A stretch of 64,000 bases of DNA from Mycobacteroides salmoniphilum (GTDB taxonomy: Bacteria > Actinomycetota > Actinomycetes > Mycobacteriales > Mycobacteriaceae), in the NCBI RefSeq assembly GCF_004924335.1, contig NZ_CP024633.1, positions 558,001 to 622,000 of the forward strand. The letters are read 5' to 3'. Under the pieces are notes generated by a model. That model saw only the letters and a program-made list of their open reading frames with translations, did not search any database and was not told the DNA's origin. The translations under genes were made by a program, and so were the position numbers. Positions within the stretch are counted from its first letter, which is position 1. Each line of letters starts with the position of its first letter. Positions 1-64,000 of this stretch are shown here, piece after piece.

Positions 1-1105
1 TCCGCGAGCGCACGTACCGCCCGATGGCCTGGGCGAAGAACAGCGGTGTCGAGGCACTCGTCGCGTACACGCCGACGGCCAGCCGTGGCACGTCGACACC
101 CTCGGAGACCATGCGCACGGCCACCAGCCACTCGCTGCCGTCGGTGGCGAACTGGGCGATGCGGTCCGAGGATTTCGGATCGTCGGAGAGCACCACGGTG
201 GGTTCCGTGCCGGTAATCGTGGTCAGCAGCTTCGCGTAGGCGCGTGCCGCCTTCTGATCGGAGGCGATGATCATGGCCCCGGCATCGGTCATGCCGCCGT
301 TGCGCTTCTGCTGGAGCCGCGCGTGGGCGGCGCGCAGCACCGCGGGTATCCAGTCGCCGTTGGGATCCAGGGTGGTGCGCCAGGCGCGTGCGGTCTGCTC
401 GGCGGACAGCGGCTCGCCGAGGCGGGCGGCGTGTTCCTCGCCGGCGCTGTCACGCCAGCGGGCCTCGCCCGAGTACGCCATGAAGACCACGGGCCGCACC
501 ACGCCGTCGGCCAGCGCCTCGGAGTAGCCATAGGTGTGGTCGGCCTGCGAGCGCTGGTAGCCGGCGCCGTCGGGCTCGTAGGTGATGAATGGGATCGGGC
601 TGTCGTCACTTCGGAATGGGGTTCCGGTCAATGAGAGGCGTCGGGTCGCGTCGTCGAATGCTTCGCGGACGGCCTCACCCCAGGTCTTGGCGTCTCCGGC
701 GTGGTGGATCTCGTCGAAGATCACCAGGGTGCGGTGGTTCTCGGTACGGACCCGGTGCCGGGTGGGGTGGCTGGCCACCTGTGCATAGGTGACGACGACT
801 CCGTGGTACTCCGAGGAGTTCTGCGAATCCGAGTTGCTGAATCTCGGGTCCAGGGACAGGCCGAAGGCGGCTGCCGACTGAGCCCACTGGACCTTGAGGT
901 GTTCTGTCGGCACCACGACGGTGATCTTGTCGATGGTGCCGTCGGCCAGCAGCTCGGTAGCAATGCGCAGGGCAAATCTTGTTTTCCCTGATCCAGGGGT
1001 GGCGACCGCTAGGAAATCGCGGGGTTTGGCGGCCAAATACCGCACTAATGCCCTACGCTGCCAGCCCCGCAATGTATGGGTGCTGGGCGCTTCTACAGCC
1101 CGCAC
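1..1105 (-). CDS. DEAD/DEAH-box (SF2) helicase, C-terminus cut by window edge
   Basis: An open minus-strand frame runs off the left edge; about 368 residues are present. Walker A (TPGSGKT) lies at residues 36-42, a DEIHH Walker B box near residue 131, an SLTGTP motif III-like segment follows, and a QAIGRYVRSR motif VI sits at the edge, so both RecA-like lobes are essentially covered. The start is taken as GTG at 1105 because an in-frame stop lies just upstream and GAGGAG is 8 bases before it. It probably unwinds DNA or RNA using ATP; the substrate cannot be told. It resembles stand-alone actinobacterial helicases, with no restriction or repair partner visible. Confidence 0.85.
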   Translation of the reverse strand, partial: MRAVEAPSTHTLRGWQRRALVRYLAAKPRDFLAVATPGSGKTRFALRIATELLADGTIDKITVVVPTEHLKVQWAQSAAAFGLSLDPRFSNSDSQNSSEYHGVVVTYAQVASHPTRHRVRTENHRTLVIFDEIHHAGDAKTWGEAVREAFDDATRRLSLTGTPFRSDDSPIPFITYEPDGAGYQRSQADHTYGYSEALADGVVRPVVFMAYSGEARWRDSAGEEHAARLGEPLSAEQTARAWRTTLDPNGDWIPAVLRAAHARLQQKRNGGMTDAGAMIIASDQKAARAYAKLLTTITGTEPTVVLSDDPKSSDRIAQFATDGSEWLVAVRMVSEGVDVPRLAVGVYATSASTPLFFAQAIGRYVRSR

Positions 1106-1251
1106 CCTATGGACTCCTCACTGATCGAACAGGAGCCTAACGCAAGGGATTACGGGGCTGCACCCTGACGGGCGTGGCGGGCACCGCGTGTCGTGTCACC
1201 AGGGTGGCAGCCGGTGACGATCAGCACAGTGCCCGCCATCTTCCCGTTCCG

Positions 1252-2175
1252 CTACTTGACGGGGAAGGTCACGTCGGTGAGTTCTTCAGATACCGACCAC
1301 AGCCGGCGCTGCAAATCGAGGTCGTAGGACTGCTCGCTCGATGCGACGACCTTCGGGTTACCGCGTTGTTCCATAAATCCGTCCGGTCCGTAGTACTGGC
1401 CGCCCAGAGCGGCCGGGTCGGTGGCGGCCCGCAGTGTGGGCAGTGCGCCCATATCCGCGCCCTGGACGAGCAGCGGCGCCACGACGTCGAACACCGCCCG
1501 GACCCACAGCGGAGAGTTACGTGCGAGCTCGGTGTTGGAGCCACCGGGATGGGCGGCCAGGGCGACGGTGTTGGTGCCGACCAGGCGGCGTTGCAGCTCG
1601 TAGGTGAAGAGCAGGTTGGCCAGCTTCGATTGCCCGTAGGCCGCGACCCGGTCGTAATTGTGCTCCCACTGCAGGTCGTCGAAGTGGATGGCCGCGCGTA
1701 GGCGGTGCCCGATGCTGGAGACCGTCACCACGCGTGACCCCTCGACGGGCAGTAGGTGGTCTAGGAGCAGGCCCGTCAGCGCGTAATGACCCAGGTGATT
1801 GGTGCCGAACTGAAGTTCGAAGCCGTCGGCGGTGGTGGACTTCTCTGTCCACATCACACCGGCGTTGTTGATGAGCAGGTCGATCTTTTCGTAGCGCGCC
1901 TTGAGCTCGTCGCTGGCTCGGCGGACGGACTCCAGCGATGACAGGTCCAACGACTGCAGGGTGATGTCGGCGTTCGCATGCACTGCGGTGATCTCGGCGA
2001 CGGCGGCTTTGCCTTTTTCTGTGTTGCGTACCGCCAGCACGACGTGGGCGCCGTGCGCGGCGAGCGCCTTGGCGGTCTCCAGTCCGAGTCCGGTGTTGGC
2101 GCCGGTGACGATCGCGACGCGGCCGGTCTGATCGGGGATGTCGGTGGTACTCCACTTGGTTGTTGATTGCGTCAT
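1252..2175 (-). CDS. Short-chain dehydrogenase/reductase (retinol dehydrogenase-like)
   Basis: This 307-residue classical SDR has a TGANTGLG cofactor motif at 24-31, NNAG near 103-106, catalytic serine around 153-154 and the Y180-x3-K184 pair. The length and the TGANTGLG form fit the oxidoreductase/retinol-dehydrogenase-like SDRs that use NADP(H); the substrate is unknown. AGGAG sits 5 bases before the ATG. It is transcribed divergently from a TetR gene across about 100 bases holding two inverted repeats, so it is a likely target of that regulator. An SDR of this type also lies beside groEL2 in M. tuberculosis. Confidence 0.9.
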   Translation of the reverse strand: MTQSTTKWSTTDIPDQTGRVAIVTGANTGLGLETAKALAAHGAHVVLAVRNTEKGKAAVAEITAVHANADITLQSLDLSSLESVRRASDELKARYEKIDLLINNAGVMWTEKSTTADGFELQFGTNHLGHYALTGLLLDHLLPVEGSRVVTVSSIGHRLRAAIHFDDLQWEHNYDRVAAYGQSKLANLLFTYELQRRLVGTNTVALAAHPGGSNTELARNSPLWVRAVFDVVAPLLVQGADMGALPTLRAATDPAALGGQYYGPDGFMEQRGNPKVVASSEQSYDLDLQRRLWSVSEELTDVTFPVK

Positions 2176-2198
2176 GGGTGCTCCTGCGTAGTATCTCC

Positions 2199-2250
2199 AG
2201 TAACCGGGGCGGTTACTCCGCTTACGAATATACGGAACGGCCGCCCCGTT
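2199..2250. promoter_or_regulatory. Candidate TetR operators between SDR and TetR genes
   Basis: A perfect inverted repeat AGTAACC-GGGGC-GGTTACT occupies 2199-2217. A second, AACGG-N5-CCGTT, lies at 2236-2250. Both fall in the shared divergent promoter region, a usual place for a TetR repressor to control itself and its neighbour. Binding by the adjacent TetR is inferred from position and symmetry. Confidence 0.6.
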
Positions 2251-2275
2251 TTGTCAATGCCTGAAGGAGTGTGAG

Positions 2276-2839
2276 ATGGATCAACCCGTCCGGCCCTTGC
2301 GTGCCGATGCCGCCCGCAACCGTGCACGGGTATTGGAAGTCGCCTACCAGGCATTCGCGGAGGAGGGCCTGGGCGTCTCGATCGATGAGATCGCGCGGCG
2401 CGCGGGCGTGGGCGCCGGCACCGTGTATCGGCATTTTCCGGCCAAGGAGGACCTATATCGCGCGGTCGCGGAGGATCAAGTGGGCAGCGTGATTGGCAAG
2501 GGGCGCGAGCTGCTGGAATCCGCCAGTCCCGGTGAGGCGCTGTTCGGATTCTTGCGTGTGGTGATGGACTGGAGTAGCGCCGATCAAGGATTAGTGGACG
2601 CGTTATCGGGTGCTGGTATTGATGTTCAGGCACTCATACCGCATATCGAGGAGTCCTTCTACGCGGTCCTTGGCGACCTACTGCAGGCCGCACAGAAGGC
2701 GGGCACGGTGCGCCCCGATGTCGGTGTGCATGAGGTCAAGGCGCTCATGGTCGGGTGTCAGGCCATGCAGAGCTACAACCGGGAGGTCTCGCAGCAGGTG
2801 ACCGATGTCGTGTTTGATGGGCTGCGGCCGCGTCGGTAG
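2276..2839 (+). CDS. TetR/AcrR-family transcriptional regulator
   Basis: A 187-residue protein with an N-terminal TetR helix-turn-helix at about residues 18-60 (ISIDEIARRAGVG-like recognition region followed by TVYRHFPAKEDL). The C-terminal ligand and dimer domain has no obvious ligand signature. GAAGGAG lies 6 bases before the ATG. It faces the SDR gene and probably represses it and itself through the palindromes between them. Confidence 0.9.
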   Translation: MDQPVRPLRADAARNRARVLEVAYQAFAEEGLGVSIDEIARRAGVGAGTVYRHFPAKEDLYRAVAEDQVGSVIGKGRELLESASPGEALFGFLRVVMDWSSADQGLVDALSGAGIDVQALIPHIEESFYAVLGDLLQAAQKAGTVRPDVGVHEVKALMVGCQAMQSYNREVSQQVTDVVFDGLRPRR

Positions 2840-2885
2840 TCACCGGAGGTTTGCTTCGCTACCTTGGGTGGGTCGGAGGTAGCAA

Positions 2886-3980
2886 ATGTCTGTTCGTCGT
2901 GGGCTGGTCGTGCTGGCAGTGCTGGTGCCGGTGGCCGGGTGTTCGTACTTCGGGGCGCGGCACGCGGACGATTGGCGTAGTCGGACCGACGTGGATTCGG
3001 CTGAGCTGGCGGTCAACGCCGCGCTGCGAAATATCGATCCGTGCGGATTCGTGGACGCTGAATCGATCAAAGCCAGGATTCCCCGCGCGATCTCCTATGG
3101 ACACACTGAGGGTTTTGACCGGTGCACTCTGCAGCTGGGCGGGTATGACGGTGATTTCGTGAGTGACGTCTCGGCGACCATCGGATTCGATCTGGCTCCT
3201 GAGCATCCGCAGGCCTCCGATCAGCCAACGGCCCCGATCGATGTCAACGGGATCAGCGTGGGGCATCTGCTGGGGCCGACGAGCAATCGCGGATGGTGCC
3301 GGTACGTGTTCAACCTCGATGCGAGTGATGCTCCCGATGTGTCGTCTCAAGGTGGCGCTGCCGATCTGATGGAGCGTGTTCGCCTGGTCGTGGTGGCCAG
3401 CCTCGCCAGGGATCCAGGTCCGGGTCGTCCCGTCTATCCCTGCAAGGAGGCAATCGCGATCGCTACCGGGGCCGCGCAGATTCGATCACGGCATCTGCCC
3501 GTGAGATCCGATTCCGTCGTGCGCCCCGCCGAACAGGATCCGTGTTCACTACTGGCTGACCTGCGTGGATTCGCCAGTTATCGCCCGGGCAATAGTGGTG
3601 TGCTGGAGAAGGAGCTGTACACCTGCTGGTTCAGTGCGGGGCCGCCCGAAGATCGGAAGGCGCAAGGAGTTGGGCTGACGCTGCGTCCGGTGGATCCACG
3701 CGAACCTGACACCTCCGAGTACGGCAGCGAGCGGCACTCGGTGGTGGAGCAGGACGACGGGGTGGAATTGCACGTCAGTACCGTCACCCGAACGTACGAC
3801 AAGCCGTTCTGCGAGGTTTATTTGTTTCTCGGACGGAACTATTCGCCTACTTACCTGACGCCCGAGGGTGCCCGTCCGCAGGATGTCCGAGTGCCTGCCG
3901 CCGTGCTGCGCGGCACGTCTTCCTGTGACGACGTCAAGGCCGTGGCCGTGGCGGCGGGTAAGAAGTTCGGTCAGTTGTAA
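2886..3980 (+). CDS. Lipoprotein with two DPC-type (DUF3558-like) modules
   Basis: This 364-residue protein begins with a basic, hydrophobic leader ending in a VAGC lipobox (Cys19), so it should be a membrane-anchored lipoprotein. Two similar motifs, DPCGFVD near residue 51 and DPCSLLAD near residue 218, resemble the start of DUF3558 domains, suggesting a duplicated module with paired cysteines. GGAGGT is 5 bases before the ATG. It lies downstream of the TetR gene on the same strand with a 46-base gap. I do not recognise a specific function. Confidence 0.75.
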   Translation: MSVRRGLVVLAVLVPVAGCSYFGARHADDWRSRTDVDSAELAVNAALRNIDPCGFVDAESIKARIPRAISYGHTEGFDRCTLQLGGYDGDFVSDVSATIGFDLAPEHPQASDQPTAPIDVNGISVGHLLGPTSNRGWCRYVFNLDASDAPDVSSQGGAADLMERVRLVVVASLARDPGPGRPVYPCKEAIAIATGAAQIRSRHLPVRSDSVVRPAEQDPCSLLADLRGFASYRPGNSGVLEKELYTCWFSAGPPEDRKAQGVGLTLRPVDPREPDTSEYGSERHSVVEQDDGVELHVSTVTRTYDKPFCEVYLFLGRNYSPTYLTPEGARPQDVRVPAAVLRGTSSCDDVKAVAVAAGKKFGQL

Positions 3981-4268
3981 GCGGGTAGTGCGAAAGCTCT
4001 TCGAAGCGCTTTTCCGACGTGTGCGCGGCAGTTTCGGCGACCGGCTCGGCAGGTGTGCTGTCCGTATCCATTGGGCGCCAACCCTTCCCATTCGTAGCAA
4101 GGAGGCCGGGTACATCCTCGCACCTGGAGGCCATCGACCAGCCCGCTTCCGGGGAGTCGCCGGCCTCGACAACTCTGCCGGGCGGTCAATCCCCTCCCCG
4201 GAAGCCTGGTGATCGGGAGACAGGGCGCCGACGTCGCATTTATTTGGTGTAGGGAGTCTGCCATCGAC
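3981..4268. other. Intergenic stretch upstream of groEL2 control region
   Basis: No credible gene is seen here. An imperfect 22-base palindrome centred on TTCGAA (3992-4013), with T residues in its right arm, could end transcription of the lipoprotein gene but lacks a clean U-tract. The short open frames have poor codon use and no ribosome binding site. Confidence 0.4.
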
Positions 4269-4295
4269 CTTGCACTCGCCATGTCCGAGTGCTAA
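4269..4295 (+). promoter_or_regulatory. CIRCE operator 1 overlapping a sigma70-like promoter
   Basis: GCACTC-N9-GAGTGC (4272-4277 and 4287-4292) matches the CIRCE site bound by the HrcA repressor. It overlaps a promoter-like pair, TTGCAC at 4270-4275 and TAAAAA at 4293-4298, with 17-base spacing, so repressor binding would block RNA polymerase. This is a standard arrangement for mycobacterial groEL genes. Confidence 0.85.
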
Positions 4296-4303
4296 AAATG
4301 GGG

Positions 4304-4330
4304 TTGGCACTCACGACCGGTGAGTGCTAG
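4304..4330 (+). promoter_or_regulatory. CIRCE operator 2
   Basis: TTGGCACTC-N9-GAGTGCTAG is a near-consensus CIRCE element, 35 bases downstream of the first and about 104 bases before the groEL2 ATG. Tandem CIRCE elements imply tight heat-shock control by HrcA, which is not encoded in this window. Confidence 0.9.
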
Positions 4331-4343
4331 GCCGGGACGGTGA

Positions 4344-6059
<1,716 letters not shown>

Positions 6060-6070
6060 GTCCTGTAACG

Positions 6071-6118
6071 AAAAGGGCCCGGTCTGCCTGGAGAAATCCA
6101 GTGCAGGCCGGGCCTTTT
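6071..6118 (+). terminator. Rho-independent-like terminator after groEL2
   Basis: A long imperfect hairpin: the left arm from 6071 (AAAAGGGCCCGG...) pairs with the right arm ending GGCCGGGCCTTTT near 6117 around a GAAA loop, followed by a T-run after 6120. It lies between convergent genes and may serve both directions. Confidence 0.85.
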
Positions 6119-6211
6119 CCGTTTTTGACTCGGTGCGCCGAGTGGGAAACTGGCGTGGGAAACTGGCTCGATTCTCTCGTGAGATTCCCACTCGGCTTGC
6201 GGTGCTGAGGT

Positions 6212-7222
6212 TTACACCGGTGCTGGGGCGATGACTCCTCCGGTGAGGCGCCGGTAGGTGTAGACGTGGATCAGCGCCGTGAGGGCTAGCTGCATCGGCA
6301 CGGCCACGATTCCGGCCAGGCCGCACGAGACCGATGTCGCCATGCTCGCGACGAAGCTGATCGCATAGGTGATGAGATACACCAGGAAGACCGGCCCCAG
6401 ATTGTTCTTGACGATCTGGAAACTCGCCTTGAGTGCATCGACCGGGCCCAGCCCGCGATCGACGGTGAAGAACACCGCGTACTGCGCGAAGAAGGCGAAG
6501 ATAAGGCCCGGAATGATGAGAAGGACGAATCCGACCACTGTGCCGAGCGCTACCAGCAGTGCGGTGCCGACAAAGGCGCCAAAGCTCCGGGCACGGAAAA
6601 ACGAGCCAAAGGTCACGGGCTTACCGTCGGCGATGTCGAGATTGGCCGTCGTGATGGATGCGGCCATATAGAGCCCGACCGCGGCGATTGCGATTCCGAG
6701 GATGACCATCAACACGGTTGACCCCGCCCCGAGGCCCGAAGAGCTCTCGTAGGAGTACGACATGGAGTCCTCGTCGTACGTGCCGGGGCCGGTGGCCGCC
6801 ACCATGGCCGCTATGAAGACGAAGTACACGATGGCGAATGGCACCGCGATGGCGAGGAACCACACGATGTAGGGCGGGATGAAGGTTCCAAAGCGCTTGG
6901 TGACGTGGGCCCACGCCCAGTTCCACGACTCACCGGCGTTGAACGGTCCCTGCGGTGGCCATGGCGCCTGCGGCGGGTAGCCGTATCCGGCCGGCGGGTA
7001 TCCGGGGGGTGGCGGCGGGAACTGTGCGCCCGGGTACTGGGGGGCTCCCGGGGGAGGGCCCGCTTGGTATCCGGGCTGGTATCCGGGCGGTGGGGGTGGC
7101 TGGTATCCCGGGGGCGGCTGAACCGGGTAACCCGGAGGAGGCTGATATCCCGGGGGCGGCTGATTCGGGTCGTGCGCTGAGGGATCGCCCGCTGCGGGCG
7201 GCTCCTGAGGTGGGTAAGTCAC
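6212..7222 (-). CDS. Proline/glycine/tyrosine-rich membrane protein
   Basis: This 336-residue protein has a cytosolic N-terminus of about 100 residues built from degenerate PPPGY(Q/P) repeats. A conserved-looking W-x-W segment follows, then about five to six hydrophobic segments. It resembles mycobacterial Pro/Gly-rich transmembrane proteins of unknown function. The repeats could bind WW- or SH3-like partners or pack on the membrane; that is speculation. The coding DNA at about 7030-7170 is correspondingly repetitive. It converges on groEL2. Confidence 0.8.
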   Translation of the reverse strand: MTYPPQEPPAAGDPSAHDPNQPPPGYQPPPGYPVQPPPGYQPPPPPGYQPGYQAGPPPGAPQYPGAQFPPPPPGYPPAGYGYPPQAPWPPQGPFNAGESWNWAWAHVTKRFGTFIPPYIVWFLAIAVPFAIVYFVFIAAMVAATGPGTYDEDSMSYSYESSSGLGAGSTVLMVILGIAIAAVGLYMAASITTANLDIADGKPVTFGSFFRARSFGAFVGTALLVALGTVVGFVLLIIPGLIFAFFAQYAVFFTVDRGLGPVDALKASFQIVKNNLGPVFLVYLITYAISFVASMATSVSCGLAGIVAVPMQLALTALIHVYTYRRLTGGVIAPAPV

Positions 7223-7551
7223 CGACTTAGGCTAGCAACGAACGTGTTTGCTGAGCGCGATATGGGCGTGATGTCCGAAGGCGTGTTCCGGTAGCGGGTT
7301 TCACGCGTCAGGACGGTTCTGCGGGCTGGCGTTGCGTGGTAGTCGGCCGTCGGCCGCAGGGCCCTCGACCGATGACTTAGGTGACTGTCCGTGACAGGCG
7401 TGATGTCGACCACTAATCCCGTTGTTTTCCAACGATTTACCTATCGGCCGGAAATGACTCCTCAAGACTCGGGAACTTTTCGTGTGCCCGGCTCGACTGC
7501 TCCATTAGTCGCGCATCAGGTGGCCAGATCAGCGAGAAGAGTAGGGAGTCG
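7223..7551 (+). promoter_or_regulatory. Upstream control region of the isonitrile-lipopeptide-type operon
   Basis: This 329-base region has no gene. It lies between divergent genes and must hold the promoter of the operon starting at 7552. Visible symmetry: AGCAA-N9-TTGCT (7234-7252), a perfect CTGTC-CGT-GACAG palindrome (7385-7397), CGTTG-N5-CAACG (7420-7434) and CGAT-N6-ATCG (7433-7446). The last three, 105-170 bases before the first ATG, are candidate operators. No A/T-rich Zur- or Fur-like box was seen. Function is inferred from position. Confidence 0.5.
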
Positions 7552-8421
7552 ATGACGCTCAACGTGAAGGGCGAGGGATTGGGGGCACAAGTCACGGGGA
7601 TTGACCCCGGGAACTTGGACGGAATCACCACGCAGGAGATCCGCGAACTCGTCTACCGGAACAAGCTGGTCATCCTCAAGGATGTGCATCCCTCACCCGA
7701 GGAGTTCATCCGGCTTGGGAGATTGATCGGGGAGATAGTTCCCTACTACGAGCCCGTGTATCACCACGAGGATCACCCAGAGATCTTCGTCTCGTCTACC
7801 GAAGAGGGACAAGGGGTTCCACGGACCGGCGCATTCTGGCACGTCGACTACATGTTCATGCCGAAACCTTTTGCGTTCTCCATGGTGGTGCCGCTGGCGG
7901 TTCCCGGGCGTGATCGCGGGACTTATTTCATCGATCTCAACAAGGTTTGGGAGTCGCTTTCCGGCACGATAAAAGACTCTGTGCGTGGGACATTCAGCAC
8001 GCATACACCGCGGCGTTACATCAAGATCCGCCCGAGTGATGTCTACCGGCCCATCGGAGAGATCCTGGCCGAGATCGAGAGAGTCACGCCCCCACAGAAA
8101 TGGCCGACGGTGATCAAACACCCGAAGACCGGGGAAGAGATCCTCTACATCTGTGAGGCGGGTACCGAGACGATCGAGGACGGGGATGGAACTCTCCTCG
8201 ACGCTGCGCTCCTGCAGCAGCTACTCGAAGAGTCGGGGCAGCTCGACCCCGACTACGCATCGCCGTTTATTCACGCCCAGCACTATGAGGTTGGGGATAT
8301 CGTGTTGTGGGACAACCGTTCTCTGGTCCATCGTGCAAAACATGGAACGGCATCGGGCACGCTGACGACCCACCGTCTGACCATGTTGGATGGTCTCGAG
8401 ACGCCCGGATTCGCGGCGTGA
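7552..8421 (+). CDS. Fe(II)/2-oxoglutarate oxygenase, isonitrile-forming type (ScoE/MmaE, Rv0097-like)
   Basis: A 289-residue TauD/TfdA-fold protein. Visible iron ligands are H97-x-D99 (in WHVDYM) and H260 (in SLVHRA); R275 is placed to bind 2-oxoglutarate. In the characterised Streptomyces sco and M. marinum mma clusters the equivalent enzyme oxidises and decarboxylates the glycine-derived N-carboxymethyl group on a beta-amino fatty acid to make an isonitrile. It is first in the operon, with AGGGAG just before the ATG, and overlaps the next gene by 4 bases. The whole gene set makes this assignment much stronger than taurine catabolism. Confidence 0.88.
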   Translation: MTLNVKGEGLGAQVTGIDPGNLDGITTQEIRELVYRNKLVILKDVHPSPEEFIRLGRLIGEIVPYYEPVYHHEDHPEIFVSSTEEGQGVPRTGAFWHVDYMFMPKPFAFSMVVPLAVPGRDRGTYFIDLNKVWESLSGTIKDSVRGTFSTHTPRRYIKIRPSDVYRPIGEILAEIERVTPPQKWPTVIKHPKTGEEILYICEAGTETIEDGDGTLLDAALLQQLLEESGQLDPDYASPFIHAQHYEVGDIVLWDNRSLVHRAKHGTASGTLTTHRLTMLDGLETPGFAA

Positions 8422-8972
8422 GCGCTGTCGCGGCAACCCTGTCCGTGCAGACCGGGCTGCCCTCCACCGGAATGGCCCCGATCGCCGAGGATCTGCTCAG
8501 CAGGGTGCTCGAACCGTATTCATACAAGGGCTGCCGCTACCTGACCGATGCCGAATATGGAATCACCTCCGACGCGGTGCACGCTCAGGGCAACTTCGCG
8601 ATCAACGAGTCCGCCTATATCCGCAGTACCGGGCACTTCAACGCGGTGGAGTTGGTACTGTGCTTTAACCAGCTGGCCTACAGCGCCTTCGCTCAAGGTG
8701 TTATCAACGATGACATCTGGGCATTCCGTGGCTGGTCGATTGACGATTACTGCCGGAACCAACTCGCCGGCATGTTGATCAAGAGCACCTCGTCGCGGTT
8801 CCGGCGGCTGGTCAACGCACAGCAGTTCTCCGCCCGCCTGCAGGCCCGTAATTTCCATATCGTCGACCGGTCGTGGCGTTACCTGCAGTTCCACAGCACC
8901 ATCGAATTCTGGGATCAGGACGGAGGATCCGCGGCCGGTGAGTTCGAGATCGCGGTCCTGAACATCCCGTAG
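8418..8972 (+). CDS. fcoT: FcoT-type acyl thioesterase (ScoD/MmaD, Rv0098-like)
   Basis: Start is GTG at 8418, inside the preceding stop (GTGA overlap), giving 184 residues, close to the 183 of M. tuberculosis FcoT. An open frame extends further upstream but that part only shadows the oxygenase gene. FcoT is a hotdog-fold enzyme first described as a long-chain acyl-CoA thioesterase. In isonitrile lipopeptide pathways its orthologue handles addition of glycine to an enoyl-ACP and release of the product. Translational coupling to the oxygenase supports a shared pathway. Confidence 0.88.
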   Translation: MSAVAATLSVQTGLPSTGMAPIAEDLLSRVLEPYSYKGCRYLTDAEYGITSDAVHAQGNFAINESAYIRSTGHFNAVELVLCFNQLAYSAFAQGVINDDIWAFRGWSIDDYCRNQLAGMLIKSTSSRFRRLVNAQQFSARLQARNFHIVDRSWRYLQFHSTIEFWDQDGGSAAGEFEIAVLNIP

Positions 8973-9001
8973 CCCACGACAGGAAGCGCACCCCCACCGT
9001 C

Positions 9002-10516
9002 ATGTCTCAATCGCCGCCCACTGTGTGGGAACGGATCTTCGAACAGGCCCGCCTGCGACCTGGGCTCATCGCACTGCGCCGCAGTGATGGTGCCGGTGCG
9101 GTGACGTATGGCGAGCTCGCTTCCGGAGTCGAAAAGCTTGCTGCGACACTTCGTGCCGCGTCGGTCACTCGGGGGTCCCGCGTGATGATCCTTTCGGATA
9201 ACGGTCCACAGACGTATCTTTCGGTACTGGCGTGCGCACGGCTCGGAGCCATCGCCGTCATGGTCGACAACGCCCTGCCCCCGGCAGCCGTCGCGCGGTT
9301 CCGCGAGATAACGGACCCCGCCGCGATCGTTCCGCATGCGGCGGACGAGGCCGACGCGGTGCGTTCCTCGGGTATCGAAATAGACTGGCTGGCAGTACAA
9401 CCCGAAGGCTATGCCGACGAACCGCTCGCCATGATCTTCACCAGCGGCACGACGGGTGAACCGAAGGCTGTGCTGCTGCCCAACCGCACGTTCTTCGCAG
9501 TCCCCGACATCCTGCGCGAGGAGGGACTGAGCTGGATCGACTGGGTGGCAGGGGAGACGACCTACTCACCGCTGCCCGCGACCCATATTGGTGGGCTCTG
9601 GTGGATTCTCAACGGGCTGATGCACGGCGCGTCGTGTGTCACCGGCGGTGAGGGCGGGGTATCGCTGAGGGAGCTGCTTGCCGGTAACGAGGTGGCCACC
9701 GCGTGTCTGGTGCCCACCCTCATGACCAGATTGGTATCCGAGCTCAAGCTCACCGGAGCCCACGTGCCCTCGCTACGATTCATCGCGTATGGCGGCTCGC
9801 GGGCGATTCCGGCCGATGTGCAGTTCATCGAAGCAGCGGGGGTGCGAACAGCCCAGGTCTACGGACTAAGTGAAACAGGCTGTACCGCACTGTGTCTGCC
9901 GACCGATGACGAGTCGATCGCCAGGATCGAGGAAGGCGCCGTCGGGCGTCCCTATCCAGGGGTGCAGACCTTCTTGTCGGATGGCGAGAGCGGCGGCCCG
10001 ACACACGGCGGTGTGTCCGCGTCGTACGGCACGCTGTGGATCAAGTCGCCGGCCAACATGCTGGGGTATTGGGGAAATCCCGATCGCACCCGCGAGGTGC
10101 TGGCCGACGGATGGGTGAACACCGGTGACCTGGTGGAGCGTCGTGACGATGGATTCTTCTACATCAGGGGCCGCTCCTCGGAGATGATCATCTCCGGAGG
10201 GGTCAATGTGGTGCCCGACGAGGTTGACCGGATTGCCGAAAATGTTGCGGGCGTGGGCGAAGCGGCATGCTACGAAATACCGGACGAGGAGTTCGGTGCG
10301 CTCGTCGGGTTGGCGGTGGTACCCACCGCACAGCTCGATGGGCCAGGCACGGCCGAGCTCAAGCAGCGGATCGCGGCGAAGTATCGGCAGGAATCGGAAT
10401 CGATGGCCAGGCCGTCGATCATCGCCGTTGTCGAGGACATCCCCCGGACGCAGTCCGGCAAGGTCATGCGATCGTCCTTGGCGGCCACGCTCACCGGGGC
10501 GCCGACCGGTGCCTGA
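9002..10516 (+). CDS. fadD10: Fatty acyl-AMP/ACP ligase, FadD10-type (ScoC/MmaC, Rv0099-like)
   Basis: A 504-residue ANL-superfamily enzyme. Motifs in order: MIFTSGTTGEPKAV (about 143-156), YGLSE (about 287), GDLVERRDDGFFYIRGR (about 374) and the C-terminal lysine K487 in RTQSGKVMR. FadD10 enzymes activate a fatty acid as acyl-AMP and pass it to a dedicated carrier protein rather than CoA. That matches the ACP gene that overlaps its 3' end by 8 bases. Its role would be to load, and later reload, the lipid chain. A weak AGGAAG lies upstream of the ATG. Confidence 0.88.
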   Translation: MSQSPPTVWERIFEQARLRPGLIALRRSDGAGAVTYGELASGVEKLAATLRAASVTRGSRVMILSDNGPQTYLSVLACARLGAIAVMVDNALPPAAVARFREITDPAAIVPHAADEADAVRSSGIEIDWLAVQPEGYADEPLAMIFTSGTTGEPKAVLLPNRTFFAVPDILREEGLSWIDWVAGETTYSPLPATHIGGLWWILNGLMHGASCVTGGEGGVSLRELLAGNEVATACLVPTLMTRLVSELKLTGAHVPSLRFIAYGGSRAIPADVQFIEAAGVRTAQVYGLSETGCTALCLPTDDESIARIEEGAVGRPYPGVQTFLSDGESGGPTHGGVSASYGTLWIKSPANMLGYWGNPDRTREVLADGWVNTGDLVERRDDGFFYIRGRSSEMIISGGVNVVPDEVDRIAENVAGVGEAACYEIPDEEFGALVGLAVVPTAQLDGPGTAELKQRIAAKYRQESESMARPSIIAVVEDIPRTQSGKVMRSSLAATLTGAPTGA

Positions 10517-10760
10517 AACCACAAGAAGCCGGATCCTGGCGGCAGTCTGTGACGTGCTGTACATCTCGGAGTCGGAGCTCTTCGACGGTGAGGCCACTGA
10601 TCTGCGGGAGTTGGGACTCGACTCGGTGCGTTTCGTGCTGTTGATGAAGCAGCTGGGTGTGACTCGCGGTTCGGAGCTGCAGAAGCGTTTGGTCTCAGAC
10701 CTTTCCATCGCCGGATGGGCTCAGGCACTGGAGCAGGCACAGCCCGAGGGCGTCACATGA
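10509..10760 (+). CDS. Acyl carrier protein (ScoB/MmaB, Rv0100-like)
   Basis: An 83-residue carrier protein beginning at GTG 10509, which overlaps the ligase end. The phosphopantetheine site is Ser39 in ELGLDSVRF. A longer open frame upstream is only the ligase read in another frame. It should hold the fatty acyl chain for glycine addition and isonitrile formation. Its stop overlaps the NRPS start (ATGA), so the two are translationally coupled. Confidence 0.88.
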   Translation: MPETTRSRILAAVCDVLYISESELFDGEATDLRELGLDSVRFVLLMKQLGVTRGSELQKRLVSDLSIAGWAQALEQAQPEGVT

Positions 10761-13700
10761 CGTTGGCGGTGGAACCGCGCGTGGACCGGGTGCCGTTGAG
10801 CAGGTCACAGCAGAACATGTACAACGGCGCGTTACAGGCCGATGATCCCGGGTTGTATCTCATCGGGAAGAGTTATCGGCTTCATCCGATCGAGCTGCCC
10901 GTGTTCCTGTCCGCGCTGGAGGGAGCAATAGCCGTCAACCCGCTGCAGCTCTGTGTCCTCGGACCAGTGCGGGAAGGCGCGCACTATCCAGAACTGATGC
11001 GGAGCTTGCATTTCAGTGACATCGTGACGGTGGCTTCGGAGCGGGAGGAGCCGATAACGCGGGCCGCCGGCGAGCTGGTGCATATGTGGTCCACGGACCT
11101 CGCCGCCAAGCCGCTCGTGCGGTATACCGTCCGCACAGGTGCCGGCGGACAGGTGGTGGGGCTCGAGATCCACGCGCATCATCTCCTACTCGATGGCGGC
11201 GCTATCGGGGTGATAGAAGCCGACCTCGGACGTCGTCTAGCCGGTACTTCGGAATTCGGAGCACCCTGTGCGAGTGCAGCACTGGCGAAGATCGCGGCGG
11301 CGCACGGTCTTGAGGCCGTCAAAGCCGAGGAGTCGCTGCAACGTTTCGGCCCGGCAATCCAGTGCGAGCTCACCGACGCGTCACGACATGGAGGGCACGG
11401 GTTCAGTCCTGGCGACGAGTCGGCGGGCGCGGCCAGAGGTGAGCTGCAGGAATCGGTAACGCTATCCGGCAAGGCCTTCGACGCGATCGAAGCGCTGTCC
11501 GAGGCCAAGCAGGTGCCGTTGAACATTCTGGCGGCGGCGGCTTCGCTTGCGGTGGAAGCAAGTCTGCGACAGAGCACCTCGACACTGCTGATTCATGCGG
11601 TGGACAACAGGTTCGGGGAACCCGATCTGAACGTCGCAACGTGCCTGGTCAACTCCATCGCGCATCCGGTCCGGTTCCCTGCTTTTGCTTCTGTGCGCGA
11701 TGTCGTAGAGGCACTTGATCGCGACTATGTCAGAGCCTCACGGCGCCGGTGGCTTCGTGAGGAGCAATATCGCCGAATGTATCTGGCTATCAACAAGACA
11801 TCGCATGTCGAGGCGCTGACCTTCAACTTCATCCGGGAGACCTGCGCACCCGCCCTACGCCCATTTTTGTCGGCCGCACCGCATGCGACGGATATCGGTC
11901 CCGTGGAGGGCAGGACCGTGTCGTGCGTGATGGACGAGGATCGGCGCACTCTCACCGTGTCTATCTGGCACCGCGCGGACCAGGAGGGTGCAACCACGCA
12001 TCCGTGGATCGCCGAGCGGATCGCGGCGGCACTGGGATCGATGGAAGCCATGTGGGACTTGCCGATTGCCATGACCGTGAACGAGTGGTTTGGGATCGGT
12101 GCCGACGGTACTCGTCGCCGGGGAGATGACTGCACGCAGACCGAGCCCGCTGCGGCACCCGCCTGGTTCCTGGACACCGAAGGCGGTGTGCAGCGGTTCC
12201 TGCAGAGGCGACGATTCGTCGAGCCCTGGATCGCCTGGCTGGTCGCCAGTGGTATCGCACCGGGCGACATCGTGGTGTGCGTCGACGATGACACTGACAA
12301 GACCGTGGATCTTCTGATCGCCTGCCACCTCGCCGGCTGTGGGTACAGCGTGTGTGACAGTGCGAAAGATGCCTCCCTGCGCGCCGATTCGATTGTCGAG
12401 CACGGCGGCGTCGCGGTGCGTGTGGTCGATACTGCGGCCCCGATCCCGTTAGAGCTGGAAAGTCCGATGCGTGACCTCGTGGACGAGCGCATCGAGGAGG
12501 TGGCGCGGGACACTGCGCTCACGATGAGGACGGCGTACATCATGGCGACTTCAGGGTCGACCGGTCAGCCCAAACTCGTCCCGGTCACCCACGGCGCACT
12601 TGCTCTGTTCGCCCGTGCTGCCGGACATGCCTATGGCTGGGGTGCGCAGGACAGCATTCTCCAATGTGCGCCGTTGACCTCGGATATCAGCGTCGAGGAG
12701 ATCTTCGGTGCGGCGGTTTGCGGAGCACAGCTGCTCCGTTCCGCGGCAATGAAATCCGGAGATCTGGGTGCCCTCGTACGGGACATCCGGGAGCTGAGGC
12801 CCACCCTGATCGACCTGCCGACGGCTGTGTGGCATCTGCTGTGTGAGGACGCCGAGGCCTTGGCCGTGATCGATGCCTCCGATCTGCGTCAGGTGGTCGT
12901 TGGCGGTGAAGGCGTTCGGTCCGGCGCAGTAGACAAGTGGGTGGAGGTCGTGGGGGCTCAGTCTGTCTCACTCGTCTCGAGCTACGGACCGACCGAAACG
13001 ACGGTCGTCGTGACGTACCTGCCCATCGATGGGGAGTCGCAGGGCGATGGTTCAGAGCGGCTTCGGGTGGGTCTGCCGGTCATGCCCAACACCGTCTATG
13101 TCGCGTTTGGGGAAATCGTCGTCATCGGAGACACCGTGTCGGCGGGGTACCTCGGGACACCGGGCGAGAGCTTCGGCGTGGTCGGCTCCGCCGACGGCGC
13201 GCCTAGGCGGGCATTCGCGACCGCCGACCGCGTGGTGTTCGACGAGGACGGATTTCCCACCTTCGCCGGACGCCGCGATGCGATCGTGAAGATCTCCGGT
13301 AAGCGGATCGACACCGCGTCAGTGATCCGCCGCATATCCGAGGACCCGGCAATCATCGATGTCGGTGTGGGGTTGCACAGTGGTGCACTGGTGGTCTGGT
13401 TTCAGGCCCATAAGGACCTGGACGACAACAAAATAGCGGCGCGGATCAGACGTCTTCTCGTGGACCTCGGGGTCTCCTCGTTCTTCGTGGTGAGTGTGTC
13501 GGGCATCCCCCGTAAGCCGAACGGCAAGATTGACCACGACAGCCTGCTGACCATGCCGCAGTTTGTGAACGCAGTGCCCGATGAGACAGAGACCGTAGAA
13601 ACTGCCGCGGGTCTAGCGCGTGTCTGGAGTCGGTGCCTCGGGCGGGAGATCGGTGCGGAGTCGTCGCTGCTTGCCGAGGGAATTGGCTCGCTCGATCTGA

Positions 13701-14926
13701 TCAGAATGCTGCCGGACACTCGGCGGTATCTCGGACGCCAACTCTCGGTACTGGATCTGATCAGTGCCGATAGCGCCGCTTACCTTGCCGCGGCCGGCGC
13801 GGCAGGCGTCGAGCTCGGTGCCGTCGACACCGCAATCGATATCGGCGCGGACCTCGAGCGGTTGACGGCAGCTCCCCGCGTCACAACACTGCGCCGCAAC
13901 AACTCACAGGTCAGTGAGGACGGACCGATCATCGTGTTGGGTGCGTCGGGGATCGTCGGTACCGGGTTTGGTCGAGCCACGCTCGACCTGAAACGCCGCG
14001 GTGCGCTTGGCCCCGACGTCGTGTTGGTGACGAGATCGGAGCTGCCCGATTCCGGACCGTGGCCCGCTCTGCGCGGCGTCGGTGGCGTCAGGGTCCGGCA
14101 TGCCGAGCCCGGGTTCGGCCCGGAAGCACTGGACACACTGCTGGGCGAGACGGGGGCTCGCACCCTGGTCAACTGCATCGGGAACACCAACATGCTGGCT
14201 CCCTATCGCGATATCCGGGATGCCAACGTGGAGTGGGTATCCGCGGCCGTGGAAGGGTGCGCGGGGCACGGCACCCGGTTGATCCACATGTCGACATTCG
14301 TGGTCAATGCGGAGGCCGCCGCCGCACGCGTCACCGATCCACGTGAAGCCCTCTATCCGTACGCGGCATCCAAGGCACTGGCCGAACTGGTGGTCGCGGC
14401 ATCGCCGCTCGGGCTTGACTTCACGCTCGCGCGGCTGCCCCGGGTGCTCGGAGAGGCAAGTCAATTGGTTGACGGCACCGATGTGCTGGTGTCGATCGTT
14501 GACGCATGTCTTGCGCTGCAAGCCTTTCCCTGCGTCACGCTGATCGAAGAGGTGACCACGGGAAGCGCCGCGGCGATGTCCATTCTTGGGCTGGCCGGAG
14601 ATGCGTCGACGCTCGGCCGGGGAATCACCGTGGTGCGTGGCAGGAGCGTTCCCTACGCCGAGTTTCTCGGAGGGTACGGCCTCGAGGAACTGGAGCTGCG
14701 TGCATGGAAACGCGTGCTGGACCTCAGCGATTGGGCTAGGCGAAACCCACGGAGATGGTCGGTGATCGATGCCTGGGCGGGACTCGGGATGCGACTGGGC
14801 GCGCAGACCTACGCGGAACATCTCGCCGGATATCCGACCATCCCCCTTGATGCCGCGCCGGTAACCGAGCTCCCCGCGATACCGGAGTCGATCCGAGATC
14901 TGCTTGTGCAGGGACGTTCTCAATGA
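10757..14926 (+). CDS. nrp: Single-module NRPS, C-A-T-R (ScoA/MmaA, Nrp-like)
   Basis: Start is ATG 10757, overlapping the ACP stop; 1389 residues. Domains: condensation (about 1-440, HHLLLDG at 141-147), adenylation (about 460-930, A3 SGSTGQPK near 595, A5 SYGPTETT, A10 PRKPNGKID), thiolation with Ser978 in GIGSLDL, and a terminal NAD(P)H reductase (about 1057-1380; GASGIVG and Y1202-x3-K1206). The A4 segment SDISVEE suggests an acidic pocket, compatible with a basic amino acid such as lysine. Known homologues acylate both amines of lysine and release the product reductively. M. tuberculosis Nrp has two modules; this one has a single module. Confidence 0.9.
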   Translation: MTLAVEPRVDRVPLSRSQQNMYNGALQADDPGLYLIGKSYRLHPIELPVFLSALEGAIAVNPLQLCVLGPVREGAHYPELMRSLHFSDIVTVASEREEPITRAAGELVHMWSTDLAAKPLVRYTVRTGAGGQVVGLEIHAHHLLLDGGAIGVIEADLGRRLAGTSEFGAPCASAALAKIAAAHGLEAVKAEESLQRFGPAIQCELTDASRHGGHGFSPGDESAGAARGELQESVTLSGKAFDAIEALSEAKQVPLNILAAAASLAVEASLRQSTSTLLIHAVDNRFGEPDLNVATCLVNSIAHPVRFPAFASVRDVVEALDRDYVRASRRRWLREEQYRRMYLAINKTSHVEALTFNFIRETCAPALRPFLSAAPHATDIGPVEGRTVSCVMDEDRRTLTVSIWHRADQEGATTHPWIAERIAAALGSMEAMWDLPIAMTVNEWFGIGADGTRRRGDDCTQTEPAAAPAWFLDTEGGVQRFLQRRRFVEPWIAWLVASGIAPGDIVVCVDDDTDKTVDLLIACHLAGCGYSVCDSAKDASLRADSIVEHGGVAVRVVDTAAPIPLELESPMRDLVDERIEEVARDTALTMRTAYIMATSGSTGQPKLVPVTHGALALFARAAGHAYGWGAQDSILQCAPLTSDISVEEIFGAAVCGAQLLRSAAMKSGDLGALVRDIRELRPTLIDLPTAVWHLLCEDAEALAVIDASDLRQVVVGGEGVRSGAVDKWVEVVGAQSVSLVSSYGPTETTVVVTYLPIDGESQGDGSERLRVGLPVMPNTVYVAFGEIVVIGDTVSAGYLGTPGESFGVVGSADGAPRRAFATADRVVFDEDGFPTFAGRRDAIVKISGKRIDTASVIRRISEDPAIIDVGVGLHSGALVVWFQAHKDLDDNKIAARIRRLLVDLGVSSFFVVSVSGIPRKPNGKIDHDSLLTMPQFVNAVPDETETVETAAGLARVWSRCLGREIGAESSLLAEGIGSLDLIRMLPDTRRYLGRQLSVLDLISADSAAYLAAAGAAGVELGAVDTAIDIGADLERLTAAPRVTTLRRNNSQVSEDGPIIVLGASGIVGTGFGRATLDLKRRGALGPDVVLVTRSELPDSGPWPALRGVGGVRVRHAEPGFGPEALDTLLGETGARTLVNCIGNTNMLAPYRDIRDANVEWVSAAVEGCAGHGTRLIHMSTFVVNAEAAAARVTDPREALYPYAASKALAELVVAASPLGLDFTLARLPRVLGEASQLVDGTDVLVSIVDACLALQAFPCVTLIEEVTTGSAAAMSILGLAGDASTLGRGITVVRGRSVPYAEFLGGYGLEELELRAWKRVLDLSDWARRNPRRWSVIDAWAGLGMRLGAQTYAEHLAGYPTIPLDAAPVTELPAIPESIRDLLVQGRSQ

Positions 14927-14957
14927 CCGAAACACACCCAGAGGAGGAGAACTTGCC

Positions 14958-15266
14958 ATGATCCTGAACGTCGTTCCCGAGGGACTGGCCGCCGCCAGTG
15001 CCGCGGTGGAGGCTTTGACCGCGCGGCTTGCCGCCGTACATACCGCTGCCGCGCCGGTGATTAGCGCGGTGGTGCCGCCGGCGGCCGACCCGGTATCCAT
15101 CCAGAGCGCCTTGGCATTCAGCGCCCACGGCATCGAGCGCAACGCTGCCGCGGTCGGCGCCGTCTATGAGCTGGGCCGGGCCGGCGTCGGAGTCACCGAG
15201 GCGGCCACGAGTTACACGGTCGGCGATATGCAGGCTGCCGCAACGTATATGCCGGGAATCGCGTAG
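14958..15266 (+). CDS. PE family protein (PE5/PE15-like)
   Basis: A 102-residue protein with Pro-Glu at residues 7-8 and the all-helical PE sequence of the short PE5/PE15 type from ESX-3 loci. There is no C-terminal extension. GAGGAGGAGA lies 7 bases before the ATG. It begins 31 bases after the NRPS stop with no terminator between, so it may share that transcript. PE proteins pair with PPE proteins and are exported by type VII systems; the likely partner is the PPE at 17206. Confidence 0.9.
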   Translation: MILNVVPEGLAAASAAVEALTARLAAVHTAAAPVISAVVPPAADPVSIQSALAFSAHGIERNAAAVGAVYELGRAGVGVTEAATSYTVGDMQAAATYMPGIA

Positions 15267-15305
15267 TTCCCGGAACAATCCACACGATGACAGAGAGGTA
15301 GTTTC

Positions 15306-15599
15306 ATGAGTTTGCTTGATGCACATATTCCGGCTTTGGTGGCCGCTGAGGGCACTTTCGGTGCCAAGACCGCGTTGATGCGTTCGACGATTTCGCAGGC
15401 CGAGCAGGCCGCGATGTCGGCGCAGGCCTTCCATGTCGGTGAGTCTTCGGTGGCTTTCCAGGCCGCGCACGCCCGGTTCGTGGAAGTGGCCGCCAAGGTC
15501 AACGCGCTGCTCGATATCGCCCAGATCAACCTCGGTGATGCCGCCGCCACCTACGTGGCCGAGGACGCCGCCGCCGCCAGCCGCTACATCGGCGTCTAA
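15306..15599 (+). CDS. EsxG-like WXG100 protein
   Basis: A 97-residue helical hairpin protein whose sequence (MSLLDAHIPALV start, QAEQAAMSAQAFH turn, HARFVEVAAKVN helix) is plainly EsxG-like. The turn reads HVGESS rather than WXG, as is normal for EsxG. It forms a heterodimer with EsxH. It lies 39 bases after PE and 21 bases before the EsxH-like gene, but no ESX secretion machinery is nearby, so export probably depends on an ESX-3 locus elsewhere. Confidence 0.92.
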   Translation: MSLLDAHIPALVAAEGTFGAKTALMRSTISQAEQAAMSAQAFHVGESSVAFQAAHARFVEVAAKVNALLDIAQINLGDAAATYVAEDAAAASRYIGV

Positions 15600-15620
15600 G
15601 ACCAAGGGAGAAACACAAAA

Positions 15621-15911
15621 ATGTCGCAGATCACGTTCAACTACCCCGCGATGCTCGCCCACGCCGGCGAGATGAACACCTACTCCGGTGTGCTGACCGC
15701 CCTGGGCGCCGACCTGGCCGCCCAGCAGGCCTCCCTGCAGGCCGTCTGGCACGGCGATACCTCCATGAGCCAAGCCGCCTGGCAAGCCCAATGGAACACC
15801 GCCATGGAAGAACTCATCCGCGCCTACCGCGCCATGGGCACCACTCACGAAACCAACACCCTGTCCATGAACGCCCGCGACATGGCCGAAGGAGCCAAAT
15901 GGGGCGCATAA
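15621..15911 (+). CDS. EsxH-like WXG100 protein with altered metal site
   Basis: A 96-residue EsxH-family protein, WHG as its WXG turn (42-45 region) and the C-terminal KWG signature. From memory, the zinc site of M. tuberculosis EsxH uses H14, H70, H76 and E77. Here H14, H76 and E77 are kept, but position 70 is arginine, and an extra histidine (H44) sits in the turn. It pairs with the EsxG-like protein upstream. In M. tuberculosis the secreted EsxG-EsxH pair supports metal homeostasis and hinders host ESCRT function. Confidence 0.92.
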
Positions 15912-15979
15912 ACGCCGTGTCGTGGAGGCCCCGTGCCTCTAAATCTGTTGTGAGTCAATATTTCAGGAGGAAACACGAT

Positions 15980-16204
15980 ATGTCCGAGCAGATCTTCGCC
16001 ATCAGCGGGATGCACTGCAACTCGTGCGTCATGGGAGTGACGGAGGCGCTGACCGCACTCGACCCGGTGCACGAGGTGTCCGTTGACCTGGACCCCAAGG
16101 GTGCCTCGACGGTACGCGTTCTGTCAGACAGTGTGCTGTCGGTGGAAGAAGTTCACGACACGCTTGTGCGGGCCGGTGGTGATTTCGCCGTCGCTGCCGG
16201 ATAG
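15980..16204 (+). CDS. HMA-domain copper chaperone-like protein (CopZ/Atx1 type)
   Basis: A 74-residue stand-alone heavy-metal-associated domain with GMHCNSC (C13, C16), the M-x-C-x2-C metal loop that binds Cu(I) in CopZ-like proteins. AGGAGG lies 9 bases before the ATG. It follows the EsxH-like gene by 68 bases with only a small hairpin (15925-15939) between and no copper ATPase or CsoR nearby. Its place at the end of an isonitrile-lipopeptide/Esx gene run suggests handling of metal delivered by that system. That is inference. Confidence 0.88.
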   Translation: MSEQIFAISGMHCNSCVMGVTEALTALDPVHEVSVDLDPKGASTVRVLSDSVLSVEEVHDTLVRAGGDFAVAAG

Positions 16205-16231
16205 CGGGTTTCAGTCGAAAGTTCCGGTATC

Positions 16232-17038
16232 TCAGCCAAACTCGATCACGGTGTGCGGTGCGCGCAGCCGGTCGAGGCCGGGCAGCGCATACAGTAGCGG
16301 GCCGGCCCAGCGGAGTACCTTGCCGCGCCCGGCCGGCATCCGCAGCTCACGGACGCTGTGGATGCCGGGGATGGCGCGCAGTTCTCGGTACTGATTTGCA
16401 GTGAACGAGAAGGGCATTGGGGGCACGGTGTACTGCTCGCTGAGTCTCATCCCGCGTTGCGAGTGTGTGCTAAGGAATTTCGGCACGGAATCGAAGATCA
16501 GCCAGCCGCCGGGAAAACGCTTGGCACACTCGGTGATCAGGTCGAACACCGGCTCGCGCTCCAGGTACTGGAAGAGGCCCTCGGCGGTGATCAGCACGCC
16601 GCCGGAGCCGTCGACCTGATCCATCCACGAATAGTCGAGCGCGGATTGAGCGCAGTGGCGCAACCGGTCCGATTGCGGGAGAAGCTGCTTGCGCAGCCGC
16701 ACGATGGGCTCCAGGTCCACCGACGTCCAGGTGAGCTCGCCGTTGTCGACGCGCCAGAAGCTCGTCTGCAATCCCTCAGCCAAGGCCACCACGCTCGCGC
16801 GCGGGTGCCCCGTCAGGTACTCCCGCGTGGCCGTGTCGAATATCAAAGCGCGCAAGGCGGTAGCTTGATGTGTGCGCCCGAAATGCTGAAAATCATAGTC
16901 AAGGCCGGCGTGCAGTGCGATGGCCATCGGGTCGTCAATGATGCCGTCCGGCCGGGCCGCCTCGGTCGCGCGTTGATGCAGCGTGAGCAGTGCGGTCTCG
17001 GACACGCCGTCGAGGTGTCGAGCATCGATGACTGGCAT
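16232..17038 (-). CDS. SAM-dependent methyltransferase, LCMT/TcmP family
   Basis: A 268-residue member of the leucine carboxyl methyltransferase-like family (COG3315). The SAM motif reads VVALAEGLQTSFWRVD, a variant of the usual LGxGLDTR form; TAEGLFQYL follows near residue 150, and there is an EFG end. These enzymes O-methylate carboxyl or hydroxyl groups in polyketide-like pathways. It points against the surrounding genes, so it is probably transcribed alone. Whether it modifies the neighbouring lipopeptide is unknown. Confidence 0.82.
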   Translation of the reverse strand: MPVIDARHLDGVSETALLTLHQRATEAARPDGIIDDPMAIALHAGLDYDFQHFGRTHQATALRALIFDTATREYLTGHPRASVVALAEGLQTSFWRVDNGELTWTSVDLEPIVRLRKQLLPQSDRLRHCAQSALDYSWMDQVDGSGGVLITAEGLFQYLEREPVFDLITECAKRFPGGWLIFDSVPKFLSTHSQRGMRLSEQYTVPPMPFSFTANQYRELRAIPGIHSVRELRMPAGRGKVLRWAGPLLYALPGLDRLRAPHTVIEFG

Positions 17039-17205
17039 GCGCCCGACTGTACGGGACGGTTACGGCACGTGGGAATTCCTGGCGCGCAACGATACATGTG
17101 ATTTCGTACGCTGATTCTGATTGTGCGGGAACTTTCTTGCGCAGGGTCCGACTACTCCCATGGAGACGTGAAACCGTTTGCGTCCATTCAGCAGGGAGGC
17201 GGCGG

Positions 17206-18615
17206 GTGACGGCACCGATATGGATGGCGGAGCCGCCGGAGGTGCATTCGGCGCTGTTGAGTTCGGGGCCGGGTCCGGGTGCGGTGCTCGCTGCCGCCAT
17301 GCAGTGGCAAGAGATCGCGGACAACTATGCGCGCACGGCGGTCGAGCTGACCCAGGTCTTGGCCGGCGTTCAGGCAAGCAGTTGGCAGGGGCCGAGTGCC
17401 GCGGAGTATGTGGCCGCCCACGGGCCGTACCTGGCCTGGCTCGAGCAGGCCGCTGTCGAGAGCGCTGTCATTGCCACGCAACACGAAACGGCCGCGGCGG
17501 CCTATGGTGGTGCGCTGGCGGCCATGCCCACGCTTGCGGAGCTGGCCATCAACCACGTCACGCACGGGGTGCTGGTCGGCACGAACTTCTTTGGAATCAA
17601 CACCATCCCGATCACGCTGAACGAAGCCGACTATGTCCGCATGTGGGTGCAGGCGGCCGCCACCATGAGCACCTATCAGGCGACCACTGAGGCCATGACG
17701 TCGGCGATACCGCCGACCCAGCAGGCGCCTCCGATTCTCGGGCCCGGCGGCGAGGCCCGCAGTGACCAATCGGATGTCCCGGGTTCCCCCGACCAGATCA
17801 TGAAGATGCTGCAGGGCTTTCAGCAGTGGTTCGAGAAGATGGGCTTCAACCCGGCGACCTCGGCCGTGCTCGCTGTGATCATGCTCTTCCTCTATGACCT
17901 GCTCTGGTACCCGTATTACGCCTCATACCTGCTGCCGTTTCTCATCCCTGCCCTCAGTGGGCTGAGCGGTTTGGCGGCACTGGTACACCTTCGGCCCACT
18001 CCGGCAGTGGTTCCGGCTCCGGCGGTGACACCCTCTGCGGACAGACCAGCCCTGAGGGCCGTGCACCGCCCGGAGGTGAGCGTGGCGGCTGTACCCCTGC
18101 CTGCCATGTCCGCTGCGCCTTCGGGAGGTGCGTCGCCGGCCACTCCGGCGCCGAGCGCGACTACCCCGGCTCCGTCCGCCCCTCCTGCATCGATGAGCGG
18201 GATCACTTATGCCATACCCGGTTTGGTGCCGCCCGGGGTGAGCTTTGGCCCCAAGGGCACGGCGAAATCGTCGGAATCTGCCGTCGGGACCATCGACGCC
18301 GCCGCGGCGGCAACTGTTACGGCGATGGCTCCGGTCCGGCGCAGACAGCGCAGCAAGAGCAAGGCCCGCATCGGCGGCCAACGCTACGAATACCTGGAAG
18401 AAACAGCCGGTATGGGCGCAACGGCCGGGTACTCCACCGAGGCTGGCGAGCACGCTGCGACCGGTAGAGGTGCCGGCCCGCTGGGATTCGCGGGCACCGC
18501 GCCCGCCGCGACCAGTACGCAGACCGCCAGAGCGGTCAGACTCGGATCAGATGACACCCGGCAGGTGGTTCCGATGCTCCCGAGTACCTGGGAAACGGAC
18601 AACGCGGAACAGTGA
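17206..18615 (+). CDS. PPE family protein, PPW subfamily
   Basis: Start is GTG 17206, 6 bases after GGGAGG; 469 residues. The N-terminus (WMAEPPE, then SSWQGPSA and a FFGINTIPITLNEADY segment) matches PPE4-like ESX-3-associated proteins. A hydrophobic stretch at about 225-265, an Ala/Pro-rich linker, and a C-terminal RYEYLEE...GFAGT...PMLPSTW region follow. The PxxPxxW end is the mark of the PPE-PPW subfamily. It is the likely partner of the PE protein at 14958. It is separated from it by the opposing methyltransferase. Confidence 0.9.
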   Translation: MTAPIWMAEPPEVHSALLSSGPGPGAVLAAAMQWQEIADNYARTAVELTQVLAGVQASSWQGPSAAEYVAAHGPYLAWLEQAAVESAVIATQHETAAAAYGGALAAMPTLAELAINHVTHGVLVGTNFFGINTIPITLNEADYVRMWVQAAATMSTYQATTEAMTSAIPPTQQAPPILGPGGEARSDQSDVPGSPDQIMKMLQGFQQWFEKMGFNPATSAVLAVIMLFLYDLLWYPYYASYLLPFLIPALSGLSGLAALVHLRPTPAVVPAPAVTPSADRPALRAVHRPEVSVAAVPLPAMSAAPSGGASPATPAPSATTPAPSAPPASMSGITYAIPGLVPPGVSFGPKGTAKSSESAVGTIDAAAAATVTAMAPVRRRQRSKSKARIGGQRYEYLEETAGMGATAGYSTEAGEHAATGRGAGPLGFAGTAPAATSTQTARAVRLGSDDTRQVVPMLPSTWETDNAEQ

Positions 18616-18768
18616 TAGCCACTCTACCTGTGTTTATAAGCAAAACTTTGGGGCTGCCCACGGATTGGTCACTACTCATGGGCGTCTTTGCACAGAACAA
18701 TCGAAGACAGTCGCCGGGAGCATCAGCGGTGGCGTTCCTAGATTTTCCACGCAGAGAAGGGCAGCACA

Positions 18769-19806
18769 GTGAGCGAGTACGGATGGACAGTGGTCGGCGC
18801 GGGCCCCGCAGGCATTGCGGCAGTGGGGAAGCTCCTCGACCACGGAGTGCCATCCGGCGCGATCGCCTGGATCGACCCTGAGTTCGCCGCGGGTGACTTT
18901 GGCACGAAATGGCGTGCCGTGCCGAGCAATACGTCGGTGAAGCTTTTCATCAACTACCTCACGGGCGCGCAATCCTTCCGATTCGCCCATGCACCACATT
19001 TCGCGCTGAACGACCTGGCGCCCACGGATACCTGTCTGCTCGGGGAGGTGGCGGACCCGCTGGTGTGGATCACCGGGCAGCTCTGTGACCAAGTGCGTGC
19101 TCTGCGCACCACCGCGACGGGTCTGTCACTGCAGGGCGGCCGGTGGACCGTGCGGACCGAAATGGGCGATATCACTTCGAAGAACGTGATCCTCGCGGTC
19201 GGTTCGGTTCCTAAGACGCTCGATTACCCGTGGTTGAACGAGATCCCGATCGAGACGGCACTCAATCCCGAGAAGCTCGCCGCGCAGCCGCTGGAGGGGG
19301 CCACTGTTGCCGTCTTCGGCGCGTCACACTCGAGCATGATCGCCTTGCCCAACTTGCTGGCCGGGCCGGCGGCCAAGGTGATCAACTTTTATCGTGGCCC
19401 ACTGCGCTATGCGGTCGACATGGGGGACTGGACGCTGTTCGACGACACCGGCCTGAAGGGCGAGGCCGCACGGTGGGCGCGGGAGAACATCGACGGCGTG
19501 CTGCCGGACCGGTTGCAGCGCTGCCTCGTTGACAGCCCTGAATACGCTGAGCTGCTCCAAAGCTGCGATTACGCGGTGTACACCGTGGGGTTCAGTCCGA
19601 GGCCGATACCCGCTGCCCCGCAGTGGGGGCACCTGGAGTGCAATGCCGCCACCGGGATCATCGCTCCCGGTCTGTTTGGGGCCGGAATTGCCTTCCCCGA
19701 GTATCGGATTGACCCGATGGGCTTCGGTGAACACCGCGTGGGACTGCAGAAGTTCATGGACCGCCTCAACAAGGTGGTGCCGTTATGGCTGAAGTACGGC
19801 TCGTGA
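18769..19806 (+). CDS. FAD-dependent NAD(P)-binding oxidoreductase
   Basis: A 345-residue flavoprotein with an N-terminal VVGAGPAGIAA dinucleotide motif and a second Rossmann-like segment (VAVFGASHSS, about residue 185). A C-terminal TVGFSPRP/GIIAPGLFGAG segment binds flavin. No redox CxxC pair is seen, so it is not a classical disulfide reductase; a monooxygenase or lysine/ornithine-hydroxylase-like role is possible. It starts at a GTG and runs into the DUF202 gene. Confidence 0.72.
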   Translation: MSEYGWTVVGAGPAGIAAVGKLLDHGVPSGAIAWIDPEFAAGDFGTKWRAVPSNTSVKLFINYLTGAQSFRFAHAPHFALNDLAPTDTCLLGEVADPLVWITGQLCDQVRALRTTATGLSLQGGRWTVRTEMGDITSKNVILAVGSVPKTLDYPWLNEIPIETALNPEKLAAQPLEGATVAVFGASHSSMIALPNLLAGPAAKVINFYRGPLRYAVDMGDWTLFDDTGLKGEAARWARENIDGVLPDRLQRCLVDSPEYAELLQSCDYAVYTVGFSPRPIPAAPQWGHLECNAATGIIAPGLFGAGIAFPEYRIDPMGFGEHRVGLQKFMDRLNKVVPLWLKYGS

Positions 19807-20150
19807 CCGTCGGTGAATCCGTTGGCGCCGAACCCGATTACCGATTCACGCTCGCCAACGAGCGGACATATCTGGCCTGGGTGCGTACCTCGCTGGCCCT
19901 CATCGCCAGCGGGGTAGCCCTCATGCAGTTCGTTCCGGAGTTCTGGATTCCGGGTGCCCGGCACGTGGCAAGCATCCTGTTGGTCATCACCGGCGGCGTG
20001 CTGGCAATGGCGGCCGCGCGACGGCGGCGCCGGGTGCAGGACGCGATGCGCCGTGATGCCGACCTGCCGCCGAGCCATATGCCGACGTTCCTCAGCGTCC
20101 TGCTGCTGGGGATGGTCGTGCTGCTGGTGGCGCTGCTGCTCAAGGGCTGA
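19785..20150 (+). CDS. DUF202 (YidH-like) membrane protein
   Basis: A 121-residue protein with the DUF202 signature DYRFTLANERTYLAWVRT, followed by three hydrophobic segments. The ATG at 19785 is preceded by AAGGTGG and overlaps the flavoprotein gene by 22 bases; a GTG at 19803 (4-base overlap) is the alternative start. DUF202 proteins are small inner-membrane proteins of unknown function. Confidence 0.85.
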   Translation: MAEVRLVTVGESVGAEPDYRFTLANERTYLAWVRTSLALIASGVALMQFVPEFWIPGARHVASILLVITGGVLAMAAARRRRRVQDAMRRDADLPPSHMPTFLSVLLLGMVVLLVALLLKG

Positions 20151-20275
20151 GCCCCTGAGTGACATCGAGCGTAGGGATTCGTCAGGACTGCTGTCGCAGC
20201 GGCAGTACCTGGCTGCGTGCGGCGGTCTCCGAACGCGGCGTCGACGAAGACCGCTAAGCTATACGACGTTCCATT

Positions 20276-20347
20276 GCCTCCTTAGCTCAGTGGTAGAGCA
20301 CCGCTCTTGTAAAGCGAAGGTCGTCAGTTCAATCCTGACAGGGGGCT
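20276..20347 (+). tRNA. tRNA-Thr (anticodon TGT)
   Basis: A full cloverleaf folds: acceptor GCCTCCT/AGGGGGC, D arm GCTC-AGTGGTA-GAGC, anticodon loop CTTGTAA (anticodon TGT), T arm GTCAG-TTCAATC-CTGAC and discriminator T. The anticodon stem has one C-A mismatch at its outer pair. CCA is not encoded. Confidence 0.95.
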
Positions 20348-20392
20348 CAACGCGCTATTCGGCATGTCGGTGCCGTCACGTAATTTCAGCCC

Positions 20393-20797
20393 ATGAGACT
20401 GTGCCTTGCTTGCGGCGCACCACTTTCCATGCGAAGCCAGAAGATCTATTGCGGCAATGCTTGTCAGGCGGCAGCCCGACGCGACGTCAGTACCAGACTG
20501 TGGCTGGAGTCCGGTGAGGCCAGGGTGCGCAGCGAGCAGAGCCACTTCATTCGGCTCTTTCTCGCCGAGGCTCAATCGGGCCGTTGCGCGATCTGCAGCG
20601 GAGCGAGCATCTGGCAAGACTCCCCGCTCGTACTGGTCTTGGACCATATCGACGGAAACCCGGCCAACAATTGTCGAGAGAATCTGCGACTCGTCTGCCC
20701 GAACTGCGACTCGCAACTGCCGACCTACAAGAGCCGCAATCGCGGCAATGGCCGCAGTTTTCGCCGACAGCGCTACGCGGACGGAAAGTCGTACTAG
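20393..20797 (+). CDS. HNH endonuclease with zinc knuckles
   Basis: A 134-residue protein with an N-terminal Cys cluster (C4, C7, C20, C24) and an HNH core. The core has C65-x2-C68, DHIDGNPANNC (D84, H85, N93), ENLRLVC and C102-x2-C105. The end, SQLPTYKSRN, is typical of phage and free-standing HNH nucleases. It starts 46 bases after tRNA-Thr, on the same strand, with no integrase or phage genes nearby. It could be a domesticated leftover of a tRNA-targeting element. Catalytic residues look intact. Confidence 0.85.
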   Translation: MRLCLACGAPLSMRSQKIYCGNACQAAARRDVSTRLWLESGEARVRSEQSHFIRLFLAEAQSGRCAICSGASIWQDSPLVLVLDHIDGNPANNCRENLRLVCPNCDSQLPTYKSRNRGNGRSFRRQRYADGKSY

Positions 20798-20805
20798 GCC
20801 GCCCG

Positions 20806-21555
20806 CTACATCTCACCTTCGATAACCCGTTCGGACCGTATCGGTCGTGGTGAGCTGGACGGTCGCGACGGCCGGCGGCGCGGTAGGAAACTGCCCAGCG
20901 GGCCGACCACGGAGCTGAGTGCCGAGACGGTGTCGGTCAGCAGCTCGATGGTGGGTGTTAGTGCATCAATGTTGGGCGCCACCTTGGCGGCCGTCTCCGA
21001 GAGGTTGGCCAGCTGCTGCAGCGGACCGTCCTTCGCGGTGAATTTGTCCAGGACGCCCTCCTCGCGCATCAGCCGTTCGAGAATCCCATCCTCGGCGAGC
21101 AGCTGGTCGACCAGCCCGCCCGGTGCCAGCGCCCGGTCCAGGGCGCCGTCCTGTGAGGTGAGTCGATCGACGGGCCCGTCCTTGGCGAAGAGCCGGTCCA
21201 GCACACCACCGGGCTCAGTGAGCCGATCAGCAAGCCCGCCGGGCGCCATGACGCGCTCTACCGGTCCACCTGGTCGCAGCGCCCTGCCAAGGGGCTTGTC
21301 GTCTTCCATGAGCTCGGCGACCTTCATCGCCGAGCTGAGCGGGCTCTTGCGTCCGACCAGCCCTAGCAGGGATTCGACGGTGCCGACCAGGCCTGCCCCG
21401 GGGGCGTCAGGTCGGCCGTCGTGGGGCTGTCCGTCGGGAAGTTCAGCGAGAATTTCGCGCCCGGTATCGATCGCCTTGGCAGCCACGGCCAAGCCGGTAT
21501 CGGCAACGGCCAGCGAAATCTTGAGCGGCGCGGTGATCAGCGACACCAGCTTCAT
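20806..21555 (-). CDS. Decapeptide-repeat protein divergent from phoP (Rv0756c-like position)
   Basis: A 249-residue protein with nine consecutive ten-residue repeats at residues 96-182. Each has the form (G/D)G-x-(L/V)-(D/E)-R-(L/A)-x-x-x; the GG/DG pair recurs at 96, 106, 116 and so on without a gap. The N-terminus has a short hydrophobic helix and the C-terminus is basic and serine-rich. The strict period suggests a regular helical or solenoid rod. M. tuberculosis has an uncharacterised protein in the same place. Function unknown. Confidence 0.8.
   Translation of the reverse strand: MKLVSLITAPLKISLAVADTGLAVAAKAIDTGREILAELPDGQPHDGRPDAPGAGLVGTVESLLGLVGRKSPLSSAMKVAELMEDDKPLGRALRPGGPVERVMAPGGLADRLTEPGGVLDRLFAKDGPVDRLTSQDGALDRALAPGGLVDQLLAEDGILERLMREEGVLDKFTAKDGPLQQLANLSETAAKVAPNIDALTPTIELLTDTVSALSSVVGPLGSFLPRRRPSRPSSSPRPIRSERVIEGEM
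21010..21270 (-). repeat. Nine in-frame 30-base (decapeptide) coding repeats
   Basis: DNA encoding residues 96-182 of the protein at 20806-21555. The repeats are diverged at base level but keep exact 30-base spacing, so this is an old coding repeat rather than a recent VNTR. Confidence 0.8.
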
Positions 21556-21597
21556 GGCACAACTCTAGGGTGACTTTGCGCGGTTGGCTGACAATCT

Positions 21598-21627
21598 CCT
21601 GTGAAGAACTCACAGGAACCTCACAGC
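21598..21627 (+). promoter_or_regulatory. PhoP box upstream of phoP (autoregulation)
   Basis: A direct repeat TCACAGG-N4-TCACAGC (21610-21627) matches the mycobacterial PhoP box in both sequence and 11-base period. A third, inverted half-site CCTGTGA (21598-21604) makes a perfect palindrome with the first repeat. It lies about 45-75 bases before the phoP start, so PhoP probably regulates its own operon and perhaps the divergent repeat-protein gene. Confidence 0.8.
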
Positions 21628-21671
21628 GAAGATCCAGCGCACCGTAAATTTTGAGGGGAAGATTGTCGGAG

Positions 21672-22412
21672 GTGAGCATCACGACAGAGACACATCAAGG
21701 AACGTTTCCCGTCAACGGCACCACCCCCGCCAAGGTGCTGGTGGTCGACGATGAGTCGAACATTGTCGAACTGCTCTCGGTCAGTCTGAAATTCCAGGGG
21801 TTTGACGTCTATACCGCCGACAGCGGCGCCGCCGCCCTGGATCTGGCTCGCACGGTTCGTCCCGATGCGGTGATCCTCGACGTGATGATGCCCGGAATGG
21901 ACGGATTCGGGGTGCTACGCCGCCTGCGCGCCGACGGGATCGACGCGCCGACGCTGTTCCTGACCGCCCGTGACGGTCTGCAGGACAAGATCGCCGGGCT
22001 GACGCTGGGCGCCGATGACTACGTGACCAAGCCGTTCAGCCTGGAAGAGGTGGTCGCCCGGCTGCGGGTGATCCTGCGTCGCTCCGGGATGGGCTCGGAG
22101 CCTGCTCGCAAGTCGCGACTCAGCTTCGCCGATATCGAGCTCGACGAGGACACTCACGAGGTGTGGAAGACCGGCGAGCCGGTTGCGCTCTCGCCCACCG
22201 AATTCACGCTGCTGCGGTACTTCATGATCAACGCAGGCACCGTGCTCAGTAAGCCCAAGATCCTCGACCATGTGTGGCGTTATGACTTCGGCGGCGATGT
22301 GAACGTCGTCGAGTCCTACGTCTCGTATTTGCGGCGCAAGATCGACAACGGCGAGAAGCGGTTGTTGCATACGCTTCGTGGCGTGGGATACGTATTGCGC
22401 GAGCCGCGGTGA
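21672..22412 (+). CDS. phoP: Two-component response regulator PhoP
   Basis: An OmpR/PhoB-family regulator: receiver domain with acceptor Asp70 (counted from GTG 21672) in VILDVMMPGMDG, conserved KPFSLEE, then a winged-helix DNA-binding domain. The sequence follows M. tuberculosis PhoP closely through both domains. In mycobacteria PhoP controls lipid synthesis, acid response and secretion genes. TTG codons at 21651 and 21663 are alternative starts (up to 253 residues). Its stop overlaps the phoR GTG (GTGA). Confidence 0.95.
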   Translation: MSITTETHQGTFPVNGTTPAKVLVVDDESNIVELLSVSLKFQGFDVYTADSGAAALDLARTVRPDAVILDVMMPGMDGFGVLRRLRADGIDAPTLFLTARDGLQDKIAGLTLGADDYVTKPFSLEEVVARLRVILRRSGMGSEPARKSRLSFADIELDEDTHEVWKTGEPVALSPTEFTLLRYFMINAGTVLSKPKILDHVWRYDFGGDVNVVESYVSYLRRKIDNGEKRLLHTLRGVGYVLREPR

Positions 22413-23923
22413 GTACCCGCCCCGGCGTTCGTCGGGGTGTACCGCTGCGGGTGAGCCTCGTGGTCGGAACCTTGGTTCTGGTTGCGCTGGGGTTGGTGGC
22501 ATCTGGCATTGCGGTGACTACCACCATGCAGCGCACCATGATGAACCGCGCCGATCGCGAGCTGATCGATGCCGCGAATGGGTGGGCCAACCGGCCACCT
22601 CCACCGCCGCCGGCCTTCGACACCAACCGGCATCGGCCCCCGTCCTTGTTCTTCATCCGCACCACCGATGACCGCGGACGGGTGGTCATCATGCTCAATG
22701 ACCGCGCCCGCGCCGATCCGGACCTACCGCTCGACAATGATGTGGGCGGCCGTCCCGTGACGGTGCGCTCGGCCGACGGCACCACGGAGTGGCGTGCGGT
22801 GTCCCGCCACGACGCGCTGGGCGGATACACCACCGTTGCCCGCGACATCACCGATGTGCGCACCACGGCACGAGACCTGTTGTGGTTGCAGGTGGCGATA
22901 GGGATCGCCGTGCTGACTGTGCTTGGTATTGCCGGATATTGGTTGGTGCACCGCAGCCTGCGGCCGCTGGCCGAGGTGGAGGCGACGGCAGCCGATATCG
23001 CTGCGGGTCATCTTGATCGGCGGGTACCGGAACGTGATCCGCGCACCGAGGTGGGCCGATTATCGTTGGCGCTCAATGGAATGCTTGCGCAGATTCAGCG
23101 TGCGGTGGCCGATTCGCAGAAGTCCGCGAAGACGGCCCGTACCTCCGAGGAGCGCATGCGCCGGTTCATCACCGACGCCAGTCACGAATTGCGCACACCG
23201 CTGACCACCATCCGCGGCTACGCCGAGCTCTACCGCCAGGGCGCGGCCACCGACATCGAGCTGGTGCTGGGCCGGATCGAAGGGGAGTCGACCCGCATGG
23301 GTCAGCTCGTGGAGGACTTGCTGCTGTTGGCGCGACTGGACGCGCATCGGCCCATGGAACAGCGGCTCGTCGACCTACTGGTGTTGGCCACCGATGCCGT
23401 GCACGATGCGAAAGCCACTGCGCCAGAACGTGATGTGGAACTGGAAGTTTTTGATGGCCCCGGCACCCCGGAGGTCATCGGCGACGAGCTGAGGTTGCGC
23501 CAGGTGCTGGGGAACCTGGTGAGCAATGCGCTCGGGCACACCACCGCGGCCGTCCGGGTCCGGGTGGGCACCGAGGGAGATGACGCCGTCCTGGAGGTCA
23601 TCGATGCGGGACCAGGCATGACGAAAACCGACGCCGAACGTGTCTTTGAGCGGTTTTATCGTGCCGACACGTCACGCACCCGCAGCAGTGGCGGTACGGG
23701 GCTGGGGCTGTCGATCGTCGACGCCCTCACCGCCGCACATGACGGCACCGTCACCGTGCACACCGCGCCCGGCGAGGGCTGCCGATTCGAGGTGCGGTTG
23801 CCGCGTGCCGATATGACCGACGACGAAGCCGAGATCGAGGACGTAGATACTGAGGTGCCGGAGGCTGAGGGGCCTGCGCCAAAGATCCTGCGGACTAGCC
23901 GATCTCAGCCAGCGCAGCCTTGA
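22409..23923 (+). CDS. phoR: Sensor histidine kinase PhoR
   Basis: A 504-residue kinase with a transmembrane helix at about 20-42, a Pro-rich extracytoplasmic sensor region, and a second helix at about 157-178. A HAMP domain ([11 protein letters not shown]), the H box SHELRTPL (His259) and an HATPase domain ([34 protein letters not shown]) follow. It phosphorylates PhoP. The acidic Glu/Asp tail is longer than the kinase core needs. It is coupled to phoP by a 4-base overlap and its 3' end overlaps the convergent HIT gene by 29 bases. Confidence 0.95.
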
Positions 23924-24299
23924 TCTTCGCCTGCGCCTCGTCGAGGGATTCCGCCGAAGCGTTGGGATCGGCGTTCTCGAAGCTGAAGTCGGTCAGTTGG
24001 TAGCCGGGGAACACGTGCACGTGTAGGTGCGGCACCTCCATGCCCGCGATGATGTAACCGGCACGCGGTGCGTCGAAGGCCTTGCGGATGGCGCGGCCTA
24101 AGCGCTGTGCGACGAGATTGACCTTCGCGAAGACGTCCGCATCGATGTCCTGCCACTGGTCGATTTCGGCTCGCGGCACCACCAGGGTGTGTCCCTGGGC
24201 GATCGGCGCGATCGTCAGAAACGCGACGACGTCGTCGTCCTCGTAGACGAACCGACCCGGCAGTTCTCCGTTGATGATCTTCGTGAAGACGCTGGACAT
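23895..24299 (-). CDS. HIT-family nucleotide hydrolase/transferase
   Basis: A 134-residue HIT protein with the histidine triad H91-L-H93-V-H95. HIT proteins cleave nucleotide phosphoramidates or dinucleotides in the cytosol; the substrate here is unknown. It converges on phoR, the same order as in M. tuberculosis (Rv0759c after phoR). Confidence 0.93.
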
Positions 24300-24308
24300 G
24301 TCTCTAGG

Positions 24309-25280
24309 TTAGTGGCCCGTCGTCGGGGCGCAGGCCGCGGATAGCTCGCGGGGCACCAGCGGGTCCGCGTCGCCGCGGGGTGCGCGGGCGGGCGGGCGGG
24401 CCGTCATACCGATCAGGCAGCCGGTGATCACCACCGCCGCTCCGGCGAGTTCCAGCATGGTCGGCTGTTCGCCGAGAATCAGCCAGGACGCGGTGATACC
24501 CACGACCGGAACCAGAAGAGAGAACGGTGCCACCCGGCTCGCCGGGTACAGGCCCATCAGGTAGGTCCACAGGCCCAGGCCCACCACGGTGGCCAGTAGC
24601 ACGATGTACACCAGGCCGCCGAGGGCGATCAGTCCGCTGCGCTCACCGATCGAGGCCACCGCGTGCCACCCTGCCGATGGCCCCTCGGTGACTGCCGACA
24701 GCGCGAACAGCGGGATGGGCGGCACCACCGACATCCACAGGGTGAGGCGCAGCGGTGTGCGCGGATCGGTGTTGCCGGCCATGGCCTTTCGGCTCCCGAT
24801 GTTGCCGAATGCCCAACCCAGTGCGCCGAGCAGCGTGAGGATTACCGGGACCAGCGCGGCGGACGCGCCGTGTGCCGCGCGATCAGCCGCGATGACCGCC
24901 ATACCGCCGACGGCGAGAGCGATACCCGCGATCTGACGGCCCGACATCCGCTCGCCGAGCAGCAGCACGCCCAGGATCGCGGTGAAGGGGGCCGAGGCCT
25001 GGAGCACCAGGGAGGCAAGGCCTGTCGGCATCCCGTTCGCCATGGCAAGGAACAGGAACGCGAACTGGACGGTGCCGAACCCGACTCCGTACAACAGGAA
25101 CCACCGCATCGGAACCCGTGGCCACGGCACGAACAGGATCACCGGAACCGCCAGCACCGCGAACCGCAGCCCGGCGAAGAAGACCGGCGGGAAATGGTCC
25201 AGCCCAGCGTGGATGGCCAGGAAATTGATGCCCCACAGCACTGCGACGGTCAGTCCGAGGAGACGGTGCCGGGTTGTCAT
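24309..25280 (-). CDS. EamA/DMT-family exporter
   Basis: A 323-residue protein with about ten transmembrane segments in two EamA repeats (GINFLA in the first half, YLMGLYPASRVAPFSLLVPV in the second). This family exports amino acids or other small metabolites. It is divergent from a LysR gene across 72 bases containing a dyad, so it is the likely regulated target. Confidence 0.9.
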   Translation of the reverse strand: MTTRHRLLGLTVAVLWGINFLAIHAGLDHFPPVFFAGLRFAVLAVPVILFVPWPRVPMRWFLLYGVGFGTVQFAFLFLAMANGMPTGLASLVLQASAPFTAILGVLLLGERMSGRQIAGIALAVGGMAVIAADRAAHGASAALVPVILTLLGALGWAFGNIGSRKAMAGNTDPRTPLRLTLWMSVVPPIPLFALSAVTEGPSAGWHAVASIGERSGLIALGGLVYIVLLATVVGLGLWTYLMGLYPASRVAPFSLLVPVVGITASWLILGEQPTMLELAGAAVVITGCLIGMTARPPARAPRGDADPLVPRELSAACAPTTGH

Positions 25281-25314
25281 GCCGTCGATCCTGCGTACGG
25301 AATCGATTCAGCAC

Positions 25315-25346
25315 AATCTAATTAATGTGCACTATTAATGTAGATT
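25315..25346. promoter_or_regulatory. Dyad operator between EamA and LysR genes
   Basis: An interrupted inverted repeat: AATCTA (25315-25320) pairs with TAGATT (25341-25346), and ATTAAT recurs inside on both sides of GTGCAC. It is strikingly AT-rich in a GC-rich genome and lies 7 bases before the LysR ATG, matching the usual T-N11-A type LysR site. Confidence 0.65.
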
Positions 25347-25352
25347 TTCTTA

Positions 25353-26246
25353 ATGGATGTGCGCCGCCTGCGGATTCTGCGTGAGTTTGCCGATCGCGGC
25401 TCCGTCGGCGAGGTCGCCGATGCGATGAGGCTCACCCCTTCGGCGGTATCGCAGCAGTTGAAGGTACTGGCCCGCGAGGCGGGCGTGCCGTTGTTGCGGC
25501 AGGACGGGCGGGGCATCGCACTGACGGAGGCCGGCCGCGCACTGGTGCTGCGCGCCGACGAGGTGATTGCCGCCGTCGACCGGGCGGCGGAGGAGATGGT
25601 GGCCTACCGGGAGGGGACACAACCGGTCGTGCGGATCGCGTCGTTCCCCTCCGGTGGGAGTCTGCTGCTGCCCAGGCTCGTCGCCGCCGTCGAGGGTGTG
25701 GTGGATGTGCGGCCGGGCGACGAGGACGTGACGTACAGCGAGGCCCCCGGGCTGCTGACCGAGTACGACATTGTTGTCACGCACCGGGACGAGCGGGCTG
25801 CTGCCCTGCGGTCCGCGCGGGTGTGGTCGATGACGCTCATGCGAGAGCCGATCGATCTCCTGGTGCACAACGATCACCCGCTGGCGGGGCGTGGCTCGGT
25901 GACGCCGGGTGAGCTGGCGGACGAGACCTGGATCAGTGTCCCCGAGGGGTTCCCGGTGGACGATGTCCTGGTCTCACTCGGGGTATCGGCGGGCATTCGG
26001 CCCCGAGTCCGGTTCCGGTTCAAGGATTTCCAGATTGTCGAAGACATGGTTGCCCACGGCCATGGCATCGCCTTGATGCCGCGATACGTGAGCCGGAGCC
26101 CGCGGGTGGCGCGACTGGTCATTCGTGAGGTCCGGGCAGGGCGGCTGTACGAGGTGCTGGCCCGTCCCGGTGCCCAGCACCGACCGGCGATTGCCGCGGC
26201 CATCCGCGGGCTGCAGGACGCTGCAGCGGTACTGGAATCCCAGTAG
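25353..26246 (+). CDS. LysR-family transcriptional regulator
   Basis: A 297-residue regulator with an N-terminal winged HTH (LTPSAVSQQLKVLAREAG, about 28-45) and a C-terminal periplasmic-binding-like sensor domain. It probably controls the divergent EamA exporter in response to the exported compound; the ligand is unknown. Confidence 0.92.
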   Translation: MDVRRLRILREFADRGSVGEVADAMRLTPSAVSQQLKVLAREAGVPLLRQDGRGIALTEAGRALVLRADEVIAAVDRAAEEMVAYREGTQPVVRIASFPSGGSLLLPRLVAAVEGVVDVRPGDEDVTYSEAPGLLTEYDIVVTHRDERAAALRSARVWSMTLMREPIDLLVHNDHPLAGRGSVTPGELADETWISVPEGFPVDDVLVSLGVSAGIRPRVRFRFKDFQIVEDMVAHGHGIALMPRYVSRSPRVARLVIREVRAGRLYEVLARPGAQHRPAIAAAIRGLQDAAAVLESQ

Positions 26247-26388
26247 CCGCTAGGGCGTGTTCGGTCCGATGCGCCCCCCAGACCGAACAACACCTGTCCA
26301 GAGGGCCGTCGGCAACGAATTACTCGAGAGGCGCAAGAAAACCGACTCAATCGGTGTATTTTGCGCATGTTGCGAGCAAGGAGGGCCA

Positions 26389-27273
26389 ATGGCGATAGAT
26401 AGGTATGCCCCCGAGGAAGTGGCGTTACGCCCACGAAATGTCCACTTTGAGTGGGACAGGTCGCCGCTGCACTGGATTCCTGGCGATCCGTACGCTTCGC
26501 ATGTCGTGACGGCACTCAATTTGTTCCTGCCGGTGGCCGAGCGCTGGTTCAGTGCGTTGTTATCAGATGCGCTTGAATACGTACGAGACGAGCGTCTGCG
26601 GGAGGAGATCGTCGGCTTCATCGGGCAGGAGGCCGTCCATGCGAAGACCCATGATGAAGTCTTGGTCGACTATGTACGCCGACATGGGATCGATCCGGTG
26701 CCGTTCACTCGTCAACTGGAGTGGGTCGCGACTCAATACGAGCATCGCTCCGCGCGAGCGAATAGGACGAACCGGCGCAAGGCAATGGCCTCCGGAACCC
26801 ATGCGCTTTGTGCCGCAGAGCATTACACCGGTGTGCTCGGCCATTGGGCACTGAACAATTCATGGGACGAGATGGGTGTCGACCCGACGTTGTGCGATCT
26901 GTACCGGTGGCATGGAGCCGAAGAAGTGGAACACCGGCATGTCTCGTACAACGTGGCGAAGTACTTCGGCATGGACTATTTCGCCCAAGTCGTGTCCGGG
27001 GTGCTGGTCAGCCTTGTCTTCTTCGTAATGCTTCTGCGCGGCACCAGGTTCCTTGTCCACGAAGATCCAGCCCTGCCCAATATCGGCTACATCCGGCTTT
27101 TGTGGAAGCTGCGCGGCTCCGGGCGGCAGGGTGCGGTGCCCACTGCCGGTTACATGGCCCGCAGTGGGCTGCGGCTGCTCAACCGAGACTACAGCCCGGT
27201 GGATGAGGGTAGTACCGCGCAGGCGATCGCCTATCTGGCGGCCTCTCCGGCGGCGCGGCTTTTCCATGGTTGA
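26389..27273 (+). CDS. PF10118-type protein with ferritin-like diiron ligands
   Basis: Start is ATG 26389, 5 bases after AAGGAGG; 294 residues. The family is usually labelled metal-dependent hydrolase. The sequence shows a four-helix diiron pattern: E51, E81-x2-H84, E144 and E179-x2-H182 (with E181-x2-H184 as a second register). A hydrophobic segment at about 203-220 suggests membrane contact. It overlaps by 8 bases a 2Fe-2S flavoreductase gene, so a role as the oxygenase half of a two-component diiron system is likely but unproven. Confidence 0.75.
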   Translation: MAIDRYAPEEVALRPRNVHFEWDRSPLHWIPGDPYASHVVTALNLFLPVAERWFSALLSDALEYVRDERLREEIVGFIGQEAVHAKTHDEVLVDYVRRHGIDPVPFTRQLEWVATQYEHRSARANRTNRRKAMASGTHALCAAEHYTGVLGHWALNNSWDEMGVDPTLCDLYRWHGAEEVEHRHVSYNVAKYFGMDYFAQVVSGVLVSLVFFVMLLRGTRFLVHEDPALPNIGYIRLLWKLRGSGRQGAVPTAGYMARSGLRLLNRDYSPVDEGSTAQAIAYLAASPAARLFHG

Positions 27274-28408
27274 CGGTCGATTGTCACGGCTCGCAACGGG
27301 TCTGCTCAAGCCGTACACGGGTGAACCACCCCCTGGGCTCTACCGGGTCAACCGCCCGGACGCCTTGATTCGCATAGCGGGTGCGACAGTCCCGCACTTT
27401 ATTTCGTTGGTCATGCGTCTTGGCGGCGATCGTGAACTGCCCGAACTTCCGCACGCCGCAAACCGGCGGACAGTGCGAGTAGCGGATCGCACGGTGCTCG
27501 CCCGTGGCACGGCGGTTGTGCAGCTGGCGCTTGCGACCGATGACGGTGAACCATTGCCGTGTTGGCATCCGGGGGCGCACATCGACGTCCACCTTCCGTC
27601 TGGGCTAACGCGTCAATACTCGCTATGCGGTGATCCGCAGCAACCGCGTGAGTATCGAATTGCGGTGCGTCGCATCGAGAATGGCGGCGGCGGATCCGTG
27701 GAAATGCACGGGTTGGAGGTAGGTCAACGAGTCGATATCAGCGATCCCCGCAATGCCTTCATGCTGGCATTGCCCGGAGCGGCCTCGCGGGCCAGTAGTC
27801 TCCGCTTCATCGCCGGCGGTATCGGCATTACTCCGATCCTGCCCATGGTTCGGGCAGCCGAGCGCCTCGGCGTGCCCTGGACCTTGTGCTACACGGGTCG
27901 GAACCGAGACAGCCTGCCGTTCATGGGTGAATTGCTTGCGTTCGGAGATAAGGTTCGGGTGCGCACCGACGACCAGGACGGGCTACCTTGTGCCGCTGAG
28001 CTTCTCGACGAAACAGATGAACGAACGGCGGTCTACATGTGTGGTCCGCCGCTGATGATGCAGTCGGTGTTCCGAGACATCCCGCAGGGCGTCGAGTTAC
28101 ATGCCGAGCGATTCTCGCCGCCACTTGTCGCCGACGGTATGGAGTTCGAGGTGGAGCTGGCGCGTACCGGAGACGTGCTCACCGTCGCGCCGCAGCAGAC
28201 TGCACTGGACGCACTTCGGGCCGCGCGGCCAAACATGGGGTATTCCTGCCGGCAAGGGTTCTGCGGGACGTGCGTACAGCGTGTGCTGTCCGGTGATATC
28301 GAGCATCGCGACGGCACCCTCACCGAGCAGCAGCGGGCCGCGGGCCACATGTTGGTGTGCGTATCTCGAGCCGTATCTGCGGGTGCCCGGATTGTGGTGG
28401 ACCTCTAG
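27266..28408 (+). CDS. Flavodoxin/ferredoxin reductase with C-terminal 2Fe-2S domain
   Basis: Start is ATG 27266, inside the end of the diiron gene; 380 residues. After about 65 residues of N-terminal extension come a flavin-binding barrel (RQYSLCG, residue about 115), an NAD(P)-binding domain (FIAGGIGITPILPM, MCGPP) and a plant-type ferredoxin domain. The 2Fe-2S ligands are C328, C333, C336 and C365. This flavin-NAD-2Fe2S order is that of phthalate dioxygenase reductase. It carries electrons from NAD(P)H to a partner, most likely the upstream diiron protein. Confidence 0.88.
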   Translation: MVDGRLSRLATGLLKPYTGEPPPGLYRVNRPDALIRIAGATVPHFISLVMRLGGDRELPELPHAANRRTVRVADRTVLARGTAVVQLALATDDGEPLPCWHPGAHIDVHLPSGLTRQYSLCGDPQQPREYRIAVRRIENGGGGSVEMHGLEVGQRVDISDPRNAFMLALPGAASRASSLRFIAGGIGITPILPMVRAAERLGVPWTLCYTGRNRDSLPFMGELLAFGDKVRVRTDDQDGLPCAAELLDETDERTAVYMCGPPLMMQSVFRDIPQGVELHAERFSPPLVADGMEFEVELARTGDVLTVAPQQTALDALRAARPNMGYSCRQGFCGTCVQRVLSGDIEHRDGTLTEQQRAAGHMLVCVSRAVSAGARIVVDL

Positions 28409-28417
28409 CCCTGCGGC

Positions 28418-29266
28418 CTAATTCGTATGTGCCTTAATGTGCTCCAGCACCAGCCCCGACGTCTTCTCGGGTCGTTCCGCGGCGATCCAATGGGAAACAC
28501 CCTCAAGTACCTCGAACCGATACGGCCCGTCGACGTACTTAGCGGTGTTTTCGGCCGCCGCACGGCCCAGCGCGGCATCGTCGGTGCTCCACACATACAG
28601 CGTGGGGATCTGGATTCGCCCCGGACCGGCCGGATTGGCGTACCGCATGGCGCGGTACCAATTGATGGTCGCGGTGGCGGCGCCCGGCTCGCGTGCCAAC
28701 TCCAGTGTTTCCTGAACCTTGGTCTCGCTGAGCTTCATATCGCGCGCTAACTTGCGGATGAGTGGACCATTCCGCGTTGTCTGCCGTTCTGGCAGCCACG
28801 GCAGCTGGAAGAAGAGCATGTACCAGGACTTCAGAATCTGCCCGCGCGGCAACGAGGCGAGAAACGCTCGCGGATGTGGCACCGACAGAATGGAGGCGGT
28901 GAGCACGCGGTCGGCATGTTGGCCGGCTAGTTGCCATGCGACCGCAGCACCCCAGTCATGTCCCAGCACATGGAATTTCGGTGCTGCGGCCTGATCGGCA
29001 AGTGCCAGGATGTCCCCGGCCAGCTTGTCGAGTGTGTAATTCCGTATGCCTTTGGGGCGGGCCCCGGGGGAGTAGCCCCGCTGGTCTGGGGCCAGCACCC
29101 GAAACCCGGCGGCGGTGAGGACCGGGATTACATCGTTCCAGCTGTCGGCCCTCTCGGGAAAACCATGCAGCGCAATAATCACCGGTCCGGCGATGGGACC
29201 TTCGTCGATAACGTCGAAGGTCAGGCCGTCATGGGTGAACGTGGAGAGCCGCGTCGCGGCGCTCAT
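28418..29266 (-). CDS. Alpha/beta hydrolase, epoxide hydrolase-like
   Basis: A 282-residue enzyme with HGFPE (34-38), nucleophile Asp104 in GHDWGAAVAW and catalytic His259 in GVSHW. An aspartate nucleophile points to an epoxide hydrolase or haloalkane dehalogenase rather than an esterase. It overlaps the upstream amidohydrolase gene by 4 bases, so the two form an operon. Confidence 0.88.
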   Translation of the reverse strand: MSAATRLSTFTHDGLTFDVIDEGPIAGPVIIALHGFPERADSWNDVIPVLTAAGFRVLAPDQRGYSPGARPKGIRNYTLDKLAGDILALADQAAAPKFHVLGHDWGAAVAWQLAGQHADRVLTASILSVPHPRAFLASLPRGQILKSWYMLFFQLPWLPERQTTRNGPLIRKLARDMKLSETKVQETLELAREPGAATATINWYRAMRYANPAGPGRIQIPTLYVWSTDDAALGRAAAENTAKYVDGPYRFEVLEGVSHWIAAERPEKTSGLVLEHIKAHTN

Positions 29267-31041
29267 CGGACGGCGAGTTTCTCACCGGCCTTCAGGTACC
29301 GACCAGTCTGCAGGTCGTGCCCGTAGCCCTCGATGAACTCACCGAGACGGAACACCACCTTGCCGCCGACCGCGGTGGCCACGACGGTCTCGTCATTGCG
29401 GTTCACCATGCGAGACAGGTTGTCGAAGAACGGCGCCTGTGCCTCGTTGTAGGCGTCGACGGTGCCGTCCAGCTTCTCCGGATCGATGATGACGAAATCG
29501 GCGCGGTCACCCTCACGCAGGTAACCGGCGTCGAGCCCGAACCAGGTGGCCAGCTCGCCGGTGAGCCGGTGCACCGCCTGCCCCAGGGGCATCACCGGTT
29601 TCCCGGCCTTCTGTGCGTCGTTCATGCGCTTGAGGAAGCGCAACGAGAAGTTGTAGAACGCCATATTGCGCAGGTGCGCACCGGCATCGGAGAAGCCCAT
29701 TTGAAAGTTGGGGTCCTTGGCCATCTCGTCGAGCACCTTGGGGCGATGATTCCCGACCGTGGTCGTCCATCGGACGTTCTTCTCGCCGTTCTCCACCAGC
29801 ACGTCCAGGAAGGCGTCCAGCGACGCGATGCCGCGCTCGTCGCCGATCTGGCCGAAGGTCTTGCCGATCAGCGAGGCATCGGGGCATTCGACGATGACGG
29901 CATCGTGGAAGTCCTTGTGCCACAGTCCCGGCATGTGCTTCTTCATGGCGAACTCGCGCCGGAACTTGCGGCGGTAGTCCTTGTCGGCCATCAGCTTATT
30001 GCGATCCAGTTGCTCGCGAATGTGCAGCGCTGCGGTGCCGGCGCCGAACTCCTCGAACACCGGAAGGTCGATGCCATCGGAGTACAGCGTGAACGGCAGC
30101 GGCATGTGCTGGAATTTGACGTTGGACTTGAAGACCTTGTTACCGATTCGGGCGGCGGCGCTGAAGAACACGTTCGCGCCCTTGATGCTCTTGGAGTCGG
30201 CTGCTACTAGCAGACTGACGGGAACAGCCTTGCGGCGCTTGAAGAAACGAGTTCCCGAGGATAGGAAGAACAACACCGCGGTGAGTGGGTTGTTGATATT
30301 CGGGGCGCTCTGCAAAATGCGGTCGCGCTTGCGCAGCACGTTGATGAGGCGCCAGCGCTCGTGCCACCAGGCATACGTCGACGGCAGCGCCCGCGAGCGG
30401 TAGCGGTCACCGTCGAGCTTGTCGATGGGGGCATCCATGCCGGACATGCCGAGCATGCCCGCGTCGAGTGCCTTGTCGAGCATGTCGGCCATCCGGTCGA
30501 GTTCCTTGCGGGTGGGGAACGACCAGTTGTTGGTGGCCCGACCCAGGCCCATGACGGCGGCGCGTAGATCCGAATGCCCAAGGAAGGAAGTCACATTAGG
30601 GCCAAGAGGCAAGGCGTCGATTTTCTTGACGTAGCTCTCCGGATCGGTCCAGTCCTGGAATTCGTTCAGCGCGCCGATCACGTGCTTGCGTGGCACTGCC
30701 TCCACGCGACTGAACAGGTCGGCGGCGTCCTCGGGCTTGGCGTAGACGGTCGACATGGAACAGCAGCCCAGCACGATGGTGGTGACGCCGTGGCGCACCG
30801 ATTCATCGAGCCCGGGGTTGAGCAGTATCTCGGCGTCGTAGTGGGTGTGGATATCGACAAATCCGGGCAGCACCCACTTGCCGCCGGCGTCGATCACCTC
30901 GGGGCAATCGGTCTCGTCCAGCGCAGTGGTGGAGACGGTGGCAACCCGCCCCTCTTTGATTCCGAGGTTGGCCTTACGGGGTTCGGAATTGGTGCCGCTG
31001 AACCAGAGGCCATCGCGAATGATGAGGTCGTAGTCGCTCAT
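29263..31041 (-). CDS. Amidohydrolase, D-aminoacylase-like
   Basis: A 592-residue amidohydrolase-superfamily enzyme. The first metal site is H65-x-H67 in GFVDIHTHYDA; a GHSDLR segment and a SDAGAHLRNM segment supply further ligands typical of N-acyl-D-amino-acid deacylases. The family hydrolyses amides, often N-acyl amino acids; the substrate here is unknown. It is divergent from a TetR gene and cotranscribed with the epoxide hydrolase-like gene. Confidence 0.85.
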   Translation of the reverse strand: MSDYDLIIRDGLWFSGTNSEPRKANLGIKEGRVATVSTTALDETDCPEVIDAGGKWVLPGFVDIHTHYDAEILLNPGLDESVRHGVTTIVLGCCSMSTVYAKPEDAADLFSRVEAVPRKHVIGALNEFQDWTDPESYVKKIDALPLGPNVTSFLGHSDLRAAVMGLGRATNNWSFPTRKELDRMADMLDKALDAGMLGMSGMDAPIDKLDGDRYRSRALPSTYAWWHERWRLINVLRKRDRILQSAPNINNPLTAVLFFLSSGTRFFKRRKAVPVSLLVAADSKSIKGANVFFSAAARIGNKVFKSNVKFQHMPLPFTLYSDGIDLPVFEEFGAGTAALHIREQLDRNKLMADKDYRRKFRREFAMKKHMPGLWHKDFHDAVIVECPDASLIGKTFGQIGDERGIASLDAFLDVLVENGEKNVRWTTTVGNHRPKVLDEMAKDPNFQMGFSDAGAHLRNMAFYNFSLRFLKRMNDAQKAGKPVMPLGQAVHRLTGELATWFGLDAGYLREGDRADFVIIDPEKLDGTVDAYNEAQAPFFDNLSRMVNRNDETVVATAVGGKVVFRLGEFIEGYGHDLQTGRYLKAGEKLAVR

Positions 31042-31089
31042 GGGGGCTGCCCTTCGTTGGGTGTTACGGCGAGTCTAAAAAAGATGGCA

Positions 31090-31125
31090 ACCAATCACAA
31101 TGTTAGTGATGGGCGCCACATTGGT
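31090..31125. promoter_or_regulatory. Nested inverted repeats between amidohydrolase and TetR genes
   Basis: ATCAC-N7-GTGAT (31094-31110) lies inside ACCAAT (31090-31095) and ATTGGT (31120-31125). It sits in the divergent promoter region and is a candidate operator for the adjacent TetR protein. Confidence 0.5.
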
Positions 31126-31149
31126 GTCGCGTTCCTCTAGTGTGCACCC

Positions 31150-31746
31150 GTGAGTCCCACCCAGGCCGAGCGCCGTGAATCGACGATCGCGCGGCTGCTC
31201 GATTCCGGTATCGACACCATCGCTGAGCTGGGCTATTCGCGTGCCTCCGTGCAGCGGATCGCGAAGCGGGCCGGGCTCTCGTATGGGGCGCTGTTCCGCC
31301 ATTTTCCGGCTGTCGGCGATTTCATGGCCGCAGTGGCGCGTGAGACCCTGCGTCGCCAGCTGGCCACCGTGCGCGCGCAGTTCGATGAGGCAGGCGATCG
31401 CCTCACCGAATTCGAGGACGTGATGGCGGTGATGCGTTCTCTCAAGGAAGAGCCCATCAACGCCGTGCTCTACGAACTCATGGTGGCCGCCCGCACCGAC
31501 TCCCAGTTACGGGAGACTTTGCAGGTCGCGGTGGCCGAATACGGGGCTCAGATGGTCGCGTTGGCGCGATCGGTGCCGGGAACCGACCGGCTATCCGACG
31601 CGGACCTCGTCACGTTGGTCTTCATGATCACCGACATGTTCGACGGGGAGGCACTGGTGAAGACGCTGCGTCCCTACCCGGAGCTCGTCGCGGGCAGAGA
31701 CGAGCTACTTGCCAAGCTGCTGCGGGGATACCGCCCGGATGCATAG
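31150..31746 (+). CDS. TetR-family transcriptional regulator
   Basis: A 198-residue protein with an N-terminal TetR HTH ([20 protein letters not shown], about 35-55) and a helical ligand domain. It starts at GTG 31150. It probably regulates the divergent amidohydrolase-hydrolase operon. Confidence 0.9.
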
Positions 31747-31778
31747 CCAGGCACACCTTGACCGATAGGGTTTGGGGC

Positions 31779-33038
31779 ATGCGCGTCCTTGTCATTGGGT
31801 CCGGTGGCCGTGAACACGCTCTGTTGATCGCCCTCAGGCGTGATCCGAACGTCGACTATCTGGCGATAGCCCCGGGCAATGCGGGCACCGCAACCGTGGC
31901 CGAACAGCATGCCGTCGATATCAGCTCCGGACCAGAGGTCGTGGCGTTGGCCGCCAAGCTGGACATCGACCTCGTCGTCATCGGCCCCGAAGTGCCGTTG
32001 GTGCTGGGTGTGGGTGACGCTGTCCGGGCGGCGGGTATCGCGTGCTTTGGCCCGTCGTCGGCCGCCGCGCGCATCGAGGGTTCTAAGGCATTCGCGAAGG
32101 ACGTCATGACGGCCGCGGGCGTGCGCACCGCGCGCAGTGAGATCGTCGACAACCCAGCGCATCTGGATGCCGCGCTGGACCGCTTCGCGAGCGAGCCGGC
32201 CTGGGTGGTCAAGGATGACGGGCTGGCCGCGGGCAAGGGTGTAGTGGTCACCGATGATCGCGCCGCGGCTCGTGCCCACGCCGCGAGCCTGCTCGACGAC
32301 GGGCATCCGGTGCTGCTGGAGTCCTTCCTGGACGGGCCCGAGGTCTCGCTGCTGTGCATTGTCGACGGCGAGACGGTGGTGCCGCTGCTGCCTGCCCAGG
32401 ACCACAAGCGGGTCGGCGACGGCGACACCGGCCCGAACACCGGTGGCATGGGCGCCTACAGCCCGCTGCCTTGGCTGCCCGATGAGACCGTCAACGAGAT
32501 CGTTGACACCATCGTCAAACCCGTTGCCGCTGAGCTTGTTAAGCGTGGCAACACGTTTACGGGAGTCCTGTATGCGGGGCTGGCGATCACCTCGACCGGC
32601 CCCTCCGTGGTCGAATTCAATTGCCGCTTCGGCGATCCCGAGACGCAGGCGGTGCTGGCGCTGCTGGAATCACCACTGGGGCAGTTGTTGAATGCCGCCG
32701 CGACTGGCGCCCTCGAAGACTTCGGTCCACTGCGCTGGCAGAACGGCAGTGCCGTCACCGTGGTGCTGGCCGCCGAGAACTATCCGTTGCGCCCGCGTAC
32801 CGGCGACGTGATCACCGGCTCCGAGGCCGAGGGGGTGCTGCACGCCGGGACGATCCGTCGGGAGGACGGTGCCGTCGTATCGTCCGGTGGACGCGTGCTG
32901 TCGATCGTCGGTACCGGCGCGGACCTGCAGGGCGCACGCGCGGACGCCTACGCCAAAATTGAGGCAATTCGCCTGCCGGGCAGCCACTTCCGCAGCGACA
33001 TCGGGCTGGCTGCCGCCGAGGGGCGCATCAGCGTCTAA
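31779..33038 (+). CDS. purD: Phosphoribosylamine-glycine ligase PurD
   Basis: A 419-residue GAR synthetase: ATP plus phosphoribosylamine and glycine give GAR, step two of purine synthesis. It starts [14 protein letters not shown] and has ATP-grasp features ([23 protein letters not shown]). An in-frame ATG 21 bases upstream is rejected because the conserved start is MRVLV. It is the first of several scattered pur genes in the window. Confidence 0.97.
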
Positions 33039-33048
33039 GGACGGGCAG

Positions 33049-33669
33049 ATGCGATGCCGGTGGGTAATCACGGAAGTGGCCGTGGTTCTCGTCGCCCTTG
33101 TGCTGCTGGCGGTGAGCTGGAGGTCGAATAAGTCACAAGCTGTGCCGGCGCCTGATGTCCATGAATTGTCTTTATGTACCGCCTTTCTTGCCGTCAGTGA
33201 GCGTGCCGCACCCGAATACGACGACTTCTCGGAACTGACAAAGGGGCGTACGTGGTCGTGGCAGGACGAGCGGATCGGACCTGCCGCCTCGGCACTCAGC
33301 CAAGCATTGCGGCGCGAGGCGGAATCATTGCGGGTGTTGATGCCAGATGGTCATGCCGACCATGACGTGACGCTGGAGGCGGACATCCGTGGAATGGCGC
33401 AGGACGATGTTGTGCTCGCCAACAAGCTGTCTCGGCGCGACGGTCTGCTCTCGATCGACGTGCTGGTCCTCCGCTACGAATTCGCGCATCAAGCGGCGGC
33501 GCGTTCCTGTGAAACGGCCCGTGAGTTTGATGGCATCAGGCAGGAACAAGTGCGTCAGTGCGAAGACCGACGGTCGGGTTCGATTGCCAACTGGTGGACG
33601 GTCCGTTGTGTGCAAGCGCCCACGGAAACCTCGATGACCTTCGAGATCCCCCCGAATCCGGGACTCTAG
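33049..33669 (+). CDS. Membrane-anchored protein of unknown function
   Basis: Start ATG 33049 has AAGGA upstream and lies 11 bases after purD; 206 residues. One N-terminal hydrophobic helix (about 8-24) anchors a mostly alpha-helical extracellular region with cysteines (C44, C170 region). The spacing, and an LSIDVLVLRYEF-type segment, resemble small Mce-associated or stalk proteins, but I do not recognise it. It may be cotranscribed with purD. Confidence 0.65.
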   Translation: MRCRWVITEVAVVLVALVLLAVSWRSNKSQAVPAPDVHELSLCTAFLAVSERAAPEYDDFSELTKGRTWSWQDERIGPAASALSQALRREAESLRVLMPDGHADHDVTLEADIRGMAQDDVVLANKLSRRDGLLSIDVLVLRYEFAHQAAARSCETAREFDGIRQEQVRQCEDRRSGSIANWWTVRCVQAPTETSMTFEIPPNPGL

Positions 33670-34475
33670 GCGGCCAGGATCGGCGCGATCCAGCCCAGTG
33701 CCTGCGGGACCTGAGATAACCAATACCCGCCCTCATGCGCGCCCGGACCGAACTCGCCGGCTGGCGGTGCCGCCAGCTGCTCGGCGAAAACCTTACTGGC
33801 GGTGTAGAACCTGTCGTCATAGCCGGACGACACCCACACCGGCATCCCGTTGAGCTGGGGTCGCCCGAAAACCGAGTTCTCTTCCCAGTTCTCCTCGTTG
33901 TCGAAGGCGTCCGCGGTGGCCTCGGGATAGGACAGCCAGATCGACGGGCTCACCGCGGCGACGGCGGCCGTCCTGGGCCCGCCCAGGCGAGCACCGTTGA
34001 GCAGCGCGCCGTAGCCGCCCGCGGACCATCCCATGAAAGCGACGCGGGAGACGTCGAGCCCCTCCTGGTCGGCGAGCATCGGTAGGAACTCGTCGATGAT
34101 CATCGCGCCGGGGTCGTCGCCGTTCTGGTGTGGATGCCAGTAGCTGTTGCCACCGTCGATCGCCGCGACCGCGAAGGGTGGGGCGCCCGCCGCGACCAAA
34201 TCCCCGAGCATCCGCTCGTAACCCCAGTAGATGGTCCGCTCGGCGTTCTCGTCGCGGCCGTGCAACATGATGACCGGGCGCACGGGCCAGTCGACTCCGG
34301 GCGGCCTGGCTACCTTCCACCCGGTGGGAATGCCTCCACGGGCCTCGGAGACGAAGGACCCGCTGGTGACGTCGGCGGCAGCCCGTGCGGGTGCCGCCAG
34401 CGTCGGAAGAAGCGCAGCACCAGCCCCGAGCGTGGCACCCATCTGCAACAGGCGACGTCGGCTGATTTCGGTCAC
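33666..34475 (-). CDS. Tat-exported alpha/beta-fold esterase (copy 1)
   Basis: Start is taken as GTG 34475 (269 residues), which places the Tat signal SRRRLLQMGATLG at the N-terminus; a TTG 42 bases upstream is possible but less likely. The esterase domain has GWSAGG (nucleophile Ser) and HEGGYW near the end (catalytic His). It is similar in layout to the antigen-85/esterase D fold. It is a paralogue of the next gene, in tandem on the same strand. Confidence 0.8.
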   Translation of the reverse strand: MTEISRRRLLQMGATLGAGAALLPTLAAPARAAADVTSGSFVSEARGGIPTGWKVARPPGVDWPVRPVIMLHGRDENAERTIYWGYERMLGDLVAAGAPPFAVAAIDGGNSYWHPHQNGDDPGAMIIDEFLPMLADQEGLDVSRVAFMGWSAGGYGALLNGARLGGPRTAAVAAVSPSIWLSYPEATADAFDNEENWEENSVFGRPQLNGMPVWVSSGYDDRFYTASKVFAEQLAAPPAGEFGPGAHEGGYWLSQVPQALGWIAPILAA

Positions 34476-34538
34476 GGCGCCATAATGCCAGCGGATGGCA
34501 AACCCGTCGAGGTCCAACCAGTTGATCCGGCAGTCGTC

Positions 34539-35366
34539 CTACGCGGTGAGCAGGGGCGACATCCAGGCCAGTTCCGCGCCGATTTGCGAGCTCCAGAAGG
34601 AGCCGTCGTGGCCGCCGGGACTAAACCCGCCCGCGGGAGGAGTCGGCAGCTGGGCGATGAATTGCTTGGTGGCGCTGTAGAACGGATCGCTGTCACCGCA
34701 GTCGATGCGCAGCGGGATGGAGTTCAGCGCGGCCAGCCCCCATACCGAGTTGGCGGCGTAGTCGTCGGCGCCGTCGAAGGCACCCGGCGCAGCCGCACCC
34801 GAGGATGTCCACAGCGCCGGACTGACCGCGGTGATGGCGGCGGTGCGTCCGGCGCCCAGGCGTGAGCCCAGCAGCATGGCGCCGTACCCGCCCATGGACC
34901 AGCCCAGGAACGCGACGCGCGAGGTGTCCAGTCCCTGCTCGGCGAGCAGGGGAATGAATTCGCTGAGCACCATGGCGCCGGAATCCTCGCCCGAGGCCCG
35001 CTTGTGCCAGTAGCCGCCGCCTCCGTCGACGCTTACCAGGGCGAACGGCTTGGCGCCCGCGCCCACGGCCTGGGCCAGCATGTTCTCCACGCCGCCCTCC
35101 ATGACTCCGGCGGCCGTCTGGCCCTTGCCGTGCAGCGCGATGATGGGCCGGATGGGGCCGGTGACACCGGGTGGCCGTGCGATACGCCATTCGGTGCGGA
35201 CCCCGCCCCGCGCCGCGGAGACAAACGAGCCCGCGGCGATGGCGCCGTCAGCGCGGGCCGGGAAGGCCCCCATGCCGGGAAGGGCGGTTAGTGCGGCGCC
35301 GGCACCGGTTGCCGCGCCGAGCTTGAGTAGGGAGCGTCGGGACAGATCGCGCATGTCGACCATCAT
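34539..35366 (-). CDS. Tat-exported alpha/beta-fold esterase (copy 2)
   Basis: A 275-residue protein with a twin-arginine leader (LSRRSLLKLG, then an AFPARA cleavage region), a GWSMGG nucleophile elbow and HDGSFW near the end. It shares long colinear stretches with copy 1 (GSFVS-ARGG, RPPGV, IALHG), so the pair arose by duplication. ATG codons at 35363 and 35354 are alternative starts. It is divergent from the aminotransferase. Confidence 0.82.
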   Translation of the reverse strand: MMVDMRDLSRRSLLKLGAATGAGAALTALPGMGAFPARADGAIAAGSFVSAARGGVRTEWRIARPPGVTGPIRPIIALHGKGQTAAGVMEGGVENMLAQAVGAGAKPFALVSVDGGGGYWHKRASGEDSGAMVLSEFIPLLAEQGLDTSRVAFLGWSMGGYGAMLLGSRLGAGRTAAITAVSPALWTSSGAAAPGAFDGADDYAANSVWGLAALNSIPLRIDCGDSDPFYSATKQFIAQLPTPPAGGFSPGGHDGSFWSSQIGAELAWMSPLLTA

Positions 35367-35409
35367 GCCGGTTCCGTCTACAGCCCAGACATTCGATAGC
35401 GTCGCAGCC

Positions 35410-36570
35410 GTGGTAGGTCTCTCGCGGCGTTCGGATGTGCCGCCGTTCTACGTTATGGACGTGCTGACGGCCGCCGCCGCGCGCCAGCGCACGCATGGGG
35501 ACGTGATCTCCCTGGCCGCCGGGCAGCCGTCGACAGGCGCTCCCGCGGTAGTTCTCGACGCGGTGCGCCAGGCACTCGGCACGCATGTGCTCGGATACAC
35601 CGAAACACTCGGACTGCCGGAGCTGCGTGACGCGATCGCCGCGTACCACCGTGAGCGTTCGGGCATCGAGGTCCAGGCGGACGACGTCGTCGTCACCACG
35701 GGATCCTCGGGCGGATTCACGCTGCTTTTCCTCGCGGCCTTCGACGTCGGCGACACCGTGGTGATGACCCGGCCCGGATACCCCGCATATCGTAATTGTC
35801 TTGCCGCACTGGGCTGCCGGGTTGTCGAGATCGACTGCGGTCCCCAGACGCGATACCAGCCGACGGTCGCGATGTTGGAGGCAGTCTTGCAGGAGGAAGG
35901 GCGGCCACCGGCAGGTCTCATCGTCGCCAGCCCCGCCAACCCCACTGGCACGATCATCGACACGGCCGAGCTGGAGGCCCTCGCGCTCTGGTGCGAGGCC
36001 AACGGCACCCTGCTGATATCCGACGAGATTTATCACGGACTGTCTTACGGCAACCAAAAGACCTCCAGTGCATGGGAATTCAGCCGCGAAGCGGTAGTGA
36101 TGGGCTCGGTGTCGAAGTACTTCTCGATGACGGGCTGGCGGCTGGGTTGGATGCTGGTGCCGCGCCGGTTCCTGCGGGCCGTCGATCGGCTGTCCTCCAA
36201 CTTCACCATCTGTCCGCCGGCGGTATCTCAGTACGGAGCGTTGGCGGCGTTCAGCCCCGAGGCGCGTGTCGAGCTCGACGGGCATGTGCGCCGGTACGCG
36301 GCCAACCGGACCCTGCTCATCGACGGTCTCGCCGCAGCGGGAATCTCCAGGATCGCGCCACCCGACGGCGCGTTTTATGCGTATGCCGATATCGAGCACA
36401 TGACCGGTAACGCCGAACAATGGTGTGCGGACCTGTTGGCGCGCACTGGGGTAGCCGTCGCGCCCGGCATCGACTTCGACACCGTGCACGGTCACCACAC
36501 CGTCCGCCTGAGCTTCGCGGGAAGCCCAGATGCGATCGAGGAGGCGTTGGCGCGGCTTGGTCGGGGCTGA
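35410..36570 (+). CDS. Aspartate/aromatic aminotransferase family protein
   Basis: A 386-residue PLP-dependent class I/II aminotransferase. It has the MDVLTAAAARQ start region, the ASPANPTGT motif, a DEIYHGL segment and the PLP lysine in GSVSKYFSMTGWRLGW. GTG 35410 is chosen as start; an ATG at 35365 would overlap the divergent esterase. Substrate is unproven; it is close to mycobacterial AspB-type enzymes. Confidence 0.88.
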   Translation: MVGLSRRSDVPPFYVMDVLTAAAARQRTHGDVISLAAGQPSTGAPAVVLDAVRQALGTHVLGYTETLGLPELRDAIAAYHRERSGIEVQADDVVVTTGSSGGFTLLFLAAFDVGDTVVMTRPGYPAYRNCLAALGCRVVEIDCGPQTRYQPTVAMLEAVLQEEGRPPAGLIVASPANPTGTIIDTAELEALALWCEANGTLLISDEIYHGLSYGNQKTSSAWEFSREAVVMGSVSKYFSMTGWRLGWMLVPRRFLRAVDRLSSNFTICPPAVSQYGALAAFSPEARVELDGHVRRYAANRTLLIDGLAAAGISRIAPPDGAFYAYADIEHMTGNAEQWCADLLARTGVAVAPGIDFDTVHGHHTVRLSFAGSPDAIEEALARLGRG

Positions 36571-36640
36571 TGCCGACTGCTTGCATGAGATAGCGCAAAA
36601 CGCCCGTGAGGATGCGTCGCTGCTGGCAGCATGACATGAC

Positions 36641-37324
36641 GTGACACTCAGGCAGCAGGTGGAGGTGTTCCCCGACGGGAATGCCGTGCACCGTCCGCAA
36701 GCCACCCCCAAGGGGGAGCGGAGGCGGCGTGCCCTGATCACTGCTGCAGCTGATCTATTGCGAGACAATGGTATCGATGCGGTGCGGCACCGTGCCGTGG
36801 CACAGCGCGCGGGCCTGCCACTGGCGTCGACCACGTACTACTTCTCCTCACTGGAGGACCTCATCGCGCGGGCCGTCGAGCATGCGGGAGCCCACGAGCT
36901 GGAACAGATCCAGGAAAGGCTGTCGTTGGTTCAGTACCGGCGCCGTGGTGCGTCCGCCACCGCCGAGGCGGTGGTGGAACTGTTGTTCGGCACGCCGGGC
37001 TATGGCAGCGGGGAACAGCTCGTGTCCCGGTACGAGCGCGAGCTGGCATGCAGTCGCCATCCTGAACTGCGCGAGGTGCAGCAGAGGTTGCGTGGGCAAC
37101 GCGACGACGCGGTGGCCCAGGTTGTCCGCCGGTCCGGTCGTTCCATTGACAACGACCGTGTCGCGGTGCTGATTTCAACAGTCGACGGGGCGATGGTGGG
37201 TGCGCTCACCGAGGCCGCCAGCAGTCCTCAGGCGACGGCGACGGCGATGCTGGTGGACGTCATCGACGTGCTTGCTCCCCTGGAAGCCGAACAGCTGGCC
37301 GAGTCGATTTCCTTCCCCCCATAG
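36641..37324 (+). CDS. TetR-like transcriptional regulator upstream of purB
   Basis: A 227-residue protein with a TetR HTH at about 30-70 (VRHRAVAQRAGLPLASTTYYFSS) and an unusual 25-residue N-terminal leader. It lies 6 bases before purB, as a similar gene does in M. tuberculosis. Cotranscription with purB is likely; whether it regulates purine genes is not known. Confidence 0.85.
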   Translation: MTLRQQVEVFPDGNAVHRPQATPKGERRRRALITAAADLLRDNGIDAVRHRAVAQRAGLPLASTTYYFSSLEDLIARAVEHAGAHELEQIQERLSLVQYRRRGASATAEAVVELLFGTPGYGSGEQLVSRYERELACSRHPELREVQQRLRGQRDDAVAQVVRRSGRSIDNDRVAVLISTVDGAMVGALTEAASSPQATATAMLVDVIDVLAPLEAEQLAESISFPP

Positions 37325-37330
37325 ACTCTA

Positions 37331-38752
37331 GTGGTGCAAATCCCTAACGTTCTGGCATCCCGGTACGCGAGCGACGCCATGGTTGCGCTCTGGTCGCCGC
37401 AGTCAAAGGTGGTGCTGGAGCGCCAATTGTGGATCGCTGTGCTGCGCGCACAACGCGATCTCGGCATCGATGTTCCCGACGGCGTCATCGAGGATTACGA
37501 GCGGGTGATCGAGAATGTCGACCTGGATTCGATCGCCGCGCGCGAACGTGTCACCCGCCACGATGTGAAGGCGCGTATCGAGGAGTTCAACGCGCTCGCC
37601 GGGCATGAGCACATCCACAAGGGCATGACGAGCCGCGACCTCACCGAAAATGTGGAGCAGCTGCAGATCCGCAGTTCGCTGGAGTACGTCCACGCCCATG
37701 GCGTCGCTGTGGTGGCGCGGCTCGCGCGTCACGCCGTGGAGTACCGGGACGTGGTGATGGCCGGGCGCAGTCACAATGTGGCTGCACAGGCAACCACCTT
37801 GGGTAAGCGGTTCGCGTCGGCGGCCGATGAGACCCTCATTGCGCTGACCCGGCTGCGGGAACTCCTCAATCGGTACCCGCTGCGCGGGATCAAGGGCCCG
37901 ATGGGTACCGGGCAGGACATGCTCGACCTGTTCGACGGGGATGTGGTCAAGTTGGCCGCGCTGGAGGACCGAGTCGCCGGATTCCTGGGCTTCTCGAGCA
38001 CCCTGACCAGTGTTGGCCAGGTGTATCCGCGCTCGCTGGACCACGATGTGGTGTCCGCGCTGGTGCAGCTCGGTGCCGGCCCGTCCTCGCTGGCGCACAC
38101 GATTCGCCTGATGGCCGGGCACGAGCTGGTCACCGAGGGTTTCGCGCCCGGGCAGGTGGGCAGCTCGGCGATGCCCCACAAGATGAACACGCGCAGCTGC
38201 GAACGCGTCAACGGCCTGCAGGTGATTCTGCGCGGGTATGGCTCCATGGCCGCGGAACTGGCTGGGGCGCAGTGGAATGAAGGTGATGTGTTCTGTTCGG
38301 TAGTGCGACGTGTCGCGTTGCCCGATGCCTTCTTCGCCATCGACGGCATGATCGAGACCTTCCTGACGGTGCTCGACGAGTTCGGCGCCTATCCGGCGGT
38401 GATCGACCGGGAGCTGCGTCGCTACCTGCCGTTCCTGGCGACAACCAAGGTGCTGATGGCCGCGGTGCGTGCCGGGGTCGGCCGCGAGGAAGCCCACGAA
38501 GTCATCAAGGAGCATGCCGTCGCGACGGCACTCGCCATGCGCGAAAAGGGAGCCGAGCCAGACCTTTTGGGCCTGCTGGCCAACGATCCCCGTCTGCCAC
38601 TGGACGCTTCGGTGCTGGAGGCCGCACTGTCGGACCGGGCCTCGTTCACCGGTGCCGCCGCAGATCAGGTCGATCGGGTGGCGGCTGCCGTCTCGGTGCT
38701 TGTCGACACCTACCCCGAGGCCGCTGCCTACAACCCGGGCGCCATCCTGTAG
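37331..38752 (+). CDS. purB: Adenylosuccinate lyase PurB
   Basis: A 473-residue fumarase-superfamily lyase with the signature GSSAMPHKMN and a TSRDLTENVEQ active-site segment. It cleaves SAICAR and adenylosuccinate in IMP and AMP synthesis. It starts with consecutive GTG codons, and either GTG could be used. Confidence 0.97.
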   Translation: MVQIPNVLASRYASDAMVALWSPQSKVVLERQLWIAVLRAQRDLGIDVPDGVIEDYERVIENVDLDSIAARERVTRHDVKARIEEFNALAGHEHIHKGMTSRDLTENVEQLQIRSSLEYVHAHGVAVVARLARHAVEYRDVVMAGRSHNVAAQATTLGKRFASAADETLIALTRLRELLNRYPLRGIKGPMGTGQDMLDLFDGDVVKLAALEDRVAGFLGFSSTLTSVGQVYPRSLDHDVVSALVQLGAGPSSLAHTIRLMAGHELVTEGFAPGQVGSSAMPHKMNTRSCERVNGLQVILRGYGSMAAELAGAQWNEGDVFCSVVRRVALPDAFFAIDGMIETFLTVLDEFGAYPAVIDRELRRYLPFLATTKVLMAAVRAGVGREEAHEVIKEHAVATALAMREKGAEPDLLGLLANDPRLPLDASVLEAALSDRASFTGAAADQVDRVAAAVSVLVDTYPEAAAYNPGAIL

Positions 38753-38848
38753 CTCATCGGCCGCGTGAGGCGACGGCAGGTCCCGCACGCGGAAACCTTT
38801 GAGGTGCTGAGTGATCCGGTGAAGTTCTCATCCCTACTCGCCGACACG

Positions 38849-38862
38849 CCGCCTCGTGGCGG
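38849..38862. terminator. Possible short terminator hairpin after purB
   Basis: CCGCC-TCGT-GGCGG makes a perfect five-pair hairpin between the convergent purB and membrane-protein genes. There is no U-tract, so it is weak evidence. Confidence 0.3.
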
Positions 38863-38903
38863 GTTCGTATCGCACATCTTGACCACGAGCGGGCGTGTCG
38901 AAA

Positions 38904-39530
38904 TTAGGAGGAGCGCCACTCCTTCGGGGTGCTGATTCCCGCGGCCTTCAATTCGATGCTGGCCAGGCCGCGTATCGACGTGATGTCCTGGGCGCGCCAG
39001 GCGGCCACGGGGTCGGCGGTCACCACGGCGAGCTTCTTCAGCGGCCGGTTGGCCAGCGCCCGCAGCGCCAGCAGCTGTTCACCGGCCGGGGTGGCCGCGA
39101 GCTGTACCGCAACCAACTTGCGGCGAAAGAACCTGATCCGCAAAAAGATCCACGGCCCTGCGAAGGCAAGGATGGGTGGCGCGGCGACGGCGATCGCCAA
39201 AACGATCGCCAACCAGGTCGCGGTGGTGTCCAGGTTGTGGCCCGCCCCGGCTAGATCGGCGGCCGCCTCGCTGGCCGCGCGCAGCGGTCCACCCACCTTG
39301 TCGCCCACCAACGGAATCCGGTGGGCGCTGTCACCCGCGGAGTTGAGGTTGTCCGAAATGCCGTCGGCACCGTCCTTCACCTGCCGTCCCACCTCGGCGA
39401 TCGTCGACACCGCGGCGTGCACAGCAAGCCCGACAAACACCCAGATCGTGGTCCAGATCGCGACCGCTACATCGCTGAAGAGCTGACCGAGCAACCGTCC
39501 CGGTCGGGTCGAGTAGGGAAGGAATCGCAT
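38904..39530 (-). CDS. Two-helix membrane protein (Rv0779c-like)
   Basis: A 208-residue protein starting at ATG 39530. It has a hydrophobic helix at about 17-40 (AVAIWTTIWVFVGLAVHA), a helical loop and a second hydrophobic stretch at about 105-128, then a basic cytosolic end. It lies between purB and purC, divergent from purC by only 18 bases, the same place as an uncharacterised M. tuberculosis membrane protein. Function unknown. Confidence 0.8.
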   Translation of the reverse strand: MRFLPYSTRPGRLLGQLFSDVAVAIWTTIWVFVGLAVHAAVSTIAEVGRQVKDGADGISDNLNSAGDSAHRIPLVGDKVGGPLRAASEAAADLAGAGHNLDTTATWLAIVLAIAVAAPPILAFAGPWIFLRIRFFRRKLVAVQLAATPAGEQLLALRALANRPLKKLAVVTADPVAAWRAQDITSIRGLASIELKAAGISTPKEWRSS

Positions 39531-39548
39531 GAATCGTAGGATGGCACG

Positions 39549-40442
39549 ATGCGTCCTCCGCTGTCCGATTACCAGCATGTGGCCAGCGGAAAGGTCCGTG
39601 AGCTGTACCGAGTCGACGACGAGCACCTGCTGTTCGTCGCCACCGACCGTATTTCCGCATTCGATTTCATCCTGGATACGCCGATACCCGATAAGGGGCG
39701 CATCCTCACGGCGATGAGCGTGTTCTTCTTCGGGCTGCTGACCGTGCCGAATCATCTGGCCGGGCCGCCCGATGATCCGCGCATTCCCGAGGAGGTGCTG
39801 GGCCGGGCACTGCTGGTGCGACGGCTCGACATGCTTCCCGTGGAGTGTGTGGCGCGCGGGTACCTGACCGGATCGGGGCTGCTGGATTATCAGCGCACCG
39901 GCGCGGTATGCGGCCATGTGTTGCCACAGGGTCTTGGTGAAGCCAGTCGGCTTGATCCGCCGTTGTTCACCCCGGCGACGAAGGCCGACATCGGCGAGCA
40001 CGATATGAATGTCGACTTCGCCGCGGTGGTGGACCTTGTCGGCGGTGTGCGCGCCAACCAACTGCGCGATGAGACCATCAAGATCTACACCCGGGCCGCG
40101 GCGCACGCCCTGCACAAGGGAATCATTCTCGCCGACACCAAGTTCGAATTCGGAGTTGATGTCGAGGGCACCCTGGTGCTCGCCGACGAGGTGTTCACTC
40201 CCGACTCATCCCGGTACTGGGATGCCGCTAACTATCAGGCCGGCGCGGTGCAGGACAGCTTCGACAAGCAATTCGTGCGCAACTGGCTCACCGGGCCCGA
40301 ATCGGGATGGGATCGCGCGTCGGACACACCGCCGCCGCCCCTGCCGGAAGCGGTAGCCGTGGCCACACGCGAGCGGTACATCGAGGCTTATGAACGTATT
40401 TCGGGGCTGAGCTTCGCTGATTGGATCGGCAAGTCGGCGTGA
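39549..40442 (+). CDS. purC: SAICAR synthase PurC
   Basis: A 297-residue SAICAR synthetase: joins CAIR and aspartate with ATP, forming SAICAR. Characteristic segments are GKVRELY near residue 14, [17 protein letters not shown] and the PDSSRYWD end motif. It overlaps the peptidase gene by 4 bases. Confidence 0.97.
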
Positions 40443-42580
40443 GCGGGCCCGTACGCCCGCCCACAGCGAACCGCATCGACACTCTCCGCGAGTACCACGG
40501 GGATACCTTCGTCGACCCCTACGAATGGTTGCGTGAGAAGGAAAGCCCTGCGGTCATCACGCATCTGGAGGCTGAGAACGCATACGTCGATGACCAGCTC
40601 GGACACTTGGAAGCTCTGCGCAACAGCATCTTCGGTGAGATCAAGTCCCGCACCAAGGAGACTGACCTCTCGATTCCCACCCGAATGGGACAGTGGTGGT
40701 ACTACGCCCGTAGCTTCGAGGGTAAGCAGTACGGCACGCATTGTCGTTGTCCGATAGGCGAATCCGCCGGGGCTGACAGCTGGGCGCCCCCGGCACTGGA
40801 TCACGATGTTCCGGGGGAACAGATCCTGCTCGACGGGAACGTCGAGGCGGAGGGCCACGACTTCTTCTCCCTCGGTGCTGCGACCGTCAGCCCGGATGGA
40901 CACACTCTGGCCTACTCGGTGGACGTTGTCGGCCATGAGATGTACACCCTGCGATTCAAAGATCTGCGGACCGGCGAGATGTACCCGGACGAAATCGCCG
41001 ACATCGGCGCGGGTGCTACCTGGGCGATGGACAGCCGCACCCTGTACTACCCCGTGATCGATGAGGCATTCCGGCCCTACGCCATTCGCCGGTATACGCT
41101 GGGCAGCGGCGCGGAACCTGTCGACGTGTTCTCCGAGCCGGACGAGCGTTTCTGGATCGGCGTAGGTCGCACCCGCAGCGACCGCTTCGTCGCCATCAGC
41201 GTGCACTCGTCGGTAACCTCCGAGATCCTGATCGGTGACGCCCGCGATCCCGCGACGACCTTCTCGCCAATCTGGCTGCGCCGCACCGGTGTCGAATACA
41301 CCGTCGATCACATTGTGGTCGACGGTGAGGATCGACTCTTGATCCTGCACAACGACGGCGCGGTGAACTTCGCTCTCGCGGACCTGCCGTTCGCCGCCGT
41401 TGCCGACGGCCCGGTTGACCCGACACTGGCGCGCACCCTGATTGCCCACCGCGACGACGTGCGCCTGGACGGTGTGGAGGCCTTCGCTGAGCGCTTCGTG
41501 GTCGGCTATCGACGAGAGGCGTTGCCGCGCATCCAGGTATGGCCGATCAGCGCCGACGGATACGGTGCACCGCAGGAGGTCGAGTTTGACTCGGAGCTCA
41601 TGTTGTCCGGGTTGGGCGACAACCCCGAATGGAACTCGCCGCTGCTGCGTGTCGGTTGTACATCCTTCATCACACCGACTCGGGTCTACGACCTCGACGT
41701 TCACACCGGGGAACGCACCCTACTCAAGGAACAACCCGTCCTTGGCGGTTACCGCCGTGAGGACTATGTGGAGCGGCGCGAATGGGCGATCGCCGAGGAC
41801 GGCACCCGGATACCGCTGTCGGTGGTCCACCGCACGGACACTTCTGAACCGGCGCCGACCCTCCTGTACGGGTATGGCGCATATGAGATGTGCGAAGACC
41901 CGCAATTCAGCATCGGACGACTCTCGCTACTGGACCGGGGAGTGGTGTTTGTCATCGCCCATGTGCGCGGTGGCGGCGAGATGGGCCGCCTCTGGTACGA
42001 GGACGGCAAGATGCTGTACAAGAAGCACAGCTTCACCGACTTTGTCGCGGCGGCACGGCATCTCGTCGGCGCCGGAATTGCGTTACCGGACCGGCTTGCG
42101 GCCTGGGGAGGGAGCGCGGGCGGCCTGTTGGTAGGTGCCGCGATGAACTTGGCGCCCGACTTGTTCGCCGGGGTGTTGGCGCAGGTGCCCTTTGTGGACC
42201 CCGTCACCACCATCTGTGATCCGACGCTGCCGCTCACCGTCACGGAGTGGGATGAGTGGGGAAATCCCCTGGAGAACAAGGACGTCTACGACTACATCAA
42301 GTCGTACTCGCCCTACGAGAACATCCGTCCCACCGAGTACCCGACCATTCTCGCGATGACCTCTCTGCACGACTCGCGGGTGCTGTACGTGGAACCCGCC
42401 AAATGGGTTGCCGAGCTGCGACATACGACTACCGGCGATCGCCCCATCCTGATGCGCACCGAGATGACGGCCGGGCACGGCGGTATCAGCGGGCGCTATG
42501 AGCGCTGGAAGGAAACCGCCTTCCAGCTGGCCTGGATACTCGATGTTCTTGGGGCCGAGGGAGAGAAGTCGGATGTCTGA
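40439..42580 (+). CDS. ptrB: Oligopeptidase B (S9A prolyl oligopeptidase family), intact
   Basis: Start is GTG 40439, overlapping the purC stop; 713 residues. A seven-bladed propeller fills about 70-400 and the C-terminal hydrolase carries the triad Ser559 (WGGSAGG), Asp645 (SLHDSRV) and His680 (AGHGG). Oligopeptidase B cleaves short peptides after basic residues in the cytosol. From memory, M. tuberculosis has this gene split into two frames; here it is one unbroken frame. It overlaps the next SDR gene by 8 bases. Confidence 0.95.
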
Positions 42581-43409
42581 CGAGGTTGTCGTCGTCACCG
42601 GCGCCGGTGGGATGGGTAAGGTCATCGCCCGCCGTCAGGGCATAGGCAAGACCCTGCTGATTGCCGACTACAACGAGGAGGCGCTGCAGGCCGTCGTCGA
42701 AGAACTGAAGGCCGACGGGCACAACGTCATTGGCCACCGCGTCGACGTCTCCTCGCGCGAGTCGGTCGTTGGGCTCGCTGCGGCCGCTACGAAGCTGGGG
42801 CGAGTTACCCAATTGGCGCACACCGCAGGACTTTCCCCGGCGCAGGCACCGACGCAGGCCATCCTGGCCGTCGATTTGGTCGGGGTGGCCCTGGTCGTGG
42901 AGGAGTTCGGCAAGATCGTTTCCTCCGGTGGTGCCGGCGTGGTGATCGCCAGCATGGCCGGTCACATGCCCATGGAACTCTCCGCCGCACAGGAGCAGGA
43001 GCTCGCGACCACCGCCGCCGAGGATCTACTCGCGTTACCGTACGTCCAGAGCATTGATTACCCCGCGGTGGCATACCAGCTATCCAAGCGCGCCAACCAT
43101 ATTCACGTTCGTGCGTCGGCCCGGCAGTGGGGTGCGCGGGGGGCTCGCATCAACTCGATCAGCCCCGGGGTGGTGTCCACCAGGATGGGGCATCAGGAAC
43201 TCGCCTCGGAGACCGGTGCCATCACGAAGGCCATGATCGAGGGTTCGGCGAGCCGACGGATCGGGGCGTCCGACGATATCGCCGCGGCAACGGCATTTCT
43301 GCTCGGGCCCGACTCGTCGTACATCACCGGGACCGATCTGTTGGTCGACGGGGGAGTCATCGCCGCGGTGCGTTCCGGTCAGCTGTTCAGCTGTTCAGCT
43401 GATCACTGA
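42573..43409 (+). CDS. SDR-family oxidoreductase
   Basis: A 278-residue SDR starting at ATG 42573. It has VVTGAGGMG (cofactor), YQLSK (catalytic Tyr-x3-Lys) and a C-terminal LLVDGG. The N-terminal motif GAGGMG is a variant of TGxxxGxG. The substrate is unknown. It converges on and overlaps the sugar transporter by 15 bases. Confidence 0.85.
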   Translation: MSDEVVVVTGAGGMGKVIARRQGIGKTLLIADYNEEALQAVVEELKADGHNVIGHRVDVSSRESVVGLAAAATKLGRVTQLAHTAGLSPAQAPTQAILAVDLVGVALVVEEFGKIVSSGGAGVVIASMAGHMPMELSAAQEQELATTAAEDLLALPYVQSIDYPAVAYQLSKRANHIHVRASARQWGARGARINSISPGVVSTRMGHQELASETGAITKAMIEGSASRRIGASDDIAAATAFLLGPDSSYITGTDLLVDGGVIAAVRSGQLFSCSADH

Positions 43410-44798
43410 ATCCATGTCCTCCAGCGTTCGGCCCTTGGTCTCCTTCACCCAGCGCGCCACGAACACGAAGGACAGCGCGGCGCAGATCGCGTAGAACCCG
43501 TACGCGATTCCCAACGTGTCACGCAGCGCGGGGAAGGTGACGGTGACCAGCCAGTTGGCGGCCCAGTTCCCCGCCGTCGCGACTCCCATAGCGGCGGCCC
43601 GGATCCTGTTGGGGAAGATCTCCCCGAGTAGCACCCAAACCACCGGGCCCCAGGACATTCCGAATGCCACGACAAACAGGTTGGCGGCGACCAGGGCAAC
43701 GGGCCCTGCTAGGGGGCCCAGGTGTGGTTTGTCGTCCACGATGGTGGCCATGCTGAAGACGATCGCCATGGTGCTGAGCGTCACGGCCATTCCGGCCGAA
43801 CCAATGAGCAACAGGGGTTTGCGGCCGACCCGGTCGATCAACGCGATGGCTACCAGCGTGGTGGCGATGTTGGTGATCGAGGTGATGACCGTGATGGTGA
43901 ACGACGAGGTTTCGCCGAACCCGACGGCCTGCCACAGCACATTCGAGTAGTAGAAGATCACATTGATGCCGACCAACTGCTGGAACACCGCCAGCGCCAC
44001 ACCCACCCAGACGATGGCGTACAAACCACCGGTGGGCTTGCGCAGATCGCGCCACGAGGGCGCGGTGCTCCGATCGAGCGTTTCTTGGATCCGGGTGATC
44101 GTGATGTCCAGGTTCTTCTCCCCGAGCAGCCTCGTCAACACCGTGCGTGCCTCGGGAATTCGGTGGGTGGCAATGAGATAACGGGGCGACTCGGGGATGG
44201 TGAACGCCAGGACGCCATAGATGAGCGCTGGTAGCGCCATCGCGAGAAACATCCAGCGCCACGCCGGTAGGCCCAGCCACAGGTCACTGCGCGAGCCACC
44301 GGCCAGATGTGCCAACAGCCAATCGATGGTGAGCGACAAGAAGATTCCGGTGACGATTGCCAATTGCTGCAGAGAACCCAGACGGCCGCGGATGTTCGAC
44401 GGAGACGTTTCCGCGATATAGGCCGGTGCTATCAGCGAAGCCACACCCACCCCCACCCCGCCGATTACGCGAAAGACGACGAGCAACTCGATGTTCGGTG
44501 ACAGTCCGGCTCCGATCGCGCTCAGCAGAAAGAGGGCGGCGGCGATCTTCATGACCGCCACCCGCCCGATCCTGTCGGCGACGCGCCCAGCCGTCATGGC
44601 GCCGAGAGCGGCCCCGAGGAGCGCGGAGGCGACCGCGAATCCCAGCTCCGCGTCCCGGATGGCGAACTCGTCCTGGATGGCCTGTACGGCACCGTTGATG
44701 ACCGCACTGTCGTATCCGAAGAGCAATCCTCCCAGCGCCGCTACGGACGCGATCCGCAGCGCACTGCGCCCTGAGGAGAATTCGTTCTCCTCGCTCAT
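43395..44798 (-). CDS. MFS sugar porter
   Basis: Start ATG 44798 has GGAGG 4 bases upstream; 467 residues with about 12 transmembrane segments. Sugar-porter signatures are present: GYDSAVINGA, ADRIGR (loop 2-3), PESPRYL after helix 6, FQQLVGINVIFYYS and RVGRKP. It probably imports a hexose or polyol by proton symport. Confidence 0.92.
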   Translation of the reverse strand: MSEENEFSSGRSALRIASVAALGGLLFGYDSAVINGAVQAIQDEFAIRDAELGFAVASALLGAALGAMTAGRVADRIGRVAVMKIAAALFLLSAIGAGLSPNIELLVVFRVIGGVGVGVASLIAPAYIAETSPSNIRGRLGSLQQLAIVTGIFLSLTIDWLLAHLAGGSRSDLWLGLPAWRWMFLAMALPALIYGVLAFTIPESPRYLIATHRIPEARTVLTRLLGEKNLDITITRIQETLDRSTAPSWRDLRKPTGGLYAIVWVGVALAVFQQLVGINVIFYYSNVLWQAVGFGETSSFTITVITSITNIATTLVAIALIDRVGRKPLLLIGSAGMAVTLSTMAIVFSMATIVDDKPHLGPLAGPVALVAANLFVVAFGMSWGPVVWVLLGEIFPNRIRAAAMGVATAGNWAANWLVTVTFPALRDTLGIAYGFYAICAALSFVFVARWVKETKGRTLEDMDSVIS

Positions 44799-44865
44799 AT
44801 GACCTCCCGCAACGTTGCGTAATGTGCGAACAGTCAACCATCGCAACACCGGTAACGTGGTGAGC

Positions 44866-45366
44866 ATGACCGATCTCGCCTCCATCCCGTTGACCGCACT
44901 CGACGGCTCCGAGCTGTCACTCGCCGATTTCGGTGACAACGCCGTGCTGGTCGTCAACGTCGCCTCCAAATGTGGTCTGACCCCGCAGTATGCGGCGCTG
45001 GAGAAGTTGGCCACCGACTACGCCGACCGCGGCCTGACGGTGCTCGGGGTGCCCTGCAACCAGTTCATGGGCCAGGAGCCCGGGACGGCGGAGGAGATCC
45101 AGACGTTCTGTTCCACCACGTATGGGGTGACCTTCCCGCTGTTGGAGAAGATCGATGTCAACGGTGAGACCCGGCATCCGCTGTACGCCGAGCTCACCAA
45201 GACCGTGGATTCCGAAGGCGCCGCTGGGGACGTTCAGTGGAACTTCGAGAAGTTCTTGATCGCGCGGGATGGCTCGGGATCTCTGCGGCCGGTCAACCGG
45301 TTTCGGCCGACGACGGTGCCGGATGCTCCCGAGGTGATCGCGGCCATCGAGAAGGAGCTGGGGTAG
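44866..45366 (+). CDS. Glutathione/thioredoxin peroxidase family protein
   Basis: A 166-residue GPx-family protein. The peroxidatic residue is Cys36 (NVASKCGLTPQY), with Gln70, Trp125 and Asn126 completing the tetrad. C64 and C82 are further cysteines; C82 is placed like the resolving cysteine of thioredoxin-dependent GPx enzymes. Mycobacteria lack glutathione, so thioredoxin or mycothiol is the probable reductant. Confidence 0.9.
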   Translation: MTDLASIPLTALDGSELSLADFGDNAVLVVNVASKCGLTPQYAALEKLATDYADRGLTVLGVPCNQFMGQEPGTAEEIQTFCSTTYGVTFPLLEKIDVNGETRHPLYAELTKTVDSEGAAGDVQWNFEKFLIARDGSGSLRPVNRFRPTTVPDAPEVIAAIEKELG

Positions 45367-45438
45367 CGCGCCGGAGCGTTCTTTTCGATGCGGGGTGTCT
45401 GACACCTTGCGTACATCTGAAATTGCCAGACTGGCGGC

Positions 45439-46143
45439 ATGGCAGGACAGCTGCTGGTATCAGTATCGGGAATCTGCGACCGCACTCTCGACGAGATCGC
45501 TGTATTCACTGAGGAAATGGATAAGCGGTCGATTCCGCTGTCGTTCCTCGTATCTCCCCGCCTGAAGGGCAAGTACCGCCTGGTGGAGGACCAGCCGACG
45601 GTTGACTGGTTGGCCGCGCGCCGGTCGCGGGGTGACGCCATCGTGCTGCATGGGTACGACCAGGCGGCGACCAAGAAGCGCCGCGACGAGTTCGCCGCGT
45701 TGCCCGCTCACGAGGCCAACCTGCGTCTGATGGCCGCTGACCGTGTGATGGAGCAGACCGGGTTACGCACGCGCCTCTTTGCGGCACCCGGTTGGATGGC
45801 CTCCGCAGGAGCAATAGAGATGTTGCCGCGCAACGGTTTCCGTCTGAACATCGGGCTTTCTGAGATTTCTGACCTGGTCCATGGCACGTCGGTGCGCGCT
45901 CGGGTGCTGGGTATCGGTGAGGGATTCCTTTCCGAGCCATGGTGGTGCCGGATGTTGGTGTTGTCGGCGGCGCGCGCGGCCCGCCGCGACGGAGTGGTGC
46001 GGGTTGCCATCTCGGCCAAGCATCTGCGCAAGCCCGGTCCGCGACAGGCCATGATCGACGCCATTGATCTGTCACTGCTGCATGGTTCGGCGCCGAGTGT
46101 CTACGAGTGGTTGCCCAAGCAGGTACTACACAGCGTGGCCTGA
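45439..46143 (+). CDS. DUF2334/polysaccharide deacetylase-like protein
   Basis: A 234-residue protein of the DUF2334 type, distantly related to polysaccharide deacetylases (VSVSGICDRT, LSFLVSPRLKG, LHGYDQ). There is no signal peptide. It occupies the place of Rv0784, before an FAD dehydrogenase, as in M. tuberculosis. Function unknown. Confidence 0.78.
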   Translation: MAGQLLVSVSGICDRTLDEIAVFTEEMDKRSIPLSFLVSPRLKGKYRLVEDQPTVDWLAARRSRGDAIVLHGYDQAATKKRRDEFAALPAHEANLRLMAADRVMEQTGLRTRLFAAPGWMASAGAIEMLPRNGFRLNIGLSEISDLVHGTSVRARVLGIGEGFLSEPWWCRMLVLSAARAARRDGVVRVAISAKHLRKPGPRQAMIDAIDLSLLHGSAPSVYEWLPKQVLHSVA

Positions 46144-46160
46144 TTGATAAAGTTTGCTCC

Positions 46161-46694
46161 ATGCTTCGAGCATGGGTCTGTGTGGTAGTCGTCGCATGGG
46201 GTCTTATCGTGGCGCCGGCGGCGTGGGCGAAACCCGAGTTCCCTGATATCGAGAGTCTTCAGGAAATCGGCGGAGGGAGTTATACCGAGCTGCAAAAGGA
46301 TGCGTACCGAGTGGATGGCATCCTCACGTTCGCGGCCGACGGCAGGGCAACGTGTCAGCTGAAGACGGGATCCGGCGGAGAACGTCCGGAAGCACGGTGC
46401 TGGGGAGACCTGCTGTCTGCGCCTGCAAACGCGAAATCGGTATCCGCGACCGATACGGATGCCGGGAGTTTCTCCTCGACCGCAGTACCCGCTGAACTTC
46501 AGGCCAAACGTTCTGGGCTCATTTGGGCTGGCAGCAGATTCACCGAATCCGCGCCGGACGGTACCGAAGTCAGTTGCGGCCTCACTCCGCAGCGCGAGAA
46601 CAGGAACTGGACCGAGACGATCGCCTGCCGTGTCCGTGGTAGCGGTGGCGAACACGGATTCGTGTTGTCCGACAAGGGAAACTGGACCTTCTGA
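46161..46694 (+). CDS. Secreted small protein (paralogue A)
   Basis: A 177-residue protein with a Sec signal peptide (residues 1-23, cleaved after AWA). Four cysteines occur in a pattern shared with the next gene, and it ends GFVLSDKGNWTF. Its stop overlaps the following ATG by 1 base. Function unknown. Confidence 0.72.
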   Translation: MLRAWVCVVVVAWGLIVAPAAWAKPEFPDIESLQEIGGGSYTELQKDAYRVDGILTFAADGRATCQLKTGSGGERPEARCWGDLLSAPANAKSVSATDTDAGSFSSTAVPAELQAKRSGLIWAGSRFTESAPDGTEVSCGLTPQRENRNWTETIACRVRGSGGEHGFVLSDKGNWTF

Positions 46695-47293
46695 TGGCTC
46701 GTCGAGCTATCACCGTCGCGCTGGCACTGATCCTTGTGGGGTGCGGGCAACCCTCGCCGTCGGATGATGTAAGGCCGTCCGCAGCGACAACGACGTCATC
46801 AACATCCGCGACGCCGTCTACATCTACGACGTCAGGGGTGCCAGAGGCATTTCCCGATCTCACCGGCTTCCGCGAGTTGGGGATGACTGGATACGAGTAC
46901 GGCGAACTGAAGTCCTTCTCCAACGGTGGCTACACGCGATTCGCCACACCTGATGGCCTGCACTGCCAGATGCAAGGTTGGAACGCCGGGCGAGGAGGTC
47001 CACCTGGGATTATTGAATGCTGGGGTGAGTTGCCCGGAGCGCCGCACTGGGCGCGCGCGGTGGCCGCGTCCAACGGTGTACCAGGGCGCTTCTTCGCCCC
47101 TAAGAAGGGTCCCGAGCCGTCGGGAACATTCCGACCGTTGCCGCGGAAGTCGATTCTCACGGTCAACCTGTTCGAGGGCGACTATGTTTTCTGCGCGGTC
47201 GGTGACGTAGGGCTGACCGCCTGCCGGATGGGCTACCTCGACGCGTGGGGAAATGGCTTTGTGCTTTCACCACAAGGAAGTTGGACCTTTTAA
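46694..47293 (+). CDS. Lipoprotein (paralogue B)
   Basis: A 199-residue protein with a lipobox (LVGC, Cys17), a Ser/Thr-rich stalk (about 20-47) and a C-terminal domain ending GFVLSPQGSWTF. The shared end motif and cysteines mark it as a paralogue of the gene before it. One copy is secreted and one lipid-anchored. Function unknown. Confidence 0.75.
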   Translation: MARRAITVALALILVGCGQPSPSDDVRPSAATTTSSTSATPSTSTTSGVPEAFPDLTGFRELGMTGYEYGELKSFSNGGYTRFATPDGLHCQMQGWNAGRGGPPGIIECWGELPGAPHWARAVAASNGVPGRFFAPKKGPEPSGTFRPLPRKSILTVNLFEGDYVFCAVGDVGLTACRMGYLDAWGNGFVLSPQGSWTF

Positions 47294-47322
47294 TCGTCAA
47301 TCGTCCCGGCTACGGTGAATCG

Positions 47323-48981
47323 GTGAGTGACGCGAGTACCGATGTCATCGTCGTGGGCGCAGGTCTTGCAGGGTTGGTGGCTACCTGTGAATTGGTGGAC
47401 CGCGGCAAGAATGTCGTCGTCGTCGAGCAGGAGAATGCCGCCAATCTGGGCGGCCAGGCCTATTGGTCCTTCGGTGGCCTGCTCTTTGTCAACAGTCCCG
47501 AACAGCGTCGCCTGGGGATCAAGGACTCTCACGAGCTGGCCCTGCAGGACTGGCTCGGTACCGCCGGTTTCGACCGCCCGGAAGATCATTGGCCCCGTCA
47601 ATGGGCGCACGCGTACGTCGACTTCGCGGCGGGTGAGAAGCGAAGCTGGTTGCGCGCCAGGGGGTTGCAGATATTCCCCGTGGTGGCATGGGCCGAGCGT
47701 GGCGGCAAGGATGCGCTCGGGCCCGGTAACTCGGTACCGCGATTTCACATCACCTGGGGCACTGGCCCCGGCTTGGTGGAGATTTTTGCCCGGCGTGTGC
47801 TCGCCGCTGTAGACCGCGGCCAGGTGCGCATCGCCTACCGGCACCAGGTCGACGAACTGATCGTCGAACAGGGCGCCGCGGTCGGTGTTCGTGGCACCGT
47901 GCTGGAGCCCTCGACTGCGGCGCGAGGTGTCACATCTTCACGAACAGCTTTGGGAGAGTTCGAATTCCGTGCGCAGGCCGTCATCGTGACCAGCGGTGGT
48001 ATCGGAGGTAATCACGATTTGGTTCGGGCGAACTGGCCCGAACGCATGGGACGCGTTCCTGCGCAGCTGTTGACCGGGGTGCCTGCTCACGTCGACGGCC
48101 GCATGCTCGGGATCTCGGTGGACGCGGGCGCCCACCTGATCAACCGCGACCGCATGTGGCATTACACCGAGGGCATCACCAACTACAACCCGGTCTGGCC
48201 GGGCCACGGGATCCGCATCCTTCCGGGGCCATCGTCACTCTGGCTGGACGCCAATGGATCTCGAATACCAGCGCCACTGTTCCCGGGATTCGACACCCTG
48301 GGCACATTGGAACACATCTGCCGCAGCGGGCATGATTACTCGTGGTTCATCCTGAATGCGCGGATCATCGCCAAGGAGTTCGCACTGTCGGGGCAGGAGC
48401 AGAACCCCGATCTCACGGGTAAGGATGTGCGCGGGGTACTGCGGCGCGGCAAGGCGGGCGCGCCGGCGCCGGTGCAGGCGTTCATCGACAAGGGCGTCGA
48501 CTTTGTCAGTGCGTCGAACCTGCCCGATCTGGTCGCCAAGATGAATGCGTTGCCGGACGTCACACCGCTGGACTATGCGACCATCGCCCAGCAGGTGACG
48601 GCACGCGATCGTGAGGTGGCTAACCCGTTCGGCAAGGATCCGCAGATCGCCGCCATCCGTGCCGCACGTGCTTACCTCGCGGATCGATTCACCCGGGTGG
48701 TGGCCCCGCACCGGCTCACCGATCCGAAGGCGGGTCCGCTGATCGCGGTGAAGTTGCATGTCTTGACGCGAAAGACATTGGGCGGTTTGGAGACCGACCT
48801 CGACTCGCGGGTTCTGCGCGCCGATGGGAGTTGTTTCGAAGGCCTCTACGCGGCCGGTGAGGTTGCCGGGTTCGGCGGCGGTGGTGTGCACGGATACCGC
48901 GCATTGGAGGGCACGTTCCTGGGTGGCTGCATCTTCAGCGGCCAGGCCGCGGGCCGGGGCGCTGCCGAGGACATCGGCTAG
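47323..48981 (+). CDS. FAD-binding dehydrogenase (fumarate reductase/KstD-like)
   Basis: Start GTG 47323; 552 residues. It has VVGAGLAGLVAT (FAD), an NLGGQAYWSFGG segment and a C-terminal GLYAAGEVAGFGGGGVHG typical of the succinate dehydrogenase/fumarate reductase flavoprotein family. It sits where Rv0785 lies in M. tuberculosis. The physiological substrate is unknown; a ketosteroid dehydrogenase role is possible. Confidence 0.88.
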   Translation: MSDASTDVIVVGAGLAGLVATCELVDRGKNVVVVEQENAANLGGQAYWSFGGLLFVNSPEQRRLGIKDSHELALQDWLGTAGFDRPEDHWPRQWAHAYVDFAAGEKRSWLRARGLQIFPVVAWAERGGKDALGPGNSVPRFHITWGTGPGLVEIFARRVLAAVDRGQVRIAYRHQVDELIVEQGAAVGVRGTVLEPSTAARGVTSSRTALGEFEFRAQAVIVTSGGIGGNHDLVRANWPERMGRVPAQLLTGVPAHVDGRMLGISVDAGAHLINRDRMWHYTEGITNYNPVWPGHGIRILPGPSSLWLDANGSRIPAPLFPGFDTLGTLEHICRSGHDYSWFILNARIIAKEFALSGQEQNPDLTGKDVRGVLRRGKAGAPAPVQAFIDKGVDFVSASNLPDLVAKMNALPDVTPLDYATIAQQVTARDREVANPFGKDPQIAAIRAARAYLADRFTRVVAPHRLTDPKAGPLIAVKLHVLTRKTLGGLETDLDSRVLRADGSCFEGLYAAGEVAGFGGGGVHGYRALEGTFLGGCIFSGQAAGRGAAEDIG

Positions 48982-49053
48982 CCCTCGCGCATCCAAACCG
49001 AGGTTTTGGCGAATATGTGCGAGACGATCCCGCCACAACCTCGGTCTCGGCGA

Positions 49054-49692
49054 TTAGAACAACACCGCGTCCTCGTGGGGTAGCACCTGGAAGTCGGCAT
49101 CGGACATCTCACGAAACCGCGTGTAGAAGAACGGGTATGCGGCCTCCTGCAGGATGCCCTGGTGAATGGGCACCGCCCGGGCCGGATTCACCGTACGCAG
49201 GTACTCGATCGCCTCGGACACCTTCATCCACGGCGCCGCCGCCGGTAGTGCCAGCACATCGACCTGCTCGCCGGGTGCGAAGAGCGCATCGCCGGGATGC
49301 ATGAGCCGCGCGGGATGATCTCCGTCGCCGATCAGATACGAGGTGTTGTCGATGAGCGGGATTTCCGGATGGATGACCGCATGCTGGCCACCCACTCCGC
49401 GCACACTCAGTTCTGCGACGGTGAAGCGGTCGCCGGCGTGCACCGCCTGCCACGGGTCGCCCAGCTGCGCCGCTGTCATCGGATCGGCGTAGAGCGCTGC
49501 CCCCGGGTTGGCGTCGATCAGTGCGGGCAGCCGCGCCAGATCCACGTGGTCTGGATGCTGATGGGTGATCAGGATGGCCGACAGGCCGGTGATGCCCTCA
49601 AATCCGTGCGAGAAGTTGCCGGGATCGAACAGCAGAGTGGTGCCGCCAAAATCGGCCAGCAGGCACGAATGCCCGAAGTGGGTCAGCTGCAT
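49054..49692 (-). CDS. Metallo-beta-lactamase-fold hydrolase
   Basis: A 212-residue protein with the HxHxDH metal motif H44-Q-H46-P-D48-H49, FGHSC early on and MHPGDALF further on. This is the UPF0173/UlaG-like group. The catalytic role is unknown. It is divergent from purS across about 50 bases, as Rv0786c is in M. tuberculosis. Confidence 0.88.
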   Translation of the reverse strand: MQLTHFGHSCLLADFGGTTLLFDPGNFSHGFEGITGLSAILITHQHPDHVDLARLPALIDANPGAALYADPMTAAQLGDPWQAVHAGDRFTVAELSVRGVGGQHAVIHPEIPLIDNTSYLIGDGDHPARLMHPGDALFAPGEQVDVLALPAAAPWMKVSEAIEYLRTVNPARAVPIHQGILQEAAYPFFYTRFREMSDADFQVLPHEDAVLF

Positions 49693-49742
49693 GAGGGGAG
49701 TCTAGGCGGGAGGTGTCCCGGCCCACACGGTAAAGTCAGCCC

Positions 49743-49982
49743 GTGGCCCGAGTCGTCGTAAACGTCATGCCGAAACCCGTGATCCTGGACCCGCAGGGAC
49801 AAGCCATTGTGGGCGCGCTTGCGCGCCTTGGCTATGCCGGTGTGGCAGACGTGCGCCAGGGCAAGCGCTTTGAGTTGGAGTTCGAGGGAGAGATCGGCGA
49901 TTCCGATCTCGAGTCGATCGCCGAGGCGCTGCTCGCCAACACCGTCATCGAGGACTGGGAAATCGTGCGGGAGTCCGAATGA
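49743..49982 (+). CDS. purS: FGAM synthase subunit PurS
   Basis: A 79-residue PurS starting at GTG 49743. PurS bridges PurQ and PurL in the three-part FGAM synthase. It overlaps purQ by 4 bases (ATGA). Confidence 0.95.
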
Positions 49983-50653
49983 CCCCACGCATCGGTGTCA
50001 TCACTTTTCCCGGCACCCTCGATGATGTGGACGCCGCTCGGGCGGCCCGGCTTTCCGGAGCCGAGGCGGTCTCGCTGTGGCACGACGATGCCGATCTGAA
50101 GTCCGTGGACGCGGTGATCGTGCCCGGCGGTTTCTCCTACGGTGACTACCTGCGCGCCGGGGCCATCGCGCGCTTTGCGCCCGTGATGCGCTCCGTGGTC
50201 GACGCGGCCGCACAAGGTCTGCCAATCCTGGGCATTTGCAATGGTTTCCAGGTGCTGTGCGAGGCCGGGCTGCTGCCCGGAGCCTTGACCCGCAACGCCG
50301 GTCTGCACTTTGTATGCCGCGATGTCTGGCTGGGTGTTGACGCTAACAACACCGCGTGGTCCTCCCGGTATGAGCAGGGGGCCGACATCCTGGTGCCACT
50401 CAAGTCCGGCGAAGGCCGCTACGTGGCCTCCGACGATGTGCTTGACGAGCTGGAGGGCGAGGGCCGGGTGGTCTTCCGCTACCGCGAGAACCCCAACGGG
50501 TCGATGCGCGATATCGCCGGGATTTCCTCGGCCAACGGCCGCGTGGTCGGGCTCATGCCGCACCCGGAGCACGCGACCGAGGCGCTGACTGGACCCAGCG
50601 ATGATGGGCTCGGCATTTTCTACTCGGCGCTCGACGCCGTGCTTACCGCGTGA
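49979..50653 (+). CDS. purQ: FGAM synthase glutaminase subunit PurQ
   Basis: A 224-residue class I glutamine amidotransferase with the nucleophile Cys in GICNGFQ and the His/Glu pair in MPHPEHATE. It supplies ammonia to PurL, which is about 7.7 kb away here. It is translationally coupled to purS. Confidence 0.97.
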
Positions 50654-50873
50654 GCTGCGCTTCCAGTAGGCATTTGCTGGCGATTCGGCATGCCTGCCGC
50701 ATGCTCTAGCCCTATTCGGCGGTGGGGTATCACCGCCGACAACCGTGTTGGTTGGCTCTTCGATAGTGGAAAGCAAAGCCGAATTCAGCAGGTATGTGTA
50801 TCGAGGCCTCAGCTGTTATGCAGTTTGGAGATCTCCCAGCTATGCTCCCATCAACTTAGGGAGGAGCATGTTC

Positions 50874-51509
50874 ATGGGGTGGTCAGTTAGGCGTAAGAGG
50901 CGCGGTATGGCGGCGGCCATGTCGATGGTGATTGCGGTCATCGGGTTCGCGAGCCCGGCGAGGGCAGACGGCAGCCTGGCGGACAAGCCGAGCTCACAAT
51001 TGATGTTGCTGCTTCCCGACGACGCCATCCCCGCAGACTGGAAGGTGGAGAAGGACGATCTCGCCGGCGCAACCAGTAGTGGTGACCAGTTGTGTCACCA
51101 GGCTGGCGACGCGAATGGCGCCAAGGTCAACTTTCTGGTTCGTTTGCAAGCGTTGTCGCGCTGTACGGAATTTGTCGATGTTCTTTACGGCAAAGAGAAC
51201 CCCGGGGCCGACATGATCGCCTGGGCCAAGTCCATCGCGCCCGCGCAGGGGTTCAACACCCTGGAGACGGGCACCGCGTCGGTGCAGGTTTCGTCCGCGC
51301 CCGGCCCGAACACCGCGCCGTATCCGTCGGTCACAGTGCTGATGCGGCCGGCCGACATGGACCAGGAGATTCCAGGGCAGCTGGTGACGTGGGTCCGGGT
51401 TCGTGGGCTGCTCGTTGTCGTGCGATCGTTCGCGTGGGATGCGGGTGAGGGGCGGGCGAGGCTCGACCAGGTGGTGCACTCGGCGATCGGGAAACTCCAG
51501 GCCGTTTGA
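50874..51509 (+). CDS. Secreted protein of unknown function
   Basis: ATG 50874 is preferred because GGGAGGAG lies 7 bases before it; an ATG at 50868 is too close. The 211-residue product has a basic start, a hydrophobic leader and SPARA cleavage site (about residues 1-31). The mature part has two cysteines. The 220 bases upstream hold no other gene and no clear operator. Function unknown. Confidence 0.72.
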   Translation: MGWSVRRKRRGMAAAMSMVIAVIGFASPARADGSLADKPSSQLMLLLPDDAIPADWKVEKDDLAGATSSGDQLCHQAGDANGAKVNFLVRLQALSRCTEFVDVLYGKENPGADMIAWAKSIAPAQGFNTLETGTASVQVSSAPGPNTAPYPSVTVLMRPADMDQEIPGQLVTWVRVRGLLVVVRSFAWDAGEGRARLDQVVHSAIGKLQAV

Positions 51510-51606
51510 TCTTCCCGTTGCCCACCGTTAAGTGACCAGCAAGACAGCGAATTGCTTTGTCGCTCAAAGATGGGCACACATGGGTGTGTTGGGAGCCCGG
51601 GCTTGC

Positions 51607-52404
51607 CTAGGGCAGTAGCGCGACCGACGCCTCGGCGGTGTAGCTCAGGAACGTCAGGGTCTCCTGCAGGTAGAGCTGCACGCTCTCGGCGTCATGGGAC
51701 AGGTACCCGATGGTGACATCGGTGCCCAGCTGCAGATCGAAGTCCCCGCCGCGGCAGCTCAGCACGAGTGCGCCGTCGATCGCCGGAGCCCAGAGGATCT
51801 CCCCGGTGACCAACCGGCGAAGGTGCTCACGGATCGGATACCCGCGATCGGAGGCCTCGCTGACCTTGGTGTACTCCTCAGCCGACAACAGCACCGAGTA
51901 CGGGCCGTCAACACCCGCCAGCCGCAGTTCCGAGAGTGCCTGCGCGACGACGTCGGGGTACTGGCGGACATCGTCGGGCAACTTGAGTTCGGGATTGGAG
52001 CTGGATTCGCGGATACCGACGATCGAGGCGGCGGGATAGCCCTCGAAGATCGCCCGATCCTCGGCGAACGCCAGCTTTTTGGCAGCCTCCTTGACTGGGT
52101 CCCAGTCGGAGTCCTGAGAGCCGCGCTCCACATCGTCGATGGCGGACCGACTGATGGTGAAGGGGACTCGCAGCCGCACAAGCGGTTTGCTTTCCCGCAG
52201 GTGCGCTTGCACGCCGTCGGCGGGTGCCGCCACGTCGAGTAGGTGTCCGGTGCTCACGGCCGCGCTCGAGGGACCGCCCGGCTCGCTGACGTCAACCACC
52301 CGGCGTCCGGCGATATGGCGTTTAAAGGTACGGCTGGACTCGGTTTCGATCTCCGCCCACGCCTCGTCCGTGATGGGTGCGAGTTCGCGATACAGGTTGT
52401 TCAT
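51607..52404 (-). CDS. Encapsulin nanocompartment shell protein (Cfp29-like)
   Basis: A 265-residue HK97-fold encapsulin with the conserved start [11 protein letters not shown] and SYLxxExxxxFLSY-like end. Subunits assemble into an icosahedral shell. It overlaps by 4 bases the DyP peroxidase gene upstream, its cargo. In M. tuberculosis the Rv0798c-Rv0799c pair protects against acid and oxidative stress. Confidence 0.95.
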   Translation of the reverse strand: MNNLYRELAPITDEAWAEIETESSRTFKRHIAGRRVVDVSEPGGPSSAAVSTGHLLDVAAPADGVQAHLRESKPLVRLRVPFTISRSAIDDVERGSQDSDWDPVKEAAKKLAFAEDRAIFEGYPAASIVGIRESSSNPELKLPDDVRQYPDVVAQALSELRLAGVDGPYSVLLSAEEYTKVSEASDRGYPIREHLRRLVTGEILWAPAIDGALVLSCRGGDFDLQLGTDVTIGYLSHDAESVQLYLQETLTFLSYTAEASVALLP

Positions 52405-53408
52405 GCCGACGTTCCTTTCAGGCTGCCGATGGATAGGGACCCTTGGTATTCAGTGGATTTCGCGGCCACCTGAGTGGGTAGCGGCGGGGGAGCGTCGAGG
52501 AAGTCGGCGGACGGCGCGAAGAACAGCCCACCGGTGACCGCGGTCGAGAAGTCCAGGATGCGGTCGGTGTTCCCCGGCGGATCCCCGACAAACATGTTGC
52601 GCAGCATGCGTTCCGTGACATCCGGGGTGCGTGAGTAGGCGATGTAGTACGTCCCGAACTCTGCCTTCCCGAGTTCACCGAAGGGCATGTTGCGCCGCAG
52701 GATCTGCAGCTCGTTGCCCTCGTCGTCCTCGATGACGTTCAGGGCCACATGCGAATTCGACGGTTTCACGGCATCGTCGAATTCGATGTCATCGAGTTTG
52801 CTGCGGCCGATCACCTTCTCCTGCTCGTCGACGGGCAGTGCGCTCCAGGCGGCCATATCGTGCAGGTACTTCTGGATGTGCACGTAGCTGCCGGCGGCGA
52901 AATCGGCGTCCTCGGCGCCGACGAGGGCGGCCGAGGCGGCTTCGTCGCCATCGGGATTCTCGGTGCCGTCCACAAATCCCAGTAGGTCCCGGTTGTCGAA
53001 GTACTGAAAACCGTGTGTCTCGTCGACCACGGTGATGGCGCCCGCCAGAGCGGTGGTGATACGCGCGGCCAATTCGAAGCAGCGGTCCATGGTGCTCGCG
53101 CGGATATGGAATAGCAGGTCGCCGGGTGTGGACGGGGCGGTGTGCCGCTCACCGCGCACCTCCGGGAAGGGCCACAGCCGAGCCGGGCGCGGACCGGAAA
53201 AGAGCCGGTCCCAGGCATCCGACCCGATCGCGGTGACCAGCGATAATCGCCGTGCCGAATCGCGGAATCCGATGGCTTTGGCCAGGCCGGACAAGTCGGG
53301 CAACGCATCGTGAACTGCCTGTTCGGCACCCGCGTCGATGGTCACCACCAGGAAAATGGCCGACGAAGACAACGGTTCCAGAACAGGCTGTGGCACGGGA
53401 TCGGTCAC
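52401..53408 (-). CDS. Dye-decolourising heme peroxidase (DyP), encapsulin cargo
   Basis: A 335-residue DyP with the G144-x2-D147-G148 motif in GFVDGTENP, proximal heme ligand His220 and the distal arginine in ILRRN (238-239). The C-terminus, LSIGSLKG at about 325-332, is an encapsulin cargo-loading peptide. It oxidises substrates with peroxide inside the encapsulin shell. It shares a divergent 33-base region with the aminopeptidase gene. Confidence 0.95.
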
Positions 53409-53441
53409 GCCTCGACCCTAGACCCAATCCAGTCAGCCATC

Positions 53442-54719
53442 ATGGGAAGCGTGACCGCGACCGCAACAGGACTGTGCCAATTCATCGACGCCTCGCCGTC
53501 GCCGTTTCACGCTGTGGACACGGTGGCGCAGCGCCTCCGTCAGGAAGGCTTCACCGAGTTGTTCGAGGCGCAGCGTTGGCCGGGGCACTCGGGTGACTAC
53601 TTCACGGTGCGCTCGGGATCCATCGTGGCGTGGCGCGGCGTGGACATGGCAGACGATGACGCCTCCTTCCGAGTGATCGGTGCTCACACCGACAGCCCGA
53701 ACCTACGGGTGAAGGCCAATGCTGATCGCGTGCAAGCGGGTTGGCCCATGGTCGCTCTGGAGCCCTACGGCGGTGCGTGGGTACAGACCTGGCTGGATCG
53801 CGATCTGGGGCTGGCCGGACGGGTGCTCGTGCGTGACGGGGATACGGTGCGGTCGACACTGATGCGCATCCAGCAGCCAATCCTGCGGGTGCCGAACCTG
53901 GCGATCCACATGGTTAGCGCCGAGGAGCGCAAGAAATGGGTGATCGACCCGCAATGGCATGTGAACTCCGTATGGAGCGGTGGGAAGAGCTTCGACGAGT
54001 TCATCGCCGAACAGCTGGGGGTAGCCCCGGCCGATGTTCTCGGACGTGATCTGATGGCACACGATCTGACCGCGGCCACACTCATCGGCCCCGACGAGAG
54101 CCTGGTCAGCGCACCGCGTTTGGACAACCAGGCCAGCTGCTACGCCGGATTGGAGGCATTCCTGGCCGCCGAATCCAGCTCGACTCTGGTCCTGGCACTC
54201 TTCGACCACGAAGAGATCGGTTCGGTCTCTGGTCACGGCGCCCACTCGGACCTGTTGTCGACGGTTCTGGAGCGGATCGTGCTGTCCAGTAACGGCACCC
54301 GAGAGGATTTCCTGCGGCGTGCGGCCGCCTCGTTGATGGTCTCGGCCGATATGGCACATGCCACACACCCCAACTATCCGGATCGGCATGAACCTGGCCA
54401 CCAGATTGCCGTCAACGCCGGACCGGTGATCAAGATTCACCCGAATGTCCGCTACGCCACCGATGGTCGGGGTGCGGCGGCCTTCGCTCTGGCCTGTGAG
54501 CGGGCCGGAGTTCCGTTCCAGCGGTACGAGCATCGCGCGGACATGCAATGTGGCTCGACCATCGGTCCGTTCGCGGCATCGCACACCGGCATGCTCACCG
54601 TCGACGTGGGAGCGGCGACACTGGCCATGCATTCGGTGCGTGAGTTGATGGGCGCGCGCGACGTGCCGATGTACTCCGATGCACTGCAAGCGTTTCTGGA
54701 GCTGCCCGCTACATCGTGA
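53442..54719 (+). CDS. pepC: M18-family aminopeptidase (aspartyl aminopeptidase-like)
   Basis: Start ATG 53442; 425 residues of an M18 metallo-aminopeptidase. Metal and catalytic motifs are [20 protein letters not shown] and FDHEEIGS; a GHQIAVN segment and MQCGSTIG follow. It removes N-terminal acidic or neutral residues from cytosolic peptides. It follows the DyP gene as in M. tuberculosis (Rv0800). Confidence 0.93.
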
Positions 54720-55536
54720 AGCGCAGGTTGGTGATGATCTTCCAACCCAGGTCGGGATCGCCGTCGAGCGTGAAGCCATTGCGGTTCGCGCTGGCCCGGC
54801 CACCCAGATGCCGGGCGAACTCGCAGGTGTCCGCGGTGAGCGTCACATGTGGGGTGTCCCAGGGCTCCGAGAACTGAGCCACGATGCGCGCCCGGTCGGG
54901 GATTTCGATATCGACCTTATGTGCGCCAATCCCGGTGAGTACGAAGCGGATCCGGCTGCCCTGGGGTGCGCCCGCCCGCTTCCCGATCAGGAACGGCAGC
55001 GCGTTGATCAGCTCGGTGAGCGCGGGCGTCGCAGCTACCGGGTCGGCCGGTGCGGGCAACCCGAGGCTGTCGCGTACGTCCAATTCATGCATCCAACAGT
55101 CGAAATCACGGATCTGCATGAATCGCCCGTAGCTTTCCGGTCCCACCGGGGTCACCGTCTCGGCATTGAACTGCTCCTGGGACAGACCCTCAAGGATGGC
55201 CAGACGCGCGCTGGTCACGGTGCGTAAGTCGTTCAGCACCGCCACAGGGGGCAGCTTGCGGTAGTAGGTCAGCCACCGTTCGTTGAGGACACCGACGGGA
55301 TTGTGCACGTGCGGAAGACCGGCGACGGCCTCATCGGTGCTGGGGATCGGATCGCCCGACAGCAGGCGTTCGGTACTCACCACATGCGCGATGACGTCCT
55401 TGACGGTCCATCCCGGCAGTACCGATGGCGCGGCCCATTGGTCATCGGTGAGGGCGGCACCCAACTCGTCCAGCGCGGTCCACTCGGCCCCCAGAGCCGC
55501 GACGACGGGATCTTTGGCGACGATCGTGACGGTCAT
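54709..55536 (-). CDS. Mycothiol-dependent maleylpyruvate isomerase-family protein
   Basis: A 275-residue DinB-like/MDMPI-family protein with [11 protein letters not shown] and a [10 protein letters not shown] segment giving a metal-type HxxxH/E site. The family uses mycothiol as cofactor; the true substrate is unknown. It converges on and overlaps the aminopeptidase by 11 bases. Confidence 0.82.
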
Positions 55537-55644
55537 GGCCCCGAGCCTACGAGAGCCGGTGAAGGCCTGAGCGATGAATTTCGTCGATTGTGTCGGTCCG
55601 TCTCTCTAGAGTTGTTTCATCGGGGATTTCGAGAAAGGAATCTC

Positions 55645-56037
55645 ATGTCCGTCACATCCACATTCAGTGAGAAAACGACGCCGGAGAAGATCGGTATCGC
55701 GCTGAGCGGCATCATCCTGTTGTTCCTCTTGGGTGACGCCATACCCAAGATCTTTGGCGCGGAGTTCGCCCAGCAGGCCACCGAGCAGCTGGGTTTCCCG
55801 CCGTATCAGACCGCCCTCATCGGCTGGGTGCTGTTGGCGTGCACCGTCGTGTGGGCCATTCCGCGTACCTCGGTGCTCGGCGCCGTGGGGTTGACGGCCT
55901 ACCTGGGCGGTGCGGTCACGATCGATATGCACGAGGAAGTGTGGTTTGCGGTGGTCTTCGCGGTCGGCTTCGGACTGCTGATCTGGGCTGCCATGATCCT
56001 GCGCCGGCGTGACCTGCTGAAGGTGCTGATCGGCTAG
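55645..56037 (+). CDS. DoxX-like four-helix membrane protein
   Basis: A 130-residue protein with four hydrophobic segments and a DoxX-like layout. AAAGGAA is 5 bases before the ATG. Function unknown; some relatives assist redox or envelope processes. It overlaps the convergent lipoprotein by 4 bases. Confidence 0.75.
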   Translation: MSVTSTFSEKTTPEKIGIALSGIILLFLLGDAIPKIFGAEFAQQATEQLGFPPYQTALIGWVLLACTVVWAIPRTSVLGAVGLTAYLGGAVTIDMHEEVWFAVVFAVGFGLLIWAAMILRRRDLLKVLIG

Positions 56038-57050
56038 CGCGGGCAGGTCTCGTACTTTCCGCGCAGCTCCTCCTCCGCCGCAGAAGTGCGTTGCGACGGA
56101 GGCATTTCCCCCATGCAGCCGCCCAGCCACACGGTGACACTGGCCTTGTTCGCGTGCAATTCGTATATGCCGGGCTGCCCGAACTGCTTCAGCAGTTCTA
56201 GTTGCTGACGGGCGATGTCTCGGAGCTGTGCTTCGCTCGCTGTGGGCACCTCCGCGTACGTGGTGTTCAGATAGTGCCGCGCCGTCGAATATTGGACGTC
56301 TTTCTGGTCCTTATGGGCTGAGCGCGACGTGAACCTCGAGGATGTCGGGGCGACCGCATTGAGTCGTTCCCACAGGACGACCGCGCTGATATCGGGAAAG
56401 CCCCGCTCCGTGGCGAGGGCCGGGTACACGCCGACGACGGGTCCGACACGCCAGGCGGCACCCGACAGGGACGCAAAGTCGCCGGCGATCTGACGAAAGG
56501 CCGCCGTGATGTCCCGGTAGTCGACAGGCGTGCCCGTCTGATGCCCCTTGACCGCGACATCCATCGTGACGCGCGGCGTGGGACCGGAATAGGCCGCAGA
56601 CATGTCGACACCGCCGATGTTGGGCAGTTGTCGCAACCGCACCCACTCGGTGAAGGGCGGAGTGGGTTGCCGTTTGGCGTCCGGATCGACGGCCGCGGTG
56701 ACCTTGCTGCAGCCCGACGTGGTGTCCTGGGTTGCGCAGGGCGTCACGACCGTCAACGTCACGTCGTGCTGACTGAACCCAACCTCGCGCACCCGTTTGG
56801 TGAATAGGTCCCATATCGCCGTCACTTGCTCGGCGCTCGCAGCGGGAACCACCGTGACCGTCAGGCCGAACCGCTGCCCCTTGGTGAAGACATTGGCGTA
56901 GTCATGGGTGGTCTGTGTAACGCCGGGGAGCGTGCCGATCTCCGTGGAGATCTGCTGCGACTCCTCGGTGCGCTGAGGTGCGCATCCGGCCGTCAGCAGA
57001 ATGACCGCAGTGGCAAATATGGTCCATGCACGTCCGCGCCCCCATTTCAC
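56034..57050 (-). CDS. Lipoprotein of unknown function (tandem paralogue 1)
   Basis: Start is GTG 57050, which places the LLTAGC lipobox Cys near residue 23; 338 residues. The mature part has repeated alpha/beta elements and paired cysteines, ending in VWLGGCMGEMPP and YETCPR. It is about one third similar by eye to the next gene (TEELTAIWE-type segments, GGC...ETC end), so the two are duplicates. Confidence 0.72.
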   Translation of the reverse strand: MKWGRGRAWTIFATAVILLTAGCAPQRTEESQQISTEIGTLPGVTQTTHDYANVFTKGQRFGLTVTVVPAASAEQVTAIWDLFTKRVREVGFSQHDVTLTVVTPCATQDTTSGCSKVTAAVDPDAKRQPTPPFTEWVRLRQLPNIGGVDMSAAYSGPTPRVTMDVAVKGHQTGTPVDYRDITAAFRQIAGDFASLSGAAWRVGPVVGVYPALATERGFPDISAVVLWERLNAVAPTSSRFTSRSAHKDQKDVQYSTARHYLNTTYAEVPTASEAQLRDIARQQLELLKQFGQPGIYELHANKASVTVWLGGCMGEMPPSQRTSAAEEELRGKYETCPR

Positions 57051-57136
57051 GGTCCTTAGTTGCCAGGAACGTTTGTCCAGGCCTGCATCGGCCGCATAGA
57101 GAGAATCGGCTTCGGACTGCTGATCTGGGCCGATCA

Positions 57137-58141
57137 CTAGGAGCAGGTCTCGAACCACTGGCGAAGCTCGTTCTGCAACGCGGACCCGGTATCGAACTCT
57201 GGCGAGCAGCCGCCGACGACGACGGTCAGCGTGTCCTTGCCATATGTCGCCTCGTACTTGACTCGATGCTGATACGCCTCGAGCAGCATCAGCTGGCTCA
57301 GTGCTGCGCGTCGCCAGGCGGTCTCACCGGTGCCCGGGAGCGTGACGGTAACCAATGACTTCTCGTCGTTGGTCCCTGAGTCCCTCACGAGGCTCATCTT
57401 CACCGGGGCAATGGCAGAAAGTGCTTCCCAGAGACCGACCTCGGCGTCGGTGGGTAATCCCCGCGAGGTACCGAGTTCCAGATTGCTCACGTTTGCCGGT
57501 GTTTGCCTACTGGTCGCAGTAGCGGTCCATGCTGCCGCGCGCAGGCCCGGGAAGTCGGTGGCGAGGCGACGGAAGAGGGGCGAGAAGTCTTGTGCGCGGG
57601 CTTCTCTCGGCTTCCCATCGGTCGATGGGGCTAACGTCACCGTGATCTGTTTGTGAGACAGCCCCTTCACATGACTGGTATTCACCTGGACGTCGTTTCC
57701 GTAATGCCCCCGGATGAGCGCCCGCCACTCTTGCCAGTCGGGCACGGGTTCGGCACTTTCCATGTCGGTAGTCGCGGAGATCCCACCGCAGTAACGATCC
57801 GGTTGAGCGACTGTGGACGGGCAGTCGCTGATGGTCAGCCGGACGTTGACATGTGCGTGGCCAGCCCCGGCGTTCTTTACCTGACGAGTGAAGACCTCCC
57901 AGATTGCAGTGAGCTCTTCTGGCGTGATGTCAGGCCGCACGTTGGCGTCTAGATACACCGTGAATGTGTCATACCAGTCGATTGAGAACTTGTGAGTAGT
58001 GCTCTCCACACCGGGCAGGCCGTTGATCGCTTGTGCGATCGAACGGGACGGGTCGGTTTGACCTGCCGCACATCCGCCCACAGCGAGCAGGGATGAACCC
58101 GTCAGGATCCCCACCGCGACCAGCAAATCTGCACGGAGCAC
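57137..58141 (-). CDS. Lipoprotein of unknown function (tandem paralogue 2)
   Basis: Start GTG 58141 gives 334 residues with the LAVGGC lipobox near the N-terminus. The longer open frame upstream lacks conserved features and overlaps the purL side. GVESTTHKFS and PEELTAIWEVF match the paralogue downstream, and it ends in VVGGCSPE...WFETCS. No family is recognised. Confidence 0.72.
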   Translation of the reverse strand: MLRADLLVAVGILTGSSLLAVGGCAAGQTDPSRSIAQAINGLPGVESTTHKFSIDWYDTFTVYLDANVRPDITPEELTAIWEVFTRQVKNAGAGHAHVNVRLTISDCPSTVAQPDRYCGGISATTDMESAEPVPDWQEWRALIRGHYGNDVQVNTSHVKGLSHKQITVTLAPSTDGKPREARAQDFSPLFRRLATDFPGLRAAAWTATATSRQTPANVSNLELGTSRGLPTDAEVGLWEALSAIAPVKMSLVRDSGTNDEKSLVTVTLPGTGETAWRRAALSQLMLLEAYQHRVKYEATYGKDTLTVVVGGCSPEFDTGSALQNELRQWFETCS

Positions 58142-58181
58142 CTTCCCAGTATGGCGGGCATGCTCGGAAGATGTGGTCCGA

Positions 58182-58262
58182 CTAGCGCGGACAGGCCTCG
58201 CACCGGCGGGACACACCCCCTGTGGCGAGCATGATCGCGAATCCGACCAGCATGATCCCCAC
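58182..58262 (-). CDS. Possible very small single-helix protein
   Basis: From GTG 58262 a 26-codon frame encodes a hydrophobic helix followed by RRCEACPR. A larger frame upstream has no start codon before an in-frame stop. The CxxC end is suggestive, but there is no clear ribosome binding site, so this is uncertain. Confidence 0.25.
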   Translation of the reverse strand: MGIMLVGFAIMLATGGVSRRCEACPR

Positions 58263-58338
58263 CGACCGATATAGCCGCCCGATACGGCTGGTACGGCGCG
58301 TAGCGAGGGCAGGGCGGGTTCGACGTTAGAATCTGTTC

Positions 58339-60624
58339 GTGACTTCACGGGTTGATACGGTCGACAACGCAACAGCCACCCCCGATCACCCGCAGCCCTT
58401 CGCTGAATTAGGGCTCAAGGACGACGAGTACGCGCGCATCCGCGAGATCCTCGGTCGCCGCCCCACCGATGCTGAGCTGGCGATGTACTCGGTGATGTGG
58501 AGCGAACACTGCTCGTACAAGTCCTCCAAGGTGCACCTGCGCTACTTCGGGGAGACCACCACCGAGGAGATGCGCTCGGCGATGCTCGCCGGAATCGGTG
58601 AGAACGCCGGAGTGGTGGACATCGGCGACGGGTGGGCGGTCACCTTCAAGGTCGAGTCGCATAACCACCCGTCGTACGTCGAGCCCTACCAGGGTGCCGC
58701 GACGGGTGTGGGCGGCATTGTTCGCGACATCATGGCCATGGGCGCGCGGCCGATCGCCGTCATGGATCAGCTGCGTTTCGGTGCTGCCGACGCCCCCGAC
58801 ACCCGTCGTGTCTTCGACGGCGTGGTGCGCGGTATCGGCGGGTACGGCAACTCGCTGGGGCTGCCGAATATCGGTGGCGAGACGGTGTTCGACGCCTCGT
58901 ATGCCGGGAATCCGTTGGTGAACGCACTGTGTGCGGGGGTGCTGCGCAAGGAAGACCTCCATCTGGCGTTCGCTTCCGGCGCCGGCAACAAGATCATCCT
59001 GTTCGGTGCACGCACCGGGCTCGACGGCATCGGCGGTGTGTCGGTGCTGGCCTCCGACACATTCGGCGGCGACGAGGCCGACGGCGCCTCACGTAAGAAG
59101 CTGCCCAGCGTGCAGGTGGGCGACCCGTTCACCGAGAAGGTTCTCATCGAGTGCTGCCTTGAGCTGTACGCCGCGCATCTGGTGGTGGGCATCCAGGACC
59201 TTGGCGGTGCCGGTTTGTCCTGCGCCACATCGGAACTGGCTTCGGCCGGGGACGGCGGTATGCACATCGATCTGGACAAGGTGCCGCTGCGCGCGACCGG
59301 AATGACCCCGGCCGAGGTGCTGTCCAGCGAGTCCCAGGAGCGCATGTGCGCCGTGGTGACCCCGGAGAACGTGGACGCTTTCATGGCGGTGTGCCGTAAA
59401 TGGGATGTGCTGGCCACCGTCATCGGTGAGGTCACCGATGGCGACCGGCTGCGGATCACCTGGCATGGCGACACCGTCGTGGATGTGCCGCCGCGGACCG
59501 TCGCGCACGAGGGCCCCGTCTATCAGCGCCCGGTGGCCCGGCCGGACACCCAGGATGCGTTGATCGCCGACAGCACAGCGGATTTGGCGCGCCCAGCCAC
59601 CGGTGACGAGCTGCGGCAGACACTGCTGGACATGATCGGCAGCCCGCACCTGTGCAGCCGTGCCTTCATCACCGAGCAGTACGACAGGTACGTCCGCGGC
59701 AACACCGTGCTCGCCGAACACGCCGACTCCGGTGTGATTCGGGTGGACGAGCAGACAGGGCGTGGAATCGCCTTGGCCACCGATGCTTCCGGTCGATACA
59801 CGGTGCTCGATCCCTATAACGGCGCCCGGTTGGCGCTCGCCGAGGCGTACCGCAATGTGGCGGCTTCCGGTGCCACCCCCGTCGCGGTCACCAACTGCCT
59901 GAACTTCGGCTCCCCGGAGGACCCGGGCGTCATGTGGCAGTTCTCCGAGGCGGTCCGCGGCCTCGCCGATGGTTGTGTGGAGCTGGGCATCCCGGTCACG
60001 GGAGGCAACGTCAGCTTCTACAACCAGACCGGCACCACCCCCATCCTGCCCACTCCGGTGGTTGGCGTGCTGGGTGTTATCGACGATGTGAACCGGCGTA
60101 TCCCCACGGGATTCGGCACCGAGCTCGGCGAGACGCTGATCCTGCTGGGTGATACTGCCGATGAGTTCGACGGTTCCATTTGGGCACAGGTGGCACACGA
60201 TCACCTGGGTGGCACCCCACCGAAGGTTGACCTCGCCCGCGAGCAGCTGATTGCCCAGGTTCTCACCGCCGCATCGCGAGACGGGCTGGTGTCTGCCGCC
60301 CACGACCTGTCCGAGGGTGGGCTCATCCAGGCCGTCATCGAGTCGTCGCTCGCCGGTGAAACTGGTTGCCGCATCCTACTTCCCGAAGGAGCCGACCCCT
60401 TTGTGGCGTTGTTCTCCGAGTCCGCCGGGCGTGTGCTTGTCGCAATCCCGCGCACCGAGGAGAGCAGATTCGTGGCGATGTGCGAGGCGCGTCAGCTGCC
60501 CGCGGTTCGCATCGGCGTTGTCGACCAGGGCTCGGATTCCGTTGAAGTGCAGGGGCAATTCTCGATCACCTTGGCCGAGCTGCGCGAGATTCACGAAGGT
60601 GTGCTGCCCGGATTGTTCGGATGA
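58339..60624 (+). CDS. purL: FGAM synthase large subunit PurL
   Basis: A 761-residue small-type PurL (no fused glutaminase). It starts at GTG 58339. Key segments are [11 protein letters not shown] (His), VESHNHPS and the two half-domains with [10 protein letters not shown]. It works with PurS and PurQ. It overlaps the next gene by 4 bases (ATGA). Confidence 0.97.
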
Positions 60625-62423
60625 GTGAGACTCCTGGAGTCCCCGTCACGACAAGCACCGTCGATCCCGATGACTGGATCGGCCGCAGCTGGCTGGCGTT
60701 CCAGGAGCTTGAGGAACATCTCGAGAACCGGCACCCCTTGGTGGCCTGGGCATGGAATCTGCTGCGGCTGGATTTCTGCGGAATAGCGTTCGGCGCCTTG
60801 TTCTTCTGCTTGTCGCTGACGCCGTCACTGATGCCGCGTACCTGGCTGTTTCAGGGTCTGATCGGCGGTGCCACGGCGACCATCGGCTACGGCATAGGTG
60901 TCGCCGTCTCCAAACTGGTACTGCGCTTTTGGCTCCGTCACCAGACGTGGTGGCCCTTGCGTGACCGAGTGATGGTGACCACCAAGCTCGGGGTGGTGCT
61001 GCTCTCGGCGGTGTGTTCCCTGGCGATGATCGTGCCCGCGGCCCGCTGGCAACGCCAGATCGCGACCCTCATGGAGACACAGGGGCCATCCACCCTCGAG
61101 TACTCCAAGTCCTTCGTTGTTTCGATTGTTTTTGGTGCACTGCTGATCTCGGTTGCCCGAGTACTGCGAGATCTGGTTCGGCTGCTGGCCCGTTTCTTCA
61201 TTCGCCGCTTGCATCTCAGTCGCGAAATATCGCTGCTCATCGGTACCGCCATCGTGGCGGTACTGACCATCATGCTGTTCAACGGCGTGCTGGTGCGCGG
61301 CTTCTTCTCCGCCGCCAACGCCTCGTTCGGTCCGCATAACGACACCACCCGCGCCGGGGTGGAACAGCCCGCCGAGCCGGAGCGTTCCGGAAGCCCGGCA
61401 TCGCTGGCCTCCTGGGAGAGTCTCGGTTTCGAGGGGCGCAACTTCGTCTCCGGCGGGTTGCACGCGGACGAGCTGACCAAGGTGAACGGTCGTCCGGCCA
61501 AGGAACCCATTCGGGTGTATGCCGGACTCGAGACCGCCGACACCGCGGAGGAGCGCGCCGACATCCTGGTGCGGGAACTGGAGCGTACCAAGGCCTTCGA
61601 GCGCAAGGCGTTGATCATCGTCCCGACCACCGGCACCGGGTGGGTGACGCCCGCTGCCGCGCGCGGTATCGAGCTCATGTACAACGGCGACACCGCGATC
61701 GTCGCCACCCAGTATTCGTTCCTGCCTAGTTGGATCTCGTTCCTGGCGGATAAGAAGAAGGCACTGGCCTCGGGCAGGCTAGTGGTCGATACCGTTCAGA
61801 AGCGCTGGGCGCAGCATCCCGAAGGGCATCGTCCGAAGCTGCTTATCTATGGCGAGAGCCTGGGATCTTTTGCGGGACAAGGCGCATTCGGCGGTCTTGG
61901 TGACATCCGTACGGCGGGCGTCAACGGTGTGTTGTGGACCGGTCCGCCGAACTTCAGTCAGATCTGGAATGAGCTGGTGTCCAAGCGGGACCGGGGCACG
62001 TTGGAAGCCCTCCCCTCGTATGACAGTGGATTCACGGCGCGTTTCGCGATAGGTCCCGATATCGACGCTCTCGCTCGACCGCCGTGGCAGAACCCGCGGG
62101 TGCTCTTCGTGCAACATCCGTCCGATCCGGTGACGTGGTGGTCCACGGATCTGCTGTTCAGTGAACCGGATTGGCTCAAAGAGGCGCCGGTGGGAGATCG
62201 CTCCGCCGCCATGCGCTGGTACCCCATCGTCACCTTCTGGCAGGTGGCGGCGGACCTGGCCAACGCCGTTGGAGTGCCCGACGGGCATGGCCACAACTAC
62301 GGCATCTCGTCGGTCAACGGCTGGGCCGCCATCGCCCCACCGGAGGGCTGGACCCCGCAGGACACCGAACGCATCCGGAAGGCTCTCGTCGACACCGCGT
62401 CGCTCGACGGCCCCGACACGTGA
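60621..62423 (+). CDS. Membrane alpha/beta hydrolase (PF10081/DUF2305-type)
   Basis: A 600-residue protein with four to five N-terminal transmembrane segments (about 50-235) and a C-terminal alpha/beta hydrolase domain. The latter has [10 protein letters not shown] (nucleophile), GPDIDAL and VQHPSDPV segments. The membrane-bound esterase-like domain is of the Abhydrolase_9 type. It is coupled to purL and overlaps the next gene by 4 bases (GTGA). Confidence 0.82.
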
Positions 62424-63046
62424 TCGCTCGCACCCGAGTCTGGGTCCTGGCTGTTGCGCTCGTCGCGTGGCCGGCGCTGTTGGAACGGTTCCCGCAACGT
62501 TGGCGTCCACTGATTGGGGCGGGTATGAGCACCGCCCTCGCCGCCGGCGCGGGGACACCGCTCGGGCTCCGGCAACCCCGACTGGGGGCCGGTCTGCGTC
62601 TGGGGGCAGTGGTCGCATCGGCCGTTGCCGTCGCGGTCGGTGTCTCACCAGCGCTGAAGCCGGTGCGCACCTCGATGCGGGAGCGCGATATCGGTCTTCA
62701 TCCTGCGGCCTGGCTGGGGTTGCACATTCCGGTGGGCACGGTGTGGTCGGAGGAGCTCGCGTTCCGCGGGGTAGTGCAGCCGCTGGCGGCCGAGGCATGC
62801 GGCCAGAGGCTGGGTGGTGTGGTGCAGGCGGTGGCTTTCGGGCTTGCTCATATCCGGCCCGCCCACGCCGCGGGAGACTCCGTCCCGGCGACGGTGCTGG
62901 TCACTGGCTTGTTTGGCTGGCTGTTGGGCTGGCTGCGCGAGCGATCGGGGAGCGTGGCCGCGCCAATACTGGCTCACCTGGCCCTCAACGAGGCCGGTGC
63001 GCTGGCCGCATTGGCCGTGCAACGGACGAAACGCGGGCCGCTGTGA
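62420..63046 (+). CDS. CPBP-family intramembrane protease-like protein
   Basis: Start GTG 62420 overlaps the preceding stop; 208 residues. CPBP motifs are E111-E112-x3-R (SEELAFRG), FGLAHIRP and HLALNEAG. These proteins are membrane peptidases or prenyl-protein-like endopeptidases; the substrate is unknown. A similar small gene follows purL in M. tuberculosis. Confidence 0.85.
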   Translation: MIARTRVWVLAVALVAWPALLERFPQRWRPLIGAGMSTALAAGAGTPLGLRQPRLGAGLRLGAVVASAVAVAVGVSPALKPVRTSMRERDIGLHPAAWLGLHIPVGTVWSEELAFRGVVQPLAAEACGQRLGGVVQAVAFGLAHIRPAHAAGDSVPATVLVTGLFGWLLGWLRERSGSVAAPILAHLALNEAGALAALAVQRTKRGPL

Positions 63047-63114
63047 CCATGGATGTAGTGCGGTTTTTCCCCGAAGCCCGGACTCTATGGGTATTGGCTG
63101 TAGATAATCGGCGG

Positions 63115-63717
63115 ATGGCCTCGAACTGGAGAAGCAGGGTCGGTGCAGCGCTGGCGGGTATGACGATCGCCGCCGGACTGGCACTGGCCGCACCCGCCGG
63201 CGCAGAACCCGGGCAGGGCGCCTCGCTGCCCGTGTTTGTTCCGTACCCCTCGGACTGGTCGCCGGACACCTCGGTATTCCCGTTCAACATGTGGCAGAAC
63301 CGCGCGACCGACGAGCAGTTCACGGCGCTACGCGAATCCTGCCAGTGGTTCAACGCCCAGTACGACACCTTGATGGGGTCGGTGTACGGATTCCAGAATT
63401 ACCTGCGCGATCACCGCGACGTCTGGGCCGCCTCGGGATCGGACACCATCGGCAATGTGGTGACCGCGAACCTGGATCAGTCGGCAGCCTTCCTCGACCC
63501 ACGGGTGCATACCCTGTACATCACCAATTACCCGGATCAGAGCCAGTACTCACCGCTCTACAACGGTGACTCCTTCTATCACCTGTGGTTCCAGTTCACC
63601 CAGATCAGCGACAAAATGAAGCAGCAGCTGCCGTCCGGGGTGATCAACGCCAACATCGCCACCGCCACCGTGTACGGCAACACCATTCGCGACTCGGGAA
63701 TCTGTAACGGGGCCTAG
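63115..63717 (+). CDS. Secreted protein of unknown function
   Basis: A 200-residue protein with a Sec signal (about 1-30, ending AGAEP). The mature part begins with a Pro/Ser-rich segment and is aromatic-rich, with two cysteines (C76 region and near the C-terminus). I do not recognise the family. Confidence 0.75.
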
Positions 63718-63761
63718 GTTCCTCGGTCGGGCCCCGCCCTCCCCCGGATAGGCTGGTGGCC

Positions 63762-64000
63762 ATGCCAGCTCGTGTACCCGATGCCGCCTCGACTCGGACG
63801 GCCGTGCTCGCGGTGGCCGATTGGCTGCGCGACCCGCAGGGGCCCGAACCGGCGCGCTCCGTCCTCGCCGACGCGGTCCGGTTTACTGCCCGTGCCCTCG
63901 CCGCCGATGCTCCGGGGGCCTCGGTGGAGGTGCGGGTACCGCCGTTCGTTGCGGTGCAATGCATCTCGGGTCCCCGCCACACCCGGGGAACCCCACCCAA
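63762..64000 (+). CDS. Sterol carrier family protein, N-terminal part (cut by window edge)
   Basis: About 79 residues are present. The [20 protein letters not shown] run is typical of the small mycobacterial sterol-carrier-family protein found near purF (Rv0807 type). The C-terminus lies outside the window. Confidence 0.8.

Follow-up and report, generated by a model that had tools for sequence, protein, structure and literature searches.

The window analysed here is a stretch of 64,000 nucleotides from Mycobacteroides salmoniphilum, in which nine plus-strand genes follow one another from position 7552 to position 16204 in the order ScoE-FcoT-FadD10-ACP-NRPS-PE-EsxG-EsxH-HMA (Table 1). The first-pass annotation had given this order, span and spacing, and direct measurement finds all of them: the gaps are 29 bases between FcoT and FadD10, 31 between NRPS and PE, 39 between PE and EsxG, 21 between EsxG and EsxH and 68 between EsxH and HMA, and the other junctions (ScoE-FcoT, FadD10-ACP, ACP-NRPS) are overlaps. 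As a unit, the nine genes are incomplete without a methyltransferase on the minus strand and, behind it, the gene for PPE1, a protein already known to accompany such clusters; the first-pass annotation lacked both. An oxidoreductase-like gene comes next, which adjoins the cluster in every Mycobacteroides locus that reaches so far, at 88-96% identity. Every gene from 7552 to 19806 is assigned to some family other than the Ecc/MycP machinery, and Rfam has zero matches from 6200 to 18700.

Table 1. Features of the locus (positions in the window)
Feature	Position	Strand	Evidence or remark
GGGAACTTT-N-CGAC promoter-like motif, predicted SigC type	7471..7497	+	ends 54 bases before ScoE
ScoE-type isonitrile-forming oxygenase/decarboxylase	7552..8421	+	NCBIfam NF049937 equivalog, 480 bits (cut-off 400); Pfam TauD
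FcoT (ScoD-like) thioesterase-fold enzyme, start codon uncertain	8385..8972	+	Pfam FcoT, 195.6 bits
FadD10 acyl-AMP ligase	9002..10516	+	NCBIfam NF004515 equivalog, 888 bits (cut-off 726)
Acyl carrier protein (ACP), putative start codon	10509..10760	+	Pfam PP-binding, 32.1 bits (cut-off 20.8)
One-module NRPS with C-terminal reductase domain	10757..14926	+	Pfam AMP-binding and NAD_binding_4 above cut-off
NRPS-PE junction, 31 bases with AGGAGGAG ribosome site	14927..14957	.	length equal in 11/11 Mycobacteroides loci
PE protein, PE5 (ESX-3) type	14958..15266	+	Pfam PE; best PDB match PE5 chain of 6UUJ, E 6e-30
EsxG	15306..15599	+	protein identical to the same genome's ESX-3 EsxG
EsxH	15621..15911	+	protein identical to the same genome's ESX-3 EsxH
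Stand-alone HMA, 74 aa, GMHCNSC, metallochaperone-like	15980..16204	+	Pfam HMA
LCM/TIGR00027-type methyltransferase, divergent from PPE1	16232..17038	-	Pfam LCM
Second SigC-type motif	17127..17152	+	ends 53 bases before PPE1
PPE1 orthologue, PPE4-type N-terminal domain, putative start codon	17206..18615	+	Pfam PPE, PPE-PPW
FAD/NAD-binding oxidoreductase-like gene	18769..19806	+	Pfam matches below cut-off

Judged by its protein families, the locus is an isonitrile-lipopeptide (chalkophore) cluster of a Mycobacteroides genome, with PE, EsxG, EsxH and HMA behind it. The ScoE-type oxygenase and the combination of FadD10 with a carrier protein, both expected of an nrp chalkophore cluster, are present, and the five biosynthetic genes and PPE1 are shared with the mycobacterial cluster of the Rv0096-Rv0101 type (PPE1-ScoE-FcoT-FadD10-ACP-NRPS), the five standing in the same order. 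FcoT scores below the cut-off of the NCBIfam ScoD model (126.7 bits against 250). The NRPS most likely starts at 10757, where an ATGA overlap with the ACP gene would be formed; its carrier domain falls just below the Pfam PP-binding cut-off (18.7 bits against 20.8), and its condensation domain has no Pfam match, though an HAHHLLLDG motif is visible.

The cluster is rearranged: rather than preceding the biosynthetic genes, PPE1 follows them, and ESX-3-type PE, EsxG and EsxH genes stand 31 bases behind the NRPS gene. PPE1, which in the mycobacterial form of the nrp cluster is the first gene of the operon and which is found directly upstream of ScoE in 62/66 other loci, is here 2.3 kb behind the NRPS. 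The divergent methyltransferase, within 6 kb upstream of the cluster in 56 of the 66 non-Mycobacteroides loci, is likewise behind rather than in front, with PE-EsxG-EsxH-HMA filling the space between it and the NRPS. The PPE1 assignment relies on scores and synteny. The protein matches the PPE of 60 other loci at 240-400 bits (median 328) against 245 bits for the PPE4 of its own genome; a tree of PPE N-domains, calculated without 13 of the 34 PPE1 loci (window counted; five of the seven Mycobacteroides loci lost) and lacking two of the genome's six further PPE genes, has a branching that bootstrap does not settle.

The whole layout is identical in all seven complete Mycobacteroides loci, and four more agree with it up to their contig ends. 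In three drafts the left half breaks off next to or within the esxGH repeat, and the HMA, methyltransferase and PPE genes are on another contig that starts there. An assembly artefact is ruled out because four single-contig genomes, and the seven complete loci in all, concur; a chance neighbourhood is ruled out by the NRPS-PE gap, constant in the 11 distinct Mycobacteroides loci. Loci were counted after removal of 24 named loci that duplicate others, and the NRPS counts omit L094, L107 and L137, three loci from outside Mycobacteroides in which no NRPS was matched; for one locus (L117) just 260 bases behind the NRPS were available. The presence of ESX-3-type PE/EsxGH inside a chalkophore locus is particular to the Mycobacterium abscessus-chelonae group: none of 62 related clusters has a PE5-type PE or EsxGH alongside (tblastn with the window proteins, E up to 1e-3, over the fetched stretches), a search by which a distant PE could be missed. 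As to the possibility that the two halves are found apart in relatives, PE/EsxGH and the biosynthetic genes are thus apart outside Mycobacteroides and together inside, which confines the link to a single lineage. The arrangement is not described in the titles and abstract openings of the papers found on chalkophores of M. abscessus, on chalkophores and ESX-3, on EsxG and isonitriles, and on PPE1, copper and type VII secretion in mycobacteria.

The PE and PPE1 proteins match, respectively, the PE5 and PPE4 chains of a single solved complex (6UUJ), PPE1 giving E 3e-64 against 5e-20 for the next PPE. With PE5 and PPE4 as their best PDB matches, and with EsxG and EsxH, they fit by family the known ESX-3 substrates (PE5, PPE4, EsxGH). 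Compared with the ESX-3 block PE5-PPE4-EsxG-EsxH, the window shares the PE5-type PE and the identical EsxG and EsxH proteins, and differs in having no PPE between PE and EsxG and no Ecc, EspG or MycP. The window PE is the sole one among the five PE matches of the genome that lacks an adjacent PPE gene, and the nearest PPE is PPE1; since the genome encodes three more PPE4-like PPE proteins, each without an adjacent PE or with its own, the PE-PPE1 pairing is not forced. EsxH is above the Pfam WXG100 cut-off and EsxG is below it (23.0 bits against 27.3). The esxGH DNA is 99% identical to the ESX-3 copy of the same genome, with differences at 3/110 four-fold sites, and 97% identical to a third copy, whose EsxG and EsxH proteins are likewise the same. 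The identity of the two window proteins to the ESX-3 pair, likely maintained by gene conversion, means that they give no pointer to a copper-specific Esx function.

The near-identity of the three copies is also what would be expected if a spare PE-EsxG-EsxH block had landed behind the chalkophore genes as a passenger, adding generic ESX-3 substrate on a shared transcript without any role in copper. The third esxGH copy lies at a distant site, accompanied by a PE and a PPE gene of its own, and the 62 other chalkophore loci do without PE/EsxGH, which agrees with such an origin. Nevertheless, the arrangement is retained in every Mycobacteroides locus seen with an unchanging junction, the PE lacks a PPE partner nearer than PPE1, and PPE1 and HMA genes adjoin the cluster in other mycobacteria too; we regard the passenger explanation as rather unlikely, though deserving serious weight.

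The HMA protein resembles metallochaperones of the CopZ/Atx1 type in consisting of one HMA domain that carries a CxxC metal motif, and differs from them in scoring below every NCBIfam CopZ cut-off (best 37 bits, cut-off 91). The genome has two HMA matches, of which only this one is stand-alone. Its counterparts are 93-99% identical in the other six complete loci of Mycobacteroides and 85-99% identical in three drafts. A database search returns 7 close clusters and no more; three of these carry an organism name, each from the abscessus-chelonae group. Relatives at 42-49% identity sit near the chalkophore cluster in other mycobacteria. An HMA gene lies directly behind the NRPS in 33/62 other loci and not in the remaining 29, and in 9/63, Segniliparus included, the fetched stretch holds none. 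In ten other loci a minus-strand HMA lies at a distance of 1.4-6.4 kb, and it is this form, rather than the HMA following the NRPS, to which the window protein is closer, so that its descent is uncertain.

Concerning transcription, the operon of the window has ScoE as its first gene, preceded by a separate SigC-type motif, a difference from the nrp cluster, while the motif before PPE1 is common to the window and many other loci. The motif occurs at 5 sites in the whole genome against 2 for a reversed control (0 expected in the window); both cluster sites are found in 7/7 whole Mycobacteroides genomes, which together hold 41 sites against 5 in the reversed control. It precedes ScoE in all 11 Mycobacteroides loci and in 11/66 others, and it precedes PPE1 exactly in six of the seven Mycobacteroides methyltransferase-PPE regions, the seventh being one base off; the strict motif is missing from the first 330 bases in 20/53 other such regions. 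The predicted reader of both motifs is SigC, the sigma factor of copper starvation, an assignment that joins a motif defined here to a published statement rather than to published promoter letters. According to the available part of that report, SigC induction in M. tuberculosis raises ppe1-nrp and ctpB, and growth in low copper requires sigC (PMC7924339). As cobK has no sigma gene in its vicinity here, SigC was identified by its family model (equivalog, 256 bits, cut-off 219); a first candidate (L170) was rejected. The sigC gene lies within the fetched locus in 23/63 other loci.

The first-pass annotation had also proposed that the nine genes are co-transcribed, and the comparison argues for it through the constant NRPS-PE gap, the purine-rich ribosome site AGGAGGAG within it (8/11 Mycobacteroides loci) and the absence, in 11/11 loci, of any SigC-type motif in the stretch from NRPS to HMA or to the point where the contig stops. 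The one terminator-like hairpin, in the EsxH-HMA gap (15923-15941), is weak, and shuffled sequences give a mean of 1.6. Two separate transcripts, with PE-EsxG-EsxH-HMA driven from inside the NRPS gene in answer to another signal, appear improbable: promoters within long genes can escape motif scans, and the sigma-70 scan covers one promoter type and starts at 14600, but no sigma-70-like site occurs from there to 17300, and no IdeR-type box within 3 mismatches is present in the window. Nor is such a box present, at the same tolerance, in the third esxGH copy or in the ESX-3 stretch fetched (L010), which may stop short of the esx-3 promoter.

The idea of a metallophore encoded with exported and metal-handling partners gains in strength and precision from these comparisons, because PPE1, HMA genes and SigC are linked to the cluster in other mycobacteria too. 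Of the two metals first suggested, copper is favoured, and zinc is made less likely by published work on relatives (PMC9600254, available part). A kupyaphore-like zinc metallophore, with ESX-3 partners serving zinc homeostasis, would accord with the zinc assignment that, according to PMC9600254, one group made for the M. tuberculosis product, and with the place of the M. tuberculosis ESX-3 genes in the Zur regulon (PMC10470581; PMC3796483; parts available). Yet the M. tuberculosis cluster is reported to respond to copper and not to zinc limitation, mutants of M. tuberculosis and M. marinum to fail in low copper and not in low zinc (PMC9600254, same part), and the SigC-type motifs and the GMHCNSC of the HMA point to copper; we see little chance for zinc.

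The best reading is that PE, EsxG, EsxH and PPE1 form a copper-controlled set of ESX-3 substrates aiding PPE1 export and hence chalkophore movement. Copper starvation would activate SigC, which would read the motifs before ScoE and PPE1; the ScoE, FcoT, FadD10, ACP and NRPS proteins, from what is known of their families, would assemble a diisonitrile lipopeptide; and read-through past the NRPS would yield PE, EsxG, EsxH and HMA as well. PE may pair with PPE1, as the PE5-PPE4 match suggests, and EspG3 may guide the pair to ESX-3, while EsxG-EsxH would provide the co-secreted substrate under iron-replete conditions, with the esx-3 locus down-regulated. PPE1 would then act in chalkophore transport, a guess adopted here from the authors who showed that PPE1 is needed in low copper (PMC9600254, available part), and the HMA protein would take up cytosolic copper. 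In the same part of that source, the descriptions of the M. tuberculosis and M. marinum clusters, where PPE1 is functional, include no PE/EsxGH. That the cluster works by a copper-binding lipopeptide together with a predicted PE-PPE1 pair, sent via ESX-3 and carrying the molecule across the outer membrane, has in our judgement an even chance of being right.

If so, the arrangement ties protein secretion to copper uptake, adds copper to the metals linked to ESX-3, and bears both on chalkophore passage across the mycobacterial outer membrane and on the secretion system that delivers PPE1. More tentatively, and with the balance somewhat against it, the Mycobacteroides ESX-3 could be a metal-switchable exporter, serving mycobactin-iron through substrates made at esx-3 and chalkophore-copper through SigC-driven PE/PPE1/EsxG2-EsxH2, with gene conversion keeping the EsxGH copies alike. 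In M. abscessus, the INLP genes are reported to be induced in biofilm, where the product could not be detected (PMC8586431, available part). EsxG2/EsxH2 and MAB_0664 of that species, by gene order and description apparent orthologues of the window EsxG, EsxH and PE, are treated in the available part of PMC11791044 as extra ESX-3 substrates outside esx-3, and are not placed there in a chalkophore cluster; MAB_0664 (PE) and MAB_0666 (EsxH2) are reported in it to be secreted via ESX-3.

The first-pass annotation had listed nine plus-strand genes with overlaps or short gaps, and both the genes and the gaps proved correct on re-measuring; an LCM-type methyltransferase gene and a PPE gene, which follow them, are further members of the unit (see table). 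The genes ScoE-FcoT-FadD10-ACP-NRPS are taken, from what is known of their families, to be responsible for chalkophore biosynthesis. The genome is a single contig of 4.78 Mb, in which the window covers positions 558001-622000. Since the window ScoE shares 98-99% identity with those of Mycobacterium sp. D16Q13, D16Q14 and D16R12 and 90-91% with those of M. chelonae S00154 and M. franklinii CV002, and SigC shares 95% with proteins named from Mycobacteroides, the genome belongs to the M. abscessus-chelonae group.

Genes added to the unit and copies of esxGH in the window genome (G000, contig C1)
Feature	Position	Strand	Remark
LCM-type methyltransferase	window 16232-17038	minus	beyond the nine genes
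PPE gene (read as PPE1)	window 17206-18615		beyond the nine genes
esxGH, cluster copy (EsxG2H2)	window 15306-15911		
esxGH, third copy	G000:C1:41570-42183		in PE-PPE-EsxG-EsxH block near 41 kb
esxGH, ESX-3 locus copy	G000:C1:1969817-1970422		

A ScoE search (E up to 1e-60) gave matches in 46 of 198 genomes of the genus. Together with the window, 45 fetched loci and 55 named ones, less 24 repeats, made up a final set of 11 Mycobacteroides loci and 66 others. The order ScoE-FcoT-FadD10-ACP-NRPS-PE-EsxG-EsxH-HMA, then methyltransferase (minus strand) and PPE, is found in all seven complete Mycobacteroides loci (the window, L023, L024, L026, L087, L089 and L133). The contig stops before or within esxG in the remaining four (L021, L022, L025 and L090), for three of which a separate contig, starting behind or inside the esxGH repeat, holds HMA, methyltransferase and PPE. 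Among the 66 others, PPE is directly upstream of ScoE in 62 and the methyltransferase is at most 6 kb upstream of the cluster in 56; PE, EsxG, EsxH, methyltransferase and PPE are absent downstream of NRPS in all 63 that have NRPS, one of which extends only 260 bases there. Because Segniliparus rugosus (L091), which lies outside Mycobacterium, shares this upstream order of PPE and methyltransferase, it is probably the ancestral one, barring sideways transfer of the cluster. A second, inverted ScoE-FcoT-FadD10 set (34-53% identity) is present in L037, L055 and L059, 8.8-12.5 kb behind the first ScoE start.

The junctions of the nine Mycobacteroides genes from ScoE to HMA, which may be carried on one transcript, are short: all 11 loci have 31 bases between NRPS and PE, with a purine-rich ribosome site (AGGAGGAG in eight), and the PE-EsxG, EsxG-EsxH and EsxH-HMA gaps measure 31-40 (n=9 loci), 18-33 (n=7) and 57-68 bases (n=7), the last with a single weak hairpin, not above chance. 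Compared with the window, the six other complete loci have 93-99% identity in HMA and 72-86% in NRPS, and three draft loci have 85-99% in HMA. In the others, HMA directly follows NRPS in 33 of 62 loci and has about 110-130 aa in most; ten loci, including relatives of M. gordonae, M. asiaticum and M. szulgai, have a minus-strand HMA of 71-75 aa, 1.4-6.4 kb downstream, which resembles the window HMA more (42-49% identity), and nine of 63 have none in the fetched stretch. The neighbourhood of HMA and chalkophore genes is therefore widespread. No second stand-alone HMA protein was found in the window genome, whose other HMA match is within a 730-codon frame.

Among solved structures, the window PE is best matched by PE5 (E 6e-30, next 1e-4; 6UUJ chain A) and the window PPE by PPE4, also from 6UUJ (E 3e-64, next 5e-20). 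Compared over its full length, the window PPE gives 240-400 bits (median 328, n=60) with PPE proteins upstream of ScoE elsewhere and 245 bits with PPE4 of its own genome; on account of these scores and of the adjoining methyltransferase we take it to be PPE1 carrying a head of the ESX-3 type. Of the five PE matches in the genome, which also has eight PPE matches, the window PE is the only one without an adjoining PPE.

The three esxGH copies of the window genome encode identical proteins, and 0-3 of their 110 four-fold sites differ. The corresponding counts are 9-36 of 107-113 for copies within three other genomes and 15-40 of 106-112 when one locus is compared between species. By tree, G050 (100/99) and, not firmly, the window genome (63/94) each have their three copies in one group; the nrp and third copies of G088 cluster together (94/96), and those from the ESX-3 loci of G092 and G088 lie apart. 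Judging from these differences and from the grouping by genome, gene conversion, partial in two of the genomes, appears to keep the copies alike. Several draft assemblies have contig breaks beside or within esxGH copies.

A SigC-type motif, GGGAACT(A/T)T, 12-16 bases and CGAC, with letters set in this analysis, occurs at two sites in the window (0 expected), at five in its genome (two for the reversed control) and at 41 in seven Mycobacteroides genomes (five for the control). In each of these seven it precedes both ScoE and PPE1; by locus, it is present before ScoE in 11 of 11 and before PPE1 in six of the seven reaching that gene, the seventh deviating by one base. None of the 11 loci has a site in the stretch that begins at NRPS and ends with HMA or, where HMA is not reached, with the contig. 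Among the others, the motif is within 330 bases in 33 of 53 methyltransferase-PPE regions, at most 300 bases before ScoE in 11 of 66, and just before PPE in five further loci, four of them without methyltransferase there. The window genome has a SigC equivalog, and 23 of 63 others have sigC within the fetched stretch (e.g. L105:17494-20060), in some cases separated from the chalkophore cluster by HMA and PepSY-like genes; sigC often adjoins a long frame that contains an HMA domain and looks like a P-type ATPase. According to published work, SigC induction raises ppe1-nrp and ctpB in M. tuberculosis, which depends on sigC when the medium is poor in copper (PMC7924339), and SigC binds near both in M. 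bovis BCG, the predicted elements being almost identical (PMC7924339; PMC9147137). Given these data, the equivalog and the nearness of sigC to other clusters, we predict that both window motifs are SigC promoters.

PPE1 is needed for low-copper growth of M. marinum and M. tuberculosis, and a role in transport is a guess of the authors who report this (PMC9600254). The simplest joint reading of the observed layout, conservation, motif and homologies is that PE and PPE1 would pair, be exported via ESX-3 and move the chalkophore, copper being its presumed metal, with EsxG2H2 made alongside. The parts of the cluster are already known; the portion of the literature searched gave no description of their combination, of the move of PPE1 or of a copper cluster that contains a set of ESX-3 substrates.

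The SigC-type motif is also present at other sites. At L146:986-2514 (G000:C1:943985-945513), and in L214-L220, it stands ahead of a 25-residue ORF (MRDIAVEIVVEDDEIVTATEMVASH in the window genome) that has few changes across seven of seven Mycobacteroides genomes and is followed in all of them by a gene whose protein weakly matches cupin and occurs in one more of 198 genomes (37% identity). The arrangement resembles a ribosomal-peptide system, with the same control predicted for it, and its product is possibly a second copper binder. At L148:1591-8144 (G000:C1:4551590-4558143, minus strand) the motif, with all but one base of 27 the same in six of seven Mycobacteroides genomes, stands ahead of a cluster encoding, in the window genome, LuxE, NifU-like and NifS-like proteins, an FtsX/MacB permease, an ABC ATPase, a carrier protein and an acyl-AMP ligase; these make it a biosynthetic cluster for sulfur handling, which may also respond to copper starvation. 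The form GGGAACTATTGC...CGAC is found in five of seven genomes, at L147:7736-7762 in the window genome, where it shares bases with the start of a gene that by eye resembles methylthioadenosine phosphorylase, and similarly in G088, G190, G169 and G050.
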